Assembly (NCBI RefSeq): GCF_023006325.1
Contig: NZ_JAINDF010000006.1
Location: 124,001 to 188,000, forward strand
From: Kordiimonas marina
Lineage (GTDB): Bacteria > Pseudomonadota > Alphaproteobacteria > Sphingomonadales > Kordiimonadaceae
DNA length: 64,000 nt
Direction of reading: 5' to 3'
The first letter of the stretch is position 1; each line of letters opens with the position of its first letter. Under the pieces are notes generated by a model. The model saw nothing but the letters and a program-made list of their open reading frames with translations. It searched no databases and was not told the origin of the DNA. The translations under genes and the position numbers were made by a program. Below, one piece after another: positions 1-64,000 of the stretch.

Positions 1-521
1 CCATCGCCTATGTCGATGAAGACCTTGAGGTCGCGCCCGGCCGCTACCTGATGGAGCCGGTGACCTTCGCGCGCCTGCTGGTGGAAGCGAACGTTTCCAA
101 GAAAGATGTGGTCCTCGATGTAGGGTGCGCCACCGGATATTCGGCCGCCGTTCTTGCCGGTCTCGCCGATGCGGTCGTCGCATTGGAAGAAGACGAAGAC
201 CTGGCAGCTGCCGCCGAGAAAAAGATCGCGGCGCAGGAAATTATCAATGTCGCCGTTGTGAAAGGCGCCCTCAACAAGGGTGTCGCGAAGCAGGGTCCGT
301 TCGATGTGATCGTCATTGAAGGCGCGGTCGAGGAAGTCCCCGAGGCGCTTGTGAAGCAGCTCAAGGATGGCGGCAGGCTTGTTTGCGTGAAGATCAGCGG
401 CGGTATTGGCCGCGGTCATATCATCACCAAAACGGCCGGGATCGCGATCGAACGTGACCTGTTTGACGCCAATGTTCCGGTTCTGCCGGGCTTTGTCGTT
501 GAAAAAGGCTTTGTATTTTAA
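1..521 (+). CDS. Protein-L-isoaspartate O-methyltransferase family protein (5' end outside window)
   Basis: SAM-dependent methyltransferase of the Pcm family, which methyl-esterifies isoaspartyl residues in damaged proteins. The reading frame is open from base 3, upstream of the first ATG at 51, so the start lies before the window. The SAM-binding motif I is visible as LDVGCATGYSAAVLAG, followed by an acidic E-E-D segment after the second strand. The C-terminus V-V-E-K-G-F-V-F is typical of alphaproteobacterial copies next to tolC. In many alphaproteobacteria such a copy is separate from the pcm gene beside surE, and here surE (24 kb) has no pcm neighbour. Whether this copy is active on isoaspartate is not shown by the sequence. 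Confidence 0.88.
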   Translation, partial: IAYVDEDLEVAPGRYLMEPVTFARLLVEANVSKKDVVLDVGCATGYSAAVLAGLADAVVALEEDEDLAAAAEKKIAAQEIINVAVVKGALNKGVAKQGPFDVIVIEGAVEEVPEALVKQLKDGGRLVCVKISGGIGRGHIITKTAGIAIERDLFDANVPVLPGFVVEKGFVF

Positions 522-661
522 GGTGACGCTCCCATATGGGGGTTATTGAACCCGGTAGAGTTGAAATGAAAAAGGTGGTAAAAACACCACCATCCTTAAG
601 GCAAAGGCCCCCCTTGGCTGGCGCCGTATAAAACAAACAGCGAGGAAATAAGGAGACGAGG
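522..661 (+). promoter_or_regulatory. pcm-tolC intergenic leader with hairpin
   Basis: This 140-base gap holds a perfect 6-bp hairpin, GGTGGT (574-579) and ACCACC (586-591) around AAAAAC, without a following T-run, so it is not a standard terminator. A purine-rich ribosome site (AGGAGACGAGG) sits just before the tolC ATG. I see no convincing promoter hexamers. Confidence 0.3.
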
Positions 662-2071
662 ATGAGAAAGGGGATGATTTCACTGTTGGCTGTGACCACG
701 GTGATCTGCGGCAGTTACGCTGCATCGGCCGAAACGCTTCAGGATGCCCTGGCGGCGGCTTACGAAAGCAACCCGCAGCTTTTGGCACAGCGGGCGGCGC
801 TGAGGGCGACGGATGAGAACGTATCCACCGCGAAGTCGGCCTTTTTGCCGAACCTGTCGGGTACATATACACATACGAGAGATCATTCGAGCCTGACCGG
901 ACCGTCCCAGCAGCAGGATGGCTCTATTGCGATCACGACCCAAGGGGCTAACAGCCGAAGCGACGACTATAGCATCACAGCACGGCAAAATATTTTTAAT
1001 GGGTTTCAGGATCGAAACGCCGTCAAGTCTGCCAAAAGCGGTATCATGGCAGGCCGGGCACAGCTTCTGTCTGTTGAACAACAGGTGCTTCTGCAGGCTG
1101 TAACCGCCTATATGAACGTGGTGCGGGACGAAGCTGTCGTGAAGCTGAATGAGAATAACGTTCAGGTTCTGGAACGCCAGCTTCAGGCCAGTAAGGACCG
1201 GTTCCGTGTGGGGGAAATCACCCGGACCGATGTTGCTCAGTCCGAGGCGCGCCTCGAAAGCGCAAAGTCAGCGCTTCTGTCTGCTAAAGCGACGCTGGCC
1301 TCCAGCCGGGCTTTGTATCGTCGTGTCGTAGGTCGGACCCCCGCGGGGCTCGATACGCCGTCGAAGAAGCCTGAGCTTCCAGTAAATCTGGATGCTGCCG
1401 TTGAACAGGCGATGGAGCTTAGCCCCGGTGTGATCGCCGCCAAATACAATGAGGAAGCCGCACGCTATAATGTTAGCAAGGCAAAGGGCGCGTTGCTGCC
1501 GAGCCTTAATGCACAGGCCTCTGAGCGTTACACGTCTAACAATGGCGGCTTGTCTCAATATGGCGCTTATGCTGGACGGGACTTGGAGACACAGTCTGTA
1601 ACCGTACAGCTTTCTGTGCCTTTGTATTCGGGTGGACAGCGCTATTCGACCATTCGGAAGGCAAAACAGATTCGCAGCCAGCGCATGATGGAAATTCATC
1701 AGGCGGAACGGGTTGCGCAGGAGACTGTTTTCACGGCATGGGATAATTACCGCGCGGCCGTGGGGCAGATCGCTTCGACTGAGGCGGCTGTTCACGCCAA
1801 CGAAATCGCGCTTGAAGGCGTGCGTCAGGAAGCGGCTGTTGGTTCCCGGACCACGCTTGATGTCCTGAACGCCGAGCAGGAGCTTCTGAACTCCCGCGTG
1901 TCGCTCGTCCGGGCGCAGCGTGATGAGTTCGTCGCGGCCTACAGCCTTGTGTCAGCGACCGGCCGGTTGACCGCGACCAACCTTGGCCTGAATGTCGAAA
2001 AATATGACGACGAGGCCTATTATAACAAGGTCAAGAACAAGTTCATCGGCTTCGGCACCGGCGACAAATAA
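662..2071 (+). CDS. tolC: TolC family outer-membrane efflux protein
   Basis: Outer-membrane channel of type I secretion and tripartite efflux systems, 469 aa. An N-terminal signal peptide ends near A-S-A-E, followed by the mature start E-T-L-Q-D-A-L-A-A-A-Y, standard for this family. Two tandem OEP repeats follow, with long amphipathic helices (around residues 120-230 and 330-430) and the beta segments SITARQNIFNGFQ and VQLSVPLYSGGQ at equivalent places. The segment TTLDVLNAEQEL near the C-terminus is characteristic of TolC. A strong ribosome site (GGAGACGAGG) precedes the ATG, and a strong terminator follows. Position after the Pcm-like gene and before popZ/valS matches the usual alphaproteobacterial order. 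Confidence 0.95.
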   Translation: MRKGMISLLAVTTVICGSYAASAETLQDALAAAYESNPQLLAQRAALRATDENVSTAKSAFLPNLSGTYTHTRDHSSLTGPSQQQDGSIAITTQGANSRSDDYSITARQNIFNGFQDRNAVKSAKSGIMAGRAQLLSVEQQVLLQAVTAYMNVVRDEAVVKLNENNVQVLERQLQASKDRFRVGEITRTDVAQSEARLESAKSALLSAKATLASSRALYRRVVGRTPAGLDTPSKKPELPVNLDAAVEQAMELSPGVIAAKYNEEAARYNVSKAKGALLPSLNAQASERYTSNNGGLSQYGAYAGRDLETQSVTVQLSVPLYSGGQRYSTIRKAKQIRSQRMMEIHQAERVAQETVFTAWDNYRAAVGQIASTEAAVHANEIALEGVRQEAAVGSRTTLDVLNAEQELLNSRVSLVRAQRDEFVAAYSLVSATGRLTATNLGLNVEKYDDEAYYNKVKNKFIGFGTGDK

Positions 2072-2097
2072 GGCATCCTTTTAGGGGCCATGTGGAG

Positions 2098-2124
2098 AAG
2101 GAGGCGTTTTCGCCTCCTTTTTTA
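2098..2124 (+). terminator. Rho-independent terminator of tolC
   Basis: A perfect 9-bp stem, AAGGAGGCG and CGCCTCCTT, around a TTTT loop, followed by TTTTATTG. Confidence 0.92.
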
Positions 2125-2261
2125 TTGTGGCTTAGGGTGCACACTATCTGTGCCGAAACAGGCTGAATGACGCTTAACCGCCTTTGATGTCTTAAGAATT
2201 ATTGACAGCAGAGTCCCAAGCAGGTACCTGTTTGGAAGGGAGTGTAAAATCTGGCTGGTTT

Positions 2262-2819
2262 ATGAGCGATAACGCATCCGAAGACGAACCGACCATGGAA
2301 GAAATTCTGGCATCTATCCGCCGGATTATTTCTGATGAGTCGGACGAAGAACCGATCCACGATGAGGAAGCCCCGGAAGAGGACTTCCCCGAGGAACCGG
2401 TTTCTGCGCCTGAACCAGAACCTGAGCCCGAGTTCGAACCAGAACCCGAGCCGGAGCCTGAGCCAGAACCCGAACCGATTCCTGAACCAGAGCCCGAGCC
2501 GGAACCTGAACCGGTTTACGAGCCGGAACCAGAGCCGGAGCCTGAACCCGAGGAAGATATTTTGGAGCTGACAGAGTTCGCTTCGGCGAGCGATGTTGAC
2601 GCCATTGTCTCTCCGCCTGTGGAAACCAGGACGGCTGAAAGCTTCGCGCACCTGACCCAGCTTATGGTTGCGGGCTATGAAGGGGCGGATAATACGCTTG
2701 AGGGTCTGGTGCGTGCCATGCTGAAGCCGATGCTTCAGGGCTGGCTCGATGAACACCTGCCGCAGATCGTAACGGACGCCGTCGAACGCGAAGTCGCCCG
2801 GATCGCCCGCCGCAAGTAA
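2262..2819 (+). CDS. popZ: PopZ-like polar organising protein (DUF2497)
   Basis: Cell-pole scaffold that anchors the centromere-partition complex in alphaproteobacteria, 185 aa. The short N-terminal helix [18 protein letters not shown] and the C-terminal helical module ([18 protein letters not shown] followed by [11 protein letters not shown]) are the two conserved PopZ ends. Between them, about residues 38-102, lies a Pro/Glu linker built of EP dipeptides, interrupted by EF, IP and VY. The ATG at 2262 is preferred over a TTG 60 bases upstream, because the family begins with M-S-D/M-S-E just before the acidic EEIL helix. GGAAGGGAG lies about 17 bases upstream. Confidence 0.9.
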
Positions 2820-2875
2820 GGCGTTACGTCTTTCCTAAATGTGATTATCAGAGGCTGAGGAAGCCCCGTGCGCTA

Positions 2876-3946
2876 TCAGCGTGGCTGTCCGCCAGCCTGT
2901 CCGCCATAGATCACTACTTTTGGTGACGCGGAGACAGGAGGACGGAAGTCCTTGACCACAAACTCTTCGTTGCCGGGCGTATAGATGGCTTTATTGTCCA
3001 AGTCGAAGCCGGAATAAAGACCGGCGATATTGGGGGTTAGCCACAATTTCCCGCTGGACAGATCAATAGCATAATCGAACGGGGCCAGCATGGTGGCGCC
3101 GATAATGCCTTGCCGCTCCTGAAGCTGTTTCGGCGTATGGCTGCCGATAAAGATAGGCAAGTTATTGAATATCAGCTTCCCGAAGCGGAAGCGGCCGAAA
3201 TACAGGATGCCTTTATCGCTCTTGCGCAGCTCCGCCGCTTCTATCGTATTTGTCGCACGGGTAAATTGGTCATCATCCCACAGGGCAACCCCGCCCGGGT
3301 AGCCGGTATCAAGCATGAAAACCTTTATCGTCGGCATCTTTTCCCACGGCAGGCGGGAGCGGTGCACCAGATATGGCGTCCCGTTCCGAAGCGTGATTGG
3401 CTGCATGGTTTTGAAAAGGGACGACATGTCGGTGCCGGCCGGATACAGGCTCATCTTGTGGTTTGACGCGGAAATCGCAACCACATAGTTGCGGAAAAAG
3501 TCCCGCCCCAGGATGCCGTCCATCTGGGAGACCAGCCGCTGAACCATGTCGCCTTCATTATGCAGAAGCAGGGTGTCCTGGTTCTTGAAAACGAAGTTTC
3601 CAGCGCGGAATTCGACATTGCTGATCTGGCTGGCGTCTGCCAACTGGTTGAAAGCGGGGAACCGGATGTTTACCGGGGCAGAGGCCTGCCACTGACCTCT
3701 ATGGAGGTCTTCCTTTTCCAGAAGCAGGGATTTTGAGGCGCCCGTGTCCAGAAGAAGGTCGAGATTCTGGCCCATGACCTCGAACGTGGTCGACGGCCGG
3801 TTGTTGTCGAGATGGATGGGCAGGGTGACAAGCGGCTCAGGCGGCGGGGTCAAATCCTTCGCCGTGGCGGACTCGGCACCCGGTGCCAACATCGCCAAAC
3901 TCAAGGCGCTATAAAGCGCCAGCCTTATGGGGCGCAACATTGTCAT
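2876..3946 (-). CDS. Secreted retropepsin-like aspartic protease
   Basis: Predicted periplasmic aspartyl protease of about 356 aa. A signal peptide (M-L-R-P-I-R-L-A-L-Y-S-A-L-S-L, ending near A-T-A) precedes two catalytic-type motifs: LLLDTGASKSL (Asp about 67) and FMLDTGYPGGVAL (Asp about 213). A hydrophobic I-I-G-A-T-M-L segment follows the second, as in the flap/psi-loop region. Having both DTG motifs in one chain suggests a two-lobed, monomer-type enzyme rather than a homodimeric one. Start choice is uncertain: ATGs exist at 3985, 3946 and 3940, none with a good ribosome site. I chose 3946 because it puts the hydrophobic signal core near the N-terminus. Substrate unknown. Confidence 0.75.
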   Translation of the reverse strand: MTMLRPIRLALYSALSLAMLAPGAESATAKDLTPPPEPLVTLPIHLDNNRPSTTFEVMGQNLDLLLDTGASKSLLLEKEDLHRGQWQASAPVNIRFPAFNQLADASQISNVEFRAGNFVFKNQDTLLLHNEGDMVQRLVSQMDGILGRDFFRNYVVAISASNHKMSLYPAGTDMSSLFKTMQPITLRNGTPYLVHRSRLPWEKMPTIKVFMLDTGYPGGVALWDDDQFTRATNTIEAAELRKSDKGILYFGRFRFGKLIFNNLPIFIGSHTPKQLQERQGIIGATMLAPFDYAIDLSSGKLWLTPNIAGLYSGFDLDNKAIYTPGNEEFVVKDFRPPVSASPKVVIYGGQAGGQPR

Positions 3947-4171
3947 AGCGGTGATAATATAACACAAAAAGTAAACAAACTTCAAAGCAACAAAAGTTTA
4001 ACCGTGCGTGATTTGCGATAAAGCGAGTGCCTTAATGCAGCAATCGCCATGTTTTCATGCCTTTCGCTTGGAAAATCCCGCTTTCAGGGCTTCCGTTTTG
4101 CTGTGTTTTTGTGCAATGTGCGCGCACTTTAGCCATTGAGTAAGACGCGTACGCGAAAAACGGATCGAAGA

Positions 4172-6814
4172 ATGTTGGATAAGACCTACACCCCCGGGGA
4201 CATTGAAGCCAAATGGTACGAACATTGGGAAGGCACGGGCGCGTTCGCCTGCGGCCAGCGGCCGGACGCCGAGCCCTTTGTCATCGTCATGCCGCCGCCC
4301 AACGTCACCGGCAACCTGCACATGGGCCACGCGCTCGACAATAGCCTGCAGGACTGTCTTGTCCGTTTCGAACGCCTGCGTGGCAAGGACGTGCTTTGGC
4401 AGCCAGGGACCGACCATGCCGGTATCGCGACCCAGATGGTCGTTGAACGCCAGCTGGACGCCGCAGGCGGCCCCAGCCGTCAGGAAATGGGCCGGGATGC
4501 CTTCATCGAACGCGTCTGGCAGTGGAAAGAGGAATCAGGCGGCAATATCACCCGTCAGCTCCGCCGCCTTGGTGCCAGCTGTGACTGGAGCCGTGAAGCC
4601 TTCACCATGGATGAGCCGCGCTCCAGGGCCGTTCTCAAGAAATTTGTCCAGCTCTACCGCGATGGGCTGCTTTATAAAGACCAGCGCCTGGTGAACTGGG
4701 ACCCCAAGCTGAAGACCGCCATCTCCGACCTTGAGGTCGAGCAGAAGGAAGTCGACGGCAACTTCTGGCACTTCAACTATCCGGTTGAGGGTGAAGACGG
4801 CGTCTTCATCGAAATCGCCACCACGCGGCCTGAAACCATGCTCGGCGATACCGCCGTTGCCGTGAACCCGGAAGATGAGCGTTACAAGCACCTGATCGGC
4901 AAGCAGGTTCGTCTGCCGCTGATCGGCCGCCTGATACCGATCGTGGGGGATGAGCACGCAGACCCGGAGCAGGGCACCGGTGCCCTCAAGGTCACGCCCG
5001 CGCATGACTTCAACGACTTTGAGATCGGCAAGCGCCATAACCTGGAGATGATCAACATCTTCGACCGCGACGCTGCCATCAACGAAAATGCGCCGGAGAA
5101 ATACCGCGGCATGGACCGGTTCGAGGCTCGCAAGGTCATCGTCGCCGACATGGATGCCGCTGGTTTCCTCGTTAAGGTTATCCCGCACCGCCATATGGTG
5201 CCCTACGGTGACCGTGGCGGCGTGGTGATCGAGCCGTGGCTGACGGAACAGTGGTATGTGGACGCCGAGACGCTCGCCAAGCCTGCCATCGAGGCGGTTG
5301 AGACCGGCAAGACCAACTTCATCCCGAAAAACTGGGAAAAGACCTATTTCGAATGGATGCGCAACATCCAGCCCTGGTGTGTTTCGCGCCAGCTGTGGTG
5401 GGGCCACCGTATCCCGGCCTGGTATGCGCCGGACGGCACTGTCTTCGTTGAGGAAACGGAAGAGGAAGCTTATGCCGCCGCCCGCAAGCAGCTCGGCGCC
5501 GATGTCACGCTGACGCGGGACCCGGACGTGCTCGACACCTGGTTCTCGTCTGCCATGTGGCCCTACAGCACTATGGGCTGGCCGGAAGAAACGCCTGAGC
5601 TCGCGAAATATTATCCGAACACCACGCTGATCACCGGCTTCGATATCATCTTCTTCTGGGTGGCGCGCATGATGATGTCCGGCATCCACTTCATGGGGGA
5701 TGTGCCGTTCAAGGATGTTTATATCCACGCGCTGGTGCGGGATGAGCACGGCGCCAAGATGTCCAAGTCCAAGGGCAACGTGATCGACCCGATCGAGTTT
5801 ATCGAGAAATACGGTGCCGACGCGCTCCGCTTCACGCTGGTCGCCATGGAAGCGCAAGGGCGGGACATCAAGCTCGCTGAGAAGCGGGTTGAAGGCTACC
5901 GGAACTTCGGGACCAAGCTCTGGAACGCTGCGCGCTTCTGCGAGATGAACGGCATTCAGGGCTCGGATAGCGTGGAGGCACCCGAAGCCACGCTCGCGGT
6001 CAACAAATGGATCATCGGCGAAGTCGCCAAGGCGGCGAATGGTGTGACCTCGGCCCTTGAAGCCTTCCGCTTCAACGATGCCGCTGACGCCATCTATCAC
6101 TTCGCCTGGGGCACCTTCTGCGACTGGTACGTGGAGCTGATCAAGCCGATCTTCTGGGGTGAGGATGACGCGCAAAAGGCTGAAACCCGTGCGGTTGCCG
6201 GTTGGGTGCTCGACCAGATCCTGGTGCTTCTGCACCCGTTCATGCCCTTCATCACCGAAGAGCTGTGGCACGCCACGCGCGACGACCGTCCGTATGACCT
6301 GATTGCTGCCCAATGGCCGACCGTCACGGCGGCAGATGCCGCTGCGGGTGAGGAAGTCAACTGGGCGATCAAGTTCATCACCGAAATCCGCTCGATCCGT
6401 GCGGAGATGAACGTCCCCGCGTCCGCCAAGGCCACCGCGCTGGTGGTTGGCGCGTCCGACGCCACCAAGGCGCGGCTCGATGCCTTCCAGGACATGCTCT
6501 GCCGTCTGGCGCGGCTGGAGGTCGCCAAGGCGGTCGATACCGCCGAAACCAAAGGCGCGGCCCAGCTCGTCGTCGACGAAGCGACCGTCTATCTGCCGCT
6601 TGCCGACCTGATGGACCTGGACGCCGAGAAGGCCCGCCTTGAAAAGAACGCTGGCAAGCTGGAGAAGGAAGCTGGGGGCCTGCGGGGCAGGTTGAACAAC
6701 CAGGGCTTCGTTGCCAAGGCACCTGCGCATGTGGTTGAGGAAGCCAAGGAACAGCTTGCCGACCTCGAAGCCCAGCTCGAAAAAACCAAGGCCGCGCTCA
6801 AGCGTCTGGGCTAA
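4172..6814 (+). CDS. valS: Valyl-tRNA synthetase
   Basis: Charges tRNA-Val in the cytoplasm, 880 aa, the usual bacterial length. Class Ia signatures are complete: H-M-G-H at residues 50-53 inside [15 protein letters not shown], and KMSKSKGN from about residue 529. An editing (CP1) domain lies between them, with [13 protein letters not shown] and the [12 protein letters not shown] motif. The C-terminal ~70 residues form a Lys/Glu/Leu coiled coil ([13 protein letters not shown]), the tRNA-binding arm of ValRS. ATG 4172 is used rather than an in-frame TTG at 4136. A strong two-way terminator follows. Confidence 0.97.
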
Positions 6815-6834
6815 TCCCTTTAAATATCAAAAGA

Positions 6835-6862
6835 AAAGGGGCGCTTCAGGGCGCCCCTTTTT
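6835..6862. terminator. Bidirectional terminator between valS and agmatinase
   Basis: A 10-bp stem, AAAGGGGCGC (6835-6844) and GCGCCCCTTT (6851-6860), with a 6-base loop. It is T-rich on both strands, so it serves the convergent valS (+) and agmatinase (-) genes. Confidence 0.9.
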
Positions 6863-6882
6863 GTATTCGGATGGTGCGTGCC

Positions 6883-7788
6883 TTACGTGTCGTGGCCGAG
6901 ACCGATCAGATAGAGGATATCGGCCGCGATGGTGGCACCGGCAAGCGCGGTGATCTGGGCTGCGCCTTCATAATGCGGGGCGACTTCGACCTGGTCTCCG
7001 CCGACGATTTTCATGCCGGCAAGCGCGCGGAGCACATCGCGCGCGTATGCAACACTTGGGCCGCCTACGACCGGCGTACCTGTTGCAGGTGCAACACTTG
7101 GGTCGAGGAAGTCGATATCGAAGGTCAGATACGCCGCGCGGTCGCCGACACGGTCGCGGATGCGCTTGGCCATCTCCTCGGCAGGGGTCTTCAGACACTC
7201 ATTACCGTCGACGACCATCATGCCGTGTTTGTCCGGGTTCGGGGTGCGCATGCCGAGCTGGATCGAATTCTCAGGCACGATGATGCCTTCCTTGATGGCA
7301 TGGTAGAACATGGTGCCGTGGTTGAGGTCTTCGTCCGTCCAGGTGTCCGAATGGGCATCGAAATGGATGAGCGCGAGCGGGCCATGCTTGCGGGCGTGCG
7401 CGCGCAACAGCGGATAGCTGATCGAATGATCGCCGCCGAGGGTGAGGAGCGAGGACCCAGTCGCCAGTACGGCGTCGGCTTTTTCCTCAACCGCGGGCAT
7501 CATGCGGTCACTGTAAGCGGTGAAGCCGGTGACATCGCCGAGATCCGCCACAGCCCAGCGGTCGCGGAAATGAAAGTCCCACGGCCAGACGCCCCAGGGG
7601 AATTCCGCCATGGTCAGCGACATTTCGCGGATGCCGCGCGGCCCGAATCGTGAGCCCGGACGCCCGGTGGTGGCGAGGTCGAACGGCACGCCCATCACGG
7701 CGATGTCCAGACCCTTCGCGGTCTCGGCGACCGGCTGGCGGAAAAAACTGATCAGGCCCAGGTAGGGCTCCATCATGCCTTCTGACAT
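6883..7788 (-). CDS. speB: Agmatinase / arginase family ureohydrolase
   Basis: Manganese ureohydrolase, 301 aa, most like agmatinase, which hydrolyses agmatine to putrescine and urea. All metal-binding motifs are present: GGDHS (His about 121), DAHSD (144-148) and DIDFLDPS (Asp about 224 and 226). Other arginase-family members (proclavaminate or guanidinobutyrate hydrolases) share these motifs, so the substrate is inferred. The gene has a clean ribosome site (AAGGAG, 8 bases from ATG). It is monocistronic and divergent from ilvD. Its product would feed the putrescine pathway encoded at 42-53 kb, though the genes are far apart. Confidence 0.85.
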   Translation of the reverse strand: MSEGMMEPYLGLISFFRQPVAETAKGLDIAVMGVPFDLATTGRPGSRFGPRGIREMSLTMAEFPWGVWPWDFHFRDRWAVADLGDVTGFTAYSDRMMPAVEEKADAVLATGSSLLTLGGDHSISYPLLRAHARKHGPLALIHFDAHSDTWTDEDLNHGTMFYHAIKEGIIVPENSIQLGMRTPNPDKHGMMVVDGNECLKTPAEEMAKRIRDRVGDRAAYLTFDIDFLDPSVAPATGTPVVGGPSVAYARDVLRALAGMKIVGGDQVEVAPHYEGAAQITALAGATIAADILYLIGLGHDT

Positions 7789-7971
7789 GGTTTGCTCCTT
7801 GGAAGTTGGTTGCCTCCTTCATACGGGGCCGTCCGAGCCTTAGCAAATTAATTCAGGCGCAATTAAAATACAAAAAAGAGCAAACAAACTTTTCATTTCT
7901 TATCGACAGCGGCGGCCGCGCTCAGTATTGTCCGGCCCATGTAACGCTGTTTGCCCGATAAGGAATTTTCG

Positions 7972-9810
7972 ATGCCGCATTATCGTTCCCGCACCTCCAC
8001 CCATGGCCGCAATATGGCGGGCGCCCGGGCGCTTTGGCGCGCCACCGGCATGAAGGACGGTGATTTCCAGAAGCCGATCATCGCCATCGCCAACAGCTTC
8101 ACCCAGTTCGTGCCGGGCCATGTGCATCTGAAGGACCTCGGCCAGATGGTCGCGCGGGAGATTGAAGCGGCGGGCGGTATCGCCAAGGAATTCAACACCA
8201 TCGCGGTCGATGACGGCATCGCCATGGGCCATGACGGCATGCTCTATAGCCTGCCGAGCCGTGAGATCATCGCCGACAGCGTCGAATATATGGTCAACGC
8301 CCACTGCGCCGACGCTATCGTCTGCATTTCCAACTGCGACAAGATCACGCCGGGTATGCTGATGGCGTCCCTGCGCCTCAATATTCCGGTGGTGTTCGTC
8401 TCCGGCGGGCCGATGGAAGCGGGCGAGGCCGACTATGATGGCGGCACGCGCAAGCTGGACCTGGTTGACGCCATGGTCGAAGCCGCGAACCCGAACGTCT
8501 CGGATGAGGATGTCGCGGTGATCGAACGTTCGGCCTGCCCGACGTGCGGGTCGTGCAGCGGCATGTTCACCGCCAACAGCATGAATTGCCTCACCGAAGC
8601 CCTGGGCCTCAGCCTGCCGGGTAACGGCACCACGCTGGCGACCCACGCAGACCGCAAGGAACTGTTCCTGACTGCGGCCCGGCTGGTCGTCGACCTGTGC
8701 CGCCGCTATTATGAGGGCGAAGACGCGAGTGTTCTGCCGCGCAGTATCGCGAACCATAAGGCGTTCGAGAATGCCATCGCGCTTGATATCGCCATGGGTG
8801 GGTCCACCAATACGGTCCTGCATCTGCTGGCGGCAGCGCAGGAAGCCGAGGTCGATTTCACCATGGAGGATATCGACCGGATGTCCCGCAAGGTGCCGAA
8901 CCTCTGCAAGGTGGCGCCGTCGACGCAGAAATATCACATTCAGGATGTCCACCGCGCCGGTGGTGTGTTCGGTATCTTGGGGGAACTGGACCGTGCAGGT
9001 CTCCTGAACCGGGACTGCTCCACCGTGCATACCCCCACGATGGGGCAGGCGGTCGACCAGTTCGACATTGTGAACAGTGCCGATGCTGAGTTGCACCACT
9101 TCTTCAAGGCGGCGCCGGGTGGCGTGCCGACCCAGGTCGCCTTCAGCCAGAACAAGCGTTACGACACGCTGGACCTGGACCGTGTGGAAGGCTGTATCCG
9201 GGCGAAAGAGCACGCCTACAGCCAGGACGGTGGCCTTGCCGTGCTGTTCGGCAATATTGCCGAGGACGGCTGCATCGTCAAAACCGCGGGTGTGGATGAC
9301 AGCATCCTCAAATTTACCGGGACTGCGCGCATTTTCGAAAGCCAGGATTCGGCGGTTGAGGCGATTCTTGCCAATGAGATCGTCGCGGGCGATGTCGTGG
9401 TCATCCGCTATGAAGGGCCGCGGGGCGGACCGGGGATGCAGGAAATGCTGTATCCGACCAGTTACCTCAAATCCATGGGGCTCGGCAAAGCCTGTGCGCT
9501 TCTGACCGACGGGCGTTTCTCCGGCGGCACGTCGGGCCTGTCGATCGGCCACGTCAGCCCGGAAGCGGCCGAAGGCGGGGCCATCGGCCTTGTGGAGGAA
9601 GGCGACCTGATCGATATCGACATCCCCAACCGCAGCATCAATGTATCGGTCTCGGCTGACGAACTCGCCCGCCGCCGCAAGGCGATGGACGCCAAGGGCG
9701 ACACCGCCTGGAAGCCGGTCGAGGAACGTAGCCGCAAGGTTTCCAAGGCGCTGAAGGCCTATGCCGCGATGGCGACGTCGGCCAGCAAAGGCGCTGTGCG
9801 TCAGCTTTAG
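7972..9810 (+). CDS. ilvD: Dihydroxy-acid dehydratase
   Basis: Iron-sulfur dehydratase of valine, isoleucine and pantothenate-precursor synthesis, 612 aa. The N-terminus ([20 protein letters not shown]) and length match the long, enterobacterial-type IlvD rather than 6-phosphogluconate dehydratase. Cluster cysteines are visible in [11 protein letters not shown] and [19 protein letters not shown]. The C-terminal part has [22 protein letters not shown] 7972 is preceded by AAGGA at a 7-base spacing, better than an in-frame TTG at 7951. The 180-base AT-rich gap to speB must hold both divergent promoters. Confidence 0.96.
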
Positions 9811-9901
9811 CCTGACGGCAACCCTTGGTCGCAATTTTCGGCTTTTCGGTGCCACTTACTTCCGCTAGTCTGCCCCTTCAATTCTATGAATGGGGGACTT
9901 T

Positions 9902-10750
9902 ATGCAGAAATTTCCGATCCTTGCTGTCACCAAGGAAGCGCTGGCCTTGCCTTTCAAATATCCGATGGAGATGGCGAAAACGCTTGGGCTGATGATCGCT
10001 GGCGTCTTTGGCGTTTCTATCCTGATGGCCATCCTGGTCGCTATCATGGGGGGCGCTGGAATGATGGGCTCCGGCGGGACCATGATGCAGCAGATGGAAC
10101 AGGGTAATTTCTCTGGTATGGGCGGGATGATCCTGATCGTCTTTATCGTGCTCCTTGGTGTTTTCTGGCTCATCGCCTACGTCTTCAACTATTGGGTTCG
10201 CCTTGGCGCCTATGGTCATGATCGGGCGGCGCTGCGTCCGCTCAGCAAGGCCTGGGGCGCGGCTGGCGTTACCATGGTCAAGATGTTCCTGATCACCATT
10301 TTGCTGGTGCTCGTGACGCTGGTTGTCTGGTACGTTCTGCACCTCATGGGGCTGGTGCCCAGCCTGGCGGACCAGATGCGTATGGGGGCGGAAGGTGACA
10401 TGGCCCATGCGGCGCGTGGCGGGCTGGCCACCAACATCATCACGACCGTGATCACCTGTGTGGTCTATTCGATCTTCTCCGCCAACTTGACACAAACCGC
10501 GCTCGGTTCTGACAAGGAAGGCTTTGAACACCCGCATACCATCGATTTCGCCGTCGTCCTGATGCTGCTTTATGCCATCGTCCTCATTCCCATGACGCTT
10601 GCTGAGATGTCCGGCAGCATCGTGATGCTGATGCTGGTTGTCTATGTGCTGGAATTTTATGTCATGCTGGCCATCGCCACGGCCCATGGCCTCCGCTACC
10701 GCATCTGTGTCGCCGATATGCCTGATGTGCCGGAGACATCTGAAGCCTGA
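9902..10750 (+). CDS. Multi-helix inner-membrane protein, function unknown
   Basis: A 282-aa integral membrane protein with about six hydrophobic spans: roughly residues 27-50, 76-100, 125-150, 180-200, 220-245 and 250-270. A Met/Gly-rich loop (G-G-A-G-M-M-G-S-G-G-T-M-M) follows the first span. I recognise no catalytic motif. The ATG at 9902 follows GGGGGA closely; an in-frame ATG at 9890 lacks a ribosome site. A strong terminator follows, so it is probably a single-gene unit. The topology and charged loop after the second span (Y-G-H-D-R-A-A-L-R-P-L) resemble uncharacterised alphaproteobacterial membrane proteins. Confidence 0.75.
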   Translation: MQKFPILAVTKEALALPFKYPMEMAKTLGLMIAGVFGVSILMAILVAIMGGAGMMGSGGTMMQQMEQGNFSGMGGMILIVFIVLLGVFWLIAYVFNYWVRLGAYGHDRAALRPLSKAWGAAGVTMVKMFLITILLVLVTLVVWYVLHLMGLVPSLADQMRMGAEGDMAHAARGGLATNIITTVITCVVYSIFSANLTQTALGSDKEGFEHPHTIDFAVVLMLLYAIVLIPMTLAEMSGSIVMLMLVVYVLEFYVMLAIATAHGLRYRICVADMPDVPETSEA

Positions 10751-10780
10751 TCCCATCAAGCTTCGTAATCGACAGGAATG

Positions 10781-10811
10781 GCCGGGTTTGATGACCCGGC
10801 TTTTCTTTTTG
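10781..10811 (+). terminator. Rho-independent terminator after membrane-protein gene
   Basis: A perfect stem, GCCGGGT (10781-10787) and ACCCGGC (10794-10800), with a TTGATG loop, followed by TTTTCTTTTT. Confidence 0.92.
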
Positions 10812-10853
10812 CGCCTTTCATGGCTAACTGATGGTCGCCGAAAGGGAGGTCGT

Positions 10854-11477
10854 ATGCTCAAAAAGTTTGTGTTGCCGTTTATTGCCTGTACCGCCATCAG
10901 CCTTGGAGCCGGAGTTGGGGCCAGAACTGGGGCCTGGGCGGAAGATGCGCCGCTTTCCCCCGCCAACGTTATGGGCGACCAGCCCTACGAAAGCCCGAGC
11001 TGCGTGCAGGCCGACTATCATGAAATGGATTTCCTCAACGGAAGTTGGGCCATGAAGGTGCTGAAGGACGGCCGCTGGCACGCCGCGGGCTTTGCCGAGC
11101 AGAAGCCTGTCCTCGGCGGCTGCGCGGTGATGATGAGCGTCTCCTTCGCTGAGTGGGGCGACTATTACCGCGCACTCACCGGGCGGGATGGATTCGCCGC
11201 CATCCTGATCAGCAGCTACGATACCCGGGCCCACGACTGGCGCCAGCGCTGGATGACCGACATGGGCAGTATGGTTACGCTGATGCGCGGCCGTAAGTTC
11301 AAGGATGGCGCCCGTTTTGTCGGTCATGCGCCGGACAGCGCAGGCCCCGAGCTTCAGCGCCACGAATGGAAGGTCACGGGCGATAACACCCGCGAATTCA
11401 CCTTCGAACAGTCGCTGGACGGCGGCCAGCACTGGAGCGTGATCGGCAAGGTCCAGCTTATCCGCCGCGCGCCCTGA
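10854..11477 (+). CDS. Exported protein, DUF1579-like, function unknown
   Basis: A 207-aa protein with an N-terminal signal peptide (F-V-L-P-F-I-A-C-T-A-I-S-L-G-A-G-V-G-A, cleavage near A-W-A). The mature part starts a beta-rich domain at DFLNGSWAMKV and ends in a paired strand S-V-I-G-K-V-Q-L-I-R-R. The fold and the D-F-L-x-G-x-W motif recall DUF1579 and related calycin-like domains; this is a weak family resemblance only. The start has an excellent ribosome site (AAAGGGAGG, 5 bases away). No pathway is indicated by the neighbours. Confidence 0.75.
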   Translation: MLKKFVLPFIACTAISLGAGVGARTGAWAEDAPLSPANVMGDQPYESPSCVQADYHEMDFLNGSWAMKVLKDGRWHAAGFAEQKPVLGGCAVMMSVSFAEWGDYYRALTGRDGFAAILISSYDTRAHDWRQRWMTDMGSMVTLMRGRKFKDGARFVGHAPDSAGPELQRHEWKVTGDNTREFTFEQSLDGGQHWSVIGKVQLIRRAP

Positions 11478-11574
11478 GCCTTTTTGACAGAAATACTAAT
11501 AGCCCCGCCCATCTTGACGGCGGGGTCCTCCTGCGCCATATCGCTTTCGTCCCGAATAGGAGGATAGGGTCGAG

Positions 11575-12036
11575 ATGACAAAACCTGTGCTCGATGGCGC
11601 CCTGCGCCAGTTCATGTATGGCAAACTGCACCGCGTGACGGTAACCGGCGCCGAGCTGAATTATGTCGGCTCGATCACGGTGGACCCGGTGCTGCTGCGC
11701 GCGTCCGGCCTGATGCCCTATACGGCGGTTGATGTGGTCAACATCACGAACGGCGAACGCATCACCACCTATATCATCGAAGGCACCGAGGGTTCGGGCG
11801 TTATCTGCCTGAACGGCGCCGCTGCACATCAGTTCAGTAAAGGCGACCTCGCCATCATCATGGGCTATGAAGCCGTGCCGGCGTGCGACCTGCCGGGGCG
11901 GATTTCCCGCGCGGTGCATGTGGACAGCCAGAACCGTATCGTCTCAATCGATGAATATGTCACGCCGGGGCTCGACGCGCTCGGCCAGCCTGCGAATAAC
12001 CGCGAGAATGAGTGCTACGAGACCGTAGACACCTGA
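11575..12036 (+). CDS. panD: Aspartate 1-decarboxylase
   Basis: Pyruvoyl-dependent enzyme making beta-alanine for pantothenate, 153 aa. The self-processing site is visible in YVGSITVD (Gly-Ser cleavage, where Ser becomes the pyruvoyl group). It lies after the GKLHRVTVT strand that carries the conserved Lys, and before TNGERITTY and LNGAAAH. The C-terminus is about 25 residues longer than E. coli PanD and is hydrophilic. An AGGAGG ribosome site lies 11 bases upstream. It converges with xth. Together with ilvD in the same region it supplies pantothenate precursors, but there is no shared operon. Confidence 0.93.
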   Translation: MTKPVLDGALRQFMYGKLHRVTVTGAELNYVGSITVDPVLLRASGLMPYTAVDVVNITNGERITTYIIEGTEGSGVICLNGAAAHQFSKGDLAIIMGYEAVPACDLPGRISRAVHVDSQNRIVSIDEYVTPGLDALGQPANNRENECYETVDT

Positions 12037-12062
12037 GCGGGTGCCAATAGCCCAGGGGATGA

Positions 12063-12845
12063 TCAAGCCAGTTCGATCCACACCGGTGTGTGGTCGCTGG
12101 CTTTTTCCTTGCCCCTTGGCGTGCGGTCAACCTGCGCGTCCTGAAGCCGGTCAGCGGCTTGCGGCGACAGCATCAGATGGTCGATGCGGATACCGTTATC
12201 CTTCTGCCAGGCGCCTGCCTGATAGTCCCAGAAGGTGAAGGCCGGGCCCGCCGGTTTGATCTGGCGGAGGGCATCGAGATAGCCGAGATAGGTCAGCTCC
12301 CGTAGTTTGGCGCGGCTTTCCGGCTGGGTGAGGGCGTCGTCGACCCATGCGGCGGGGTTGTAGCAGTCCTCATCCTTGGGGATGACGTTATAGTCACCCG
12401 CCAGCACAATGGGTTGCTCGGTTTCCAGCAGGCGCTTCGCGTGGGCGACCAGACGGTCCATCCAGGCGAGCTTATAATCGAACTTCGGCCCCGGTTGCGG
12501 GTTGCCGTTCGGCAGGTAGATGGAGGCGATGCGCACACCCTGAACGGTGGCCTCAATATAACGGGCCTGCTCGTCCTCGGTTTCCTCACCGCCATCAAGC
12601 GCGGGCAGGCCGCGGCGGACGTCCTCGATCTTGTGTTTCGAGAAGATCGCGACACCGTTGAAACCTTTCTGGCCGTGGGTTTCCACGTTCCAGCCCTTGT
12701 CCTCAAACTCGAGGCGCGGGAAATTCTCGTCGACGCTCTTGATCTCCTGCAGGCAGGCGACGTCGGGGGAGAATTCTTCCAGCCATTCCAGAAGCCGGGG
12801 CAGCCGGGCCTTGACGCCATTGATGTTGAAAGTGGCGATTTTCAT
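12063..12845 (-). CDS. xth: Exodeoxyribonuclease III
   Basis: Mg-dependent AP endonuclease / 3'-5' exonuclease of base-excision repair, 260 aa. Catalytic motifs of the EEP superfamily are complete: TFNINGVKAR at the start, CLQEIKS (metal-binding Glu), YLPNGNP, LAGDYNVIP, and the C-terminal KASDHTPVWIEL. The gene lies 27 bases downstream of erpA on the same strand and is probably co-transcribed with it, a common alphaproteobacterial pairing. It is convergent with panD, with only 26 bases between stops and no clear terminator. Confidence 0.96.
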   Translation of the reverse strand: MKIATFNINGVKARLPRLLEWLEEFSPDVACLQEIKSVDENFPRLEFEDKGWNVETHGQKGFNGVAIFSKHKIEDVRRGLPALDGGEETEDEQARYIEATVQGVRIASIYLPNGNPQPGPKFDYKLAWMDRLVAHAKRLLETEQPIVLAGDYNVIPKDEDCYNPAAWVDDALTQPESRAKLRELTYLGYLDALRQIKPAGPAFTFWDYQAGAWQKDNGIRIDHLMLSPQAADRLQDAQVDRTPRGKEKASDHTPVWIELA

Positions 12846-12872
12846 CGAGGATGCTCCGGTCTTGAAAGGGGA

Positions 12873-13214
12873 TTAGATGGCGAAGGACGACCCGCAGCCA
12901 CAGGACGATGAGGCGTTCGGGTTCTTGACCTGGAAGGATGCGCCAACCAGATCCTCGACAAAATCGACTTCCGAGCCGATGACATAGAGGAGCGACATGG
13001 AATCGACCAGCATGGTGACGCCGTCCCGGGTGACGACGATGTCATCGTCCTTCTGGGCTTCGTCAAAGTCGAAACCATACTGGAAGCCGCTGCAGCCGCC
13101 GCCCGAAACCGACAGGCGCAGCTTCAGGTTCGGGTTGCCCTGTTGTTCGATCAGTTGCGCCACGCGCTTCGCGGCGTTTTCGCTCAGGGTCACGGGGGTG
13201 TCCGGGCTGGTCAT
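12873..13214 (-). CDS. erpA: Iron-sulfur cluster insertion protein ErpA
   Basis: A-type Fe-S carrier that delivers clusters to apo-enzymes, 113 aa. The three conserved cysteines are present: [12 protein letters not shown] and the C-terminal S-S-C-G-C-G-S-S-F. The spacing and the N-S-x-S-C-G-C ending fit ErpA rather than IscA. Upstream (13238-13288) are two perfect inverted repeats that could be control sites. It is probably first in a two-gene unit with xth. Potential clients in the window include IlvD. Confidence 0.92.
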
Positions 13215-13237
13215 TGCTCTACTCGCTTCGCTTTGCG

Positions 13238-13288
13238 GTCATGGCCATCACTCCGGCCATGACGTTTGGTTTCCCCTTATGTAAGGGG
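13238..13288 (-). promoter_or_regulatory. Pair of inverted repeats upstream of erpA
   Basis: Inverted repeat 1: GTCATGGCC (13238-13246) and GGCCATGAC (13255-13263), 9 bp perfect, 8-base loop. Inverted repeat 2: CCCCTTA (13273-13279) and TAAGGGG (13282-13288), 7 bp perfect, 2-base centre. Both lie in the 103 bases between the PAS gene stop and the erpA start. They could be operators for erpA or a stop signal for the upstream PAS gene. Neither has a proper T-run, which favours operators or RNA leader structure. Confidence 0.4.
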
Positions 13289-13317
13289 CCGGGGCGTCAA
13301 GGTCAATCGAGCGGCGC

Positions 13318-13854
13318 TCAACGGTCGCTATAGACGGGCCTGAAGGTGATGGTTTCGGGCGTGTCGGGCGCGGTGGTCTCAGGCGTGCGGACAAAGTCGA
13401 ATGCCAGCAGGAGGCTGCTCAGGCTATCCGGCTCGCCTTCCTGCGAAAAAGGCAGGACGAGGGCGCTGAAGGGGATGGGGCGAGCATCATCCGGCATGAA
13501 CTGACCCTCAAAATATAGCGGTTCGCAGTGTTCGGTCGAGGCCTCGAGAATCGCTGTGAGGGTCTGGTTTATCTTGGCATCCCTGAAGGGAATAAGCCTG
13601 TCATCCGGGGATGTTAGCTTGAGAACTTCACAGATGGTGGTGCCGATCAGCCTGTCCTGAAAACGGCTTTTTTCAGTGACAGAAACGATGGCAAGCTGGG
13701 GCAGGAATTTTGGGAACATCTGGGGGCGGAAATCGCGCTTGCGGGGAAACCGTTGGCCGTTCCTTATCTGATGCCAGTGGTCCAGCATGTCCGCCTGGAA
13801 CGGGGCCCGGAAAGCGGGGCGGTTGTTGTCGGTTGTATGTGAGCTGTCGTTCAT
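13318..13854 (-). CDS. PAS domain protein (PAS_5 / DUF1488-type alphaproteobacterial family)
   Basis: A 178-aa cytoplasmic protein consisting mainly of one PAS-like domain: DHWHQIRNGQRFPRKRDF, then the L-P-Q-L-A-I-V-S-V strand and FQDRLIGTTICEVL. This is the pattern of the alphaproteobacterial PAS_5 family, which starts with a W-x-x-x-R-x-G motif; the precise family name is recalled, not tested. No output domain (kinase, cyclase or HTH) is attached, so the signal partner is unknown. The ATG at 13854 follows CAGGG directly, a poor spacing. The AT-rich gap upstream separates it from the divergent dgt. Confidence 0.7.
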   Translation of the reverse strand: MNDSSHTTDNNRPAFRAPFQADMLDHWHQIRNGQRFPRKRDFRPQMFPKFLPQLAIVSVTEKSRFQDRLIGTTICEVLKLTSPDDRLIPFRDAKINQTLTAILEASTEHCEPLYFEGQFMPDDARPIPFSALVLPFSQEGEPDSLSSLLLAFDFVRTPETTAPDTPETITFRPVYSDR

Positions 13855-14066
13855 CCCTGAATCATAGTTAATGAAACGTTAACGCACAACGAACAAAGTA
13901 AGGATTTATTAATTATTTGGACGTTGCCCAATCAGCGGCCTGACTACGCCTTGTTCGCGGGAAAAAGTTGCTCTCCATGTGGTGCGGCGATAATGTGCCG
14001 AAAACCGCGCGGGGACGTGTCCTCGCGGAACACAGACTTGTTCCTTTTGCTCCTTGGGGGAAGACA

Positions 14067-15278
14067 ATGACCGACCCGCTGCCGCGCTATGAAGACATTT
14101 TGGCGCCCTACGCCTGCAAGCCGTCCGAAACCCGTGGCCGTGTGTTCAAGGAACCGGAAACCGCGAATCGGAGCTGCTACCAGCGCGACCGCGACCGGGT
14201 CATCCATTCATCCAGCTTCCGGCGGCTGAAGCACAAGACCCAGGTTTTCGTCTATCATGAGGGCGACCATTTTAGGACGCGGTTGACCCATTCGCTTGAA
14301 GTCGCGCAGATCGCGCGGTCGATCTGCCGCTCGATGCATCTGAATGAGGACCTCGGCGAAGCGCTCGCGCTCGCCCATGACCTCGGCCATCCGCCGTTCG
14401 GCCACATCGGCGAGACGGTGATCAACGAGTGTATGAAGGATTTCGACGGTTTCGACCATAACGCCCAGGCGCTCCGTCTCTTGACCCGGCTGGAGCACCG
14501 CTATGCCTCCTTCGAAGGCTTGAACCTGACGTGGGAGACGCTTGAGGGCCTCGCCAAACATAATGGCCCGCTGGTTGATAAGCCGATCGATCATACCAAT
14601 CCGCCGGAAAGTTTGCCGTTCGGTTTCCGGGATTACCTGCCGGAAAACGACTTGATGCTGCATACCTGGCCGTCGGCCGAAGCGCAGATCGCGGCGCTCG
14701 CCGACGATATCGCCTATTCGAGCCATGACCTGGATGACGGCCTGCGCGCCGGTCTGTTCGAGCTGGATGAGCTCAAGAATATCCCAGTCGTCATGCAGCT
14801 GATCGATGAAGTGAAATGGACCTATCCGGACGCGCCCAAGGATGTGATGATCCATGAGCTGGTGCGCCGCCTGATCAACCGCATGATCGCCGACCTGATG
14901 GTTGAAAGCGGCAAGCGCATCCAGGCGCTGGACCCGGATACACCGGACGATATCCGGAACGCCGGTGGCCCTGTCATCGCCTTCGGCAAGGATATGGCCG
15001 ACGCCGTCAAGACTCTCAAGGGCTTCCTGTTCGAACGCATGTACCGCCACTATCTGGTCAACCGCATGGGCAGCAAGGCAAAAAGGGTGGTCTTGGACCT
15101 GTTCAACCTGTATATCTCCGAACCCGAATGCCTGCCGACGGAATGGAACGCGCGCGCCGGTGCCCCGAATTCGGCTGAAACCGCCCGTGTGGTGGCCGAT
15201 TTCATTGCTGGTATGACCGACCGTTTCGCTTTCCGTGAGCACGCCAAACTATTTGACCTGAACCGAGTATCGCTATGA
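14067..15278 (+). CDS. dgt: Deoxyguanosinetriphosphate triphosphohydrolase-like protein
   Basis: HD-domain dNTP triphosphohydrolase, 403 aa. The HD metal site is clear: H in [16 protein letters not shown], then [13 protein letters not shown], with a further D in [13 protein letters not shown]. It begins M-T-D-P-L-P-R-Y after GGGGGAAG, better than the in-frame upstream codons. Its stop overlaps the argS ATG (ATGA at 15275), so the two are translationally coupled, as in many alphaproteobacteria. It heads the long + strand run reaching to 25.9 kb. Confidence 0.93.
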
Positions 15279-17026
15279 ATGTTTTTACCCATTTCCGGGA
15301 CGCCGTTGATGCGGCCCTGAAGGATCTCGCTAACACCGGTGCACTGCCCGAGGGCCTGGATACCCGCAATATCGCGGTTGAGCCGCCCCGGGATGCGTCT
15401 CATGGTGACATTGCCATCAACGCGGCGCTGGTGCTGTCGAAGCAGGCGAAGATGAACCCGCGGGAGATCGCCACGCTGCTCGCAGGCAAGCTGGAAGCGC
15501 TGCCTGAGGTCGAGAAGGTCGATATCGCCGGTCCCGGCTTTATCAACATGACGATCGCAGCCAGTTACTGGCAGGCGCAGGTGAAGGCCATTCTCGAGGC
15601 AGGCACTCATTTCGGTGACAGCCAGATGGGCGGCGGCGACAAGGTGAATGTGGAATATGTTTCCGCAAACCCGACCGGCCCGATGCATGTGGGCCACGTT
15701 CGCGGCGCCGTGTTCGGGGACGCGCTGGCCAACCTTCTCCAGAAGGCTGGCTATGAGGTCTGCAAGGAATATTACATCAACGACGCGGGCAGCCAGATCG
15801 ACACGCTCGCGCGGTCGGCGCACCTCCGCTACCAGGAAGCCTATGGCCGCGATATCGGTGAAATCCCCGAGGGGCTTTACCCGGGGGATTACCTGGTGCC
15901 GGTGGGCGAGGCGCTGAAGGCCAAATATGGCGACCAGTATCTGGATGCGCCGGAAAGTGAATGGCTCGCCCTTTTCAAGGTCGAAGCCTCGAACGCCATG
16001 ATGGACATGATCCGCGATGACCTGGCGACGCTGGGTGTTGAGCATGAGGTCTTCTTCTCGGAGCGTGCGCTTCATGCTTCCGACCGGATCGGCGAGGCGG
16101 TCGAGGTGCTGCGCCAGCGCGGCCACATCTATGAAGGCGTGCTCGAGCCGCCGAAAGGCAAGAAGCCGGAAGATTGGGAGCCGCGCGAACAGACGCTGTT
16201 CCGCGCCACCGACTTCGGCGATGACGTCGACCGGCCGCTCCAGAAATCGACGGGCGAATTCACCTATTTCGCCGCCGACATCGCTTACCACCACGACAAG
16301 TTCGTGCGCGGTTACAAGCAGATGATCGACGTGCTCGGCGCCGATCATGGCGGTTATGTCAAGCGGATGCAGGCTGCCGTGAAGGCGCTTTCCGAGGATG
16401 GCACGCTCGATGTCAAGCTGTGCCAGCTCGTGCGCCTGTTCCGGAACGGCGAACCGGTCAAGATGTCCAAGCGGGCAGGGACCTTCGTCACGCTGCGTGA
16501 AGTGGTGGAAGAGGTTGGCAAGGATGTCACCCGCTTCATCATGCTCACCCGTAAGAACGATGCGCCGCTCGACTTTGACTTCAACAAGGTGATGGAACAG
16601 TCGAAGGACAACCCGGTCTTCTATGTCCAGTATGCCCATGCCCGTATCTGTTCGGTGCTCCGGAAGGCGGCTGAGGCATTCGGCGGCCTGGATACCTCTG
16701 ACGCAGGGCTTTCGGGCGCTGATCTGCACGCGATCAATCACCCCAGCGAGATCGCGATGATCAAGCAGTGTGCGGCCTGGCCCAGGCTGGTCGAGCAGGC
16801 CGCCGAGGCACATGAGCCCCACCGGATCGCATTTTTCCTCTATGATCTTGCGTCCGAGTTTCATACCTTCTGGAACAAAGGGAACGAAGATGCCTCGCTC
16901 CGCTTCGTTATCGAGGGGGATGAGGCGCTGACCAGGGCGCGCCTGGCGCTTATCCGCGCCGTGGCGCTTGTGATCGCAAGCGGCCTCGCGGTCCTGGGGG
17001 TCAAGCCCGTGGAGGAAATGCGCTAA
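15275..17026 (+). CDS. argS: Arginyl-tRNA synthetase
   Basis: Class I synthetase, 583 aa. HIGH motif variant H-V-G-H is in [24 protein letters not shown] is in [15 protein letters not shown]. The N-terminal tRNA-recognition domain (residues 1-110) and the C-terminal anticodon-binding DALR domain (from about residue 460, ending GVKPVEEMR) are both complete. The ATG overlaps the dgt stop, and the stop TAA shares one base with the next ATG. Confidence 0.97.
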
Positions 17027-17814
17027 TGAGCGACGATAGGGAAAAGGGGACAATGCCGGATAAGGACACGCCGCCGTGGCTGCAGGCGGTCCCGGAAGAT
17101 GAAGAGCCCGAAGGCTTTTTCACCGGCCGCCGCAAGCTGATAATTTCGGCGGGCGCCGCCGTCACGGTGATCGTGCTTTTCGGGGCTGTCATGTGGACGC
17201 TTTACGAGCATACGGAAAGCGGCCCGGCGCGCCATATCACCGCGCCCCAGACGACCTATAAGGAAAAACCGGCTGATCCCGGTGGCATGGATGTGCCTTA
17301 CCAGGACAAGAAAGTATTCGAGCAGGCCGACGGCGAGCCGGTGCGCAGCGCCGTGAAACTTGGCGCCCAGCCTGAGCAGCCGGTCGATCATCTGCCGACG
17401 GAAAGCACGGAGACGGCGACCGATACGCAGGCTGCCGCATCTATGCCCGCGGCGTCTCAGCCCGAGCCTAAACCAGCCCCGCGCAAAGCTGAGGTCACTG
17501 AAGCACCGAAGACGGTAACGCCTCCGGCCCAGAAGGCCGAAGCAAAGCCTGCGGTTCCGGCCAGCAAAGCCTATCAGGTACAGCTTGGGGCTTATGGGTC
17601 TGAAAAAGGCGCGGCCTCTGCCTGGCGGGTTATCCGGGGTAAATACCGGTCGATCCTGGGGGATGATGTAAAGGCGAGCTATGAGCCCGTCCAGTCCGGC
17701 GACCGTACGCTTTACCGGCTTCGTGTCGGGCCGCTTGCAAACCGCGCTGCGGCCGATGCCATCTGTTTGGGTCTCCGGGCACGCCAGCAGGCTTGCATTG
17801 TTGTAAACCCGTAA
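17026..17814 (+). CDS. SPOR-domain membrane protein
   Basis: Bitopic inner-membrane protein, 262 aa. It has a cytoplasmic N-terminus, one transmembrane helix at about residues 38-62 (L-I-I-S-A-G-A-A-V-T-V-I-V-L-F-G-A-V), and a long Ala/Pro/Glu-rich periplasmic linker. A C-terminal SPOR domain follows from about residue 182 (YQVQLGAYGSEKGAASAWR ... L-Y-R-L-R-V-G-P-L). SPOR domains bind denuded glycan at division sites. The position between argS and nagZ is standard. An alternative start at the in-frame ATG 17053 would remove nine residues only. Confidence 0.9.
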   Translation: MSDDREKGTMPDKDTPPWLQAVPEDEEPEGFFTGRRKLIISAGAAVTVIVLFGAVMWTLYEHTESGPARHITAPQTTYKEKPADPGGMDVPYQDKKVFEQADGEPVRSAVKLGAQPEQPVDHLPTESTETATDTQAAASMPAASQPEPKPAPRKAEVTEAPKTVTPPAQKAEAKPAVPASKAYQVQLGAYGSEKGAASAWRVIRGKYRSILGDDVKASYEPVQSGDRTLYRLRVGPLANRAAADAICLGLRARQQACIVVNP

Positions 17815-17824
17815 AGGCTTACCG

Positions 17825-18832
17825 ATGATCCCTGTCATATTCGGCTGCTCGGGCACGAGCCTTACCGCTACCGAACGTGCCTTCTTTGGCCGGATCAAAC
17901 CGGCGGGGTTCATCCTTTTCGCCCGCAATATCGAAAGCCCGGATCAGGTTCGGGTGCTTGTCCGGGAACTCAAGGAAAGCGTTGGCCGCACCAAGGTGCC
18001 GATCCTGATCGACCAGGAAGGTGGCCGCGTCCAGCGGCTGAAGGCGCCCCACTGGCGTGCCTATCCGCCGATGGCGACCTTCGGCGACATGGCGGCCAAG
18101 GACCCGACCCTGGCGGCCAGTGCACTCAGGCTCAATTGCCGGATGATTGCGGATGACCTCAGGCGCCTGGGCATCAATGTCGACTGCCTGCCGGTTCTGG
18201 ACCTGCCGCAGGGTGATGCCGACCCCATCATCGGCGACCGGGCGTTCTCGCACGATCCGGACCTGGTGGCGGCCCTGGGCCGTATCGCCGTCGATGCCCT
18301 GATGGCAAGCGGCGTGCTGCCGGTTATCAAGCATATCCCCGGTCATGGCCGCGCCACGCAGGACAGCCATCTGGCCCTGCCGGTGGTGGATACGCCTTTG
18401 GCCGACCTTCAACAAAAGGATTTCGTGCCCTTCAAGGCGCTGAAGGATGCGCCTTTCGCCATGACTGCCCATATCGTCTATAGCGACATTGATGCGCGGG
18501 AACCCGCGACGCTGTCGCGGGTCGTGATCGGCCGTGTCATCCGCATGAGCCTCGGCTTCAGCGGGCTTTTGATGTCGGACGACCTGTCGATGAAGGCGCT
18601 TTCGGGTGATTTTGCCGCACGGACGAAGGGCGCGCTGGAGGCGGGCTGCGACCTGGTTCTGCACTGTAACGGCGATATGGACGAGATGCAGGCTGTCGCA
18701 AGCGCCTGTCCGCCTGCCGCACAGGCGCTTGAGAAACGTCTGGCGACACTTATATCCCAGGCTGATAAGATGCCAATGGCGGACCGCGGCGATATCCGTG
18801 CGCGTTATGACGCCCTGATGGCCAAGTTTTGA
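17825..18832 (+). CDS. nagZ: Beta-N-acetylhexosaminidase (NagZ type)
   Basis: Family-3 glycoside hydrolase that removes GlcNAc from anhydromuropeptides during cell-wall recycling, 335 aa, cytoplasmic. Diagnostic segments: LIDQEGGRVQRLK, DCLPVLDL, KHIPGHGRATQDSH (substrate-binding Lys-His and the catalytic flexible His loop), and the nucleophile region SDDLSMKAL. There is no signal peptide, as expected for NagZ. It starts 10 bases after the SPOR gene and is followed 10 bases later by the site-2 protease homologue. Confidence 0.94.
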   Translation: MIPVIFGCSGTSLTATERAFFGRIKPAGFILFARNIESPDQVRVLVRELKESVGRTKVPILIDQEGGRVQRLKAPHWRAYPPMATFGDMAAKDPTLAASALRLNCRMIADDLRRLGINVDCLPVLDLPQGDADPIIGDRAFSHDPDLVAALGRIAVDALMASGVLPVIKHIPGHGRATQDSHLALPVVDTPLADLQQKDFVPFKALKDAPFAMTAHIVYSDIDAREPATLSRVVIGRVIRMSLGFSGLLMSDDLSMKALSGDFAARTKGALEAGCDLVLHCNGDMDEMQAVASACPPAAQALEKRLATLISQADKMPMADRGDIRARYDALMAKF

Positions 18833-18842
18833 GGACGAGCTG

Positions 18843-19496
18843 ATGGAGTTTATTTCCAACCGAGTTTTGCTTCTAAGCGTGATGGCGCTGCCGTTCCTGG
18901 TCGCTGTAACCTTGCGGGAAGCAGGGCGTTCCTTCATGGCTTACAAGCTGGGGGATCAGACCCAGAAGGCATCTGGCCGTATGTCGCTGAACCCGCTCGT
19001 TCATGCACACCCGATCTATACCGGGCTCCTGCCGGCGATCAGCTTCCTGTCGGGAATGCCTTTCCTGCTCGGTTTTGCCAAGCCGGTCGTGGTTCAAAGC
19101 GCCTTCTTCCGCAAATTGCGCCGGGATCTGGCGCTGATGGCGCTTGCGGGGCCGCTGACGAACCTGACCCTCGCTTTTCTGTCCGCCGGGCTGATGCGGC
19201 TCGCGGTCAATTATGGCCTCACGGCCAATAGCTGGATCGTCAATACCACGGCTTTCGGTGTGCTGATGAACTGCATGTTCCTGGTCCTCAACATCCTGCC
19301 GATCCCGCCACTGGATGGTGGCAAACTGCTGGAACAATTCCTGCCGTATCACTTCGCGCAGGGCTTCCGCTCCGTAGAACCCTATGCTTTTCTGATTATC
19401 TTGGGCATTATTATCGTGGCGCCGGGCATAATCGTGACGCCGACTTATATGCTGGCCAGTGCTATCATTGGCGTATTCGGACTGTCTGCATTCTAA
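18843..19496 (+). CDS. Site-2 protease family membrane protein, zinc motif lost (probable pseudoprotease)
   Basis: A 217-aa polytopic membrane protein of the M50 site-2 protease family, by its ordered signatures: A-Y-K-L-G-D, then GRMSLNPLVHAHPI, GFAKPV, ALAGPLTNL and LNILPIPPLDGGK. In active family members the first helix carries HExxH (usually H-E-x-A-H) just before the A-Y-x-L-G-D. Here that segment reads L-R25-E26-A-G-R29-S-F-M-A-Y, so both zinc histidines are arginine; Glu26 and the third ligand Asp158 remain. It looks intact rather than decayed (full length, normal composition, packed between nagZ and scpA). A non-proteolytic role is inferred. Confidence 0.85.
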   Translation: MEFISNRVLLLSVMALPFLVAVTLREAGRSFMAYKLGDQTQKASGRMSLNPLVHAHPIYTGLLPAISFLSGMPFLLGFAKPVVVQSAFFRKLRRDLALMALAGPLTNLTLAFLSAGLMRLAVNYGLTANSWIVNTTAFGVLMNCMFLVLNILPIPPLDGGKLLEQFLPYHFAQGFRSVEPYAFLIILGIIIVAPGIIVTPTYMLASAIIGVFGLSAF

Positions 19497-19499
19497 AAC

Positions 19500-20297
19500 A
19501 TGGATTTTGAGGAAGACATAAAGCCCGAGATGGCCGGTCGAACAGACCCTAACCAGCTTGTCCTGCATATGGACGGGTTCGAAGGGCCTTTGGACGTGCT
19601 TCTGGTGCTTGCCCGGGCGCAGAAGGTCGACCTCACGCAGATATCGATCCTGGAGCTTGTCGAACAGTTCCTTGAATTCGTGACAGCGGCGAAGAAGCTG
19701 AAGCTGGAGCTGGCGGCTGACTATCTGGTGATGGCGGCGTGGCTTGCCTACCTAAAATCCCGCTTGCTGCTGCCGAAGGATGACGATGACGAGGAACCCT
19801 CGGCCGAGGAACTGGCCTTCCGTCTGCAACTCAGGCTGCAACGGCTGGAAGCCATGCGCGAAGCCGGGGCCCAGCTCATGGCGCGGGACCGCATGGGGCG
19901 TGAGGTATTCCGCCGCGGCCAGCCCGAAGGCCTGAAGCTTATGAAGAATGGCGCCTATGACCTGACGCTCTATGAGCTTCTCAAGGCCTATGCTGAAAAT
20001 TGCCAGCGCCATTCGATTACCGAAATCCGCATTGAACGCCGCCCGGTTTATGCCCTTGAGGATGCCATCGACAGGCTTTCGGGCCTGATTGGCAAAACCT
20101 TTACCTGGGCGCGGCTTGCAACCTTTTTGCCGAACAATCTGAAGGACGACAGGCTCAGGCGTTCCGCGCTTGCCAGCATGTTCGCCGCCAGCCTGGAACT
20201 GGCGCGCCAAGGCCATGCCGAGCTGAGGCAGATGGAAACCTTCGGCCCGATTTATCTGAAGCAGCGCAGCGGCGATGACGGCGCGGCTCCAGAATGA
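19500..20297 (+). CDS. scpA: Segregation and condensation protein A
   Basis: Kleisin subunit of the SMC-ScpAB condensin, 265 aa. The N-terminal kleisin motif is clear: LVLHMDGFEGPLDVLLVLAR, then LTQISILELVEQFLEF and LAADYLVMAAWLAYLKSRLL. A C-terminal winged-helix region follows. The ATG lies 3 bases after the preceding stop and has no good ribosome site, so coupling to the upstream gene is likely. The in-frame ATG at 19530 is an alternative that keeps the kleisin motif. Followed 29 bases later by scpB. Confidence 0.93.
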   Translation: MDFEEDIKPEMAGRTDPNQLVLHMDGFEGPLDVLLVLARAQKVDLTQISILELVEQFLEFVTAAKKLKLELAADYLVMAAWLAYLKSRLLLPKDDDDEEPSAEELAFRLQLRLQRLEAMREAGAQLMARDRMGREVFRRGQPEGLKLMKNGAYDLTLYELLKAYAENCQRHSITEIRIERRPVYALEDAIDRLSGLIGKTFTWARLATFLPNNLKDDRLRRSALASMFAASLELARQGHAELRQMETFGPIYLKQRSGDDGAAPE

Positions 20298-20326
20298 TTT
20301 TTGACCGCATGAAGTGACAGACCTGA

Positions 20327-21097
20327 ATGACAGACATTTCCGAAAGCCTGCCAGAGCAGACGACAGAACAAGCGCCAGAAAAGGCACCGGTACAAGCAAT
20401 TGAACACCGGCGCATGGTCGAAGCGACCTTGTTCGCGAGCGAAAACCCCATGTCGGTTGAGGAAATCGCCGAACGCCTGCCTGATGGTGTCGATGTCGCC
20501 ATGCATATCGAGGCCCTGACGGAGTCCTATGCCACCGCAGGCGTCAACCTCGTTTATGTGGCGGGCAAATATATGTTCCGCACGGCGGCCGACCTGGCCT
20601 TCCTGCTCCGCCGGGAAGTGGATGAGCCCAGGAAGCTCTCCCGCGCGGCGGTGGAAACCATGGCGATCATCGCCTATCACCAGCCGGTCACGCGGGCAGA
20701 GATCGAGGAGATCCGAGGGGTCACCATTTCCAAGGGTACGCTTGATGTTCTGATCGAAGCGGGCTGGGTCCGGATGATGGGGCGCAGGCGGACGCCGGGC
20801 CGTCCGGTAACCTATGGTACCAGCGAAGGTTTTCTGGTTCACTTTGGTCTCGAAAGTGTTAAAGACCTGCCGGGTATGGCAGATTTGAAGGCTGCGGGTC
20901 TTCTCGACAGTGTCGATGTCGCGCTCGATAAATTGGGCGGGATGCCGTCGCCCGCCGAAGCGCTGGAGCAGGAAGACGCGCAGATCGACCTTGAGGATGC
21001 GATCGCCCGGTCCGAACGCGAAGCGGCTGACAGCAGACGCAATCCGGCGCCTCAGACCGAGGCAGATGAAAATAGCGCCGAAAGTGCCGAGCAATAG
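20327..21097 (+). CDS. scpB: Segregation and condensation protein B
   Basis: Winged-helix partner of ScpA in the SMC condensin complex, 256 aa. Two tandem winged helices: the first begins EATLFASENPMSVEEIAERL; the second contains AAVETMAIIAYHQPVTRAEI, ending at GRPVTYGTSEGFLVHFGL. The N-terminal 25 residues are Glu/Gln/Ala-rich, and the C-terminal 60 are acidic and disordered. The tight link with scpA supports joint expression; a 77-base gap then leads to tatA. Confidence 0.94.
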   Translation: MTDISESLPEQTTEQAPEKAPVQAIEHRRMVEATLFASENPMSVEEIAERLPDGVDVAMHIEALTESYATAGVNLVYVAGKYMFRTAADLAFLLRREVDEPRKLSRAAVETMAIIAYHQPVTRAEIEEIRGVTISKGTLDVLIEAGWVRMMGRRRTPGRPVTYGTSEGFLVHFGLESVKDLPGMADLKAAGLLDSVDVALDKLGGMPSPAEALEQEDAQIDLEDAIARSEREAADSRRNPAPQTEADENSAESAEQ

Positions 21098-21174
21098 CTT
21101 GTTGTGTGCAGTCGGCGACGATAGAGTGTAGCGAATTTCAGGGGCGGGGTGCCCCGCAAGGGAGATAAATAGTT

Positions 21175-21411
21175 ATGTTTCCAGGATGGATGCAGATTGC
21201 GATTGTGATCATTCTGATCATGCTGCTCTTTGGTCGCGGTAAGATTTCGGACCTTATGGGCGATGTCGCCAAGGGGATCACCAGTTTCCGCAAGGGCCTG
21301 AAGGAAGGCGCCGAGCCGGAAGTGACGGAAGCGCCGAAGCCTGTCGAAGACAAGCGCACGATCGAAGGCGAAACCGTCAAGACCGAAGAAAAGGAAAAGG
21401 ACAAAGCCTAA
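21175..21411 (+). CDS. tatA: Twin-arginine translocase subunit TatA
   Basis: Pore-forming Tat subunit, 78 aa. One N-terminal helix ([14 protein letters not shown]), the F-G-R-G-K-I hinge and the amphipathic helix [18 protein letters not shown] are all canonical. The C-terminal tail is Lys/Glu-rich. The leader contains a small GC hairpin (21144-21157) and the ribosome site AGGGAGA 9 bases before ATG. It forms an operon with tatB and tatC. Confidence 0.96.
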
Positions 21412-21463
21412 GGCTTGTCCTTTTGTTCAAGAGTAGCTTCTAGGGTCGGGAGGCCCTCAATCC

Positions 21464-21847
21464 ATGTTTGACGTCGGCGGAATGGAAGTGCTGGTCGTTG
21501 GTGTCGTCGCGCTCATTGTGGTCGGCCCCAAGGATTTGCCTCGGCTCCTGCGCTCGGCCGGGGCCATTGTCCGCAAGATCCGCGAAATGGCCAACGAGTT
21601 CAAAGCCGGTATCGACACGCTGGCGACCGAGGTGGAGCAGGAAGTGGCACGCGAAGCCGACCCCTTTGCCGACCTTAGGCAGGAGGAGGGCTTGCAGCCC
21701 GGCATGAGCCCCGAGGAAGTCACCAAGCATATCATGGCAAACCGGGAGCGGGAGGCGGCTGAAAAGGCCGCGATGGAGGAAGCGCAGAAGCAGTCCTCCA
21801 CCGATACGGCGAGCAAGGATAAAGACGGGGAGGGCGCCAGCTCATGA
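21464..21847 (+). CDS. tatB: Twin-arginine translocase subunit TatB
   Basis: Receptor-complex Tat subunit, 127 aa. The N-terminus M-F-D-V-G-G-M-E, hydrophobic helix (V-L-V-V-G-V-V-A-L-I-V-V) and the hinge G-P-K-D-L-P define TatB. An amphipathic helix (LLRSAGAIVRKIREMANEFK) and a charged tail follow. Its stop overlaps the tatC ATG by four bases (21844-21847), so translation is coupled. Confidence 0.95.
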   Translation: MFDVGGMEVLVVGVVALIVVGPKDLPRLLRSAGAIVRKIREMANEFKAGIDTLATEVEQEVAREADPFADLRQEEGLQPGMSPEEVTKHIMANREREAAEKAAMEEAQKQSSTDTASKDKDGEGASS

Positions 21848-22704
21848 TGACGCCCGAAGACCAAGGCCCGGAAAGCCAAAAGGCAGGGGCCGAAAAGGAA
21901 ACCCTGCCTGCCAAGCCTGACATTATCGACGAGCCCGATGAGATCGATGCCAGCCGTGCGCCGCTTCTCGATCATCTGATCGAACTGCGCGCGCGTCTGA
22001 TCAAGGTGATGATCGGTCTGATTATCGCCTTCGGGATCGGCCTTTATTTCGCCGAGGATATTTTCAACATCCTCGCGCGGCCTTACATGATGGCGCAGAC
22101 CCACGGGCATGAGCGGCGGATGATCTACACCGCGCTCACCGAAGGTTTCTTCGTGAACCTCAAGGTGGCGCTGTATGCCGCCTTCATCGTGACCTTCCCG
22201 CTGCTCGCCTTGCAGATATGGAAGTTCGTGGCACCGGGGCTTTATAAAAGCGAGCGCCGGGCTTTCCTGCCGTTCCTGGTGGCCACACCGGTCCTGTTCG
22301 CGATGGGCGCCTGCCTCGCCTATTTCATGGTGATCCCGTACGCCTGGAAATTCCTCTTGAGCTACGAACAGACGGGCGGGCACGGGATGGTCGCCATCGC
22401 CGCCGAAGCGAAGGTGAGCGAATATCTCTCGCTGGTCATGCAGATGATTTTCGGCTTCGGCGTAGCTTTCCTGATGCCGGTCGCGCTGACGCTCATGGGC
22501 CGGGCAGGCATCATTTCGGCTGCGAGCCTCCGGGAAAAGCGGCGCTATGTCATCGTGGTGATTTTCCTGATCGCGGCGTTCCTTACGCCACCTGACCCGA
22601 TCAGCCAGATCGCCCTTGGCATCCCCATGCTGCTGCTTTATGAAATCTCGATCCTGATGATTGCGTCGACCGAGAAGAAACGTGCCGCCAAATCCGAGGA
22701 ATAA
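21844..22704 (+). CDS. tatC: Twin-arginine translocase subunit TatC
   Basis: Six-helix Tat receptor for twin-arginine signal peptides, 286 aa. The family core begins at APLLDHLIELRARLIKVMIG (residues ~39-58), and the conserved TEGFFVNLKVALYAAFIVTFP and FLTPPDPISQI segments are present. The 35-residue acidic N-terminal extension before the core is longer than in E. coli TatC. Confidence 0.97.
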   Translation: MMTPEDQGPESQKAGAEKETLPAKPDIIDEPDEIDASRAPLLDHLIELRARLIKVMIGLIIAFGIGLYFAEDIFNILARPYMMAQTHGHERRMIYTALTEGFFVNLKVALYAAFIVTFPLLALQIWKFVAPGLYKSERRAFLPFLVATPVLFAMGACLAYFMVIPYAWKFLLSYEQTGGHGMVAIAAEAKVSEYLSLVMQMIFGFGVAFLMPVALTLMGRAGIISAASLREKRRYVIVVIFLIAAFLTPPDPISQIALGIPMLLLYEISILMIASTEKKRAAKSEE

Positions 22705-22758
22705 GCCCAGCTTTTTCCATGGACGGCCGATCAAAACTTTAAATGACAGAGACAAGCG

Positions 22759-24036
22759 ATGTTTGACCTGAAACTGATCCGCGACAACCCTGAAGAATTC
22801 GACCGTGCGCTCGCGCGCCGGGGTGAAGACCCGCGTGCCGCCGAAATCCTGGCGCTCGACGAAAAGCACAGGGCGCTGATTACCGAAGCTCAAACCTCGC
22901 AAGCGCGCCGGAACGAGGCCTCGAAGCTGATCGGCAAGGCCAAAGCCCAGGGCAACGAAGAAGAAGCCCAGGCCTTGATGGCGGAAGTCAGCGGCCTTAA
23001 GGACAAGTTGACCCAGCTTGAAGAAGACGCGCGTAACGCGGGCGAGCAGCTCAACCTGCTGATGATGCATCTGCCCAACGCGGTTTATGATGATGTCCCG
23101 CAGGGTGATAGCGAAGACGATAATGTCGAGGTACGCACCTGGGGCACCCCGCGCGAATTCGATTTTGCACCCAAGGAGCATTTCGACCTCGGTGAAGCCA
23201 TGGGGCTGATGGACTTCGAGCGCGCGGCCAAAATGTCCGGTTCGCGCTTCGTGATCCTGAAGGGCGGCATCGCCCGGCTTGAGCGCGCGCTCGGCCAGTT
23301 CATGCTGGACCTGCACACGCGCGAACACGGCTATACCGAGGTGCTGACGCCTGCCATGGTGCGCGATACGGCGCTTTTCGGCACCGGTCAGCTGCCCAAG
23401 TTCGGTGAGGATGCCTTCCGCACGACGACCGATCATTGGCTGATCCCGACCTCCGAGGTCACGCTCACCAACATGCATTCCGGTGAAATCCTCGATGAGG
23501 AGACGCTGCCGCTCCGCTTCACCGCGCACAGCCAGTGTTTCCGGGCTGAAGCGGGCTCCGCCGGTCGTGATACCCGCGGCATGATCCGCCAGCACCAGTT
23601 CGAAAAGGTCGAAATGGTGTCTGTTACGACCCCGGAACAATCGGATGATGAGCTGGAACGCATGACCGGTTGCGCCGAAGAAGTGCTGAAGCGGCTTGAG
23701 CTGCCGTACCGCGTGGTCAAGCTGTGTACCGGTGATATCGGTTTCAGCGCGCGCCGCACCTATGACATTGAGGTCTGGCTGCCGGGGCAGGACAAATACC
23801 GTGAGATTTCCAGCTGTTCGGTCTGTGGTGACTTCCAGGCCCGCCGCCTGAAGATGCGCTGCCGTCCGAAGGGCGAGAAGAACACCCGCTTCGTCCATAC
23901 GCTCAATGGCTCGGGCCTTGCGGTTGGCCGCACGCTGATCGCGGTTCTGGAAAACTACCAGCTGGCAGACGGTTCGATCCGCATTCCTGAGGTGCTGAAG
24001 CCCTATATGGGCGGCCTCGACCAGATCGGCGTCTGA
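22759..24036 (+). CDS. serS: Seryl-tRNA synthetase
   Basis: Class II synthetase charging tRNA-Ser and tRNA-Sec, 425 aa. It starts [20 protein letters not shown], has the long N-terminal coiled-coil arm (residues ~30-100), motif 2 around [17 protein letters not shown], and motif 3 [21 protein letters not shown] 54-base gap separates it from tatC. SurE starts 2 bases after its stop. Confidence 0.97.
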
Positions 24037-24038
24037 GC

Positions 24039-24827
24039 ATGGCGCCAGTCTCGACCAAGCGAATCCTGATCTCGAACGATGATGGTATCCGGGCGCCGGG
24101 GCTTGAAATCCTTGAGCGCGTCGCCCGCCAGTTTTCCGACGATGTCTGGGTGGTCGCACCTGAGGACGAGCAGTCCGGCGCCAGCCATTCGCTGACGCTG
24201 ACCCGGCCCCTGCGCGTGCGGGAACTGGGACCTAAACGCTGGGCCATCTCCGGCACGCCGACCGACTGCGTGATGATGGCGCTGAACAAGATCATGGCGG
24301 ACAATCTGCCGACGCTGATCCTGTCCGGCGTCAACCGTGGCGGCAACCTGGCTGAGGACGTTACCTATTCGGGCACAGTATCGGTCGCCATGGAAGGTAC
24401 GCTTGCGGGCATCCCGTCGATCGCGCTCAGCCAGTGCATCCGCCCGGATGAACCGGTCTATTGGGAGACGGCGGAACGCCATGCGCCTGAGGTGATCAAG
24501 AACCTTCTGGATGAGGGCTGGCCCGCCGATGTGCTGATGAATGTCAATTTCCCGGCCTTCGCCCCCGATGAAATCGGTGGGGTGCGCCTGACCGAGCAGG
24601 GCCGCCGCCAGATGGTCGGCACCAACATCACCGAACGGGTGGACCCGCGCGGCTTCAAATATTACTGGTTCGGCCTTGGCCGTGAGGTCGGGATCCCTGG
24701 CCACCAGACGGATTTGAAGTCGGTCCGGGAAAAATGGATTTCGGTCACGCCGCTGCATCTGGACCTTACCCACCATGAAACCCGGCAGGCGCTTCAGGGT
24801 AAAATCGAGCGCGCTTTCAAGGCCTGA
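24039..24827 (+). CDS. surE: 5'/3'-nucleotidase SurE
   Basis: Metal-dependent nucleoside monophosphatase of stationary-phase survival, 262 aa. Metal site ILISNDDGIRAPGL, the AP-E-D-E-Q-S-G-A-S-H-S loop, the GTPTDCV motif and LSGVNRGGNLAEDVTYSGTV are all standard. Its stop overlaps the in-frame ATG at 24827 of the next reading frame. The surE-pcm-nlpD order seen in many proteobacteria is here reduced to surE-nlpD. Confidence 0.95.
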   Translation: MAPVSTKRILISNDDGIRAPGLEILERVARQFSDDVWVVAPEDEQSGASHSLTLTRPLRVRELGPKRWAISGTPTDCVMMALNKIMADNLPTLILSGVNRGGNLAEDVTYSGTVSVAMEGTLAGIPSIALSQCIRPDEPVYWETAERHAPEVIKNLLDEGWPADVLMNVNFPAFAPDEIGGVRLTEQGRRQMVGTNITERVDPRGFKYYWFGLGREVGIPGHQTDLKSVREKWISVTPLHLDLTHHETRQALQGKIERAFKA

Positions 24828-24907
24828 TGCTCTCCTTCCTGTTACCGCAGCCAGGATATGCTGAGGGGGCTGTTGCTCCTTCTGCTCCAACTCGGTATCG
24901 TGGAGCC

Positions 24908-25930
24908 ATGATGGGTGGAGGACAGTTTCGGGCAATCTTGCGCGCGGCCTTTTGGGCTGGGCTCTGCTTGCCTTTTCTTGCGGCCTGCGGGCATAGCCCG
25001 ACAGGGCCTGCCGCCATTCCCCCTGTATACGAAATCCGCAACGCGCCTGTGCCTGTGCCGTATCCGAAGGCGAAGCCGACCTACGCTGAACGTGTCAGTG
25101 GAAAAGCCTCAAGAGCACGGGCGACAGCTGTTCGGGCAGGGCGCACGGTGACGGTTCGCAAGGGTGATACACTGTTCGCCATTTCGCGCGCAAACGGTAT
25201 CCCGGTCCGGGACCTGATCGACGCCAACAAGATGCGCCCGCCCTATGCACTGTCTGTCGGGCAACAGATTCGCCTGCCTGCGGCCAAAATCCATGTGGTC
25301 CAGAAGGGCGAGACCAGCTACGGCATCTCCCGCCAGTATGGTGTGACAGTGTCCGAGCTGATGGAAGCCAACCACATCAAATCCCCCTATACGCTGGTGA
25401 TCGGCCAGAAACTGGTGCTGCCGGGGGGCGCGGAGGAGGCAACCGCGTCGGTCTCGCCCCAGCCACAGGTTTCGTCGCGGCACACGCGGCACGGCAGACG
25501 CAGCACAACCCACTATACGCCGCCACCGCGGTCCGGCAGCGGCTTTATCTGGCCCGTGAGCGGCAAGCTCGCGTCCCGGTTCGGCCCCAAGTCGGGCGGG
25601 CTGCATAATGACGGCATCAATATCATCGCGCCGCGCGGCACGCCGGTCCGGGCGGCTGAGGTCGGCGTGGTCGTCTATGCCTCAAACGCGCTTGAAGGCT
25701 ACGGCAACCTGCTGCTGATCCGCCACAGCGGTGGCTGGATCACCGCCTATGCCCATAATGAGAGGCTGCTGGTGCGGCCCGGTCAGCAGGTGAAGAAGGG
25801 CCAGGTGGTGGCGCGGGTTGGCTCCACGGGTGGGGTGATGACCCCGCAGCTGCATTTTGAAATCCGCCGCGGACGGCAGGTGCTGGACCCGCTCCGTTAC
25901 CTCAGGCCGCAGACAGCGCAGTCCCGGTAA
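24908..25930 (+). CDS. NlpD/DipM-like lipoprotein: two LysM domains and degenerate M23 domain
   Basis: Outer-membrane lipoprotein, about 340 aa. The lipobox L-A-A-C ends a short signal peptide. LysM 1 (VRKGDTLFAISRANGIPVRD) and LysM 2 (VQKGETSYGISRQYGVTVSE) bind peptidoglycan. The C-terminal LytM/M23 domain runs from about residue 210. It reads G-L-H-N-D-G-I-N-I and T-P-Q-L-H-F-E-I: the usual second HxH is Q-L-H and the first Asp is Asn, as in NlpD and DipM. It is therefore probably an amidase activator at the division site, not a hydrolase. The start could be 24827 (overlapping surE), 24908 or 24911; I chose the one giving a normal lipoprotein signal. Confidence 0.85.
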   Translation: MMGGGQFRAILRAAFWAGLCLPFLAACGHSPTGPAAIPPVYEIRNAPVPVPYPKAKPTYAERVSGKASRARATAVRAGRTVTVRKGDTLFAISRANGIPVRDLIDANKMRPPYALSVGQQIRLPAAKIHVVQKGETSYGISRQYGVTVSELMEANHIKSPYTLVIGQKLVLPGGAEEATASVSPQPQVSSRHTRHGRRSTTHYTPPPRSGSGFIWPVSGKLASRFGPKSGGLHNDGINIIAPRGTPVRAAEVGVVVYASNALEGYGNLLLIRHSGGWITAYAHNERLLVRPGQQVKKGQVVARVGSTGGVMTPQLHFEIRRGRQVLDPLRYLRPQTAQSR

Positions 25931-25939
25931 CTCATTGGA

Positions 25940-26827
25940 TTAAAAGCCGACTTTACGGCCGTGACGGCCGGCGATGTCAGCGACAAACTGCCAGGCCGTG
26001 CGGCCTGACCGGTTGCCGCGAGTCTTCGCCCATTCAAGTGCGTCGGCCCGCCAGTCGACATCATCCAATCCGAATTCCTTGAGATAACCTTCGACCATGG
26101 CGAGATAGTCTGTCTGGTCGGACGGGTGAAACCCGAGCCACAGGCCAAACCGGTCGGAAAGCGCGATGGTTTCGTCCATCGACTCGTTCGGATGAATGCC
26201 GGTGGCGCTTTCCTGTTCCATCATCGTGCGCGGCAGCAGGTGGCGGCGGTTGGAGGTGGCGTAGAAGACCACATTGTCAGGCCGGCCCTCGAGCCCGCCT
26301 TCAAGCACGGATTTAAGCGCCTTGAAGTCGGTATCGGGATTGTTGAAGCTGAGGTCGTCACAGTAAACGATGAAGCGGCGGTCAAGCCCGCGCAGCGCGC
26401 CGAGGAGTGCGGGCAGGGCGGCGATATCCTCCCGGTGGATTTCAATGAGCGCAGGCGCCTCGGCCCCCATTTCGGCGGCAAGCGCACCCTGTACGGCCTT
26501 GATCAGCGTGCTTTTGCCCATGCCGCGCGCACCCCAAAGAAGCGCATTGTTGGCGGACAGCCCGGCGGCAAACCGGCGGCTGTTCTCAAGAAGGGTTGCT
26601 TTGACGCGGTCGATGCCTTTTAGGAGCGTGAGGTGAGGCGCGGCCACATGGCTTACCGGGCGCAAACCATGGTGCTCGGCCTCGAACACATATGCGGCGA
26701 AACCGTCCTCCACAACAAGCGGCTGGGCCTTGCCTTGCACCCTTTCCAGCGTGTCTGCCAGGCGGTGGATGGCATCAATAAGCGCCTTGCCCGTCTCCTG
26801 ATCGATCCCGTTGTTGATTTTAGGCAC
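25940..26827 (-). CDS. DUF815-family AAA-type ATPase
   Basis: ATPase of the DUF815 family, about 295 aa, function unknown. Walker A is LLWGARGMGKSTLIKA; Walker B is R-F-I-V-Y-C-D-D-L-S-F; a sensor-like segment FYATSNRRHLLPR follows. The GTG at 26827 (peptide V-P-K-I-N-N-G) is preceded by AAAGGG six bases upstream. The ATG at 26869 has no ribosome site, so the GTG start is preferred. It is convergent with the NlpD gene (9 bases between stops) and divergent from yajC. Confidence 0.85.
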   Translation of the reverse strand: MPKINNGIDQETGKALIDAIHRLADTLERVQGKAQPLVVEDGFAAYVFEAEHHGLRPVSHVAAPHLTLLKGIDRVKATLLENSRRFAAGLSANNALLWGARGMGKSTLIKAVQGALAAEMGAEAPALIEIHREDIAALPALLGALRGLDRRFIVYCDDLSFNNPDTDFKALKSVLEGGLEGRPDNVVFYATSNRRHLLPRTMMEQESATGIHPNESMDETIALSDRFGLWLGFHPSDQTDYLAMVEGYLKEFGLDDVDWRADALEWAKTRGNRSGRTAWQFVADIAGRHGRKVGF

Positions 26828-26990
26828 TTGCAACCCTTTTCTTTGGCTCCCATCTAGGGGAGAACGCATAACACGGGACAGCCGCCTTTACGAGGCTTGC
26901 TGTTGCATTTGAAGGCAATACGGCTATAGTCCCGGCGATGGAAAAACGGGGGCGCATATCAGGCGCCCTTATCAGAGAGGTTCTTGTCCT

Positions 26991-27332
26991 ATGTTTTCGA
27001 CCCCTGTCTTTGCCGCCGCAGCCGGTGCGGCCCAGCAGCAGCCCGGTATGCTTGACGGCCTGATCATGTTCCTGCCGATCATCCTCCTGTTCTGGTTCCT
27101 GGTGCTTCGCCCCCAGAACAAGAAGATGAAAGAACACCGCGAAATGGTGAACAATGTTCGCCGTGGTGACACGGTTGTGACTGCAGGCGGCATCGTCGGC
27201 AAGGTGGCCAAGGTCAAGGACGATAACGAAATCGAAGTCGACATCGCTGAAAACGTCCGCATCCGCGTGGTTAAAGGCACGCTTTCAGATGTGCGCACCA
27301 AGGGCGAGCCGGCCAAGACCGAAGAAAAATAA
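26991..27332 (+). CDS. yajC: Preprotein translocase subunit YajC
   Basis: Small Sec accessory membrane protein, 113 aa. One helix (L-I-M-F-L-P-I-I-L-L-F-W-F-L-V-L) is followed by R-P-Q-N-K-K-M-K-E-H and the cytoplasmic GDTVVTAGGIVGKVAKV domain. It begins the YajC-SecD-SecF operon. A hairpin with a short T-run lies between it and secD. Confidence 0.95.
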   Translation: MFSTPVFAAAAGAAQQQPGMLDGLIMFLPIILLFWFLVLRPQNKKMKEHREMVNNVRRGDTVVTAGGIVGKVAKVKDDNEIEVDIAENVRIRVVKGTLSDVRTKGEPAKTEEK

Positions 27333-27338
27333 AAAAGA

Positions 27339-27375
27339 ACGCCCGAGCGGAAAACCGGTTCGGGCGTCTTTCAGT
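27339..27375 (+). terminator. Terminator or attenuator between yajC and secD
   Basis: ACGCCCGA (27339-27346) pairs with TCGGGCGT (27360-27367). The inner loop can form CGG-AAAA-CCG. Only CTTTCAGTTT follows, so it is probably a partial stop that lowers secDF relative to yajC. Confidence 0.6.
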
Positions 27376-27389
27376 TTAGGGGACTGAGC

Positions 27390-28994
27390 ATGTTGACCTT
27401 TCCGCGCTGGAAAGTGCTGATGATTTTTGGGGTGATCCTCTACGGGATCTTGACAGCCCTGCCAAACTTCCTGACCGCCGACGAACGCGCCGAGCTGCCG
27501 GGCTTCCTGCCGTCCAAGACGTTGAGCCTCGGCCTTGACCTTCAAGGCGGCGTTCACCTTTTGTGGGGTGCGGAAACGAACGATGTCATCAAGGCCCGCC
27601 TTGATAACCTGATCGACCAGGTCGTCAGCATCCGCCGTACCGAACACGGTCTGAACTTCCAGAACATCCACATTGATGGACGCTCGGTTGTCTTCAACGT
27701 CACCCGTGACGAAATGGTCGAAAAGGCCCGCGAAAAGCTGCTGCCGATCACCAAGGCGAGTACGGTTGCCGGTGGCAACATCATGCAGGCCGGTGTTCAG
27801 GAAGTGGAACTGAGCCATGATGGCCGCAAGTTCAAGCTGACGCTGACCGACCAAGGCATCGAGGTGCAGAAACGCGAAGCCGTTGCCCGTGCGATCGAGG
27901 TGATGCGGAAACGTGTCGACCCGGACGGTACCAAGGAAATCACCATCCAGCCGCAGGGCTCGGACCGGATTGTCCTTGAGGTGCCGGGGGCAAGCGACCC
28001 GCAGAAGATCATCGACATCGTCGGTAAGACCGCGAAGCTGACCTTCCATGACGTGGTTACGAACGCCTCGCCGGAAGATATCGCCCGTGGCCGGGTAATG
28101 CCGGGCACCAAGGTGTTGCCGATGAAAGACGGTGGTCAGATCGTCGTTAAGAACCGGGTGATTGTCTCGGGGGATGACCTGACCGACGCCAAGGCGGCCT
28201 TCGACCGTTATGGCCGTCCGGCCGTGGCCTTCTCCTTCAATACCGCAGGGGCTTTGAAGTTCGGCAATCATACCAAGAACAATATCGGCCGTCCGTTCGC
28301 CATCGTGCTCGATAACCAGGTTATCAGCGCGCCGGTGATCCAGAGCCCGATCCTGGGTGGCCAGGGCCAGATTACCGGTATCGGTACGGCCGCCGATGCA
28401 CAGGAACTGGCGACGCTTCTGAAGGCTGGTGCCCTGCCGGTGCCGCTTACGGTCATGGAACAGCAGACGGTCGGCCCGACCCTCGGTGCCGACGCTATTG
28501 CCGCCGGTAAGAAAGCGTCCGTGATTGGCTTTACGCTTGTGGTTGCCTATATGCTGTTGACCTATGGCGGGTTTGGTGTTGCCGCGAACATCGCGCTTAT
28601 CACCAACGTGGTGCTTATCCTCGGTGCGCTGAGCCTGTTCCAAGCGACGCTGACGCTGCCGGGTATTGCCGGTGTCGTGCTCACGATCGGTATGGCGGTG
28701 GACGCCAACGTGCTGATCTTCGAGCGGATGCGGGAAGAGCAGTCGAATGGCCGGAAGCCGTTTGACGCCATGGCCCAGGGCTATGGTCAGGCTTTCTCGA
28801 CCATCGTTGACGCCAACATCACCACTTTCATTGCTGCGGTGCTTCTGTATCTCCTGGGTTCCGGCCCGGTACAGGGCTTTGCCGTGACGCTCGGGATCGG
28901 TATCCTGACGTCCATGTTTACGGCCGTCCTGCAGACCCGTCTCATTCTTGCCACTTGGCTGACGCGTCGTCGTCCGGCCAAGCTGCCGATTTAA
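27390..28994 (+). CDS. secD: Protein translocase subunit SecD
   Basis: RND-type proton-driven Sec accessory protein, 534 aa. N-terminal helix, then the signature LGLDLQGGVHLLW, the large periplasmic P1 region (residues ~60-350), and a C-terminal five-helix block with GMAVDANVLIFERMREE, the conserved SecD motif. A 14-base gap leads to secF. Confidence 0.96.
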   Translation: MLTFPRWKVLMIFGVILYGILTALPNFLTADERAELPGFLPSKTLSLGLDLQGGVHLLWGAETNDVIKARLDNLIDQVVSIRRTEHGLNFQNIHIDGRSVVFNVTRDEMVEKAREKLLPITKASTVAGGNIMQAGVQEVELSHDGRKFKLTLTDQGIEVQKREAVARAIEVMRKRVDPDGTKEITIQPQGSDRIVLEVPGASDPQKIIDIVGKTAKLTFHDVVTNASPEDIARGRVMPGTKVLPMKDGGQIVVKNRVIVSGDDLTDAKAAFDRYGRPAVAFSFNTAGALKFGNHTKNNIGRPFAIVLDNQVISAPVIQSPILGGQGQITGIGTAADAQELATLLKAGALPVPLTVMEQQTVGPTLGADAIAAGKKASVIGFTLVVAYMLLTYGGFGVAANIALITNVVLILGALSLFQATLTLPGIAGVVLTIGMAVDANVLIFERMREEQSNGRKPFDAMAQGYGQAFSTIVDANITTFIAAVLLYLLGSGPVQGFAVTLGIGILTSMFTAVLQTRLILATWLTRRRPAKLPI

Positions 28995-29008
28995 GGGAGG
29001 AACCGAAC

Positions 29009-29986
29009 ATGTTGCTGCGTATGGTTCCAGAGAACACCAAGATCAACTTCATGAAGCCTCGCTTCATCGCGATGGCCATTTCCGGGGTGTTGATCCTTCT
29101 TTCCTATGTGCTCTTCTTCACCGAAGGCCTCAATTACGGGATCGACTTCAAAGGCGGTCTGGCGATTGAGATCGGCATGGACAACAAGGATCAGGCTGTT
29201 CCGCTTGCCAAGGTTCGTGAATCGCTCACGAAGCTTAATCTCGGCGATGTCATGATCAAGGAATACGGCCGCAAGTCCGAAGCCATGATTAAGATCGAAC
29301 GCCAGCCGGGCGATGAAAAAGCCCAGACGGCTGCGATGAAAAAGGTCAGGGCTGCGCTTAGCGAAGCCATTCCGGGTGTCAACTTCCGTCAGGAAAACAT
29401 CGTTGGCCCCGTGGTTTCGGGTGAGCTGAAGGTGGACGGCACCATTGCCGTGACCGCCGCTGTTCTGGCCGTTCTCGTCTATATCTGGTTCCGGTTCGAA
29501 TGGCAGTTCGGCTTGGGGGCGGTGGTCGCGCTTGCGCACGACGTATCGCTGACCATCGGCTTCTTCGTCGTGACCGGGCTTGAATTCAACCTGTCGATCA
29601 TTGCGGCGCTGCTCACCATCGTGGGGTACAGTCTCAACGATACGGTCGTGGTTTATGACCGTATCCGGGAAAATATCCGCAAATACCGAAAAATGCCGCT
29701 GGAAGAGCTGATCAACCTGTCGCTTAACCAGACGCTGAGCCGGACGACCATGACGTCCTTCACCACGCTTCTTGCCCTGCTTGCGCTCCTCTTCTTCGGG
29801 GGCGAGGTTATCCGCGGCTTCACGGCGGCCATGACCTGGGGCATCGTTGTCGGTACCTACAGCTCGATCTTCATCGCCTCGCCGATGCTGCCGATGCTGA
29901 ATGTCCGCCGGGAAGCCATGTTGCAGGACGAGAAGAAAGATCCGACGGTCGACAATTCGCGGCCGACGCCTTTCGACATGATGTAA
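29009..29986 (+). CDS. secF: Protein translocase subunit SecF
   Basis: Partner of SecD, 325 aa. Signature GIDFKGGLAIEI after the first helix; the C-terminal membrane block contains VGYSLNDTVVVYDRIREN, the SecF counterpart of the SecD motif. Start 29009 is preceded by GGGAGG at 6 bases. The Mth938-like gene follows 13 bases downstream. Confidence 0.96.
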   Translation: MLLRMVPENTKINFMKPRFIAMAISGVLILLSYVLFFTEGLNYGIDFKGGLAIEIGMDNKDQAVPLAKVRESLTKLNLGDVMIKEYGRKSEAMIKIERQPGDEKAQTAAMKKVRAALSEAIPGVNFRQENIVGPVVSGELKVDGTIAVTAAVLAVLVYIWFRFEWQFGLGAVVALAHDVSLTIGFFVVTGLEFNLSIIAALLTIVGYSLNDTVVVYDRIRENIRKYRKMPLEELINLSLNQTLSRTTMTSFTTLLALLALLFFGGEVIRGFTAAMTWGIVVGTYSSIFIASPMLPMLNVRREAMLQDEKKDPTVDNSRPTPFDMM

Positions 29987-29999
29987 GGCTTTCTGACGT

Positions 30000-30407
30000 A
30001 TGACCCAGAAAATCCAATCAGGCGGTATAACCATCGAGCAGCAGTCGGATGAAGACCTGCTGCTCATCGAAGCCTATGGCGACGGTGGTTTCCGCCTGAT
30101 GGGACGTCGCGTCGAAGGCGCGACCCTCGTTCTCAAGGACGGTTTTTATCCGGTTGAGGCCACTGAGGTCTCCGAGCTGTCTGCCGCCAGTTTTGACCGG
30201 CTGATGACGCAAGGAACCGATGAAACCGATATCCTGCTGATCGGGACGGGGGAAAAGATGCAGCTGCTGCCTGCTGCCGTGCGGTCCCATCTCGACCAGA
30301 ACGGCATCGGTTTCGATATCATGGATACAGGGGCCGCTGCGCGCACCTACAATGTCCTGATGCTGGAAGGCCGCCGGGTCGCCGCCCTGCTGCTGCCTGT
30401 CGCCTGA
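30000..30407 (+). CDS. Mth938-like domain protein (DUF498)
   Basis: A 135-aa single-domain protein of the Mth938/NDUFAF3-like family. Family marks are YGDGGFRLMGRRVEGA at residues 22-37, the D-I-L-L-I-G-T-G strand, and the C-terminal A-A-R-T-Y-N-V-L-M-L-E-G-R-R-V-A-A-L-L-L-P. In mitochondria the homologue assists complex I assembly; the bacterial role is unknown. It almost always sits directly after secF in alphaproteobacteria, as here, so membrane-protein assembly is a reasonable inference. Confidence 0.85.
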   Translation: MTQKIQSGGITIEQQSDEDLLLIEAYGDGGFRLMGRRVEGATLVLKDGFYPVEATEVSELSAASFDRLMTQGTDETDILLIGTGEKMQLLPAAVRSHLDQNGIGFDIMDTGAAARTYNVLMLEGRRVAALLLPVA

Positions 30408-30572
30408 ACCTTATCAGGCCCTTTTCCGGCTTTTTACCGCATTCTCCACTCTGCCTGTCGCGGAAAATCTTGCTTTTGGCGGTATATGCCGCATCCTTGT
30501 CTCACAAAAACGTGAAGAAACCGGTGCCTCCTGGCAACTGGTCCTTAACCGACATGCGATGAGGATTACAGA

Positions 30573-31343
30573 ATGGATATGAACCAAGATATGAAAATGG
30601 GGCTGCCCATCGGCAAGCGCGCGCTTGTGTGGGTGGCGGGCCTGTCCCTCATAGGGATGGGTGGCTTGGCGCACGCAAGCGGTCAGGATGACGGCAAGAC
30701 CGTTCATAAGAAACAGGTGATTACCGTTCAGTCGGACGGCAGCACCATCGTCCGGAAGGATGGCAAGATCATTGTCAGCAACACCCATGTGGTGGCGGAT
30801 ACCGACCCGAGCATGGCTGAGACGGTCAGCGCCAAGGCCATCAGGGATGCGCGCGCGGCGCTTGAGGATATCGATGACCGGCTTAAGAAAACCCGCAACA
30901 GCGATGAACGCAAGGTGCTGGAAGTCGCCCGGGATAGCCTGAGGGGCACGATTGACGCACTTGAAGCCGCGCCCAATACACTGATTTACGACCATTATGT
31001 CATGGACGATGGTGACCTGAATGCCCGGGTGAAGGAACTTCGCCTGCATGAAGGCAAGATCAAGGGCCTGCGCGTGGAGTTGCACCGTGACCTTGAAAAC
31101 GCCCGTTCCGACATTGCCGACGCGCTTGAAGGGTTGGAGGTTGAGGTCAACCAGAATGGCGATATCACGCGCCTGCGTATGAATGACCTTAAAGGATTGC
31201 AGGATGAGCTCGACCGCACGGAGGAGCAGCGCCTGAAAGCGCTCGAACGCGCGGAAGCGGAAATCAAGCGTGCCCGGGCCAACCTCGAACGGCGGATCGA
31301 GGAAAAGAAGGCCCGCGAGGCCGAAAACGCCCCGAAACACTGA
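30573..31343 (+). CDS. Exported coiled-coil protein, function unknown
   Basis: A 256-aa protein with a signal peptide (V-W-V-A-G-L-S-L-I-G-M-G-G-L-A-H-A). A short beta segment follows (KKQVITVQSDGSTIVRKDGK). The rest, from about residue 88 to the end, is heptad-rich helix full of Arg/Glu/Leu/Ala. No family is recognised with certainty. Ribosome site GAGGA lies 8 bases before ATG. It stands between the Mth938-like gene and the aminotransferase, with gaps of 165 and 224 bases, so it probably has its own promoter. Confidence 0.75.
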   Translation: MDMNQDMKMGLPIGKRALVWVAGLSLIGMGGLAHASGQDDGKTVHKKQVITVQSDGSTIVRKDGKIIVSNTHVVADTDPSMAETVSAKAIRDARAALEDIDDRLKKTRNSDERKVLEVARDSLRGTIDALEAAPNTLIYDHYVMDDGDLNARVKELRLHEGKIKGLRVELHRDLENARSDIADALEGLEVEVNQNGDITRLRMNDLKGLQDELDRTEEQRLKALERAEAEIKRARANLERRIEEKKAREAENAPKH

Positions 31344-31567
31344 GGGTTATACCTTAAAACCTGCCGGGATGGCTGCCTCAGGTGGCCATCTCGCATTTCC
31401 CGGTTCCCACGTCATTATCTGTGGCGAACGCGCAACAGAATTTCAATTTCATAAAGAAATCATTCCGATGATTGCGCTTCGGTCGTTTATCCCTTAGGGA
31501 TATCGGTTCGGGTTCGCGGCATGGTGCCGCCACCCCTCAAGAGCAATTTACTGGATACTACTTCATC
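31344..31567 (+). promoter_or_regulatory. Leader of the aminotransferase-hom-glpX-recJ run
   Basis: This 224-base gap contains a 15-base near-perfect palindrome, TATCCCT-T-AGGGATA (31488-31502), about 65 bases before the aminotransferase ATG. The gap is AT-richer than its flanks around 31420-31490 and presumably holds the promoter. The palindrome is an operator candidate. Confidence 0.35.
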
Positions 31568-32794
31568 ATGGAAAACCCCGCCTTTTACCGTATCAGACGC
31601 CTGCCGCCTTATCTGTTCGCTGAAGTGAACCAGATGAAAGCAGCGGCACGAGCGCGGGGCGAGGACATTATCGACCTTGGGATGGGCAACCCGGACCTGC
31701 CGACGCCGCAGCATATCATCGACAAGCTCAAGGAATCTGCAGACAATCCGCGCGCTCATGGCTACAGCATGTCGCGGGGTATCCCGGGGCTCCGCAAGGC
31801 GCTGGCGGGCTATTATAAGCGCCGTTTCGGTGTGGATATCGACCCGGAAACCGAAGCTGTGGTGACGCTGGGCTCCAAGGAGGGGCTCGCCAACCTCGCG
31901 CAGGCCATCACGGCCCCCGGTGACGTTATCCTGTCGCCGAACCCCAGCTATCCGATCCACCCTTATGGTTTTATGATCGCGGGGGCTTCTGTGCGCCATA
32001 TGCCGATGGCGCCGGGTTATGATTTCATGACCGAGCTTGAAAAGGCCGCCCAGCATTCGGTGCCGAGCCCGTCGGCGGTTATCCTCAATTATCCGTCAAA
32101 CCCGACGGCTGAGGTCGTGGACCTGAATTTTTACCGCGAAGTGGTTAATTTCTGTAAGAAGCGCGGCATCTGGATCCTGTCGGACCTCGCATACGCCGAA
32201 ATCTATTTCGACGACCAGCCGCCGCCCTCGATCCTGGAAATCCCGGAAGCACGGGATATCGCGGTTGAGTTTACCTCCATGTCGAAAACCTATTCCATGG
32301 CGGGCTGGCGTGTAGGCTTCGCGGCCGGTAACAAGCATCTGATCGGCGCGCTGACGCGGGTAAAAAGCTATCTGGACTATGGCGCTTTCACGCCGGTGCA
32401 GGTGGCTGCGGCTGCCGCGCTCAATGGCCCGCAGGAGTGCATTGAGGAACACCGGCAGACCTATAAGGCCCGGCGCGATGTCCTCATCGAAGGCCTCGCC
32501 GCTGCCGGTTGGCAGGTGCCGAGCCCCAAGGCCACCATGTTCGCCTGGGCGCCGCTGCCTGAAGCTTTCAAGGAGATCGGGTCGATGGAGTTTGCAAAAC
32601 TCCTCTTGACCCACGCGAAGGTGGCTGTATCACCCGGTGTCGGCTTCGGCGAATATGGCGAAGGCTATGTGCGGATCGCGCTCGTGGAGAACGAGCACCG
32701 CATCCGCCAGGCCATCCGGAACATCAAGCGCTTCATGGCGCACAAGGACGAAATTCTGGCTGAGTGGCGTGAAGCCCAGCAGGACAAAGACTAA
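31568..32794 (+). CDS. PLP-dependent aminotransferase, AlaC/DapL-like
   Basis: Fold-type I aminotransferase, 408 aa. Start region RIRRLPPYLFAEVNQMK and IIDLGMGNPDLPTP, then LNYPSNPTAEV, and the PLP lysine in SMSKTYSMAGWRVGFAAG are as in the AlaC (glutamate-pyruvate) / LL-diaminopimelate type group. The genes after it (homoserine dehydrogenase, then glpX, recJ) form a widespread alphaproteobacterial set. The exact amino donor is not determined. The start at 31568 lacks a strong ribosome site but fits the family N-terminus M-E-x-x-F-x-R-I-x-R-L-P-P-Y. Confidence 0.88.
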   Translation: MENPAFYRIRRLPPYLFAEVNQMKAAARARGEDIIDLGMGNPDLPTPQHIIDKLKESADNPRAHGYSMSRGIPGLRKALAGYYKRRFGVDIDPETEAVVTLGSKEGLANLAQAITAPGDVILSPNPSYPIHPYGFMIAGASVRHMPMAPGYDFMTELEKAAQHSVPSPSAVILNYPSNPTAEVVDLNFYREVVNFCKKRGIWILSDLAYAEIYFDDQPPPSILEIPEARDIAVEFTSMSKTYSMAGWRVGFAAGNKHLIGALTRVKSYLDYGAFTPVQVAAAAALNGPQECIEEHRQTYKARRDVLIEGLAAAGWQVPSPKATMFAWAPLPEAFKEIGSMEFAKLLLTHAKVAVSPGVGFGEYGEGYVRIALVENEHRIRQAIRNIKRFMAHKDEILAEWREAQQDKD

Positions 32795-32813
32795 GCCCTT
32801 CAGGAGTATGAGT

Positions 32814-34121
32814 ATGGCGCATTCCGATAAACGCGAACTGGTGCTTGGCATCGCGGGGCTTGGCACCGTTGGCGCCGGCGTGGTCAAGATACTGACCGGG
32901 CACGCGGATTTGATTGCCGCGCGGGCGGGGTGCCCGGTGCGCATCAAGGCTGTCTCCGCGCGGGACCGCAGCCGCGACCGCGGCGTCGATCTCTCCGCCT
33001 ATGACTGGTACGATAATGCGGCCGATATGGTCGAAGACGATGAGATCAACCTGATCGTGGAGCTGATCGGTGGCTCGGACGGCCCTGCGCTGAAGCTTTC
33101 CCAGGCGGCGCTTGAACGCGGCAAGGGATTCGTCACCGCCAACAAGGCGCTCATCGCCACCCATGGCAAGGCGCTTGCGATAACGGCCGAGGAGCAGGGC
33201 GCCGCGCTCCGGTTCGAGGCGGCGGTCGCAGGTGGTATCCCGATCATCAAGGCGCTGGGCGAAGGCCTGGCCGCCAATGAGATCATCGGCGTGCGCGGCA
33301 TCCTCAATGGTACCTGTAACTATATCCTGACGCGCATGGAGAACGAAGGCCTTGATTTCTCGGAGGTTCTCGCGGACGCACAGCGGCTGGGTTATGCCGA
33401 AGCCGACCCGACCTTCGACATCGACGGCATCGACACCGCGCACAAGACCGCGATTCTGGCGGCGATGGCGTTCGGGAAGGAGCCGAATATCCAGAACCTG
33501 CCGACCGAGGGCATCCGCACCATCGCGCCGGTGGATATAGAATATGCCCGGGAGCTCGGCTACCGGATCAAGCTTCTCGGTGTCGCACAGCGCACCAAGG
33601 AAGGCATCGAAACCCGCGTCCACCCTGCAATGGTGCCGATTTCCGCGCCGCTCGCCGGGGTGATGGATGCGACAAACGCGGTGATGGTAGAGGGTGATTT
33701 CGTCGGCCAGACCGTCTATGTCGGCGCGGGCGCGGGCGAGGGACCGACCGCTTCGGCCGTGGTTGCGGACATTATCGATGTCGCCCGCTGCGGCAACAGT
33801 TGTCCCGCTTTTGGTGTTGCACCTGCAACACTTGAGCCTTATGTGCCGGTGCCGGTCGAACGTCATCAGGGCACCTATTACATCCGCCTGCGCGTCGACG
33901 ACCGCCATGGGGTGATGGCGGACATCACCGCCGCGCTTGCCGAGGAACAGGTGTCGATCGAAAGCATGCTCCAGCGCGGGCGTGCGACCGAAGGTGGCGT
34001 TTATATCGTCCTTACAACTCACCTGACGGCAGAAGCTGCAATTTCGGCAACACTCAACCGTTTTACAAAATTGGAATGTGTGCTAGAGACCCCCACTATG
34101 TTAAGAATCGAGGCATTCTGA
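32814..34121 (+). CDS. hom: Homoserine dehydrogenase
   Basis: NAD(P)H-dependent enzyme of threonine and methionine synthesis, 435 aa. Nucleotide-binding LGIAGLGTVGAGVVKIL, catalytic-domain GIPIIKALGEGLAANEI, GILNGTCNYILTRM and AEADPTFDIDGIDTAHK are all present. The C-terminal ACT domain begins near YYIRLRVDDRHGVMADIT and suggests feedback control by an amino acid. ATG 32814 has AGGAG 7 bases upstream; the nearby ATG 32808 is too close to it. Confidence 0.96.
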   Translation: MAHSDKRELVLGIAGLGTVGAGVVKILTGHADLIAARAGCPVRIKAVSARDRSRDRGVDLSAYDWYDNAADMVEDDEINLIVELIGGSDGPALKLSQAALERGKGFVTANKALIATHGKALAITAEEQGAALRFEAAVAGGIPIIKALGEGLAANEIIGVRGILNGTCNYILTRMENEGLDFSEVLADAQRLGYAEADPTFDIDGIDTAHKTAILAAMAFGKEPNIQNLPTEGIRTIAPVDIEYARELGYRIKLLGVAQRTKEGIETRVHPAMVPISAPLAGVMDATNAVMVEGDFVGQTVYVGAGAGEGPTASAVVADIIDVARCGNSCPAFGVAPATLEPYVPVPVERHQGTYYIRLRVDDRHGVMADITAALAEEQVSIESMLQRGRATEGGVYIVLTTHLTAEAAISATLNRFTKLECVLETPTMLRIEAF

Positions 34122-34137
34122 TAAGGGGAGCTTGCCG

Positions 34138-35091
34138 ATGTCGTCACAGGATCTGACCCGCCTTCTGGTCCTTGAAATGGTGCGTGTCACCGAAGCCGCG
34201 GCGATTGCCGCCAGCGCCCTGACCGGTCGCGGAGATGAGAAAGCCGCCGATGCCGCGGCGGTGGAAGCCATGCGGGAGGCCCTCAACGGCTTGCCGATCG
34301 ACGGCACCATCGTCATCGGCGAAGGGGAACGTGACGAAGCGCCGATGCTTTTCATCGGTGAGAAGGTCGGCACCGGCGGGCCCAAGCTCGATATCGCGCT
34401 CGACCCGCTCGAAGGCACCACCATCTGCGCCAAATCCATGCCGAACTCGCTGGCCGTGCTGGCGATTTCCGAAGCTGGCGGCCTCCTGAACGCCCCGGAC
34501 GTTTACATGGACAAGATCGCCGTCGGCGGCGGCCTGCCGGAAGGCATCGTCGACCTCGACAAGTCGGTCGAACAGAACGTCCGTGACCTGGCCGAAGCCA
34601 AAGGCAAATCCATCGAAGACATGATGGTCTGTGTGCTGGACCGCCCGCGCCACGCCGAGCTTATCCGTGAGCTGCGTGACCTGGGCTGCGGCATCAAGCT
34701 GATCGGCGACGGTGACGTGGCCGGCGTCATCGCCACCACCGACCCCGCAACCTGTATCGACCTTTACATGGGTTCAGGCGGCGCGCCGGAAGGCGTTCTG
34801 GCGGCGGCAGCACTGCGCTGCATCGGCGGCCAGATGCAGGGCCGTCTCTTGTTCCGGAACGATGACGAACGCAGCCGCGCCCGCAAGTGGGGCATCGAGG
34901 ACCTGGACCGCAAATATTCGATGATCGAACTGGCGTCCGGCAATGTCATTTTCTCGGCAACCGGCGTCACCGACGGCGACATGCTCGAAGGCGTGCACAA
35001 GGAAGACGGCTGCTTCACCACCGAAACGCTGGTCATGCGGTCGGAAAGCAAGACTGTCCGCCGGGTGAAAACCGTCCACGGCGCGAACTAA
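34138..35091 (+). CDS. glpX: Class II fructose-1,6-bisphosphatase
   Basis: Gluconeogenic Mn/Mg-dependent phosphatase, 317 aa. GlpX signature: IDGTIVIGEGERDEAPMLFI, the substrate motif LDPLEGTTICAK, then IKLIGDGDVAGVI and DLYMGSGGAPEGVLAAAALR. Ribosome site AGGGGAG, 9 bases. Twelve bases separate it from recJ. Confidence 0.96.
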   Translation: MSSQDLTRLLVLEMVRVTEAAAIAASALTGRGDEKAADAAAVEAMREALNGLPIDGTIVIGEGERDEAPMLFIGEKVGTGGPKLDIALDPLEGTTICAKSMPNSLAVLAISEAGGLLNAPDVYMDKIAVGGGLPEGIVDLDKSVEQNVRDLAEAKGKSIEDMMVCVLDRPRHAELIRELRDLGCGIKLIGDGDVAGVIATTDPATCIDLYMGSGGAPEGVLAAAALRCIGGQMQGRLLFRNDDERSRARKWGIEDLDRKYSMIELASGNVIFSATGVTDGDMLEGVHKEDGCFTTETLVMRSESKTVRRVKTVHGAN

Positions 35092-35103
35092 GGGGTGGGC
35101 CCG

Positions 35104-36915
35104 ATGCAGGCCGACCCGGAAAAAACAGAAACGGCGGAACCGCTTCTCGGTGTCCGCCGTTCTATTTTGGGCCAGGCCTGGCAGGCCCGCGCCTATGTTC
35201 CCAGAATCGCCGAGGCGATAGCCGCCACGCTCGATGTACCGCTTGTGGTAGGGCAGCTTATCAACAGCCGCGGGATCGGCCTGGAGGACGCTGAAACCTT
35301 CTTCACGCCGTCCCTGAAGGAAAGCCTGCCTGATCCGTCCAGCTTCCTGGATATGGACAAGGCGGCGGCGCGTATCGTCCGCGCCATCCAAATGGGCGAA
35401 GAGATCGCCATCTTCGGTGATTATGACGTCGATGGCGCCACCTCCAGCGCCGTTCTCTACCGCTTTCTCACCGCGCTTGGTGCCAAGGTGCGGATCTATA
35501 TCCCGGACAGGATGCGCGAAGGCTACGGCCCCAACGCGCCCGCGCTTTTAGGACTTCGGAGCCAAGGCGTCGACCTCGTCATCACGGTGGACTGCGGCAC
35601 GCTGTCGTATGAGCCCCTGAAGGCCGCGAAGGATGCCGGGCTTGAGGTCATCGTGGTTGACCACCACAAGGCCGAAACCAAGCTGCCGGAGGCCGTGGCC
35701 ATCATCAACCCCAACCGGCTGGATGACGACAGCGGGCAGGGCCAGTTGGCGGCGGTCGGTGTTGCCTTCCTGCTGGCGGTCGCTATCAACCGGGACCTGC
35801 GGACGGCGGGCTATTATGCGGGCAGGCGCGCGCCGGACCTTCTGGGCCTTCTGGATATCGTGGCGCTTGGCACCATCTGTGATGTCGTGCCGCTTACGGG
35901 GGTTAACCGCGCGCTGGTCACGCAAGGGCTGAAGGTGATGGCGAGCCGCCATAACGCCGGCATCAATGCGCTCGCGGATATCGGCCGCGTTTCGGAAGCG
36001 CCGGGCACCTACCATGCGGGCTTTATCATCGGGCCGCGGCTCAACGCCGGGGGCCGTGTGGGTGAAAGCCATCTGGGCGCCCGTATCCTGACGACCGACA
36101 GCGACAACGAAGCCCGGATGATCGCTGAGAAGCTGGACCGCTATAACCTGGAACGCCAGGCGATCGAAGCTGAGGTGCTTCAGGCGGCGATGGAGCAGGT
36201 GGAAGCGGGCCTCGGCCCTGAAGGCGAGCCGGACACCATGGTGATCGCGGCGGGCGAAGGCTGGCACGCGGGCGTGATCGGCATCGTCGCCAGCCGATTG
36301 AAGGACCGCTACGGTCTGCCGAGCCTGGTGATCGGTATCGATGACGGCGAGGCCAAGGGCTCCGCGCGCTCAATCAGCGGGGTCGACCTGGGGGCTGCGG
36401 TCATCGAGGCCGTGCAGCAGGGGCTCCTGATCAAGGGCGGTGGCCACGCCATGGCGGCGGGGCTTTCGGCGGCACCCGACAAGCTGGAGGAGCTCAGCAG
36501 CTTCCTGCGGGAGTATCTGCGTGATGAAGTGGCGCGGGCGCGTGAAAGCCGGGCGCTGAAGATCGATGCGGTGATCAGCCTGTCGGGCGCCACCGTGGAG
36601 CTCCTGGACCAGATAGAGCAGGTCGGGCCGTTCGGTGCCGGGAACCCGGGCCCGCACTTCGCCATTCCCAATGTGGACCTCATCAAGGCCGACCGGGTGG
36701 GCACCAACCACCTGCGCTGTATCTTCAAATCGAAAGACGGCCAGTCGATCAAGGCGATGGCGTTCAGACAGGCGGATCAGGAACTCGGGCACGTGCTTCT
36801 GACCGGCCTTGGACGGCGCTTCCATATTGCCGGAAAGCTGAAGAAAGATACCTGGGGTTCAACCCCGAAGGTGGAAATGACGCTGGAGGATGCAGCGCTC
36901 GTCGGCCTACCGTAA
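35104..36915 (+). CDS. recJ: Single-stranded-DNA-specific exonuclease RecJ
   Basis: 5'-3' ssDNA exonuclease of recombination and mismatch repair, 603 aa. DHH-family motifs: AIFGDYDVDGATSSAVLYRF, VDCGTLSYEP, V-V-D-H-H-K and N-P-N-R-L-D-D. The DHHA1 domain carries G-G-G-H-A-M-A-A-G-L, and the OB-fold follows (F-G-A-G-N-P-G-P). The 5' end has AAGGGG before ATG. No terminator is seen before the tRNA promoter. Confidence 0.96.
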   Translation: MQADPEKTETAEPLLGVRRSILGQAWQARAYVPRIAEAIAATLDVPLVVGQLINSRGIGLEDAETFFTPSLKESLPDPSSFLDMDKAAARIVRAIQMGEEIAIFGDYDVDGATSSAVLYRFLTALGAKVRIYIPDRMREGYGPNAPALLGLRSQGVDLVITVDCGTLSYEPLKAAKDAGLEVIVVDHHKAETKLPEAVAIINPNRLDDDSGQGQLAAVGVAFLLAVAINRDLRTAGYYAGRRAPDLLGLLDIVALGTICDVVPLTGVNRALVTQGLKVMASRHNAGINALADIGRVSEAPGTYHAGFIIGPRLNAGGRVGESHLGARILTTDSDNEARMIAEKLDRYNLERQAIEAEVLQAAMEQVEAGLGPEGEPDTMVIAAGEGWHAGVIGIVASRLKDRYGLPSLVIGIDDGEAKGSARSISGVDLGAAVIEAVQQGLLIKGGGHAMAAGLSAAPDKLEELSSFLREYLRDEVARARESRALKIDAVISLSGATVELLDQIEQVGPFGAGNPGPHFAIPNVDLIKADRVGTNHLRCIFKSKDGQSIKAMAFRQADQELGHVLLTGLGRRFHIAGKLKKDTWGSTPKVEMTLEDAALVGLP

Positions 36916-36933
36916 GAAAAATGCAAAAAGGTG

Positions 36934-36962
36934 TTGACCGGCGACATGGCGACCGGTATCTA
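36934..36962 (+). promoter_or_regulatory. Promoter of the tRNA-Glu pair
   Basis: -35 TTGACC (36934-36939), a 17-base spacer and -10 TATCTA (36957-36962), ending 20 bases before the first tRNA. Good sigma-70-type match and spacing. Confidence 0.75.
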
Positions 36963-36982
36963 GGCCCCCGTCAGAGCGAGAT

Positions 36983-37058
36983 GGTCCCTTCGTCTAGCGG
37001 TCTAGGACGTCGCCCTTTCACGGCGAAAACACGGGTTCGAGTCCCGTAGGGATCACCA
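36983..37058 (+). tRNA. tRNA-Glu (anticodon TTC), copy 1
   Basis: 76 bases including encoded CCA. The acceptor arm GGTCCCT pairs with AGGGATC, the T-arm is ACGGG-TTCGAGT-CCCGT, and the anticodon loop is CTTTCAC with anticodon TTC. Confidence 0.97.
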
Positions 37059-37086
37059 CTCGCTGGCCCTGACAAAAATACCGCAT

Positions 37087-37162
37087 GGTCCCTTCGTCTA
37101 GCGGTCTAGGACGTCGCCCTTTCACGGCGAAAACACGGGTTCGAGTCCCGTAGGGATCACCA
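37087..37162 (+). tRNA. tRNA-Glu (anticodon TTC), copy 2
   Basis: Identical in all 76 bases to the copy at 36983, 28 bases downstream of it, and followed by a terminator. The two are presumably cut from one transcript. Confidence 0.97.
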
Positions 37163-37169
37163 TCGAAGA

Positions 37170-37195
37170 AGCCCCGCCAAGTGCGGGGCTTTTTG
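37170..37195 (+). terminator. Terminator of the tRNA-Glu pair
   Basis: AGCCCCGC (37170-37177) pairs with GCGGGGCT (37183-37190), loop CAAGT, followed by TTTT. Confidence 0.92.
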
Positions 37196-37250
37196 ATTCT
37201 GTGCTATTTCAAGGAAATGCTGGGGTCTTCCTGTGTACGCGGCCAAGGGG

Positions 37251-38471
37251 TCAACTTGCCACCCCCACCGGCATTGCCTTTTCCTGCACGACTTCGAGAA
37301 AACGGCTGGCGAGAAGCCGGTTCGCCAGCGAAAGCCTGATATCGTCCCCGAAATCTCCGGGAATTTCGGCCACGCGGAAGCTGGGCGTGGTCGCCATGAA
37401 GTGCATGGCGTTCGCAACATGGGGATGAACCAGAATTCGTTCCCCGGGCTGGCGGAAATCCACAATCTCCTGACTTGCTGAAACCGATGCCGTGGCAAGG
37501 GGATTGTGCCGGAGAAGGGAATTGACGGTGATCGGCGCCATCGGGGGCGTGCCGGTCTGTATCTTGGGCAGGTCCGTCATCATACGGGCCTGCCGGTGGT
37601 TCAATGCTTGCTCGATGAAGTTGTCCGACCGGCAGTGTTGCTGTAATTTCACAATGCCGTGCCGTATCTGCTCGAGGATGAGCGCGCCATTCTGCCCTGT
37701 GGCGAGGCTATCGGCCCGGTTCCCAAGCTCAGCCCGTAGCGGCCTGTCCAGGTCGGATAGATAGTCCAGCGCGGAGGCAATGGCTTCCCGGATCGTAACG
37801 GGAACGAAACCAATAGCTAAGTGTATGGATTCACTGGTGGATTCTACCGTGTGGACGGTGCCTCGGGGGATATAGAGCAAGTCACCGGGGGCGACATCAT
37901 AGGTGCTGTAGGCCCCTATCGGCGGCTCAGTTCTGCCCATGGCTTTCCACGTGTTCGGCAACCGCGTGGTTTCATCGGAAATGAACCAGCGCTTTTGCCC
38001 CTTAAGCTGGATCGCAATAACGTCCGTTTCGTCATAGTGAATGGGGGCCTTTGCGCCCGCCTCGCTCCAGAAAATGACGACACCTGCGGGGTTGCCCAGG
38101 ATCACTTCCAGCGCCCGCGTCAACCGGCTGAGAGCGGGGGAGAGGTCCGTCACCTCCGGGATGCGGACGGTATAGCCGTGCTGGTGATATTCCCGCAGCA
38201 GGCTCAGAAAACCATTAGGGCTTTCAACCGGCCTTGGTGCGGGAGGCGGTGTTTGTGGCGTGTGGATATGGCAGGTAAGCGTACTGGCGTATTTTTCATA
38301 CGCCTTCAGGATTTCGGTGGCCGGGTCTTCCCCGACAATAGTGGCGCGGTCCGTCCTGCCGCCCTTCAGGAGGGCCAGCGGTCGTTTCCCGACGATATCG
38401 TCAAAGAAACGGTCATAAGGAAAAGGGGTCAGGGCTCTTGCCACCACGTCCTGCGCTTCGGTCAGGTCCAT
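37251..38471 (-). CDS. JmjC/cupin-4 domain oxygenase-like protein
   Basis: A 406-aa protein with a JmjC/cupin_4-type domain at about residues 110-225. The iron-binding triad is visible: H145-Y-D147 in APIHYDETDVIAIQLKGQKR, and H207 in YIPRGTVHTVES. This places it among Fe(II)/2-oxoglutarate oxygenases related to ribosomal-protein hydroxylases (RoxA/MINA type). The C-terminal ~170 residues contain a helical region and a winged-helix-like tail (LVHPHVANAMHFMATTP ... RLLASRFLEVVQEK), as in that group. The target is unknown. The start lacks a strong ribosome site. It converges with the tRNA terminator and diverges from the dipeptidase gene. Confidence 0.75.
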   Translation of the reverse strand: MDLTEAQDVVARALTPFPYDRFFDDIVGKRPLALLKGGRTDRATIVGEDPATEILKAYEKYASTLTCHIHTPQTPPPAPRPVESPNGFLSLLREYHQHGYTVRIPEVTDLSPALSRLTRALEVILGNPAGVVIFWSEAGAKAPIHYDETDVIAIQLKGQKRWFISDETTRLPNTWKAMGRTEPPIGAYSTYDVAPGDLLYIPRGTVHTVESTSESIHLAIGFVPVTIREAIASALDYLSDLDRPLRAELGNRADSLATGQNGALILEQIRHGIVKLQQHCRSDNFIEQALNHRQARMMTDLPKIQTGTPPMAPITVNSLLRHNPLATASVSASQEIVDFRQPGERILVHPHVANAMHFMATTPSFRVAEIPGDFGDDIRLSLANRLLASRFLEVVQEKAMPVGVAS

Positions 38472-38497
38472 TGTTCTATCGCTCGTGTCTGTTTTTG

Positions 38498-38522
38498 TGA
38501 GTATATTTTTTTATGAGTATAT
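38498..38522 (-). promoter_or_regulatory. Direct repeats upstream of the JmjC gene
   Basis: TGAGTATAT occurs at 38498-38506 and again at 38514-38522, 16 bases apart (about 1.5 helical turns), in an AT-rich stretch 27-51 bases before the JmjC start. Possible activator or repressor site; function not shown. Confidence 0.35.
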
Positions 38523-38634
38523 GTGGGGGCCGACAGGGCAGTAATCCTGACAAAGGTTTATTTTGACCCCTTTGGCATAATTCAAAGGTTTATATCAGCC
38601 TTGTTCATGGGGCGATTATTGGATGGGGAAACGG

Positions 38635-39264
38635 ATGGGCACAGCCTTGTTGAGGGATGCCGAAGAGGCCGGATTTGCTGACCTGGGGGCCAGTATCCCC
38701 GGCCTGATCGTCGAGGCGCGCTATGCGGGGCGTGAGAACTTCATGGGTCGACCTGTGGCGGGCTATCATGCGAACAAGGCCTTCTTGGCTAAACCGGCGG
38801 CTGAGGCGCTGCAGGCCGTGCAGGCGGCGCTTGCACGCGAAGGGCTTGGCCTCAAGGTATTCGATGCCTACCGACCGCAGCGCGCGGTGGATGACTTCAT
38901 GGCCTGGTGCGCGGATGCGGGTGATACGGTGCGCAAGGCCGACTATTACCCGGACGTCGACAAGGGCCAGTTGGTGGCGAAAGGCTATATCGCCGAAAAG
39001 TCAGGCCATAGCCGCGGCTCGACCGTGGACCTCACGCTCGTGAAGGACGGCGTGGAGCTCGATATGGGCAGCGGCTTCGACTTTTTCGGCCCCGTCTCCC
39101 ATTATGCCGCAGAAGGCCTTACGGACGCCCAGAAGGCCAATCGCAAGCTGTTGCGCGATGTCATGGCCCGGCACGGTTTTGAGCCGTACGCGCCCGAATG
39201 GTGGCATTTCACGCTGAGGCACGAGCCATACCCAGACACTTATTCCGATTTTCCGGTGAGGTGA
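38635..39264 (+). CDS. D-alanyl-D-alanine dipeptidase (VanX/DdpX family)
   Basis: Zinc dipeptidase of the M15D group, 209 aa, hydrolysing D-Ala-D-Ala. Ligand motifs: KSGHSRGSTVDL (His125 and Asp132) and EWWHF (catalytic Glu188, ligand His191); the Arg of F-D-A-Y-R-P is also present. There is no signal peptide, so it acts in the cytoplasm, consistent with cell-wall recycling rather than glycopeptide resistance. No vanH or vanA-like ligase is nearby. ATG 38635 has GGGGAAA upstream; the in-frame ATG at 38623 is an alternative. A decayed second copy of its 3' end lies at 39942-40010. Confidence 0.88.
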   Translation: MGTALLRDAEEAGFADLGASIPGLIVEARYAGRENFMGRPVAGYHANKAFLAKPAAEALQAVQAALAREGLGLKVFDAYRPQRAVDDFMAWCADAGDTVRKADYYPDVDKGQLVAKGYIAEKSGHSRGSTVDLTLVKDGVELDMGSGFDFFGPVSHYAAEGLTDAQKANRKLLRDVMARHGFEPYAPEWWHFTLRHEPYPDTYSDFPVR

Positions 39265-39266
39265 CC

Positions 39267-39626
39267 ATGAAGAAGGAAGACCTGAAGGCCACGCTGCATA
39301 CGCTCGAACTCAGGATCGGTGACCCGGCGGTACGCGGGAGCGCGTCGGCGCTCGATGACCTCCTGCATGACGATTTTCTGGAAGTGGCCGCGTCCGGCGC
39401 CGTGCGGGACAAAGAGGCGGTGATTGCGTTGCTGGCTGCAAACCCCGGCGCGGGTTACGAGCCCCAGGACCTGCAGGTGCTGCCCTTGGGGGGCGAGGCC
39501 GCGCTGGTCACCTTCCGTGAGCCTGCGGCCCCTGGGCGGGCAGGCAGCCGCAAGTCGAGCCTGTGGGTGCGCGAGGCGCGCCGCTGGCTGCTCCGCTACC
39601 GTCAGGGTACCTATTCGGAAGGCTGA
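39267..39626 (+). CDS. NTF2-like / DUF4440 domain protein
   Basis: A small cytoplasmic protein of 119 aa with the cone-shaped SnoaL/NTF2-like pattern: L-H-T-L-E-L-R-I-G-D, then LDDLLHDDFLEVAASG, V-R-D-K-E-A-V-I and a C-terminal strand S-S-L-W-V-R-E-A-R-R-W-L-L-R-Y-R-Q-G-T. This is the DUF4440 type, where the H-D-D-F-x-E motif follows helix 1. The ATG is 2 bases after the dipeptidase stop, with GAGGT upstream, so the two form an operon. Substrate or partner unknown. Confidence 0.8.
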   Translation: MKKEDLKATLHTLELRIGDPAVRGSASALDDLLHDDFLEVAASGAVRDKEAVIALLAANPGAGYEPQDLQVLPLGGEAALVTFREPAAPGRAGSRKSSLWVREARRWLLRYRQGTYSEG

Positions 39627-39637
39627 AGGGGTTGGGG

Positions 39638-39660
39638 CGCGTCAGCGCTGCTTCGTGAGC
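39638..39660. repeat. 23-bp direct repeat, distal copy
   Basis: CGCGTCAGCGCTGCTT then C then GTGAGC. It matches 22 of 23 bases of the sequence at 40011-40033, which is the 3' end of the GntR gene. This copy is therefore a duplicated gene tail lying in non-coding DNA. The 350 bases between the copies are AT-rich. Confidence 0.85.
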
Positions 39661-39710
39661 TCAAAAATAAACCCAGAGTATATATTTAATATCTATGGTA
39701 TTTATAGCTT

Positions 39711-39747
39711 GGAGGTGAAATGGGCATTTAAGGCATGCAATGCCCAT
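39711..39747 (+). promoter_or_regulatory. Hairpin and three-codon minigene in the leader of the 49-aa gene
   Basis: ATGGGCATT (39720-39728) pairs perfectly with AATGCCCAT (39739-39747) across a 10-base loop. A strong ribosome site, GGAGGT, stands 4 bases before the ATG in the left arm, which reads ATG-GGC-ATT-TAA (Met-Gly-Ile-stop). A translated minigene could open or block the hairpin and thereby control the gene at 39792. This is inference from layout only. Confidence 0.45.
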
Positions 39748-39791
39748 ATTCATGAACAGCTAAATCCAATACTCATAGATAGGAGCGAACA

Positions 39792-39941
39792 ATGGCTGTA
39801 AAGCATAAACCCACGGGAGAAGTACATAGTGGGACCAAAGGAGGGACCACTGGATGTGGCTTTGATACCAGGAAAAACCCGGATCACTGGGTATCGACCT
39901 CGGAAAGGATCACTTGTGCAAAAAATGGATGTAAGAACTAG
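39792..39941 (+). CDS. Small Cys-rich protein, 49 aa
   Basis: ATG at 39792, TAG at 39939-39941, with an excellent ribosome site (AGGAG, 7 bases). The protein begins M-A-V-K-H-K-P-T-G and contains GGTTGCGFDTRKNPDHW, then V-S-T-S-E-R-I-T-C-A-K-N-G-C-K-N at the end. Three cysteines (T-G-C-G and the C-x4-C end) and a His-Trp suggest a zinc- or metal-binding mini-domain. I have a vague memory of similar short hypothetical proteins ending in I-T-C-x-K-N-G-C-K but cannot name a family. Base composition is lower in GC than neighbours, and it lies between direct repeats, so horizontal origin is likely. Confidence 0.65.
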   Translation: MAVKHKPTGEVHSGTKGGTTGCGFDTRKNPDHWVSTSERITCAKNGCKN

Positions 39942-40010
39942 CGCAACGTGATGAACCACCACGGCTTCAAATCATAGCCTGCCACAGATTTCGATTTTCC
40001 GATGGAGTGA
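39942..40010 (+). pseudogene. Remnant of a second D-Ala-D-Ala dipeptidase 3' end
   Basis: Reading on from 39942 gives R-N-V-M-N-H-H-G-F-K-S then a stop. The next 33 bases end D-F-D-F-P-M-E-stop at 40010. The intact dipeptidase has R-D-V-M-A-R-H-G-F-E-P-Y near its end and finishes S-D-F-P-V-R-stop. Over the last 24 bases the two share 19. The EWWHF active-site part between the two pieces is missing, so this is a decayed, internally deleted gene tail. Adjacent bases are the GntR stop region. Confidence 0.55.
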
Positions 40011-40033
40011 CGCGTCAGCGCTGCTTGGTGAGC
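40011..40033. repeat. 23-bp direct repeat, proximal copy inside the GntR 3' end
   Basis: CGCGTCAGCGCTGCTT then G then GTGAGC. It covers the GntR stop codon and its last codons (L-T-K-Q-R). The partner copy is at 39638-39660. Confidence 0.85.
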
Positions 40034-40770
40034 GTGCGGACATAGTCCTTGCCCGGCATGGCCAGGTTGCCGGCCTCATCGCGCGTGTAGCGCTCCAGAA
40101 GCTCGGTCTGGGTCATGTAACCGGCACCGTCCCGGATATCCGCCTCGATCGCGGCCTTCAGGCCGAACGGGTTGCGGGTTTCGATCGCGCGCATGATCTC
40201 CACATGCCGGTCCGTGACATAGGAGGATTCGAGGTTCGCGAGCGCCAGCCGGTGCAACGGCCCAAGCTGGAGCCAGACCCGCTCGATCATCGGCAGGGTC
40301 ACGGGGTAGGGGTGCGAAGTATAAAGCGCGCGGTGGAAGGCCTGGTTGCCGAGGATGATGCCCTCGGGGTCCGGGCCTTCGAACGCCTTGTTCTGGTCTT
40401 CGTTGAGCTGCTTCAGCTCAGCCAGCTTTTCGTCGTTGATGTAAGGAAGCGCGCGGTCGGCCGCGTGGGTCTCAAGCACGATCCGGAGCTCCAGCAGCTC
40501 GGCCAGCCAGGCGGGGCTGAAGTCCGGCACCATGATGCGGCGGTTGGACTTGAGCTCCAGGGCGCCTTCGGAGGTCAGGCGGCGCAAGGCCTCCCGGACC
40601 GGCATGGCGCTGGTGCCCAGCATGTCGGCGATGCCGCGGATCGTGAGCGCGCGGCCCGGCTGGACCTGGCCTGACATGACGGCGAAGCGAAGGGCGCGGT
40701 ACACCCATTCCTGCGCGGTTTCACCAGTTTCCTGGCCCAGTTTGTCCAGATTAATGCCGCTGTGTTTATT
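40015..40770 (-). CDS. GntR family transcriptional regulator (FCD/FadR subfamily)
   Basis: DNA-binding regulator of about 251 aa. An N-terminal winged helix (YRALRFAVMSGQVQPGRALT, then L-G-T-S-A-M-P-V-R-E-A-L-R-R-L) is followed by an all-helical FCD ligand domain with the metal-type residues L-E-L-R-I-V-L-E-T-H-A-A, NQAFHRALYTSH, and D-R-H-V-E-I-M-R-A-I. The best start is the TTG at 40770, six to seven bases after GGAAGG; an upstream in-frame TTG at 40791 also exists. It is next to the antiporter and putrescine genes on the same strand, so it is the best local candidate regulator of that block. The palindromes at 49705 and 49850 are possible targets. Confidence 0.88.
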   Translation of the reverse strand, partial: NKHSGINLDKLGQETGETAQEWVYRALRFAVMSGQVQPGRALTIRGIADMLGTSAMPVREALRRLTSEGALELKSNRRIMVPDFSPAWLAELLELRIVLETHAADRALPYINDEKLAELKQLNEDQNKAFEGPDPEGIILGNQAFHRALYTSHPYPVTLPMIERVWLQLGPLHRLALANLESSYVTDRHVEIMRAIETRNPFGLKAAIEADIRDGAGYMTQTELLERYTRDEAGNLAMPGKDYVRTLTKQR

Positions 40771-40809
40771 CAACCGTCTACCTTCCCCCAACCCTCTGCG
40801 GGTCTCCGC

Positions 40810-42210
40810 TTACGCCAGCAGCCAGAAGCCCGTGAGTGCCAGAATGGCGGTAATCACGGCATAAGGCAACTGTGTCAGCGCGTGTTGGAGGGAAGTACAA
40901 CCACAACTGTGCGAGGTCAAGACCGTTGCATCGGCATAAAGGCAGGCGTGGCTGCCGAAGGTGCTGGCCGACAGGGTCGCGCCGATCACCAGCGGGATGT
41001 TGGCGTTGGTCTTGAGCGCAAGCTCGGCGATGACCGGCAGCGCGATCACGAACATGCCCCAACTGGAGCCGGTGCCGAACGCCACGAGGCCCATGATCGC
41101 GAAGATAATGAAGGGCAGGGTCTGCGCATTCATGTAAGGCAGCGCGAGCTCAAGCACATACTCAGTGAGGCCCAGCTGGCCGTTGATTTCCTTCAGCACA
41201 TAGGCCGCGAAAATGATGGCGAGCGGCTCGATCATGGTCCTGAAGCCGTCGAGCACCGTGTCGAACGCGTCATGATGGTCGAGGATACGAAGGCCAATGA
41301 TAGCGATCAGCGTCAGCGTCAGCGTCGTATAGATCGCGGGCAGGAATTCGAGGTTGAAATAGAGCGTGAAGCCGACAAGGCTGGCGATCGGCAGGATAAA
41401 CAGCCAGATGGAGCGGCGCCTGCCTTCGATCTCATCGATCGGGTGTTTCTCAGCCACCAGCTTGCCCTTGTGCGGCGGCACGCAGTGACCAGCATGGGCG
41501 CGGGCCTCGGCGGCTTTCATAGGGCCGATAAGCGGCAGTTTGCCAAGCGCCACCAGGGGCACAAGCGCGACCGCGAGCCAGGCGTAGAACATGTAGGGGA
41601 TGCCGCTGATATAGGCGTGCAGGCCACCGCCCGCAGGCGCCAGATGCACATCCTCGAGGAGCTTGCCGAAGAAGACTGCCCAGGTGGAGATCGGGATAAT
41701 CACGCTCACCGGGGCGGCGGTGGAATCGATCAGGTACGCCAGCATCTCGCGGGAGACCTTGTAGCGGTCGGTCAGGCGTTTCATGGTCGACCCGACGGCG
41801 ATGGCGTTGAGGTAATCATCCACGAAGACGGCGATACCCATGAGCCAGGTGGCGACAATGGCGCCGTTCCGGGAATGCACGCGCTTGGCCACCTTGTCCA
41901 TAAAGACGGTGACGGAGCCTGTTCGCACCAGAAGGCCGATCATCGCCCCCATGGCGCCGCAAACGAGCACGACCCAGGCGAGATCCTCATCCATGAGCGC
42001 GGCGAGCGTGGAGTTGGCGTAGGCGACGATGGCGTCGGTCGGGCCCATATGGTTGATCACCGCCAGGATGATCTGGCCGATCACGGCACCGAACAGCAGC
42101 GCCTCGATCGGGCGATGGATGGTGACCGCGAGCACGAGCACCGAAAGCGTCGGCACAACCGACCAGAAGCCGAAATGCGCGGCGGCCGCCGCAACCGTAG
42201 AAGCATCCAT
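40810..42210 (-). CDS. NhaC-family Na+/H+ antiporter-like transporter
   Basis: A 466-aa inner-membrane transporter with 10-12 helices. Family marks: MGIAVFVDDYLNAIAVGSTM (a broken-helix acidic DD motif), STAAPVSVIIPISTWAVFFG, and the repeat-related FGTGSSWGMFVIALP with TFGSHACLYADATVLTS near the C-terminus. This superfamily includes Na+/H+ antiporters and amino-acid or basic-solute exchangers. Position between the GntR gene and the Puu operon suggests a polyamine-, GABA- or amino-acid-linked substrate, which the sequence alone cannot prove. The terminator at 42281 separates it from the upstream operon, so it has its own promoter. Confidence 0.85.
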   Translation of the reverse strand: MDASTVAAAAAHFGFWSVVPTLSVLVLAVTIHRPIEALLFGAVIGQIILAVINHMGPTDAIVAYANSTLAALMDEDLAWVVLVCGAMGAMIGLLVRTGSVTVFMDKVAKRVHSRNGAIVATWLMGIAVFVDDYLNAIAVGSTMKRLTDRYKVSREMLAYLIDSTAAPVSVIIPISTWAVFFGKLLEDVHLAPAGGGLHAYISGIPYMFYAWLAVALVPLVALGKLPLIGPMKAAEARAHAGHCVPPHKGKLVAEKHPIDEIEGRRRSIWLFILPIASLVGFTLYFNLEFLPAIYTTLTLTLIAIIGLRILDHHDAFDTVLDGFRTMIEPLAIIFAAYVLKEINGQLGLTEYVLELALPYMNAQTLPFIIFAIMGLVAFGTGSSWGMFVIALPVIAELALKTNANIPLVIGATLSASTFGSHACLYADATVLTSHSCGCTSLQHALTQLPYAVITAILALTGFWLLA

Positions 42211-42280
42211 GCCCCTGAACCCCTATAATACTGCGTCCCCCCGGACGCCACCCGCCAGGCCCCCGCGTGGAGCCTTGGCC

Positions 42281-42309
42281 GAAAAAAGGTGCAGCCCTAA
42301 AGCTGCACC
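42281..42309 (-). terminator. Terminator of the putrescine operon (stop codon inside the loop)
   Basis: On the - strand GGTGCAGC pairs with GCTGCACC (42302-42309 and 42288-42295), and the loop TTTAGG contains the aldehyde dehydrogenase stop codon. TTTTTTC follows. The 3' end of the gene itself thus forms the terminator stem. Confidence 0.88.
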
Positions 42310-43793
42310 CACGTGGTTTTGAGATTGGTATATTTTTCGATCGCGTGCAACGATTTGTCACGGCCGAAACCGGACTGCTTATAGCCGCCGAACGGGATGC
42401 TCATGTCGCCGGTCGGGTCCCAGCAGTTGACCCAGACGGTCCCCGCCTGGATCGCGCGCGCCATGCGGTGCGCCCGGCTGATATTCTGGCTCCATACGGC
42501 GCCTGCGAGGCCGTAGATCGTGTTGTTGGCGATCTTGATGGCTTCTTCTTCGCCGTCGAACTCGATCACCGCGAGCACGGGGCCGAAGATTTCCTCACAC
42601 GCGATGGTCATGTCGCACGTCACACCGTCATAGATGGTCGGCTCGATGAAGAAACCGCCCGAGCTCACGCGCGCGGCAGCACCGCCCGCGACCAGCTTGG
42701 CGCCTTCGTTCGCGGCGCTTTCGATATAGCGCAGCACACGGCGGTACTGGTCGGAATCGACGATGGCACCCAGGGTGGTGGCGGGGTCAAGCGGATCACC
42801 CGGTACCCATTCCTTGGTGGCGGCGACGAGCTTTTCGAAGAATTCATCCTTCACCTTGCGGTCGACCAACAGGCGGGAGCCCGCGGTGCAGACCTCACCC
42901 TGGTTGAAGAAGATGGCGCCCGCAGCCGCGTGGGCGGCGGCGTCCAGGTCTTCACAGTCGTCCATGATGATGTGCGGGCTTTTGCCGCCGCACTCAAGCG
43001 CCACGCGCTTCAGGTTCGACTGGCCGGAATATTCCATGAAATATTTGCCAACCTGGGTCGAGCCGGTGAAGGCGATGCCGTCGACATCCATATGGAGGCC
43101 GAGCGCCTTGCCCGCGGTGTGGCCGAGGCCGGGCACCACGTTGAACACGCCCGCCGGGATTCCGGCCTCAAGGGCGATTTCAGCGAGGCGGAGTGCGGTC
43201 AGCGGCGACTGTTCGGCGGGCTTCAGGATCACCGAGTTCCCGGCGGCAAGCGCGGGGCCCAGTTTCCAGCAGGCCATCATCAGCGGGAAGTTCCACGGAA
43301 CCACCGCGGCGACAACGCCGATCGGTTCGCGGGTGACCATGGCCACCGAGCTCGGGTCCGTGGGCGCGATTTCGTCCATCACCTTGTCACAGGCTTCACC
43401 GTACCAGCGCATGGCGCGGATACAGCCGGGAAGATCGATCGCGATGGCGTCGGTGATCGGCTTGCCCATGTCGGTGACTTCGAGAACAGCCAGCTCCTCG
43501 GCGTGCTTTTCAATCATGCGGCTGAAATTGACGAGAATTTCACCGCGCTTGGTCGGGTGCATGTCCGCCCAGACGCCACTGTTGAAGGCTTTCCGGGCCG
43601 AGGCGACGGCGCGGTCGACATCTTCGGTGTCACACGAGGCGATCTCGGCGATCACCTTGCCGGTGGCCGGGTTGATGGTCTTGAAAGTGGCGCCGGAGGC
43701 GGCATCTTCCCATTTGCCATGGATGAAAGCTTTGGTGCGGATGCCAGCCTTCGCCTGCACCGCCTGCCAATAGGCGAGAGTCTTTTCGGTCAT
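42297..43793 (-). CDS. puuC: Gamma-glutamyl-gamma-aminobutyraldehyde dehydrogenase (PuuC-like)
   Basis: NAD(P)-dependent aldehyde dehydrogenase, 498 aa. Motifs: PWNFPLMMACWKLGPALAAG, GSTQVGKYFMEYSG, catalytic Glu in A-L-E-C-G-G-K-S-P, catalytic Cys in NQGEVCTAGSR, and PFGGYKQSGFGRDKS. The start and length match PuuC (M-x-x-x-T-L-A-Y-W). Next to PuuA, PuuB and PuuD its substrate is probably gamma-glutamyl-aminobutyraldehyde, giving gamma-glutamyl-GABA. Ribosome site AAGGAG. It is last in the - strand operon. Confidence 0.9.
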   Translation of the reverse strand: MTEKTLAYWQAVQAKAGIRTKAFIHGKWEDAASGATFKTINPATGKVIAEIASCDTEDVDRAVASARKAFNSGVWADMHPTKRGEILVNFSRMIEKHAEELAVLEVTDMGKPITDAIAIDLPGCIRAMRWYGEACDKVMDEIAPTDPSSVAMVTREPIGVVAAVVPWNFPLMMACWKLGPALAAGNSVILKPAEQSPLTALRLAEIALEAGIPAGVFNVVPGLGHTAGKALGLHMDVDGIAFTGSTQVGKYFMEYSGQSNLKRVALECGGKSPHIIMDDCEDLDAAAHAAAGAIFFNQGEVCTAGSRLLVDRKVKDEFFEKLVAATKEWVPGDPLDPATTLGAIVDSDQYRRVLRYIESAANEGAKLVAGGAAARVSSGGFFIEPTIYDGVTCDMTIACEEIFGPVLAVIEFDGEEEAIKIANNTIYGLAGAVWSQNISRAHRMARAIQAGTVWVNCWDPTGDMSIPFGGYKQSGFGRDKSLHAIEKYTNLKTTWVQL

Positions 43794-43806
43794 TGAGGGA
43801 TACTCC

Positions 43807-45177
43807 TTACAGGCGGCCGATTTCTTTGGCAGTGAGGTCCAGGGCGCCCCTGGCCTTGTCCACCAGCTCATCGATTTCATCGTTGGTGATGACCAAGGGC
43901 GGGCACAGGATCATGCTGTCGCCGACCGAGCGCATGACGAGCCCGGTGTTGAAGCAATGCTCACGGCATTTGAAGCCGACATCAAGCGCCGGGTCGAATG
44001 CCTGTTTGGTTTCCTTGTCAGCGACGATTTCGATACCGCCGAGCATCCCGAGACCGCGGGTCTGGCCCACGAGCGGATGGTCATTCAGCGTGGCGAGCTG
44101 CTTCTGGAAATAGTCGATCCGCGGCTGTGCGCGTTCGCCTACCAGACCGTCCCGCTCCATGATTTCCACGTTCTTGAGCGCGACGGCACAAGCAACCGGG
44201 TGGCCGGAATAGGTGAAGCCGTGCGCCATTTCCTCATCACCCGAAGCGATGGCGTCGGCGATATCGCCACCGAGCGCGACTGCGGACAGCGGTACATAGC
44301 CGGACGACATGCCCTTGGCCATGGTCATCACATCGGGCGTGATGCCGAAATACTGGCTGCCAAACCATTCGCCGGTACGGCCCCAGCCGGTGATGACTTC
44401 ATCGGCCCACAGAAGCACGCCATATTTGCGGCAGACGGCTTCGATTTTCGGCCAGTAGCCAGCGGGCGGCGGCAACATGCCGCCAGCGCCCATGACGGGT
44501 TCGCCAACGAAGGCCGCGACATTTTCCGGGCCGAGTTCGAGGATCTTGTCCTCAAGCGCCTTGACGCAGACGTCGGTGAATTCTTCCTCACTGAGGCCTT
44601 CGCCGTATTTGTAATGTTCAGGCGTCGGGCCGATATGGTGGATGCCGGGCAGCGGGAGGTCGAACTGCGGATGCATACCGGTCAGGCCCGAAAGCGAGGC
44701 GCCAACGGTGGTGGAACCATGATAGGCGCGTTCGCGGGCAATGAACTGCTTGCGCTGAGGCTGGCCCTTGAGGTTCCAGTAATATTTGATCAGCTTGTAG
44801 GCGCTGTCGACCGCTTCGGAACCTGAGCAGGCGAACAGGACTTGCGAGATGCCTTCAGGCGCCTTTTCGCACACTTTGGCCGCCATTTCGGTGGCATAGG
44901 GGTGCGAGGTCATGAAGAACAGATTGTAGTAGCTGAGCGTCCGCATGGCTTCGGTCGCGGCTTCTACCAGTTCCTCATTGCCATAGCCGACCTGGGTACA
45001 CCAAAGGCCGGACATGGCGTCCAGGATCTTGTTGCCTTCGGAATCTTCCAGATAAATGCCCTTGGCGCTGGTGATCATCCGGGGGCCACGCGCCCGGAGA
45101 ACCGGGTGCGTGGTGAATGGGTGCAGGTGGTGCGCAGAATCCTGCGCTTGCCACGACAGAGTACGGTTGGAAAGCAT
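43807..45177 (-). CDS. Class III aminotransferase (putrescine/GABA type, SpuC-like)
   Basis: PLP-dependent omega-aminotransferase, 456 aa. Cofactor and substrate motifs: L-F-A-C-S-G-S-E-A-V-D-S-A, R-A-Y-H-G-S-T-T-V-G-A-S, the W-A-D-E-V-I-T-G-W-G-R-T-G aspartate motif, and the PLP lysine in MAKGMSSGYVPLSAV. In this setting it could remove the amino group of GABA (to succinate semialdehyde for GabD) or of putrescine with pyruvate as acceptor. Both reactions are known in this subfamily, and the sequence does not decide. It is 13 bases upstream of puuC. Confidence 0.88.
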   Translation of the reverse strand: MLSNRTLSWQAQDSAHHLHPFTTHPVLRARGPRMITSAKGIYLEDSEGNKILDAMSGLWCTQVGYGNEELVEAATEAMRTLSYYNLFFMTSHPYATEMAAKVCEKAPEGISQVLFACSGSEAVDSAYKLIKYYWNLKGQPQRKQFIARERAYHGSTTVGASLSGLTGMHPQFDLPLPGIHHIGPTPEHYKYGEGLSEEEFTDVCVKALEDKILELGPENVAAFVGEPVMGAGGMLPPPAGYWPKIEAVCRKYGVLLWADEVITGWGRTGEWFGSQYFGITPDVMTMAKGMSSGYVPLSAVALGGDIADAIASGDEEMAHGFTYSGHPVACAVALKNVEIMERDGLVGERAQPRIDYFQKQLATLNDHPLVGQTRGLGMLGGIEIVADKETKQAFDPALDVGFKCREHCFNTGLVMRSVGDSMILCPPLVITNDEIDELVDKARGALDLTAKEIGRL

Positions 45178-45232
45178 GAGTACTCCCCTCCTAAATTGAG
45201 AATGACGTTTCAGTCCTGGGGCGAATAGGCCC

Positions 45233-46594
45233 TTAGACGGACAGCATCAGGTATTTCTTTTCCCAGGGGTTCAGGACGGAGGAATAGTTCTCATATTCCA
45301 TTTCCTTGACCATGAGATAGGTTTCGACGAAGCCCTGACCGAGCACTTCAATGAGCGGCTCGCAGTTGCGCATTTTCTGGATACCGTCCAGGAAGTGGCC
45401 GGGCAGCGCGCGGCTGCGGGCTTCGTAGGCCGAGCCCTTGAATTCGGGCGACGGCTTCAGGCCTTCCTTCATACCGAGGTAACCGCAGGCAAGCGAGGTC
45501 GCGAGCGCGAAATACGGGTTCACGTCCGACCCGGCAATCCGGTTTTCCACGCGGCGTGCAGCCTTCGGACCCGCAGGCAGGCGCAGGCCAACGGAGCGGT
45601 TTTCCCGGCCCCAGTGCGTGTTGGTCGGCGAGGACATGCCAGACGAGAAACGACGGTAGCTGTTCGGATAGGGCGCAATCAGCGGGATGGCGTGGTGCAT
45701 GTATTTCTGCAGGCCCGCGATGTGGCTCATGAACAGGTCGGAATCCGAGCCATCTTCATTGGCGAAGATATTTTCCCCGGTTTTCATGTCACAGACCGAC
45801 TGGTGGATATGCATGGCGCTGCCGAAATTGTCGGAGTAGGGGCTGGCCATGAAGGTCGCGAACATATTGTGCCGGATCGCCACCTGCCGGATGATGCGCT
45901 TGAACAGGAACGACTGGTCGGCAACGTTGAGGGCCGGGCCGTGGATGACGTTGAATTCGAACTGCGCCGGGCCCGCTTCGTGGATCAGCGTGTCCACGTT
46001 GATGTTCTGGGCTTCGCAGCTGTCGTAAACTTCGTCGAAATAGGGCGCGAATTCATCGAGGCTGTCGATCGAATAAGGGGCCGAGCCGATGTCACGGCGG
46101 CCCGATTGACCAACAGGCGCGATCGGGTTGGCTTCGACGTTGTCCTGCCGGTCGATAAGGTAGAATTCGAATTCCGGCGCCACGATCGGCTGCCAGCCTT
46201 CTGCTTCATAAAGGGCGAGTACGCGCTTCAGGATCTGACGCGGGGCGAACTCAACCGGCTCGCCGCCTTCCAGTTCGGAATCGCAGATGACAGCGGCTGT
46301 CGGTTCCGGCTGCCACGGTGTGGTACACACAGTGTCCAGGTCCGGCATCAGGATGACGTCGCGGTCGATTTCCTGCAGATATTCGTTGATGGCGTAATCG
46401 CCATGAATGGTCATGCCGAACACTGTTTCCGGCATCCGCAGGCCCCGAGTTTTCAGGCCTTCGATGAATTTGACGCGGGGCATGGATTTGCCGCGGGCAA
46501 TGCCTGCGAGGTCCGCCACCATACATTCGATATCATCGATGTTTTTTTCTTTCAGCCAGGTATCCAGCTCTTCGATGCGCTTTGCATCATACAT
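45233..46594 (-). CDS. puuA: Gamma-glutamylputrescine synthetase (glutamine-synthetase family)
   Basis: ATP-dependent ligase joining glutamate to putrescine, 453 aa. Glutamine-synthetase fold motifs: EFEFYLIDRQD, HEAGPAQFEFN, the ATP-binding AMHIHQSVCD, and NRSVGLRLPAGP before R-V-E-N-R-I-A-G. The short N-terminal domain and no adenylylation-site loop of housekeeping GlnA (N-L-Y-D-L-P) point to the PuuA/SpuI-type group; context with PuuB, PuuC and PuuD agrees. An alternative is another gamma-glutamyl-amine ligase. It lies 20 bases after puuD. Confidence 0.9.
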   Translation of the reverse strand: MYDAKRIEELDTWLKEKNIDDIECMVADLAGIARGKSMPRVKFIEGLKTRGLRMPETVFGMTIHGDYAINEYLQEIDRDVILMPDLDTVCTTPWQPEPTAAVICDSELEGGEPVEFAPRQILKRVLALYEAEGWQPIVAPEFEFYLIDRQDNVEANPIAPVGQSGRRDIGSAPYSIDSLDEFAPYFDEVYDSCEAQNINVDTLIHEAGPAQFEFNVIHGPALNVADQSFLFKRIIRQVAIRHNMFATFMASPYSDNFGSAMHIHQSVCDMKTGENIFANEDGSDSDLFMSHIAGLQKYMHHAIPLIAPYPNSYRRFSSGMSSPTNTHWGRENRSVGLRLPAGPKAARRVENRIAGSDVNPYFALATSLACGYLGMKEGLKPSPEFKGSAYEARSRALPGHFLDGIQKMRNCEPLIEVLGQGFVETYLMVKEMEYENYSSVLNPWEKKYLMLSV

Positions 46595-46614
46595 GAGTCA
46601 CCAAACCAGGCCCA

Positions 46615-47394
46615 TTACTGGGCGCTGTCCTTCTCTTGGTTTTTTTGGGCTTTGGCCCTTTGGTTTTCGCGCACGGCATTTCCGAACGCTTGAAAAATCT
46701 TTGTCGATTGCGGGTTGTCCCAAGCTTTCCATTCCGGATGCCACTGGACCGCAAGCGCGAATGCCTTGGCGTCTTCGACCGAAACCGCCTCAACGGTACC
46801 GTCGTCGGCCAGCGCTTCCACCTTCAGCCCCGGTGCGACATCGCGGATGGCCTGGGCATGGACGGTGTTGACCATGAACTCCTTGTCGCCGGTTACGGTT
46901 TCGAGGAGGCCACCATCCATCACGGTAACGGCATGGGCGGGGCCATATTGCACCTCAACCGGTGCGTCCTTGTCCTCCCGGTGGTCGAACCGGCCATCGA
47001 TTTCATGGACGCGCGGGTAAAGCGTACCGCCAAGCGCAACGTTCATCTCCTGCAGCCCCCGGCAGATACCGAGGACAGGCACACCCGCTTCCAGGATCGC
47101 GGAGACGAGGGGGAGGGTGTTCTTGTCCCGTGCCGGGTCTTCATGTTCGGTCGCCGGTGCTGGTGCCTCGCCATAATGGTGGCGCTGGATGTTGCTGTAG
47201 CCGCCGGTCATCAGGACGCCGTCGGCAAGCGCGAGGATTTCCTCACGCGCCAGCGGTTCGTCGAGCGCCGGGATCAGGACCGGGGTGACATCGGCGACGC
47301 GGACGAGCGCCTGGACATATTTGTCCCCAACCTGATGGTAGACATGCGGGCCGCTTTTAGCGGTATCGCAAACAATGGCAACGACAGGTTTCAT
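46615..47394 (-). CDS. puuD: Gamma-glutamyl-gamma-aminobutyrate hydrolase
   Basis: Class I glutamine-amidotransferase-type hydrolase, 259 aa, releasing GABA and glutamate from gamma-glutamyl-GABA. Nucleophile Cys111 sits in VLGICRGLQEMNVALGG; the catalytic H-P-E follows in VQWHPEWKAWD. The T-G-G-Y-S-N-I-Q motif near residue 63 and the stand-alone domain fit PuuD. Its ATG overlaps by four bases the stop of the upstream membrane-protein gene, so the two are translationally coupled. Confidence 0.92.
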   Translation of the reverse strand: MKPVVAIVCDTAKSGPHVYHQVGDKYVQALVRVADVTPVLIPALDEPLAREEILALADGVLMTGGYSNIQRHHYGEAPAPATEHEDPARDKNTLPLVSAILEAGVPVLGICRGLQEMNVALGGTLYPRVHEIDGRFDHREDKDAPVEVQYGPAHAVTVMDGGLLETVTGDKEFMVNTVHAQAIRDVAPGLKVEALADDGTVEAVSVEDAKAFALAVQWHPEWKAWDNPQSTKIFQAFGNAVRENQRAKAQKNQEKDSAQ

Positions 47395-48287
47395 GATACC
47401 GCTCCGTCAGCATGCGCCACGCGGGGCGAAGCCTGTTCCATGGAATGTTCCCTTTCTTCCTCTTCGAGGTCGGCCTCATGCCATTTGAACAGGTTCATCT
47501 CGATGAAGATGAAGGCGATGAGCCACAGAAGCGCGTCCCAGAAATCAATAAGTGCCCCCAGCATAATCCAGTAAAAACAAGCAACTGCCAGCGTAGTGTA
47601 GCTGAGAATCTTGATAAATACATTGATCCGGTAAAGCTTCCGGGTCAATTCCCCTTCAAGCTGGAGCATGACATCCACCTGCAGGACAACGACGACCAGC
47701 AGCCAGGCAGCGGAGTTGACCGTGTCGGTCACGGCCAGCCGGTGCATCCGCGTAAGCGTCTCATGGTCGGCGAGAATGCTGACATTCGGGTTAACATACA
47801 TCTGGGTCGCGGGCAGCATGTGGCAATTGTTGGCCGTGAGCGCGGTATAGTCATCAATATCAAGCGCATAGGACATGGCGTGACCGACATACTGGCAGGC
47901 ATCGCCGATGACGGGGGCGAAGCCATACGTCATCATTGCCCGGTCGAAATAGCCCTTGAAGGCCAGAAGCAGGAAAGCATAGCAGACGACAGTGGCGATG
48001 CTGATCGCCCACTTGAGCGGTCCCTTCAGCTTGTCATCCGGGATGATGTAGGTTTCCAGCTCGAAAATCAGGAGAAGCGTCAGCCACGCCATGGAATCGA
48101 TTGAGGTGGCGAAGGCGTCGCTGAGTTCCTCAAGCGGCAGGCCGTCACGGAACGTATAGCTTGCGGCGATGAAGTCCTCGCGCAGGAAGTAGATAAAGTT
48201 GATGAAGATCAGCAGATAAATGCCGTACTTGAAGCCTTGGAAAAGGCTTTCCTTCTTCATCCCCAGAAACAGATTTGACGCACTCAT
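47391..48287 (-). CDS. Six-helix membrane protein of the putrescine operon, unknown function
   Basis: A 298-aa integral membrane protein that I do not recognise. About six spans: residues 17-37, 64-83, 91-111, 190-209, 225-245 and 247-266. A 75-residue loop between spans 3 and 4 holds two cysteines (D-A-C-Q-Y-V-G-H and N-N-C-H-M-L-P) and many acidic and aromatic residues. The C-terminal tail is highly acidic (E-A-D-L-E-E-E-E-R-E). It lies between puuB and puuD and overlaps the puuD start (ATGA), so it is made in step with the pathway. A transport, sensing or oxidase-docking role is possible; none is shown. Confidence 0.8.
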   Translation of the reverse strand: MSASNLFLGMKKESLFQGFKYGIYLLIFINFIYFLREDFIAASYTFRDGLPLEELSDAFATSIDSMAWLTLLLIFELETYIIPDDKLKGPLKWAISIATVVCYAFLLLAFKGYFDRAMMTYGFAPVIGDACQYVGHAMSYALDIDDYTALTANNCHMLPATQMYVNPNVSILADHETLTRMHRLAVTDTVNSAAWLLVVVVLQVDVMLQLEGELTRKLYRINVFIKILSYTTLAVACFYWIMLGALIDFWDALLWLIAFIFIEMNLFKWHEADLEEEEREHSMEQASPRVAHADGAVS

Positions 48288-48353
48288 TATTCTTAATTCC
48301 CCTGCGCGGAGGCGGCTCTCCCCAGAGCCAGCGTGCCCCCGCCAAACTTCCCG
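48288..48353 (-). other. puuB/membrane-gene spacer with hairpin
   Basis: GGCTCT (48314-48319) and AGAGCC (48324-48329) form a 6-bp, 4-loop hairpin with no T-run. It may stabilise or process the mRNA between the two genes. Confidence 0.3.
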
Positions 48354-49643
48354 TTAGATTCCCAGCTTGTCGCGCATGGAATACCACCAGCAACCAAGGG
48401 TGCTGAGAGGTACGCTAAGCGTTTGTCCGCCCGGGAAGCTTCTGGCCGGCATGCCGGCAAAAATATCGAAGGCACTTGCATCGCCGTGGATGGCATGGGC
48501 CAGCACACGCCCCATCATGTGGGTGCTCGTGACGCCATGACCGCTGTAGCCGTGGGCGAAATAGGTGTTTCCGCCAAGGCGTCCGACGTGGGGCAGGCGC
48601 GACCAGGTCAGCGCGATATTGCCCTGCCAGCCGTATTCCACCTTGATGCCGCGCATGAAGGGGAACAGCTTTTCCATGTTGGGGCGCAGGGCCTTTTCGA
48701 CGTCGGCCACATCCTGGCCGCCATAGACCGTGCCGCCGCCGAACAGCAGGCGCTTGTCAGCGGTCAGGCGGAAATAGTCGAGCACATAGTTGGCATCCTC
48801 GACGCATTTATCGGTCGGCAGAAGCGCGTTCGCCGTGGCGTCGTCGAGGGTTTCCGTGACGATGATTTGCGTACTGGCCGGCAGGATTTTGGGGTACAAT
48901 TCCTTCACGGTCTTACCGAGATAGGCGTTGCCGGCCAGCACGACATAACGGGCAGTCACCGACCCGTTTTCCGTATGAACCACAGGGTTCGTGCGCACCC
49001 AATCGACGTCGGTTACGCGGGTTTGTTCGTAAATGGTGGCATCCAGGCTTTCGGCCGCGGCGGCTTCGCCCTGCGCCAGGTTAAGCGGATGAATATGGCC
49101 GCCATTATGGTCGAGCCAGCCACCGGCATAGACATCGGTGCCGACATGGTCGCGAATCGCGTTTTTGTCCAGAAGGTCGATACCGTCACGGCCGCGCTGC
49201 TTCCACATGTCGATGGTGTCGGCGATATCGCGCACCTGTTTGTTCGTGTAAGCGGCGAGGACGGAGCCGTGCTTGAGGTCGCAGTCGATGCTGTAGCGTT
49301 CGGCCAGCTCGCGGATGACGTTGCCGCCTTCGAGCGCCAGGTCTGCAAGTGCCTTGGCGCCCTCACGCCCGACGGTGTGTTCGATATAGTCGATCTCGCG
49401 GCTGAAGCCGTTGATGATCTGGCCACCGTTCCGGCCCGATGCCCCCCAGCCGACTCTGGCCGCCTCGAGAATCACCACCCGGTAGCCGAGTTCGGCGAGC
49501 GTGAGGCCGGTCACGAGCCCGGTAAAGCCGGCGCCGATGATGCAGACATCGGTGCTGACATCGCCCTTAAGGCTAGGGCGGGCGGGGGTCGCGTGTGCGC
49601 TGGCAGCATAGTAAGAGCCAGTATGATCAATCTGTTGCTTCAA
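48354..49643 (-). CDS. puuB: Gamma-glutamylputrescine oxidase (PuuB-like FAD oxidoreductase), copy 1
   Basis: FAD-dependent amine oxidase of about 429 aa, oxidising gamma-glutamylputrescine to the aldehyde with release of ammonia and peroxide. The dinucleotide fold VCIIGAGFTGLVTGLTLAE, then GWGASGRNGGQIINGF, and the late GYSGHGVTSTHMMGRVLA motif define the DAO/PuuB group. Start uncertain: TTG at 49643 gives the family N-terminus K-Q-Q-x-x-H-T-x-S-Y-Y-A-A-S; a GTG at 49712 would add 23 atypical residues and lies inside the operator-like palindrome. No ATG fits. It is the first gene of the - strand operon. Confidence 0.88.
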   Translation of the reverse strand: MKQQIDHTGSYYAASAHATPARPSLKGDVSTDVCIIGAGFTGLVTGLTLAELGYRVVILEAARVGWGASGRNGGQIINGFSREIDYIEHTVGREGAKALADLALEGGNVIRELAERYSIDCDLKHGSVLAAYTNKQVRDIADTIDMWKQRGRDGIDLLDKNAIRDHVGTDVYAGGWLDHNGGHIHPLNLAQGEAAAAESLDATIYEQTRVTDVDWVRTNPVVHTENGSVTARYVVLAGNAYLGKTVKELYPKILPASTQIIVTETLDDATANALLPTDKCVEDANYVLDYFRLTADKRLLFGGGTVYGGQDVADVEKALRPNMEKLFPFMRGIKVEYGWQGNIALTWSRLPHVGRLGGNTYFAHGYSGHGVTSTHMMGRVLAHAIHGDASAFDIFAGMPARSFPGGQTLSVPLSTLGCWWYSMRDKLGI

Positions 49644-49973
49644 GATAACACCGTAAAAATTAGTGATGCAGTAATCGGCATTTGGCCGCTGTATTTCAAA
49701 TAAAGTGATCACATTTTATCGGCGGCGTCAAGGGGGCTTGTTGCGAGATTGTGAAGCTATATGCGGCCAAAAGTGGCCATGTGTGAGCAATGCTCTTTAA
49801 TATCTATGTAAATTTTCTGCGCCGCGCTGGTTGACATCATTGTAACATTGTGATCACATTACCGCAACGCAATGGGCTGTCGTAGCCGCCAATTTGACCT
49901 AAACTCGCGGTCGTCGACACGATCGTGTCTGGGTGGTCGAATGCGGCCGGTCCAATGTTACGTGGGGAATAGT
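49644..49973. promoter_or_regulatory. Divergent puuB/gabD control region
   Basis: This 330-base AT-rich gap holds two mirror-image signals. On +: TTGACA (49831-49836), 17 bases, TCACAT (49854-49859). On -: TTGACG (49731-49726), 17 bases, TCACTT (49708-49703). In both, the palindrome GTGATCAC (49850-49857 and 49705-49712) begins 13 bases after the -35-like hexamer and overlaps the -10 place. Also present are GACACGATCGTGTC (49916-49929, perfect palindrome) in the gabD leader, and GGCCA-AAAG-TGGCC near 49760. No binding protein is known; the GntR gene at 40015 is the local candidate. Confidence 0.65.
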
Positions 49974-51428
49974 ATGAAACTGGTGGATAGTGCCCTTCTC
50001 AGGGACAAAGGTTATATTAATGGTGCGTGGACGGCCTCAGGAGGCGGTGCCACGTTCGATGTGCGTAATCCGGCAACGGGTGATGTGGTGGCGACGCTGC
50101 CGGATCAGGGCCTGGCGGAAACCAAGGCTGCGATTGCGGCTGCCGAAGCGGCTTTCGGTCCCTGGAAGGCCAAGCTCGCCAAGGAGCGCAGTGCGATTCT
50201 GCGCCGTTGGTTCAACCTGATCATGGAAAACCAGGAAGACCTGGCACAGATACTGACCGCTGAAATGGGCAAGCCGATCGCGGAAGCGCGCGGTGAAATC
50301 GCCTATGGCGCCAGCTTCATCGAATGGTTCGCTGAAGAGGGCAAACGCGTTTATGGTGACGTTATCCCGCAGCACCAGGGCGACAAGCGAATCGTCGTGA
50401 TCAAGCAGCCGATCGGCGTTGTCGCGGCCATTACCCCGTGGAACTTCCCGAACGCCATGATTACCCGCAAGGTGGCGCCTGCCATGGCTGTGGGTTGCCC
50501 GGTTGTTGTGAAGCCTGCCGCTGAAACGCCGCTGTCGGCGCTCGCGCTCGCTGAACTGGCTGAACGCGCGGGTGTCCCCAAAGGTGTGTTCAACGTGGTT
50601 GCCGGCACCAATGCCCGCGAAATCGGCGGTGAGCTGTGCGCGAACCAGACCGTGCGCAAGCTGACCTTTACGGGCTCGACCCCGGTCGGCAAGCTTCTGA
50701 TGCGCCAGTGTTCGGACGATATCAAGAAAGTCTCGCTTGAGCTGGGTGGCAACGCGCCCTTCATCGTGTTCGACGATGCCGACCTCGATGCCGCGATTGA
50801 CGGTGCGATGGCATCGAAATACCGCAATTCCGGCCAGACCTGTGTCTGCGCGAACCGCATGTATGTTCAGGCGGGCGTTTATGATGCCTTCGTCGAGAAG
50901 CTCGCGGTTGCCGTGAAGGCGATGAAAGTAGGCAACGGCGCCGAGGACGGTGTCGTGCAAGGCCCGCTGATCAGCGCCAAAGCGGTCGAAAAGGTCGAAG
51001 ACCATATCGCCGATGCGCTTTCGAAAGGCGCCGAACTGGTCCTGGGCGGCAAGCGGCATGATCTCGGCGGCAGCTTCTTCGAGCCCACGCTTCTGAAGAA
51101 TGTCACCCGGGACATGAAAGTCGCGCGTGAGGAAACCTTCGGTCCGGTCGCGCCTGTCTTCAAGTTCGAGGACGAAGCCGATGTGATCCAACAGGCGAAC
51201 GATACCGAGTTTGGCCTGGCGTCCTATTTCTATGCCCGTGACCTGTCGCGCGTCTGGCGCGTAGCCGAGGCGCTCGAGTACGGCATGGTCGGTATCAACA
51301 CCGGCATCCTGTCGACCGAAGTGGCGCCGTTTGGCGGCGTGAAGCAGTCCGGTCTCGGCCGGGAAGGTTCCCGCTACGGCATCGAAGATTATGTCGAGAT
51401 CAAATATCTCTGCATGGGCGGGATATAA
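49974..51428 (+). CDS. gabD: Succinate-semialdehyde dehydrogenase (GabD-like)
   Basis: NAD(P)-dependent aldehyde dehydrogenase, 484 aa, oxidising succinate semialdehyde to succinate. GabD hallmarks: G-Y-I-N-G-A-W, PWNFPNAMITRKVAPAMAVG, the F-T-G-S-T-P-V-G-K-L-L-M-R-Q motif, catalytic Glu in S-L-E-L-G-G-N-A-P, Cys in NSGQTCVCANR, and PFGGVKQSGLGREGSRYG. It completes the route from putrescine through GABA to succinate. ATG 49974 is preceded by GGGGAA; the open frame extends upstream without a better start. Confidence 0.93.
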   Translation: MKLVDSALLRDKGYINGAWTASGGGATFDVRNPATGDVVATLPDQGLAETKAAIAAAEAAFGPWKAKLAKERSAILRRWFNLIMENQEDLAQILTAEMGKPIAEARGEIAYGASFIEWFAEEGKRVYGDVIPQHQGDKRIVVIKQPIGVVAAITPWNFPNAMITRKVAPAMAVGCPVVVKPAAETPLSALALAELAERAGVPKGVFNVVAGTNAREIGGELCANQTVRKLTFTGSTPVGKLLMRQCSDDIKKVSLELGGNAPFIVFDDADLDAAIDGAMASKYRNSGQTCVCANRMYVQAGVYDAFVEKLAVAVKAMKVGNGAEDGVVQGPLISAKAVEKVEDHIADALSKGAELVLGGKRHDLGGSFFEPTLLKNVTRDMKVAREETFGPVAPVFKFEDEADVIQQANDTEFGLASYFYARDLSRVWRVAEALEYGMVGINTGILSTEVAPFGGVKQSGLGREGSRYGIEDYVEIKYLCMGGI

Positions 51429-51516
51429 GCATTCAGGGCAGGGGCGCCAGCACCCGCGTTTCCGCTGACGCCCCTGCAGTATTAGATAAGAAACACTAGA
51501 TAACTATCGGATTTTT
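51429..51516 (+). other. gabD-puuB2 spacer with hairpin
   Basis: GCAGGGGCG (51438-51446) pairs with CGCCCCTGC (51469-51477), 9 bp perfect with a 22-base loop and no T-run. It may attenuate or stabilise the transcript between gabD and the second oxidase. Confidence 0.4.
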
Positions 51517-52830
51517 ATGCGTATTCGTGACTCCATTCACACCGATCAGCTGCCGCCCAGCTATTATGCGGCGACCTGTAACGACACGGCTGACTTTCCG
51601 CGCCTTGAAGGCAATATCAAGGTCGACGTGTGCGTGGTTGGCGGCGGTTTTACCGGCGTTGCCACGGCGCTTCACCTGGCGGAAGCAGGCTATGATGTCG
51701 CGCTGGTGGAGCAGAACAAGATCGGCTGGGGCGCGTCCGGCAGGAACGGTGGACAGATCATCGGCGGTTATGGCCAATCCATGTCCGACATGGCGAAGAT
51801 CAACAAGTCCTTCGGCAAGAAGAATGTCCAGGCGGTGCTCGATATGGGCGTCGAATGCGTGGATATCATCCGCGACTGGGTAGAGAAATACGCTATCGAT
51901 TGCGACCTGACCTGGGGCTATTTCGATGCCGCGATGAAGCCGTCCGACATGGACTATCTTCTGGGTGCGATGGACACCATGCAGAAGCACGGCTACCCGC
52001 ACGAACAGCGCGTGATCGGCCAGGATGAAGTGAAGTCCATCGTTGGGTCCGACAAATATATCGGCGGCGTCGTCAATATGGGCTGGGGCCATGCCCATGT
52101 GCTCAATCTCGTCCGCGGCGAAGCCCGCGCGGCGGAAAAGCTCGGCGCCCGCATCTATGAAGATGCCCGTGTCAGCAGCATCGATATCCAGGACGATCAA
52201 ACCATCGTCAATATGGATACCTGCCGCGTGACCGCGAACCATGTGGTGCTTGCGGGCAATGCTTATCTCGGCCATCTGGTGCCGAAGCTGGCATCCCGAG
52301 TGATCCCGGCGGGCAGCTATATCATCGCGACCGAGCCGCTTTCCGAGGAATTGGCCGACAAAATCATGCCCAAGCGCTACGCCGTGTGCGACCAGCGCTG
52401 GGCGCTTGACTATTTCCGCATGAGCGCGGATCGGCGCATGTTGTTCGGTGGCCTCGCGACCTATTCGGGCCGTCACCCGAGCGATATCGTCGCTGCGGTG
52501 CGGCCCAACATGCTCAAGGTATTCCCGGAACTTGAAAGTGCCGAGATCACCCACGCCTGGGGCGGCTATATGGGCATCGGCCTCAACCGTATTCCGCAGC
52601 TTGGCCGGATCGCGCCGAAGGTTTATTATGCTCAGGCCTATTCGGGCCATGGCGTGGCGCCAAGCCATATGTCGGGCCGCCTGATTGCCGAGGCGATCGG
52701 CGGGAAGACCGACCGCTTCGATATCATGGTCGGCGTCAAGCATCCGCCGTTCCCGGGAGGCCGGATGTTCCGGCAGCCGATCCTGGCGGTGGGCATGGCT
52801 TATTATCGTCTTAAGGATGCATGGGGCTGA
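51517..52830 (+). CDS. PuuB-like FAD oxidoreductase, copy 2
   Basis: 437 aa. The FAD fold is VCVVGGGFTGVATALHLAE, then GWGASGRNGGQIIGGYGQ and AYSGHGVAPSHMSGRLIAE, the same architecture as the copy at 48354 but clearly diverged (for example G-G-Y-G-Q instead of I-N-G-F after the GG-Q-I). The N-terminus P-P-S-Y-Y-A-A-T matches PuuB. It could act on gamma-glutamylputrescine or on a related gamma-glutamyl amine such as glutamylated cadaverine or spermidine. Weak ribosome site. It follows gabD by 88 bases on the same strand. Confidence 0.85.
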   Translation: MRIRDSIHTDQLPPSYYAATCNDTADFPRLEGNIKVDVCVVGGGFTGVATALHLAEAGYDVALVEQNKIGWGASGRNGGQIIGGYGQSMSDMAKINKSFGKKNVQAVLDMGVECVDIIRDWVEKYAIDCDLTWGYFDAAMKPSDMDYLLGAMDTMQKHGYPHEQRVIGQDEVKSIVGSDKYIGGVVNMGWGHAHVLNLVRGEARAAEKLGARIYEDARVSSIDIQDDQTIVNMDTCRVTANHVVLAGNAYLGHLVPKLASRVIPAGSYIIATEPLSEELADKIMPKRYAVCDQRWALDYFRMSADRRMLFGGLATYSGRHPSDIVAAVRPNMLKVFPELESAEITHAWGGYMGIGLNRIPQLGRIAPKVYYAQAYSGHGVAPSHMSGRLIAEAIGGKTDRFDIMVGVKHPPFPGGRMFRQPILAVGMAYYRLKDAWG

Positions 52831-52883
52831 AGATGGCGATGGCAGGCGGCATAATTGGCCAGGGTGGTGTCGGTGGAAGGCCG

Positions 52884-54458
52884 ATGACCAAGGCTGATGC
52901 GGCCGGGCTTCTGCAGCGCGGTTTCGGCGCCATGATGCGCGGCGATTTCAGGGAGGCCGGTGGCTGCTGCACCCTTGTGCTGCGCCACTATCCCCGCGCC
53001 AAGGAAGCGCATTTCCTCGTCGGTCTGATCGGGGTCGAAAGCGGCGATTGGTCGACCGCGCAACATGCCTTCAAGAATGTCGTCTCGCTTGATGAAAATC
53101 ATGCCGCCGCCTGGGCCCAGCTTGCCCGCGCGTTTGTGACGACAGGCCAGATGGCCAATGCCGATAAGGCGCTTGAGAAAGCGGTTGCGCTCAATTCAGG
53201 CGATCCGCTTGTCCATGAAGTTCTGGCAACGGTTTACAGCCTGCTCGGCCATCAGGAAGAAGCACTGAAATGGTATGACCGGGCGCGTCAGATATCGGGC
53301 TCCGCCTATTTTGACCTCGGCCGCGCCAAATGCCTGACCTTCCTGGGGCGTATGGATGAAGCCCGCACCGCGCTTGAAGCGGTTCTGGCAGACAAACCGG
53401 ATGCCGCGCAGGCCCACTGGATGCTGTCGCGCCTCGGTAGCGCCAAGGATGATAGCCATGTCAAAGAAATGGCCAAGTTGCTGTCCGCCGTTCCGCCGGG
53501 CCATCAGGACCAGGCTTTCTATCACTATGCCATGGGTAAGGAGCTTGAAGATCTTAAGCGCTGGGATAAGGCTTTCGAGGCTTATGCTGCCGGTGCCAAG
53601 GTCCGCCGTGCGCTTGTCCGCTATGACGAGGCCGAAGACCAGGCGCTTTTTGAGACGCTGGAGCGTGTTTATGATGCGGACTGGTGGCAGAAGCGCGGGG
53701 CAGGGTGCGAAGACCCGTCGCCCATCTTTGTCGTGGGGCAGCCGCGCACAGGGACGACCCTTGTGGAACGGATTGTCACCGCGCACAGCGATGTTCATTC
53801 GGCAGGGGAATTGCAGCAGTTTGGCCAGTCGCTCAAGCGCATGACCGGGATCACATCCCCACGGGCGATGACGGCGGAAATCGTTGAGAAGGCGGCAGAG
53901 CTGGACCTTGAGAAGCTGGGTCAGCTGTATCTCGCCACCACACGCACAGTTCGGGGGGATTTACCCCGGTTTGTCGATAAACTACCGGTTAATTATCTTT
54001 ATCTGCCGCTTATTTTCGCGGCCTTTCCGAATGCCCGTGTCATTCATGTAACGCGGGACGCAGCCGATAGCTGTTTCGCCAGTTTCAAACAGCTATTCGC
54101 CGATGCCTACTTCCATTCCTACGACCAGGAGGAAATGGCCCGGCATTATGGTCGCTACAGTCGCCTGATGGCGCACTGGCGTGACCTTTTAGGAGACCGT
54201 GTCCTCGAGGTCGCTTACGAGGATGTGGTCGCTGATATTCCAGCTAACGCTCGAAAAATTATTGAATATCTGGGTCTTGAGTGGCAGGACGCCTGCGAAA
54301 ATTTCCATATGCAGGAGACGGCTGTAACCACAGCCAGTGCTGCCCAGGTGCGGGAGAAGGCGCACACGAGATCCGTGGGGAGATGGAGAGAGTTTGAACC
54401 ATATTTGGGGCCGATGCTGTCGGCCCTGAAAAATGCGGGATGGCAAAGTCCATCCTAA
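52884..54458 (+). CDS. TPR-repeat sulfotransferase
   Basis: About 524 aa. The N-terminal half has five or so tetratricopeptide repeats (LLQRGFGAMMRGDFREA, AHFLVGLIGVESGDWSTA, AWAQLARAFVTTGQMANA, VHEVLATVYSLLGHQEEA). The C-terminal half is a sulfotransferase fold with the PAPS 5'-phosphosulfate loop FVVGQPRTGTTLVERI and the 3'-phosphate site VIHVTRDAADSCFASF. Start uncertain: 52884 has GGAAGG close by; in-frame ATGs at 52821 to 52839 overlap the previous stop. Similar proteins often adjoin TonB-dependent receptors in alphaproteobacteria, as here, but the sulfated target is unknown. Confidence 0.8.
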   Translation: MTKADAAGLLQRGFGAMMRGDFREAGGCCTLVLRHYPRAKEAHFLVGLIGVESGDWSTAQHAFKNVVSLDENHAAAWAQLARAFVTTGQMANADKALEKAVALNSGDPLVHEVLATVYSLLGHQEEALKWYDRARQISGSAYFDLGRAKCLTFLGRMDEARTALEAVLADKPDAAQAHWMLSRLGSAKDDSHVKEMAKLLSAVPPGHQDQAFYHYAMGKELEDLKRWDKAFEAYAAGAKVRRALVRYDEAEDQALFETLERVYDADWWQKRGAGCEDPSPIFVVGQPRTGTTLVERIVTAHSDVHSAGELQQFGQSLKRMTGITSPRAMTAEIVEKAAELDLEKLGQLYLATTRTVRGDLPRFVDKLPVNYLYLPLIFAAFPNARVIHVTRDAADSCFASFKQLFADAYFHSYDQEEMARHYGRYSRLMAHWRDLLGDRVLEVAYEDVVADIPANARKIIEYLGLEWQDACENFHMQETAVTTASAAQVREKAHTRSVGRWREFEPYLGPMLSALKNAGWQSPS

Positions 54459-54463
54459 ATTCC

Positions 54464-54573
54464 GGATGCGGTTAGGTTGGCCCGCATCCAAACCACGTAA
54501 AGGGCATGACCCATGGGGGGATCCTTGCCCAAAATGAAACTCTCAGGCTTTGCCTGAAAGGGAGGAACAGAAA
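54464..54573 (+). promoter_or_regulatory. Structured leader of the TonB receptor gene
   Basis: Two perfect hairpins precede the gene: GGATGCGG (54464-54471) with CCGCATCC (54482-54489), and TCAGGC (54543-54548) with GCCTGA (54552-54557) just before the ribosome site GGGAGG. The bases AAACTCTCAGG before the second hairpin resemble the 3' half of the glycine-riboswitch consensus, but the matching 5' half (G-G-A-G-A-G and the central G-C-C-G-A-A-G-G) is not found nearby. RNA control is possible, glycine sensing is unproven. Confidence 0.35.
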
Positions 54574-56892
54574 ATGAAATCTGTGTATCAGACCCGCAGT
54601 GCCATGCTGGCAACCGGCGCTTCGCTGGTTGCTCTGCTCGGTGCGGGCCAGGCGTCCGCACAGGACAAGCCGAAGACCCTCGGCCTCGAAGAGATCGTGG
54701 TAACGGCGCAGAAGCGAGCGCAATCCGTGCAGGATGTGCCGATTGCCATCACGGCATTCGACGGCAACTTCACCAAGCGGGTTCACCTCGATGACGTGAA
54801 AGACCTGGTCAAATTCGCGCCGGGCTTTGCTGGCAACAGTAAAGACAGCTTCATCGACTATATCAACATCCGCGGTATCTCGACCAACGACTTCGGCGTT
54901 GGCGGCGACCCGTCGGCCGGCTTCTTCAAGAACGGCCTCTATCAGGGCCGGAACGGTGTTGTTGTGTCGTCGATGTTCGATATGGAACGCGCCGAGGTTC
55001 TGCGCGGCCCGCAGGGCTTCCTGTTCGGCCGGAACGCTATCGGTGGTGCTATCAGCCTCTATACCGCCAAGCCGAAGTTCGGCTCGTTCGGTGGCCACGT
55101 TGACGCCGGTGTCGGTGAACGCGGCATTCTTGAAGGCGAAGTGGCTGTAAACCTGCCGATGGGTGATGATTTCGCCCTGCGCCTGGCCGGTTACCATAGC
55201 CATGAAAATGGCTTTGTCACCAACCACTATAACCCGAACGGTGACAAGTTGGTTGCCCACAACAAGAATGCCCTTCGTGTCAGCGCTGGTTGGCGTGGTG
55301 ACAAGTGGGATGCCACCATGGTTGGCGAGTTCGAAGACCGCAATCAAAGCGGCTCGATCTACCGAGCCATCAATGATGAATCGATGGCTTTCCTTCAGAC
55401 GCTGCGTCCGATTATTGGCCGGGCGAAGCCGCATGGCGCCGACATGCGCAATATCGATTCCGACCTTGGTCTCGGCAACTATGACCGCGGCAAAATCTAT
55501 TCCGGTAGCCTGGAGGTCAACTACGACCTCGATTTCGCTACCCTGACGTCGAACACCGGCTACAAAGGCCATACCTATGCCTATGCCGAAGATTTCGACG
55601 GCATGCCGATCCGCTATAACGATTATGGCCAGAACCAGAGCGGCAGCTATTTCGAGACCGAGCTGCGTCTTGTCTCGCAAAAGGGTGACAGCCCGCTTAG
55701 CTGGTATGCCGGTGTTTCCTACTATAAGGAAACCATCAACGCCACGTTCGACAACGCCTCGAATCCTGAGGTTCTCTGTGCCGCTTATTATGAAATGAGC
55801 TGCTCGGACCTGTATGCCTATTGGGGCTATGGCGACTTTACCGCCAACCCGAACGGCCACCACGAGCGCAACCGTGTTGCCGGCAAATATAAGGGTTGGG
55901 GTGCCTATGTGGACTTCACCTATGCCGTAACCGACAAGTTCGAACTTGATGCCGGTGTCCGCTATACCAAAGACACCAAGCACTTCGGTATCGACGTTCT
56001 GCCGGTTCATGACGAGCTCGGTCCGTTCTTCATGTTCGGCTACACCACCGATGGCTTCGTCTATGGCGACAAGTCGTGGGATGACTTCACGCCGCGCTTC
56101 ATCGCCCGGTATCGTCCGAACGACAGCTGGATGATCTATGCCAGCGCGACCAAGGGCTATAAGTCCGGTGGTTTCGGCAGCTTTGCCGTTCTGTTGCCGA
56201 ATGGCATGGACGACAATCTGGTGGCGAACCCGGGTGCAACGCCTGACGCCTTCAACCCGGAGAAAGTCTGGTCGTATGAAATCGGCGCCAAGGGCGACAT
56301 GTTCGACAAGAAACTGCGTCTCGATTTCGCAGGCTACCACTACCGTTACACCGACCTGCAGATCAACTATTGGGATGCAGGCACCAAGGTGGCAAACGTT
56401 GGTACTGTGAACGCCTGGGGTCTCGAAGCGTCGGCTCAGGCCATTCTTGGCCCGAACTTCGACCTGTTCGTGTCCGGTTCCTATAACCACAACAAGATCC
56501 ACGGTGCGGACCAGATCGTACCGGGCAGTGATGGCCACCGCCTTGGTGGTACGCCTGAATGGATCGCGTCCGGCGTGCTGACGTTCCATACGCCAGTCAA
56601 GGATAAGGGTGAGGCCAACGCATCGGTCGAATTCCGGACCCAGACGTCGACCTTCGGCGGGCTCGATAACGCTGTTGAGGCGATCAACCCGGGTTGGACC
56701 GACGTTACCTTCCGGATGGGCTTTGACGCCGATGCCGGCTGGTCGGTTACCGGCTATGTCGAGAACGTCTTCAATGCGCTCTATTTCGACGGTACCGGTG
56801 AGGCTTCCTTCCCGTTCCCGGCGCACTATTTCGGCGCCAGCCGTCCGCGCACCTTCGGCGTCAAATTCTCGTACAAGTTCGGCGACGAGTAA
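54574..56892 (+). CDS. TonB-dependent outer-membrane receptor
   Basis: A 772-aa outer-membrane transporter. Signal peptide to about residue 30 (L-G-A-G-Q-A-S-A), TonB box E-E-I-V-V-T-A-Q-K, plug domain with VPIAITAFDG, I-N-I-R-G-I-S and RAEVLRGPQGFLFGRNAIGG, then a long beta barrel ending in F-G-V-K-F-S-Y-K-F. This is the FecA-like/CirA-like alphaproteobacterial type with aromatic C-terminus. Substrate unknown; it lies downstream of the polyamine genes and sulfotransferase and is followed by a UUCG terminator. Confidence 0.93.
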   Translation: MKSVYQTRSAMLATGASLVALLGAGQASAQDKPKTLGLEEIVVTAQKRAQSVQDVPIAITAFDGNFTKRVHLDDVKDLVKFAPGFAGNSKDSFIDYINIRGISTNDFGVGGDPSAGFFKNGLYQGRNGVVVSSMFDMERAEVLRGPQGFLFGRNAIGGAISLYTAKPKFGSFGGHVDAGVGERGILEGEVAVNLPMGDDFALRLAGYHSHENGFVTNHYNPNGDKLVAHNKNALRVSAGWRGDKWDATMVGEFEDRNQSGSIYRAINDESMAFLQTLRPIIGRAKPHGADMRNIDSDLGLGNYDRGKIYSGSLEVNYDLDFATLTSNTGYKGHTYAYAEDFDGMPIRYNDYGQNQSGSYFETELRLVSQKGDSPLSWYAGVSYYKETINATFDNASNPEVLCAAYYEMSCSDLYAYWGYGDFTANPNGHHERNRVAGKYKGWGAYVDFTYAVTDKFELDAGVRYTKDTKHFGIDVLPVHDELGPFFMFGYTTDGFVYGDKSWDDFTPRFIARYRPNDSWMIYASATKGYKSGGFGSFAVLLPNGMDDNLVANPGATPDAFNPEKVWSYEIGAKGDMFDKKLRLDFAGYHYRYTDLQINYWDAGTKVANVGTVNAWGLEASAQAILGPNFDLFVSGSYNHNKIHGADQIVPGSDGHRLGGTPEWIASGVLTFHTPVKDKGEANASVEFRTQTSTFGGLDNAVEAINPGWTDVTFRMGFDADAGWSVTGYVENVFNALYFDGTGEASFPFPAHYFGASRPRTFGVKFSYKFGDE

Positions 56893-56931
56893 GCCTTCAG
56901 GCCCTTCCTGGGGCTTTTTGGCAGATTTTGG

Positions 56932-56958
56932 AAAGGGAGGCTTCGGCCTCCCTTTTTC
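56932..56958 (+). terminator. Terminator of the TonB receptor
   Basis: A 10-bp perfect stem, AAAGGGAGGC (56932-56941) and GCCTCCCTTT (56946-56955), with a TTCG tetraloop and trailing Ts. Confidence 0.95.
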
Positions 56959-57035
56959 GTGGGCCAGATGTTTGTTGACAAGCGCCTTAAAAACATGCGT
57001 CAAACCAAGGCAATGACATGACGCAGGCGGGATAG

Positions 57036-57290
57036 ATGGTTCGCAAACATGTGCAAAAAGTAACCCCAAACAGCCGGACCGGGCGGCTGGTTGTTGGCAT
57101 CGCGCTGATTATCGGCGGTATACTGGGCTTCCTGCCCGTGCTTGGTTTCTGGATGATCCCGCTGGGGTTCCTGGTTCTGTCGGTGGACTTTCCCTCCGTG
57201 CGCCGGTTCAGGCGCCGGTATGAGGTCAAGATCGGCCGGGCCTGGCAGAATTGGAAAGCCAAAAGACGTAAAGGCCATAAAGGGGACTAA
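57036..57290 (+). CDS. Small two-helix membrane protein
   Basis: 84 aa, with two hydrophobic spans around residues 18-34 and 37-52 (L-V-V-G-I-A-L-I-I-G-G-I-L-G and V-L-G-F-W-M-I-P-L-G-F-L-V-L). A basic C-terminal tail (R-R-F-R-R-R-Y-E-V-K) follows. The two close spans with a Pro/Gly turn resemble the small alphaproteobacterial PGPGW-type membrane proteins; the name is not certain. It ends one base before the threonine dehydratase ATG and is probably co-transcribed with it. Confidence 0.7.
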   Translation: MVRKHVQKVTPNSRTGRLVVGIALIIGGILGFLPVLGFWMIPLGFLVLSVDFPSVRRFRRRYEVKIGRAWQNWKAKRRKGHKGD

Positions 57291-57291
57291 G

Positions 57292-58272
57292 ATGACCGCG
57301 CCAGCCATCAGCTATGACGATATTCTCTCTGCCGCCCGGCAGATCAAGGGCGTTGCCGTCCGGACGCCGCTTTATGAGAGCCCCGCGCTCAATGACAGGA
57401 TTGGCGGCCGGGTCTTCATCAAGCTTGAGAACCTCCAGCAGACCGGCGCCTTCAAGTTTCGCGGCGCCTATAACCGTTTGTCGCGCCTGAATGAGGATGA
57501 AAAAGCCGCGGGCGTTGTTGCCTTTTCAAGCGGCAACCATGCCCAGGGCGTGGCGCGCGCGGCGCAGATGCTCGGCATCAAGGCGACGATCGTCATGCCG
57601 CATGACGCGCCGCCCCTGAAGGTAGAGCGCACGCGCGGGTTCGGGGCCGAAGTGGTGATCTATGACCGCTACAAGGAAGACCGTGAGGCGGTAGCGCGCT
57701 CGGTTGCGAGCGACAGCGGCGCCGTGATCGTGCCGCCCTTCAATAATGAGTATGTCATGGCCGGGCAGGGCACGGCGGGCCTTGAGATCGCCGAGGACCT
57801 GAACGCCCTTGGCGTGGTGCCGGACCAGGTGCTGGTCAACTGTGGCGGTGGCGGGCTGGCGTCCGGTATTTTCACCGCCATGTATCATCATTTCCCGGAA
57901 GTTCAGGGCTATGCGGTTGAGCCGGAGACCATGGATGACGTCAAACGCTCGCTTGAGACAGGCACGCGCCAGGTGATCGACCCGGACGCGCGCTCCATCT
58001 GTGATGCGCTCCTGACCCAAAGCCCGGGGGAGCTGACCTTCAGCGTGCTGCAGCATCTGGGCATCAAGGGACTGACGGTCAGCGATGACGATGCCCTGAA
58101 GACGGTGGGCTATGCCGCACGGGAGCTGAAACTGGTCGGCGAACCGGGGGGCGTGGTGTCGCTCGCGGCGCTGCTTTCCGGTAAAATGAGCGGGCGCGAC
58201 AAGGTCAGTGTCTGCATCATAAGTGGTGGGAATATCGACCCTGCATTGTTGAAGCAGTGCCTGGACCTTTAG
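57292..58272 (+). CDS. Threonine/serine ammonia-lyase (short form)
   Basis: PLP enzyme of 326 aa that deaminates threonine (or serine). PLP lysine in TGAFKFRGAYNRLS, the S-S-G-N-H-A-Q-G-V-A motif, glycine loop NCGGGGLASG, and I-I-S-G-G-N-I-D at the end. The length lacks the regulatory ACT domain of biosynthetic IlvA, matching the catabolic/constitutive short type. Serine racemase is a less likely alternative. ATG 57292 has AGGGGACTAAG upstream. Confidence 0.88.
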   Translation: MTAPAISYDDILSAARQIKGVAVRTPLYESPALNDRIGGRVFIKLENLQQTGAFKFRGAYNRLSRLNEDEKAAGVVAFSSGNHAQGVARAAQMLGIKATIVMPHDAPPLKVERTRGFGAEVVIYDRYKEDREAVARSVASDSGAVIVPPFNNEYVMAGQGTAGLEIAEDLNALGVVPDQVLVNCGGGGLASGIFTAMYHHFPEVQGYAVEPETMDDVKRSLETGTRQVIDPDARSICDALLTQSPGELTFSVLQHLGIKGLTVSDDDALKTVGYAARELKLVGEPGGVVSLAALLSGKMSGRDKVSVCIISGGNIDPALLKQCLDL

Positions 58273-58380
58273 CGAACCTTTAGGGCTTGGCCTTGGCCGT
58301 TCAATAGGCTATAGAGCAAAATATGAACATCCAAGGGGGGCTGCGGCCCGGAGTGATTTAGCTGGCCGAGGAGCTGAGTG

Positions 58381-58491
58381 ATGATGGAAATTCAAGAGCA
58401 AGAGCAGACCTACCATAACTTCCTGAAGTATGCGACGCGCGGACTGATCGCAGGCATCGTACTTCTGGTTTTCCTGGCGATGATTGCTTAA
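58381..58491 (+). CDS. aa3-type cytochrome c oxidase subunit IV
   Basis: A 36-residue membrane peptide: an N-terminal polar part (E-I-Q-E-Q-E-Q-T-Y-H-N-F-L-K-Y-A-T-R-G) and one helix (L-I-A-G-I-V-L-L-V-F-L-A-M-I-A). The Q-x-T-Y-x-x-F-x-K-x-A/T-x-x-G pattern and size are those of the bacterial COX4_pro_2 family of aa3 oxidases. GAGGAG lies 8 bases before the ATG, and a strong terminator follows. It is far from other oxidase genes, as is usual for this subunit. Confidence 0.82.
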   Translation: MMEIQEQEQTYHNFLKYATRGLIAGIVLLVFLAMIA

Positions 58492-58515
58492 TCGAGACAG
58501 GAATATCTGCCTAAC

Positions 58516-58548
58516 AAAAAACGGCGCCTCATGCGGGCGCCGTTTTTT
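58516..58548. terminator. Bidirectional terminator (subunit IV / hspQ)
   Basis: ACGGCGCC (58521-58528) pairs with GGCGCCGT (58536-58543), flanked by an A-run and a T-run, so it ends the + strand oxidase subunit and the - strand hspQ. Confidence 0.93.
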
Positions 58549-58568
58549 ATTGCTCTGATCCCAGGGCC

Positions 58569-58913
58569 TCAATGGCGCGGGAAGGCCGTTAGCTGATAAT
58601 GCCCGCGCTCCAGGCTGCCGAACAGCTCCGGTACATCCGGATGGTTGACCGGCTCATCTGAATCGTCGGGCACCAGGTTCTGCTGCGAGACATAGGCCTC
58701 GTAGCTCGAATCCTCATTCTCGGCGAACAGATGGTAATAAGGCTGTTCCTTCGCGGGCCGGATTTCGGCCGGGATGGATTCCCACCATTCCTCGGAATTG
58801 GCGAACTCGGCATCGACATCGAAGATGACGCCCCGGAACGGGAAATAGCGGTGACGCACGACTTGGCCAATCGTAAACAGCGGGCGCTTGGTAATCGGCA
58901 GATCTTTGTGCAT
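58569..58913 (-). CDS. hspQ: Heat-shock protein HspQ (YccV family)
   Basis: A 114-aa protein of the hemimethylated-DNA-binding HspQ family, a heat-induced specificity factor of Lon protease in enterobacteria. Family marks: FTIGQVVRHRYFPFRGVIFDVD, then E-W-W-E-S-I-P, PYYHLFAENEDSSYEAYVSQQN and L-V-P. Start ATG with AGGAG about 11 bases upstream. The promoter at 58942-58970 and an overlapping palindrome lie upstream. Confidence 0.93.
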   Translation of the reverse strand: MHKDLPITKRPLFTIGQVVRHRYFPFRGVIFDVDAEFANSEEWWESIPAEIRPAKEQPYYHLFAENEDSSYEAYVSQQNLVPDDSDEPVNHPDVPELFGSLERGHYQLTAFPRH

Positions 58914-58932
58914 TTGGTCTGGAACTCCTTTA

Positions 58933-58970
58933 CTGACGCGTCAGATAGGCAGCGGGAGCAACTTTGTCAA
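58933..58970 (-). promoter_or_regulatory. hspQ promoter with overlapping palindrome
   Basis: On the - strand TTGACA (58970-58965), 17 bases, TATCTG (58947-58942). The context C-C-T-A-T-C-T resembles the alphaproteobacterial RpoH -10 element, with G-T-T-G instead of C-T-T-G at -35. The perfect palindrome CTGACGCGTCAG (58933-58944) overlaps the end of the -10 region, an operator-like position. Confidence 0.55.
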
Positions 58971-59160
58971 CCGAACCCGGTGTGATGCGGGTATTTCGTC
59001 GCACTCTGGGCGCAGTTTATCGCATGAAGGTTGGCAAAAGATTACCGGGCGTGAACAAATTTCTCTTTTTGACTGGGCAGGCAAACCTGATTGGGGCAGG
59101 TTTAAAGTCTGCTGTAAACGGCCGCTTGGGGCCGGAATCGCCATTTACAAAGGGAAAATC

Positions 59161-61014
59161 ATGTTACGCAACACCGTTTCATCGCTCGCGCTTCTTCTCG
59201 CGCTCTCAGCTTGCGGCCAGCCGAAGGGGGAGGCCGACAAGGCCCAGGGCCAGCAGCAAACAACGCAACAGGCAGCACCTGCCAAGCAGGACGTCCATGT
59301 GCGCCTGGCCGCCTTCTTCGACAAGGCGATGAAAGACCGCCTGGCCTTCAACCCGATGATGGCGGACCGCCTCGGCGACCACAGCAACAATGACAAATGG
59401 CCGGAACTGACCGATGCCGCTGCCGACAAGGAACTGGCGCTCTATAAAGCCCAGCTTGCGGAACTGCATACATTTGACGTGAGCCAGCTGACCGATGCGG
59501 AAAAACTGAGCTACCGCATTTTCGATATTACAGCCAAGCGTTACATCGCCAATGACCGCTGGCGCGATTACGGCTATCCGGTCAACCAGATGTTCGGCTG
59601 GCAGACCGCGATCCCGACCCATTTGATGACGGTGCATCAGGTCCGCAAGGTCCGGGACGCCATGTCCTACATCAAGCGGCTTGAGGGTGTGAAGCCCCTG
59701 ATGGAGGAGCTGACCGCCAATATGGAAAAACGCCAGAAGGAAGGCATCCTGCCGCCGAAGTTCGTTTTCCCGCTGGCCCTGTCGGCAACTGAAAACGTCC
59801 TCAAGGGCGCGCCGTTCGATGACGGACCGGACAGCATTCTCCTGGCCGACTTCCGCAAGAAAGTGGATGCGCTCCAGACCGACCCGCAGGTCAAGGATGA
59901 CCTGATCAAGCGCGCCAAGGAAGCGCTCCTGACCGGGTTCAAGCCGGGCTACGAGCTTCTGATCAAGACGCTGAAGGCCGAGGAAGCGGTAGCAACCACC
60001 GATGACGGCGCCTGGAAGTTCCCGGACGGTGACGCCTATTACGCCCAGATGCTGAAAAACAACACCACGACCGACATGACCGCCGAGCAGATCCATCAGC
60101 TGGGACTTGAGAATGTCGCGCGCATCCATAAACAGATGCAGGCGATCATGAAAGAGGTCGGCTTCAAGGGCACCTTGCAGGACTTCTTCCAATATACCCG
60201 CACCGACAAGCGGTTCTTCGAGCCGAACACCGAGGCTGGCCGCGAAGATTACCTCAAACGTGCCAATGCCTACCTGGACGGTATGCGTGCCAAGGTGCCG
60301 GAATATTTCGACCATTCGCCGAAGGCACCGCTTGAGGTCCATGCGGTTGAGAAGTACCGCGAAAAGTCGGCAGGCAAGGCCTTCTATAACCGCGGCGCGC
60401 CTGATGGCTCCCGTCCTGGCATCGTTTATGTCAACCTGCGGGACATGAGCTATATGCCGCTCTATCAGCTCGAAGCGCTGATGTATCACGAAGGCATTCC
60501 GGGCCACCATTTCCAGATTTCCTTCGCGCAGGAACTGCCGAACGTGCCGCTGTTCCAGCGGATCGCCCGCTTTACCGCCTTCAGCGAGGGCTGGGGCCTT
60601 TATACTGAGGAACTGGGCAAGGATATGGGCTTCTATCAGGACCCGTATTCCGACTTCGGCCGTCTGGCGATGGAACTGTGGCGTGCCTGCCGCCTGGTAG
60701 TGGATACCGGTATCCACGCCAAACATTGGACCCGCGAACAGGCGATCGACTATCTCCTCAAGAACACCCCGAACCCGAAAGGTGACGATGTGGCGGCGAT
60801 CGAGCGCTATATCGTGATGCCGGGGCAGGCGACTGCCTACATGGTTGGCAAGCTCAAGATCATGGAGCTCAGGCAGAAAGCCATGGATGAACTTGGCGAT
60901 AAGTTCGACTGGCGTGACTTCCATAAAGTGGTGCTGTCTTCGGGCGCCGTACCGCTTTCCATTTTGGAAGAAAACGTCAATGCCTGGATCAAGGGCTTGA
61001 AACAACAGGGGTAA
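59161..61014 (+). CDS. DUF885 family lipoprotein (putative metallopeptidase)
   Basis: A 617-aa secreted lipoprotein. Lipobox L-S-A-C at residues ~16-19, followed by a Gln-rich spacer. The long helical DUF885 domain ends with the zinc-type motif H443-E-G-I-P-G-H-H-F-Q, the family's HExxH-like site; R-x-x-x-F-S-E-G-W-G-L-Y follows. Members are presumed peptidases; substrate unknown. ATG 59161 has AAGGGA at 7 bases; the open frame before it is not protein-like. It ends in a strong terminator. Confidence 0.9.
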   Translation: MLRNTVSSLALLLALSACGQPKGEADKAQGQQQTTQQAAPAKQDVHVRLAAFFDKAMKDRLAFNPMMADRLGDHSNNDKWPELTDAAADKELALYKAQLAELHTFDVSQLTDAEKLSYRIFDITAKRYIANDRWRDYGYPVNQMFGWQTAIPTHLMTVHQVRKVRDAMSYIKRLEGVKPLMEELTANMEKRQKEGILPPKFVFPLALSATENVLKGAPFDDGPDSILLADFRKKVDALQTDPQVKDDLIKRAKEALLTGFKPGYELLIKTLKAEEAVATTDDGAWKFPDGDAYYAQMLKNNTTTDMTAEQIHQLGLENVARIHKQMQAIMKEVGFKGTLQDFFQYTRTDKRFFEPNTEAGREDYLKRANAYLDGMRAKVPEYFDHSPKAPLEVHAVEKYREKSAGKAFYNRGAPDGSRPGIVYVNLRDMSYMPLYQLEALMYHEGIPGHHFQISFAQELPNVPLFQRIARFTAFSEGWGLYTEELGKDMGFYQDPYSDFGRLAMELWRACRLVVDTGIHAKHWTREQAIDYLLKNTPNPKGDDVAAIERYIVMPGQATAYMVGKLKIMELRQKAMDELGDKFDWRDFHKVVLSSGAVPLSILEENVNAWIKGLKQQG

Positions 61015-61039
61015 GTCCCCATCTGTTGGAAACACCCGG

Positions 61040-61073
61040 CGGCGGCTTCTCTTGGGGCCGCCGTTTTCTTTTA
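61040..61073 (+). terminator. Terminator of the DUF885 gene
   Basis: CGGCGGC (61040-61046) pairs with GCCGCCG (61057-61063), 10-base loop, followed by TTTTCTTTTA. Confidence 0.88.
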
Positions 61074-61154
61074 AGTGTCATGTTTCCGTCAAGAAAGCGT
61101 CGTGCGATCCGTGGATACTGATCAAGCTTAGAAGGGTATGAAAGAGAGAAAAGA

Positions 61155-61346
61155 ATGTACCAACCTATCGACAGTAAAGGCCTTAGCCGTATTGTCAGCC
61201 TGGAACTCAGCCGGATGCATCCCGCCACGCGCGAGGAAGCCCACAAGGCTATGACAGGCCGTATCGGCGTCTATGACACCGACGGTACCGCTATCAAAGC
61301 TGGTATCGATGCGTATTTTGCCTCGCGCAATTTCCTCAATAATTGA
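61155..61346 (+). CDS. Small hypothetical protein, 63 aa
   Basis: A short polar protein containing two helical segments (L-S-R-I-V-S-L-E-L-S-R-M-H and R-E-E-A-H-K-A-M) and a final I-D-A-Y-F-A-S-R-N-F. No known motif is recognised. The ATG follows an AGAGAGAAAAGA purine stretch. It stands alone between the terminators at 61040 and 61380, so it has its own promoter. Codon use is like its neighbours, which argues for a real gene. Confidence 0.6.
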   Translation: MYQPIDSKGLSRIVSLELSRMHPATREEAHKAMTGRIGVYDTDGTAIKAGIDAYFASRNFLNN

Positions 61347-61379
61347 GGTCATAGGCCTTAAGGCCACTCCATAAACAAA

Positions 61380-61406
61380 GGGCCCCACACATATGTGCCG
61401 GGGCCC
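61380..61406 (-). terminator. Terminator of the DUF4170 gene
   Basis: GGGCCCC (61380-61386) and GGGGCCC (61400-61406) enclose a palindromic CACATATGTG. On the - strand a T-rich TTTGTTTATGG follows, so it fits the DUF4170 gene better than the + strand gene. Confidence 0.75.
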
Positions 61407-61431
61407 GTTCTGTATCTGGATGGGGGGAGGC

Positions 61432-61653
61432 TTATTCAGCCGGTTCCAGAAGTTTGTGCAGGTGTACCACGACATATTTGGTCATGGCATCATCCACATT
61501 GGCTTGGCTTACGCTGCGCCATGCTTTTTCCGCCTCATCAAAGCTCGGGTAGATGCCAACGATATCCAGCTTGCTGAGGTCGCTGAATTCCAGGGATTGC
61601 GGGTCTTTGACCTGGCCGCCAAAGACAAGGTGAAGAAGCTGCTTGTCCGCCAT
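61432..61653 (-). CDS. DUF4170 domain protein
   Basis: A 73-aa protein of the alphaproteobacterial DUF4170 family: LHLVFGGQVKDPQS, the motif G-I-Y-P-S-F-D-E-A-E-K-A-W-R, and the final V-H-L-H-K-L-L-E-P-x. Function unknown in the family. ATG 61653 has AGGAA about 9 bases upstream and is preferred to an in-frame ATG 105 bases further. Divergent from the ACT-domain gene. Confidence 0.82.
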   Translation of the reverse strand: MADKQLLHLVFGGQVKDPQSLEFSDLSKLDIVGIYPSFDEAEKAWRSVSQANVDDAMTKYVVVHLHKLLEPAE

Positions 61654-61746
61654 GAAATATGTTCCTGTTTCAAATCTGTGATTGTCCGGGCGGCGTTTAT
61701 TTAGCAAAATCACGGGAAAACGCCACCTTTTTCTTGGAGAGCAACA

Positions 61747-62286
61747 GTGAGCACCCATTCCCCCGACACCCTTCTCATCACTATCATAGGCCGTGACAGG
61801 GTCGGTGTTGTCTCCGCTGTGACCAGCTATCTGTTTGAAACGGGGGCTAATCTGGCCGACAGCGCCTTCGCGGTACTCGGGGAGGCGTTCGAGTTTTCCT
61901 GCGTGGCGGACTTCGGCGCCGGTGCCTCGGCTGAGGAAGTCCAGCAGGGCCTAGCTGGTCTTGATGTGCTGGAAGATGCCAGAATCACCGTGGCGCCGTT
62001 CCCGTTCAACCTCGTACGGGGCGATAGTGCCGCCATCACCCATGTCGTTGAGATCAGCGGCGGCGACAGGCCCGGCCTTGTTGCCCGTATCAGCGAGGTG
62101 TTGATGGAGTATGGCGCCAACATCGTGCGGATGAGCAGCAAGCGTATCCCCAGCAAGGACGGGTTCGACTATCGCACCCGCTTCGCCATCAGCGCAGGGC
62201 CGGAGCGGTTCGAACAGTTGGAGTCGGCACTTTACAATACCGCAGGCAGTTTGCGCCTCGACTGCAAGGTCGAAGCGCCAAACTGA
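61747..62286 (+). CDS. Double-ACT-domain protein, GcvR-like
   Basis: A 179-aa protein with two ACT domains: residues ~8-80 (LLITIIGRDRVGVVSAVTSY) and ~95-170 (H-V-V-E-I-S-G-G-D-R-P-G-L-V-A-R-I-S-E-V-L). In E. coli the same layout is GcvR, the glycine-cleavage repressor that works through GcvA; here no GcvA is nearby, so the partner is unknown. It starts at GTG (61747), with GGAG 8 bases upstream. No ATG fits better. Confidence 0.8.
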   Translation: MSTHSPDTLLITIIGRDRVGVVSAVTSYLFETGANLADSAFAVLGEAFEFSCVADFGAGASAEEVQQGLAGLDVLEDARITVAPFPFNLVRGDSAAITHVVEISGGDRPGLVARISEVLMEYGANIVRMSSKRIPSKDGFDYRTRFAISAGPERFEQLESALYNTAGSLRLDCKVEAPN

Positions 62287-62310
62287 TGCGCTAGGGAAGG
62301 CGGGGTAGCT

Positions 62311-62949
62311 TCAGGACGCGTGGGCGACGTTGGCGCCCGTGGTCATGGTGCTCTGGGTCTTGAGCCAGGCGACAAGGCCGTCAAACCCGACGTCCTTGAT
62401 CTTGGCGGAGAAAACATCCCGGTTGGTGATCAGAAGGTTGATGCCTTCGAATTCCAGATTGACGATCTGGAATTTGCCGTCCTTCTTGCGTACGCGCCAA
62501 TCTGCGAGGATGGGTTCCCCCTGGTCGCGGGCAACCTGAGTGCGCACGAACAGGTGACCATGTCGGCCGGAGGCCGGCTTGGTGCCGGTCACCTCAAGCG
62601 ACCGGAAGCCGATCTGGGTCATGCGCTTGTCAAACTCCGACACGATATAGTCGGTCATCGCGGCCATATAGGCGGCGCGCTGGGCCGGGGTCGCCGTGCG
62701 GTAATGGCGGCCGAGCATCCCCTTGGCAAGCAGGTCGATATCGGTTGCGTTCTCGAACAGCTTACGGAAAGCCTCATAGCGTTCCTTGCTGTTCATTTTG
62801 CTGTCGCTCCAGACGGCGATCACGTCCTTGGACAGGTTCTGGATGAATTCGATGGCCCCACGGGGGTCGTCGACCGCTGTCTGCCCCTGCGCTGCAGCAG
62901 GCAACGCGGGGACAAAAAGCAGGATCATAAGGGCGAAAAGGCGTTTCAT
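62311..62949 (-). CDS. MlaC-like phospholipid-binding periplasmic protein
   Basis: A 212-aa periplasmic protein of the MlaC/Ttg2D family, which ferries phospholipids between outer-membrane MlaA and inner-membrane MlaFEDB. Signal peptide to about residue 21. Family motifs: RKLFENATDIDLLAKGMLGRHY and W-R-V-R-K-K-D-G-K-F-Q-I-V-N-L-E-F-E-G-I-N-L. No other mla genes are in the window; the partner operon may lie elsewhere. Ribosome site GAGGAC. Confidence 0.9.
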   Translation of the reverse strand: MKRLFALMILLFVPALPAAAQGQTAVDDPRGAIEFIQNLSKDVIAVWSDSKMNSKERYEAFRKLFENATDIDLLAKGMLGRHYRTATPAQRAAYMAAMTDYIVSEFDKRMTQIGFRSLEVTGTKPASGRHGHLFVRTQVARDQGEPILADWRVRKKDGKFQIVNLEFEGINLLITNRDVFSAKIKDVGFDGLVAWLKTQSTMTTGANVAHAS

Positions 62950-63008
62950 TTTATAGTGTCCTCACTGTCAGCCTTTTTAGTAGCCTTGCGGTATCTGTCA
63001 GGCACCGA

Positions 63009-63431
63009 TTACTCGGCAGTTGCCTGGCGCAGATAGGCGATCAGGTTTTTACGTTCCTGAGCGCTCTTGAGACCGGCAAACGGCATCTTGTTGCCCGGCA
63101 GGAAAGCCTGCGGCTTGGTCAGCCACTTGTCCAGCTTGGCTTCGGTCCAGACAAAGTCCGCATCCTGAAGGGCTTTCGAATATTTATACCCCTCTGATGT
63201 ACCAACCTTCCGGCCAAACAGGCCGTTCAGGTTCGGGCCAATCCGGTGGCGTTGGGCACCGGACAGATTATGACATGCCTTGCAGCGGTTGAAAACACGT
63301 TCACCTACCTTGGCGTCACCTGCGGATGAGAAAGACGTATCGCTTACGCTGTCTTCCGCATGGGCGGTAACGGTCAGGTTTGCCAGGGCAAGGCCAGCGC
63401 CCAGGCTTAGGGTTAGGATCGATTTAATCAT
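63009..63431 (-). CDS. Class I c-type cytochrome
   Basis: A 140-aa periplasmic cytochrome c. Signal peptide to A-H-A (residue ~25). The heme motif is C50-K-A-C53-H54, and the sixth ligand Met116 is in G-N-K-M-P-F-A-G. RIGPNLNGLFGRKVG between them is typical of cytochrome c2/c550-type carriers. ATG 63431 has AGGAAAGAG upstream; the longer in-frame start at 63494 gives no signal peptide. It probably shuttles electrons between the bc1 complex and the aa3 oxidase. Confidence 0.93.
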   Translation of the reverse strand: MIKSILTLSLGAGLALANLTVTAHAEDSVSDTSFSSAGDAKVGERVFNRCKACHNLSGAQRHRIGPNLNGLFGRKVGTSEGYKYSKALQDADFVWTEAKLDKWLTKPQAFLPGNKMPFAGLKSAQERKNLIAYLRQATAE

Positions 63432-63548
63432 TCGTCTCTTTCCTCTTGATACAATGAGGCGGGGTAAAAAACCCCGCCGCATAATGGCTTGCAAAACTTA
63501 ATCGGAAATGAACAGCGATCAAGTGGTCTGCGTCATTCTGTCTGGCGG

Positions 63549-64000
63549 CTAGCCACCATGAAAAGGTTTAATTTCGCCAGATTTAAGGCGCGCCAGATAA
63601 CTGTCCAGCATCCCTTTGACTTCCTTGCGCATCACGAAGACACCGATCAGGTTCGGGAAGCCGAGCGCGAGCAGCGCAGCGTCCGCAAAGTCCATCACGG
63701 CAGTGAGCTGCATCATGGACCCCAGAATCACCGCCAGGAGATAGCACGCCTTATAGATGGTCGCGGAATGTTTCGCGTTACCGCCGGTCAGATAATCAAG
63801 CGCACGCTCACCGTAATAATAGTAGGTGATCGTGGTCGAGAAGGCGAACAGCGGAACAGCGACCGTCAGCACATAGCGGAAGCCGTTGAAGAAGGTGTCG
63901 AAGGCATAGGACGTCATGGCAATACCGTCACCGGTGTTGGCATTATTGGCGCCCGTGAGGATGATCACGAGGGCGGTCATGGTGCAGATGACGACCGTAT
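63549..64000 (-). CDS. Alanine/glycine:cation symporter family protein (5' part outside window)
   Basis: The C-terminal part of a sodium-coupled amino-acid transporter of the AGCS family. In-frame codons continue upstream of the ATG at 63980 to the window end, reading T-V-V-I-C-T-M-T-A-L-V-I-I-L-T-G. That matches the family motif near helix 9. FAFSTTITYYYYGERALDYL and MDFADAALLALGFPNLIGVF follow. The tail is hydrophilic and ends E-I-K-P-F-H-G-G. The true start lies beyond base 64000. Confidence 0.88.
   Translation of the reverse strand, partial: TVVICTMTALVIILTGANNANTGDGIAMTSYAFDTFFNGFRYVLTVAVPLFAFSTTITYYYYGERALDYLTGGNAKHSATIYKACYLLAVILGSMMQLTAVMDFADAALLALGFPNLIGVFVMRKEVKGMLDSYLARLKSGEIKPFHGG

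Follow-up and report, generated by a model that had tools for sequence, protein, structure and literature searches.

The known putrescine repressors, PuuR of E. coli and PauR of Pseudomonas, are XRE-cupin proteins (PMC7901475). In the FadR subfamily of GntR regulators, characterised by an FCD domain, the arginine at position 28 of the helix-turn-helix (HTH) has been paired with the G/C of a TKGT/ACMA box; putrescine and polyamines receive no mention in the main text of that study (PMC4494728). Here we analyse a window of 64,000 nucleotides (the whole stretch of DNA under study) from Kordiimonas marina, in which a puu locus ends in a GntR/FCD gene and each of its two divergent promoters carries the palindrome GTGATCAC.

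Organisation of the puu Locus

The left operon runs on the minus strand, with gaps that are mostly short or overlapping. It opens with a puuB-like FAD oxidase (DAO; 48354-49712; Pfam match) and continues through a 298-aa probable membrane protein with no Pfam or NCBIfam match (47391-48287), a puuD-like gamma-glutamyl-GABA hydrolase (46615-47394), a puuA-like gamma-glutamylputrescine synthetase of the GlnA fold (45233-46594), a spuC-like class III aminotransferase (43807-45177), a puuC-like aldehyde dehydrogenase (42297-43796) and an NhaC-family transporter (40810-42210), the last five identified by Pfam/NCBIfam matches, to the GntR/FCD gene (40015-40791). The right operon, on the plus strand, starts with a gabD-like succinate-semialdehyde dehydrogenase (49974-51428; SSADH subfamily above cut-off), followed by a second puuB-like FAD oxidase (51517-52830; Pfam/NCBIfam matches).

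Homologues of puuA, puuB, puuC and puuD thus stand together, by best match and synteny, as expected of a Puu pathway locus. PuuA, PuuC and PuuD do not reach their NCBIfam cut-offs, and for the puuB-like oxidases the general DAO family is the only match; because several enzymes fall short of these cut-offs, we infer putrescine as the pathway substrate, a reading that the site before potFGHI-like genes described below supports. Most puu operons that were examined retain the 298-aa protein, which may be a new component of the pathway. In several relatives an additional puuA-like gene separates gabD from the second puuB; the source genome has none there (51428-51517).

The regulator combines an N-terminal GntR winged HTH (PF00392, 56.5 bits against a cut-off of 27) with a C-terminal FCD effector domain (PF07729, 64.6 bits against 24.3), and its fold is settled at the level of these Pfam profiles. 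Its best NCBIfam match, PRK11414, which we take to be McbR, reaches 90.1 bits, whereas the curated threshold of that family is as high as 225.

Paired Palindromes on the Divergent Promoters

The intergenic region between the puuB-like operon (minus strand, from 49712 down to 40015) and the gabD-like operon (plus strand, from about 49974) contains two GTGATCAC palindromes, mirror-placed 145 bp apart. On the rightward arm, the -35-like box TTGACA (49831-49836, plus strand) is followed after 13 nt by predicted operator 2 (49850-49857, within acattGTGATCACatta), which lies in the promoter of the gabD operon. On the leftward arm, TTGACG (49731-49726, minus strand) is likewise followed after 13 nt by predicted operator 1 (49712-49705, within taaaGTGATCACatttt), in the promoter of the puuB-gntR operon. 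Both operators are given no strand. The inferred -10 regions overlap them: facing puuB, TCACTT (N17) or CACTTT (N18) at 49702-49708 on the minus strand overlaps operator 1, and facing gabD, TCACAT (N17) or CACATT (N18) at 49854-49860 on the plus strand overlaps operator 2. Re-reading of the sequence places both palindromes and both TTGAC boxes where the preliminary description had put them. The GTG start of the puuB ORF (49712) falls within operator 1, so the real start is probably further downstream and the ORF drawn too long.

The bare octamer is common, with 66 copies genome-wide and three in the window. A genome-wide pattern search for TTGAC-N14-GTGATCAC returned exactly two matches in 3.68 Mb, both in the puuB/gabD region. 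Under an order-1 model of the intergenic region, 0.005 octamers are expected there, and the mirrored two-promoter arrangement is expected about 2e-11 times, in agreement with the earlier judgement that it would hardly arise by chance. What exceeds chance is the combination of octamer, -35-like box, mirror symmetry and conservation, not the octamer alone.

A site for CRP/FNR or another global regulator, or a mere chance match, would be a different way of reading the palindromes, since TGTGA and TCACA resemble CRP half-sites. The CRP site TGTGA-N6-TCACA is ruled out: as had been remarked before, the half-sites touch (N0, read in the sequence) instead of standing 6 bp apart. The restriction of the exact TTGAC-N14-GTGATCAC arrangement to this locus and the way in which the sites track gntR speak against a global regulator, and chance is excluded by the conservation and enrichment reported below, so that we regard the probability of any of these explanations as negligible.

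Conservation of the Predicted Operators

Six relatives (G001, G005, G007, G011, G022 and G029) have puuB orthologues that are 73-81% identical, and all six keep both palindromes and both TTGAC boxes. In the alignment of these genomes with the source genome, all 26 motif columns are invariant (TTGAC of both boxes included), as against 13 of the 154 other columns; because of this difference the conservation, as judged from the alignment, is that of a footprint and not a mere effect of the closeness of the genomes. The set was extended to 14 Kordiimonadales-type genomes by adding G008, G024, G047 and four named genomes. Both palindromes are intact in 14 of 14 genomes, operator 1 being invariant. 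Among the 28 operators, TTGAC starts 19 nt before the palindrome in 23 and 18 nt before it in four, and is missing in one. The alignment of relatives that the preliminary description had proposed thus bears out its palindromes, with TTGAC at 18-19 nt in 27 of 28 cases.

These data also bear on the -10 hexamer, which had been read at N17 (TCACAT/TCACTT). It may lie one base downstream (CACATT/CACTTT, N18), because the four operators with 18-nt spacing read CACAAT where the others mostly read CACATT or CACTTT, and because the last T of the N18 hexamer is present in 27 of 28 operators. The N17 register carries a TGn element (TGA-TCACAT), which speaks in its favour.

The sequence around and between the motif parts varies freely, and the distance between the two sites ranges from 106 to 156 bp across the 14 genomes. 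Since the spacing between TTGAC and operator holds at 18-19 nt over this range, each operator looks tied to its own promoter and not to its partner, and the two sites look independent. The earlier suggestion that identical geometry points to joint action is therefore not supported. A DNA loop through which both sites act jointly would find some encouragement in the distance of 145-147 bp kept by seven of the 14 genomes, and pairs 23 bp apart in Oceanospirillales hint at cooperative contacts, but the variable inter-site distance beside a steady promoter spacing argues against it, as does the description, in the FadR subfamily, of double sites that stand apart, one close to each operon (PMC4494728). 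Binding of the same GntR/FCD protein as an activator, which the weak -10 hexamers could need, is countered by the fact that operators placed over the spacer and -10 normally repress. We consider either variant unlikely.

Linkage of the Sites to gntR Homologues

Every genome with paired sites has a close orthologue of gntR (about 60-86% identical) in its puu locus, except G007, whose contig ends before the gntR position. More distant homologues (34-40% identical) occur in puu loci of G003, which belongs to the same genus, and of other families of the order; these loci hold two to five A/T-flanked copies, several directly before gntR. Six control genomes have puu genes without gntR beside them. 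The A/T-flanked site is absent from this region in five; the sixth, G006, has one, which counts against the GntR reading. In G047 a single puu cluster contains two paralogues of the GntR/FCD gene (L132:3150-3848 and 11384-12121), with 38% and 60% identity to that of the window, and the same operator lies near both.

Scanning of named genomes yielded 80 loci with gntR homologues, 68 of the Arg52 type and 12 with Asn, Gln or His at position 52; they come from Kordiimonadales, Oceanospirillales, Telmatospirillum, Plasticicumulans, Thiothrix, Rhizobiales and others. In the Arg52 loci, which span Alpha- and Gammaproteobacteria, 165 A/T-flanked GTGATCAC sites were observed against 1.6 expected, distributed over 63 of the 68 loci; in the other five, no A/T-flanked site was found nearby, a further point against the GntR reading. 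The copies adjoin gntR and homologues of spuC, puuA, puuC and potF, and often lie 45-160 nt upstream of gntR itself. The conservation of both sites and this linkage across two classes support the earlier proposal that one regulator serves both operons.

Furthermore, TTGAC precedes the operator in the distant loci as well, by 16 nt at 27 sites and by 19 nt at 17, against 0.27 expected per position; because of this excess, placement on the core promoter looks like the rule for this regulator. Tandem operators 23 bp (15 cases) or 14 bp apart (seven cases) were seen in L159-L229, mostly Oceanospirillales, upstream of gntR and neighbouring genes, an arrangement that suggests cooperative or overlapping binding.

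Covariation of Residue 52 with the Predicted Operator

All 12 homologues with Asn, Gln or His at position 52 come from Rhizobiales. A/T-flanked GTGATCAC is absent from the loci of all 12, and upstream of gntR in 11 of them stands TTGATCAA, ATGATCAA or TTGATCAT instead; these cases belong mostly to one clade, so that the change counts as having happened once or twice and not twelve times. A second, separately drawn set of genomes agrees: TTTGATCAAA accompanies a distant Asn52 homologue, and several Arg52 homologues have TGTGATCACA. No A/T-flanked site was found near the Arg52 homologues of L241, L244, L248, L249 and L252, again a point against the GntR reading. Arg52 aligns with Arg35 of E. coli FadR, which, by counting along the FadR sequence, corresponds to position 28 of the HTH in the numbering of Suvorova et al. 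2015 (PMC4494728). Arg52 is thus likely to be a DNA-contacting residue that covaries with the outer G of the operator, and the replacement of Arg52 by Asn, Gln or His, which goes with a change from G to T at that base, would represent a natural specificity switch. To our judgement, this joint change is the strongest sequence evidence that the GntR/FCD protein reads GTGATCAC. Together with the linkage to gntR and the sites before gntR, it strongly supports the gene at 40015, which the preliminary description had named as the nearest candidate.

The same observations weigh on the idea that a PuuR/PauR-type XRE-cupin repressor reads the palindromes, as in E. coli and Pseudomonas, and that gntR is linked to them by accident. 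In those bacteria PuuR or PauR is known to control the pathway (PMC7901475), and the source genome does contain one PuuR-like gene (32% identical, G000 C11:474809). This gene, however, adjoins an omega-aminotransferase gene away from the puu locus; searches with E. coli PuuR detected no homologue (E up to 1e-6) in G007, G011, G022, G029, G043 and G053, which keep the sites (G007 and G053 being 80-85% complete); and the sites go together with gntR and with Arg52 in its product. We therefore hold control by a PuuR homologue to be very improbable. The PuuR-like gene itself (C11:474809-475333, L236) probably encodes another amine regulator.

Further Sites in the Source Genome

A third site precedes a group of genes that match PotF, PotG and PotI best (L092:7131-7138; G000 C20:366130-366137), facing away from a PTR2/MFS transporter gene. 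On the potF strand it reads TTGTAG-N17-CACATT, with the -35-like TTGTAG one base closer. Because the same operator precedes these genes, the GntR/FCD regulator probably controls potFGHI elsewhere in the genome as well. Two more GTGATCAC copies, 135 bp apart (L090:9565 and L090:9700; G000 C19:455564 and 455699), lie upstream or in the neighbourhood of a predicted amidohydrolase gene, a homologue of which belongs to the puu cluster in G042 and G052.

Discussion

In conclusion, the explanation that best fits these data, with a probability that we put at roughly 0.85, is that GTGATCAC is a GntR/FCD operator and that the protein represses both divergent promoters, regulates its own gene and is released by a compound of the pathway. 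Specifically, one dimer of the protein encoded at 40015-40791 would occupy each palindrome, within the consensus wwwTGTGATCACAww. Within its own promoter, each palindrome follows the -35 box, precedes the presumed start point and overlaps the -10 region, so that a bound dimer should block RNA polymerase; since the left operon ends with gntR, the protein would also repress its own expression. The repressor is presumably released when an amine or intermediate of the pathway (putrescine, gamma-glutamyl-putrescine or GABA) occupies its FCD domain, which would induce the two catabolic operons and, probably, the potFGHI importer.

We found no matching description of a GntR-type putrescine regulator in the open-access literature, and the literal motif occurs, among the matches listed, in primers and unrelated sequences only. 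As far as these open-access searches reach, the novelty lies in the regulon itself, in the operator and in the natural switch of specificity. It is likely that they belong to a GntR/FCD regulon of ancient origin, not described before, which serves the breakdown and uptake of polyamines across Alpha- and Gammaproteobacteria, uses an atypical GT-N4-AC operator placed over core promoters and includes a switch at Arg52. The operator definition is now good enough for predicting regulons from sequence, and the switch between Arg52 and the operator base offers a direct test of DNA choice by FCD regulators.

In mechanistic terms, this is an ordinary FCD-type GntR system. It resembles the FadR-subfamily repressors in its GntR HTH and FCD domain, in its A/T-rich palindrome, in having two distinct sites between divergent operons, one close to each of them, and in the pairing of an arginine at the FadR-35 position with an operator G/C (PMC4494728). 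It differs in spacing, a point that tells against the GntR reading: the predicted operator TTGT-GATC-ACAA is palindromic and A/T-flanked, and TGTGATCACA has GT-N4-AC, whereas the TKGT/ACMA boxes of the subfamily usually follow GT-N2/3-AC (PMC4494728). The nearest solved structure is that of E. coli McbR (YncC; PDB 4p9f, E=4e-34), which controls different genes. Compared with PuuR and PauR, the proposed regulator would likewise be a local, autoregulated repressor of the gamma-glutamylated putrescine pathway and of transport, but the XRE-cupin family is unrelated to GntR/FCD, which makes this a non-orthologous solution to the same task. Polyamines are presented in a passage of PMC8437039 as thought to be an important part of marine dissolved organic matter, and in many Alpha- and Gammaproteobacteria, many of them marine, a different protein family appears to do the job of PuuR and PauR.
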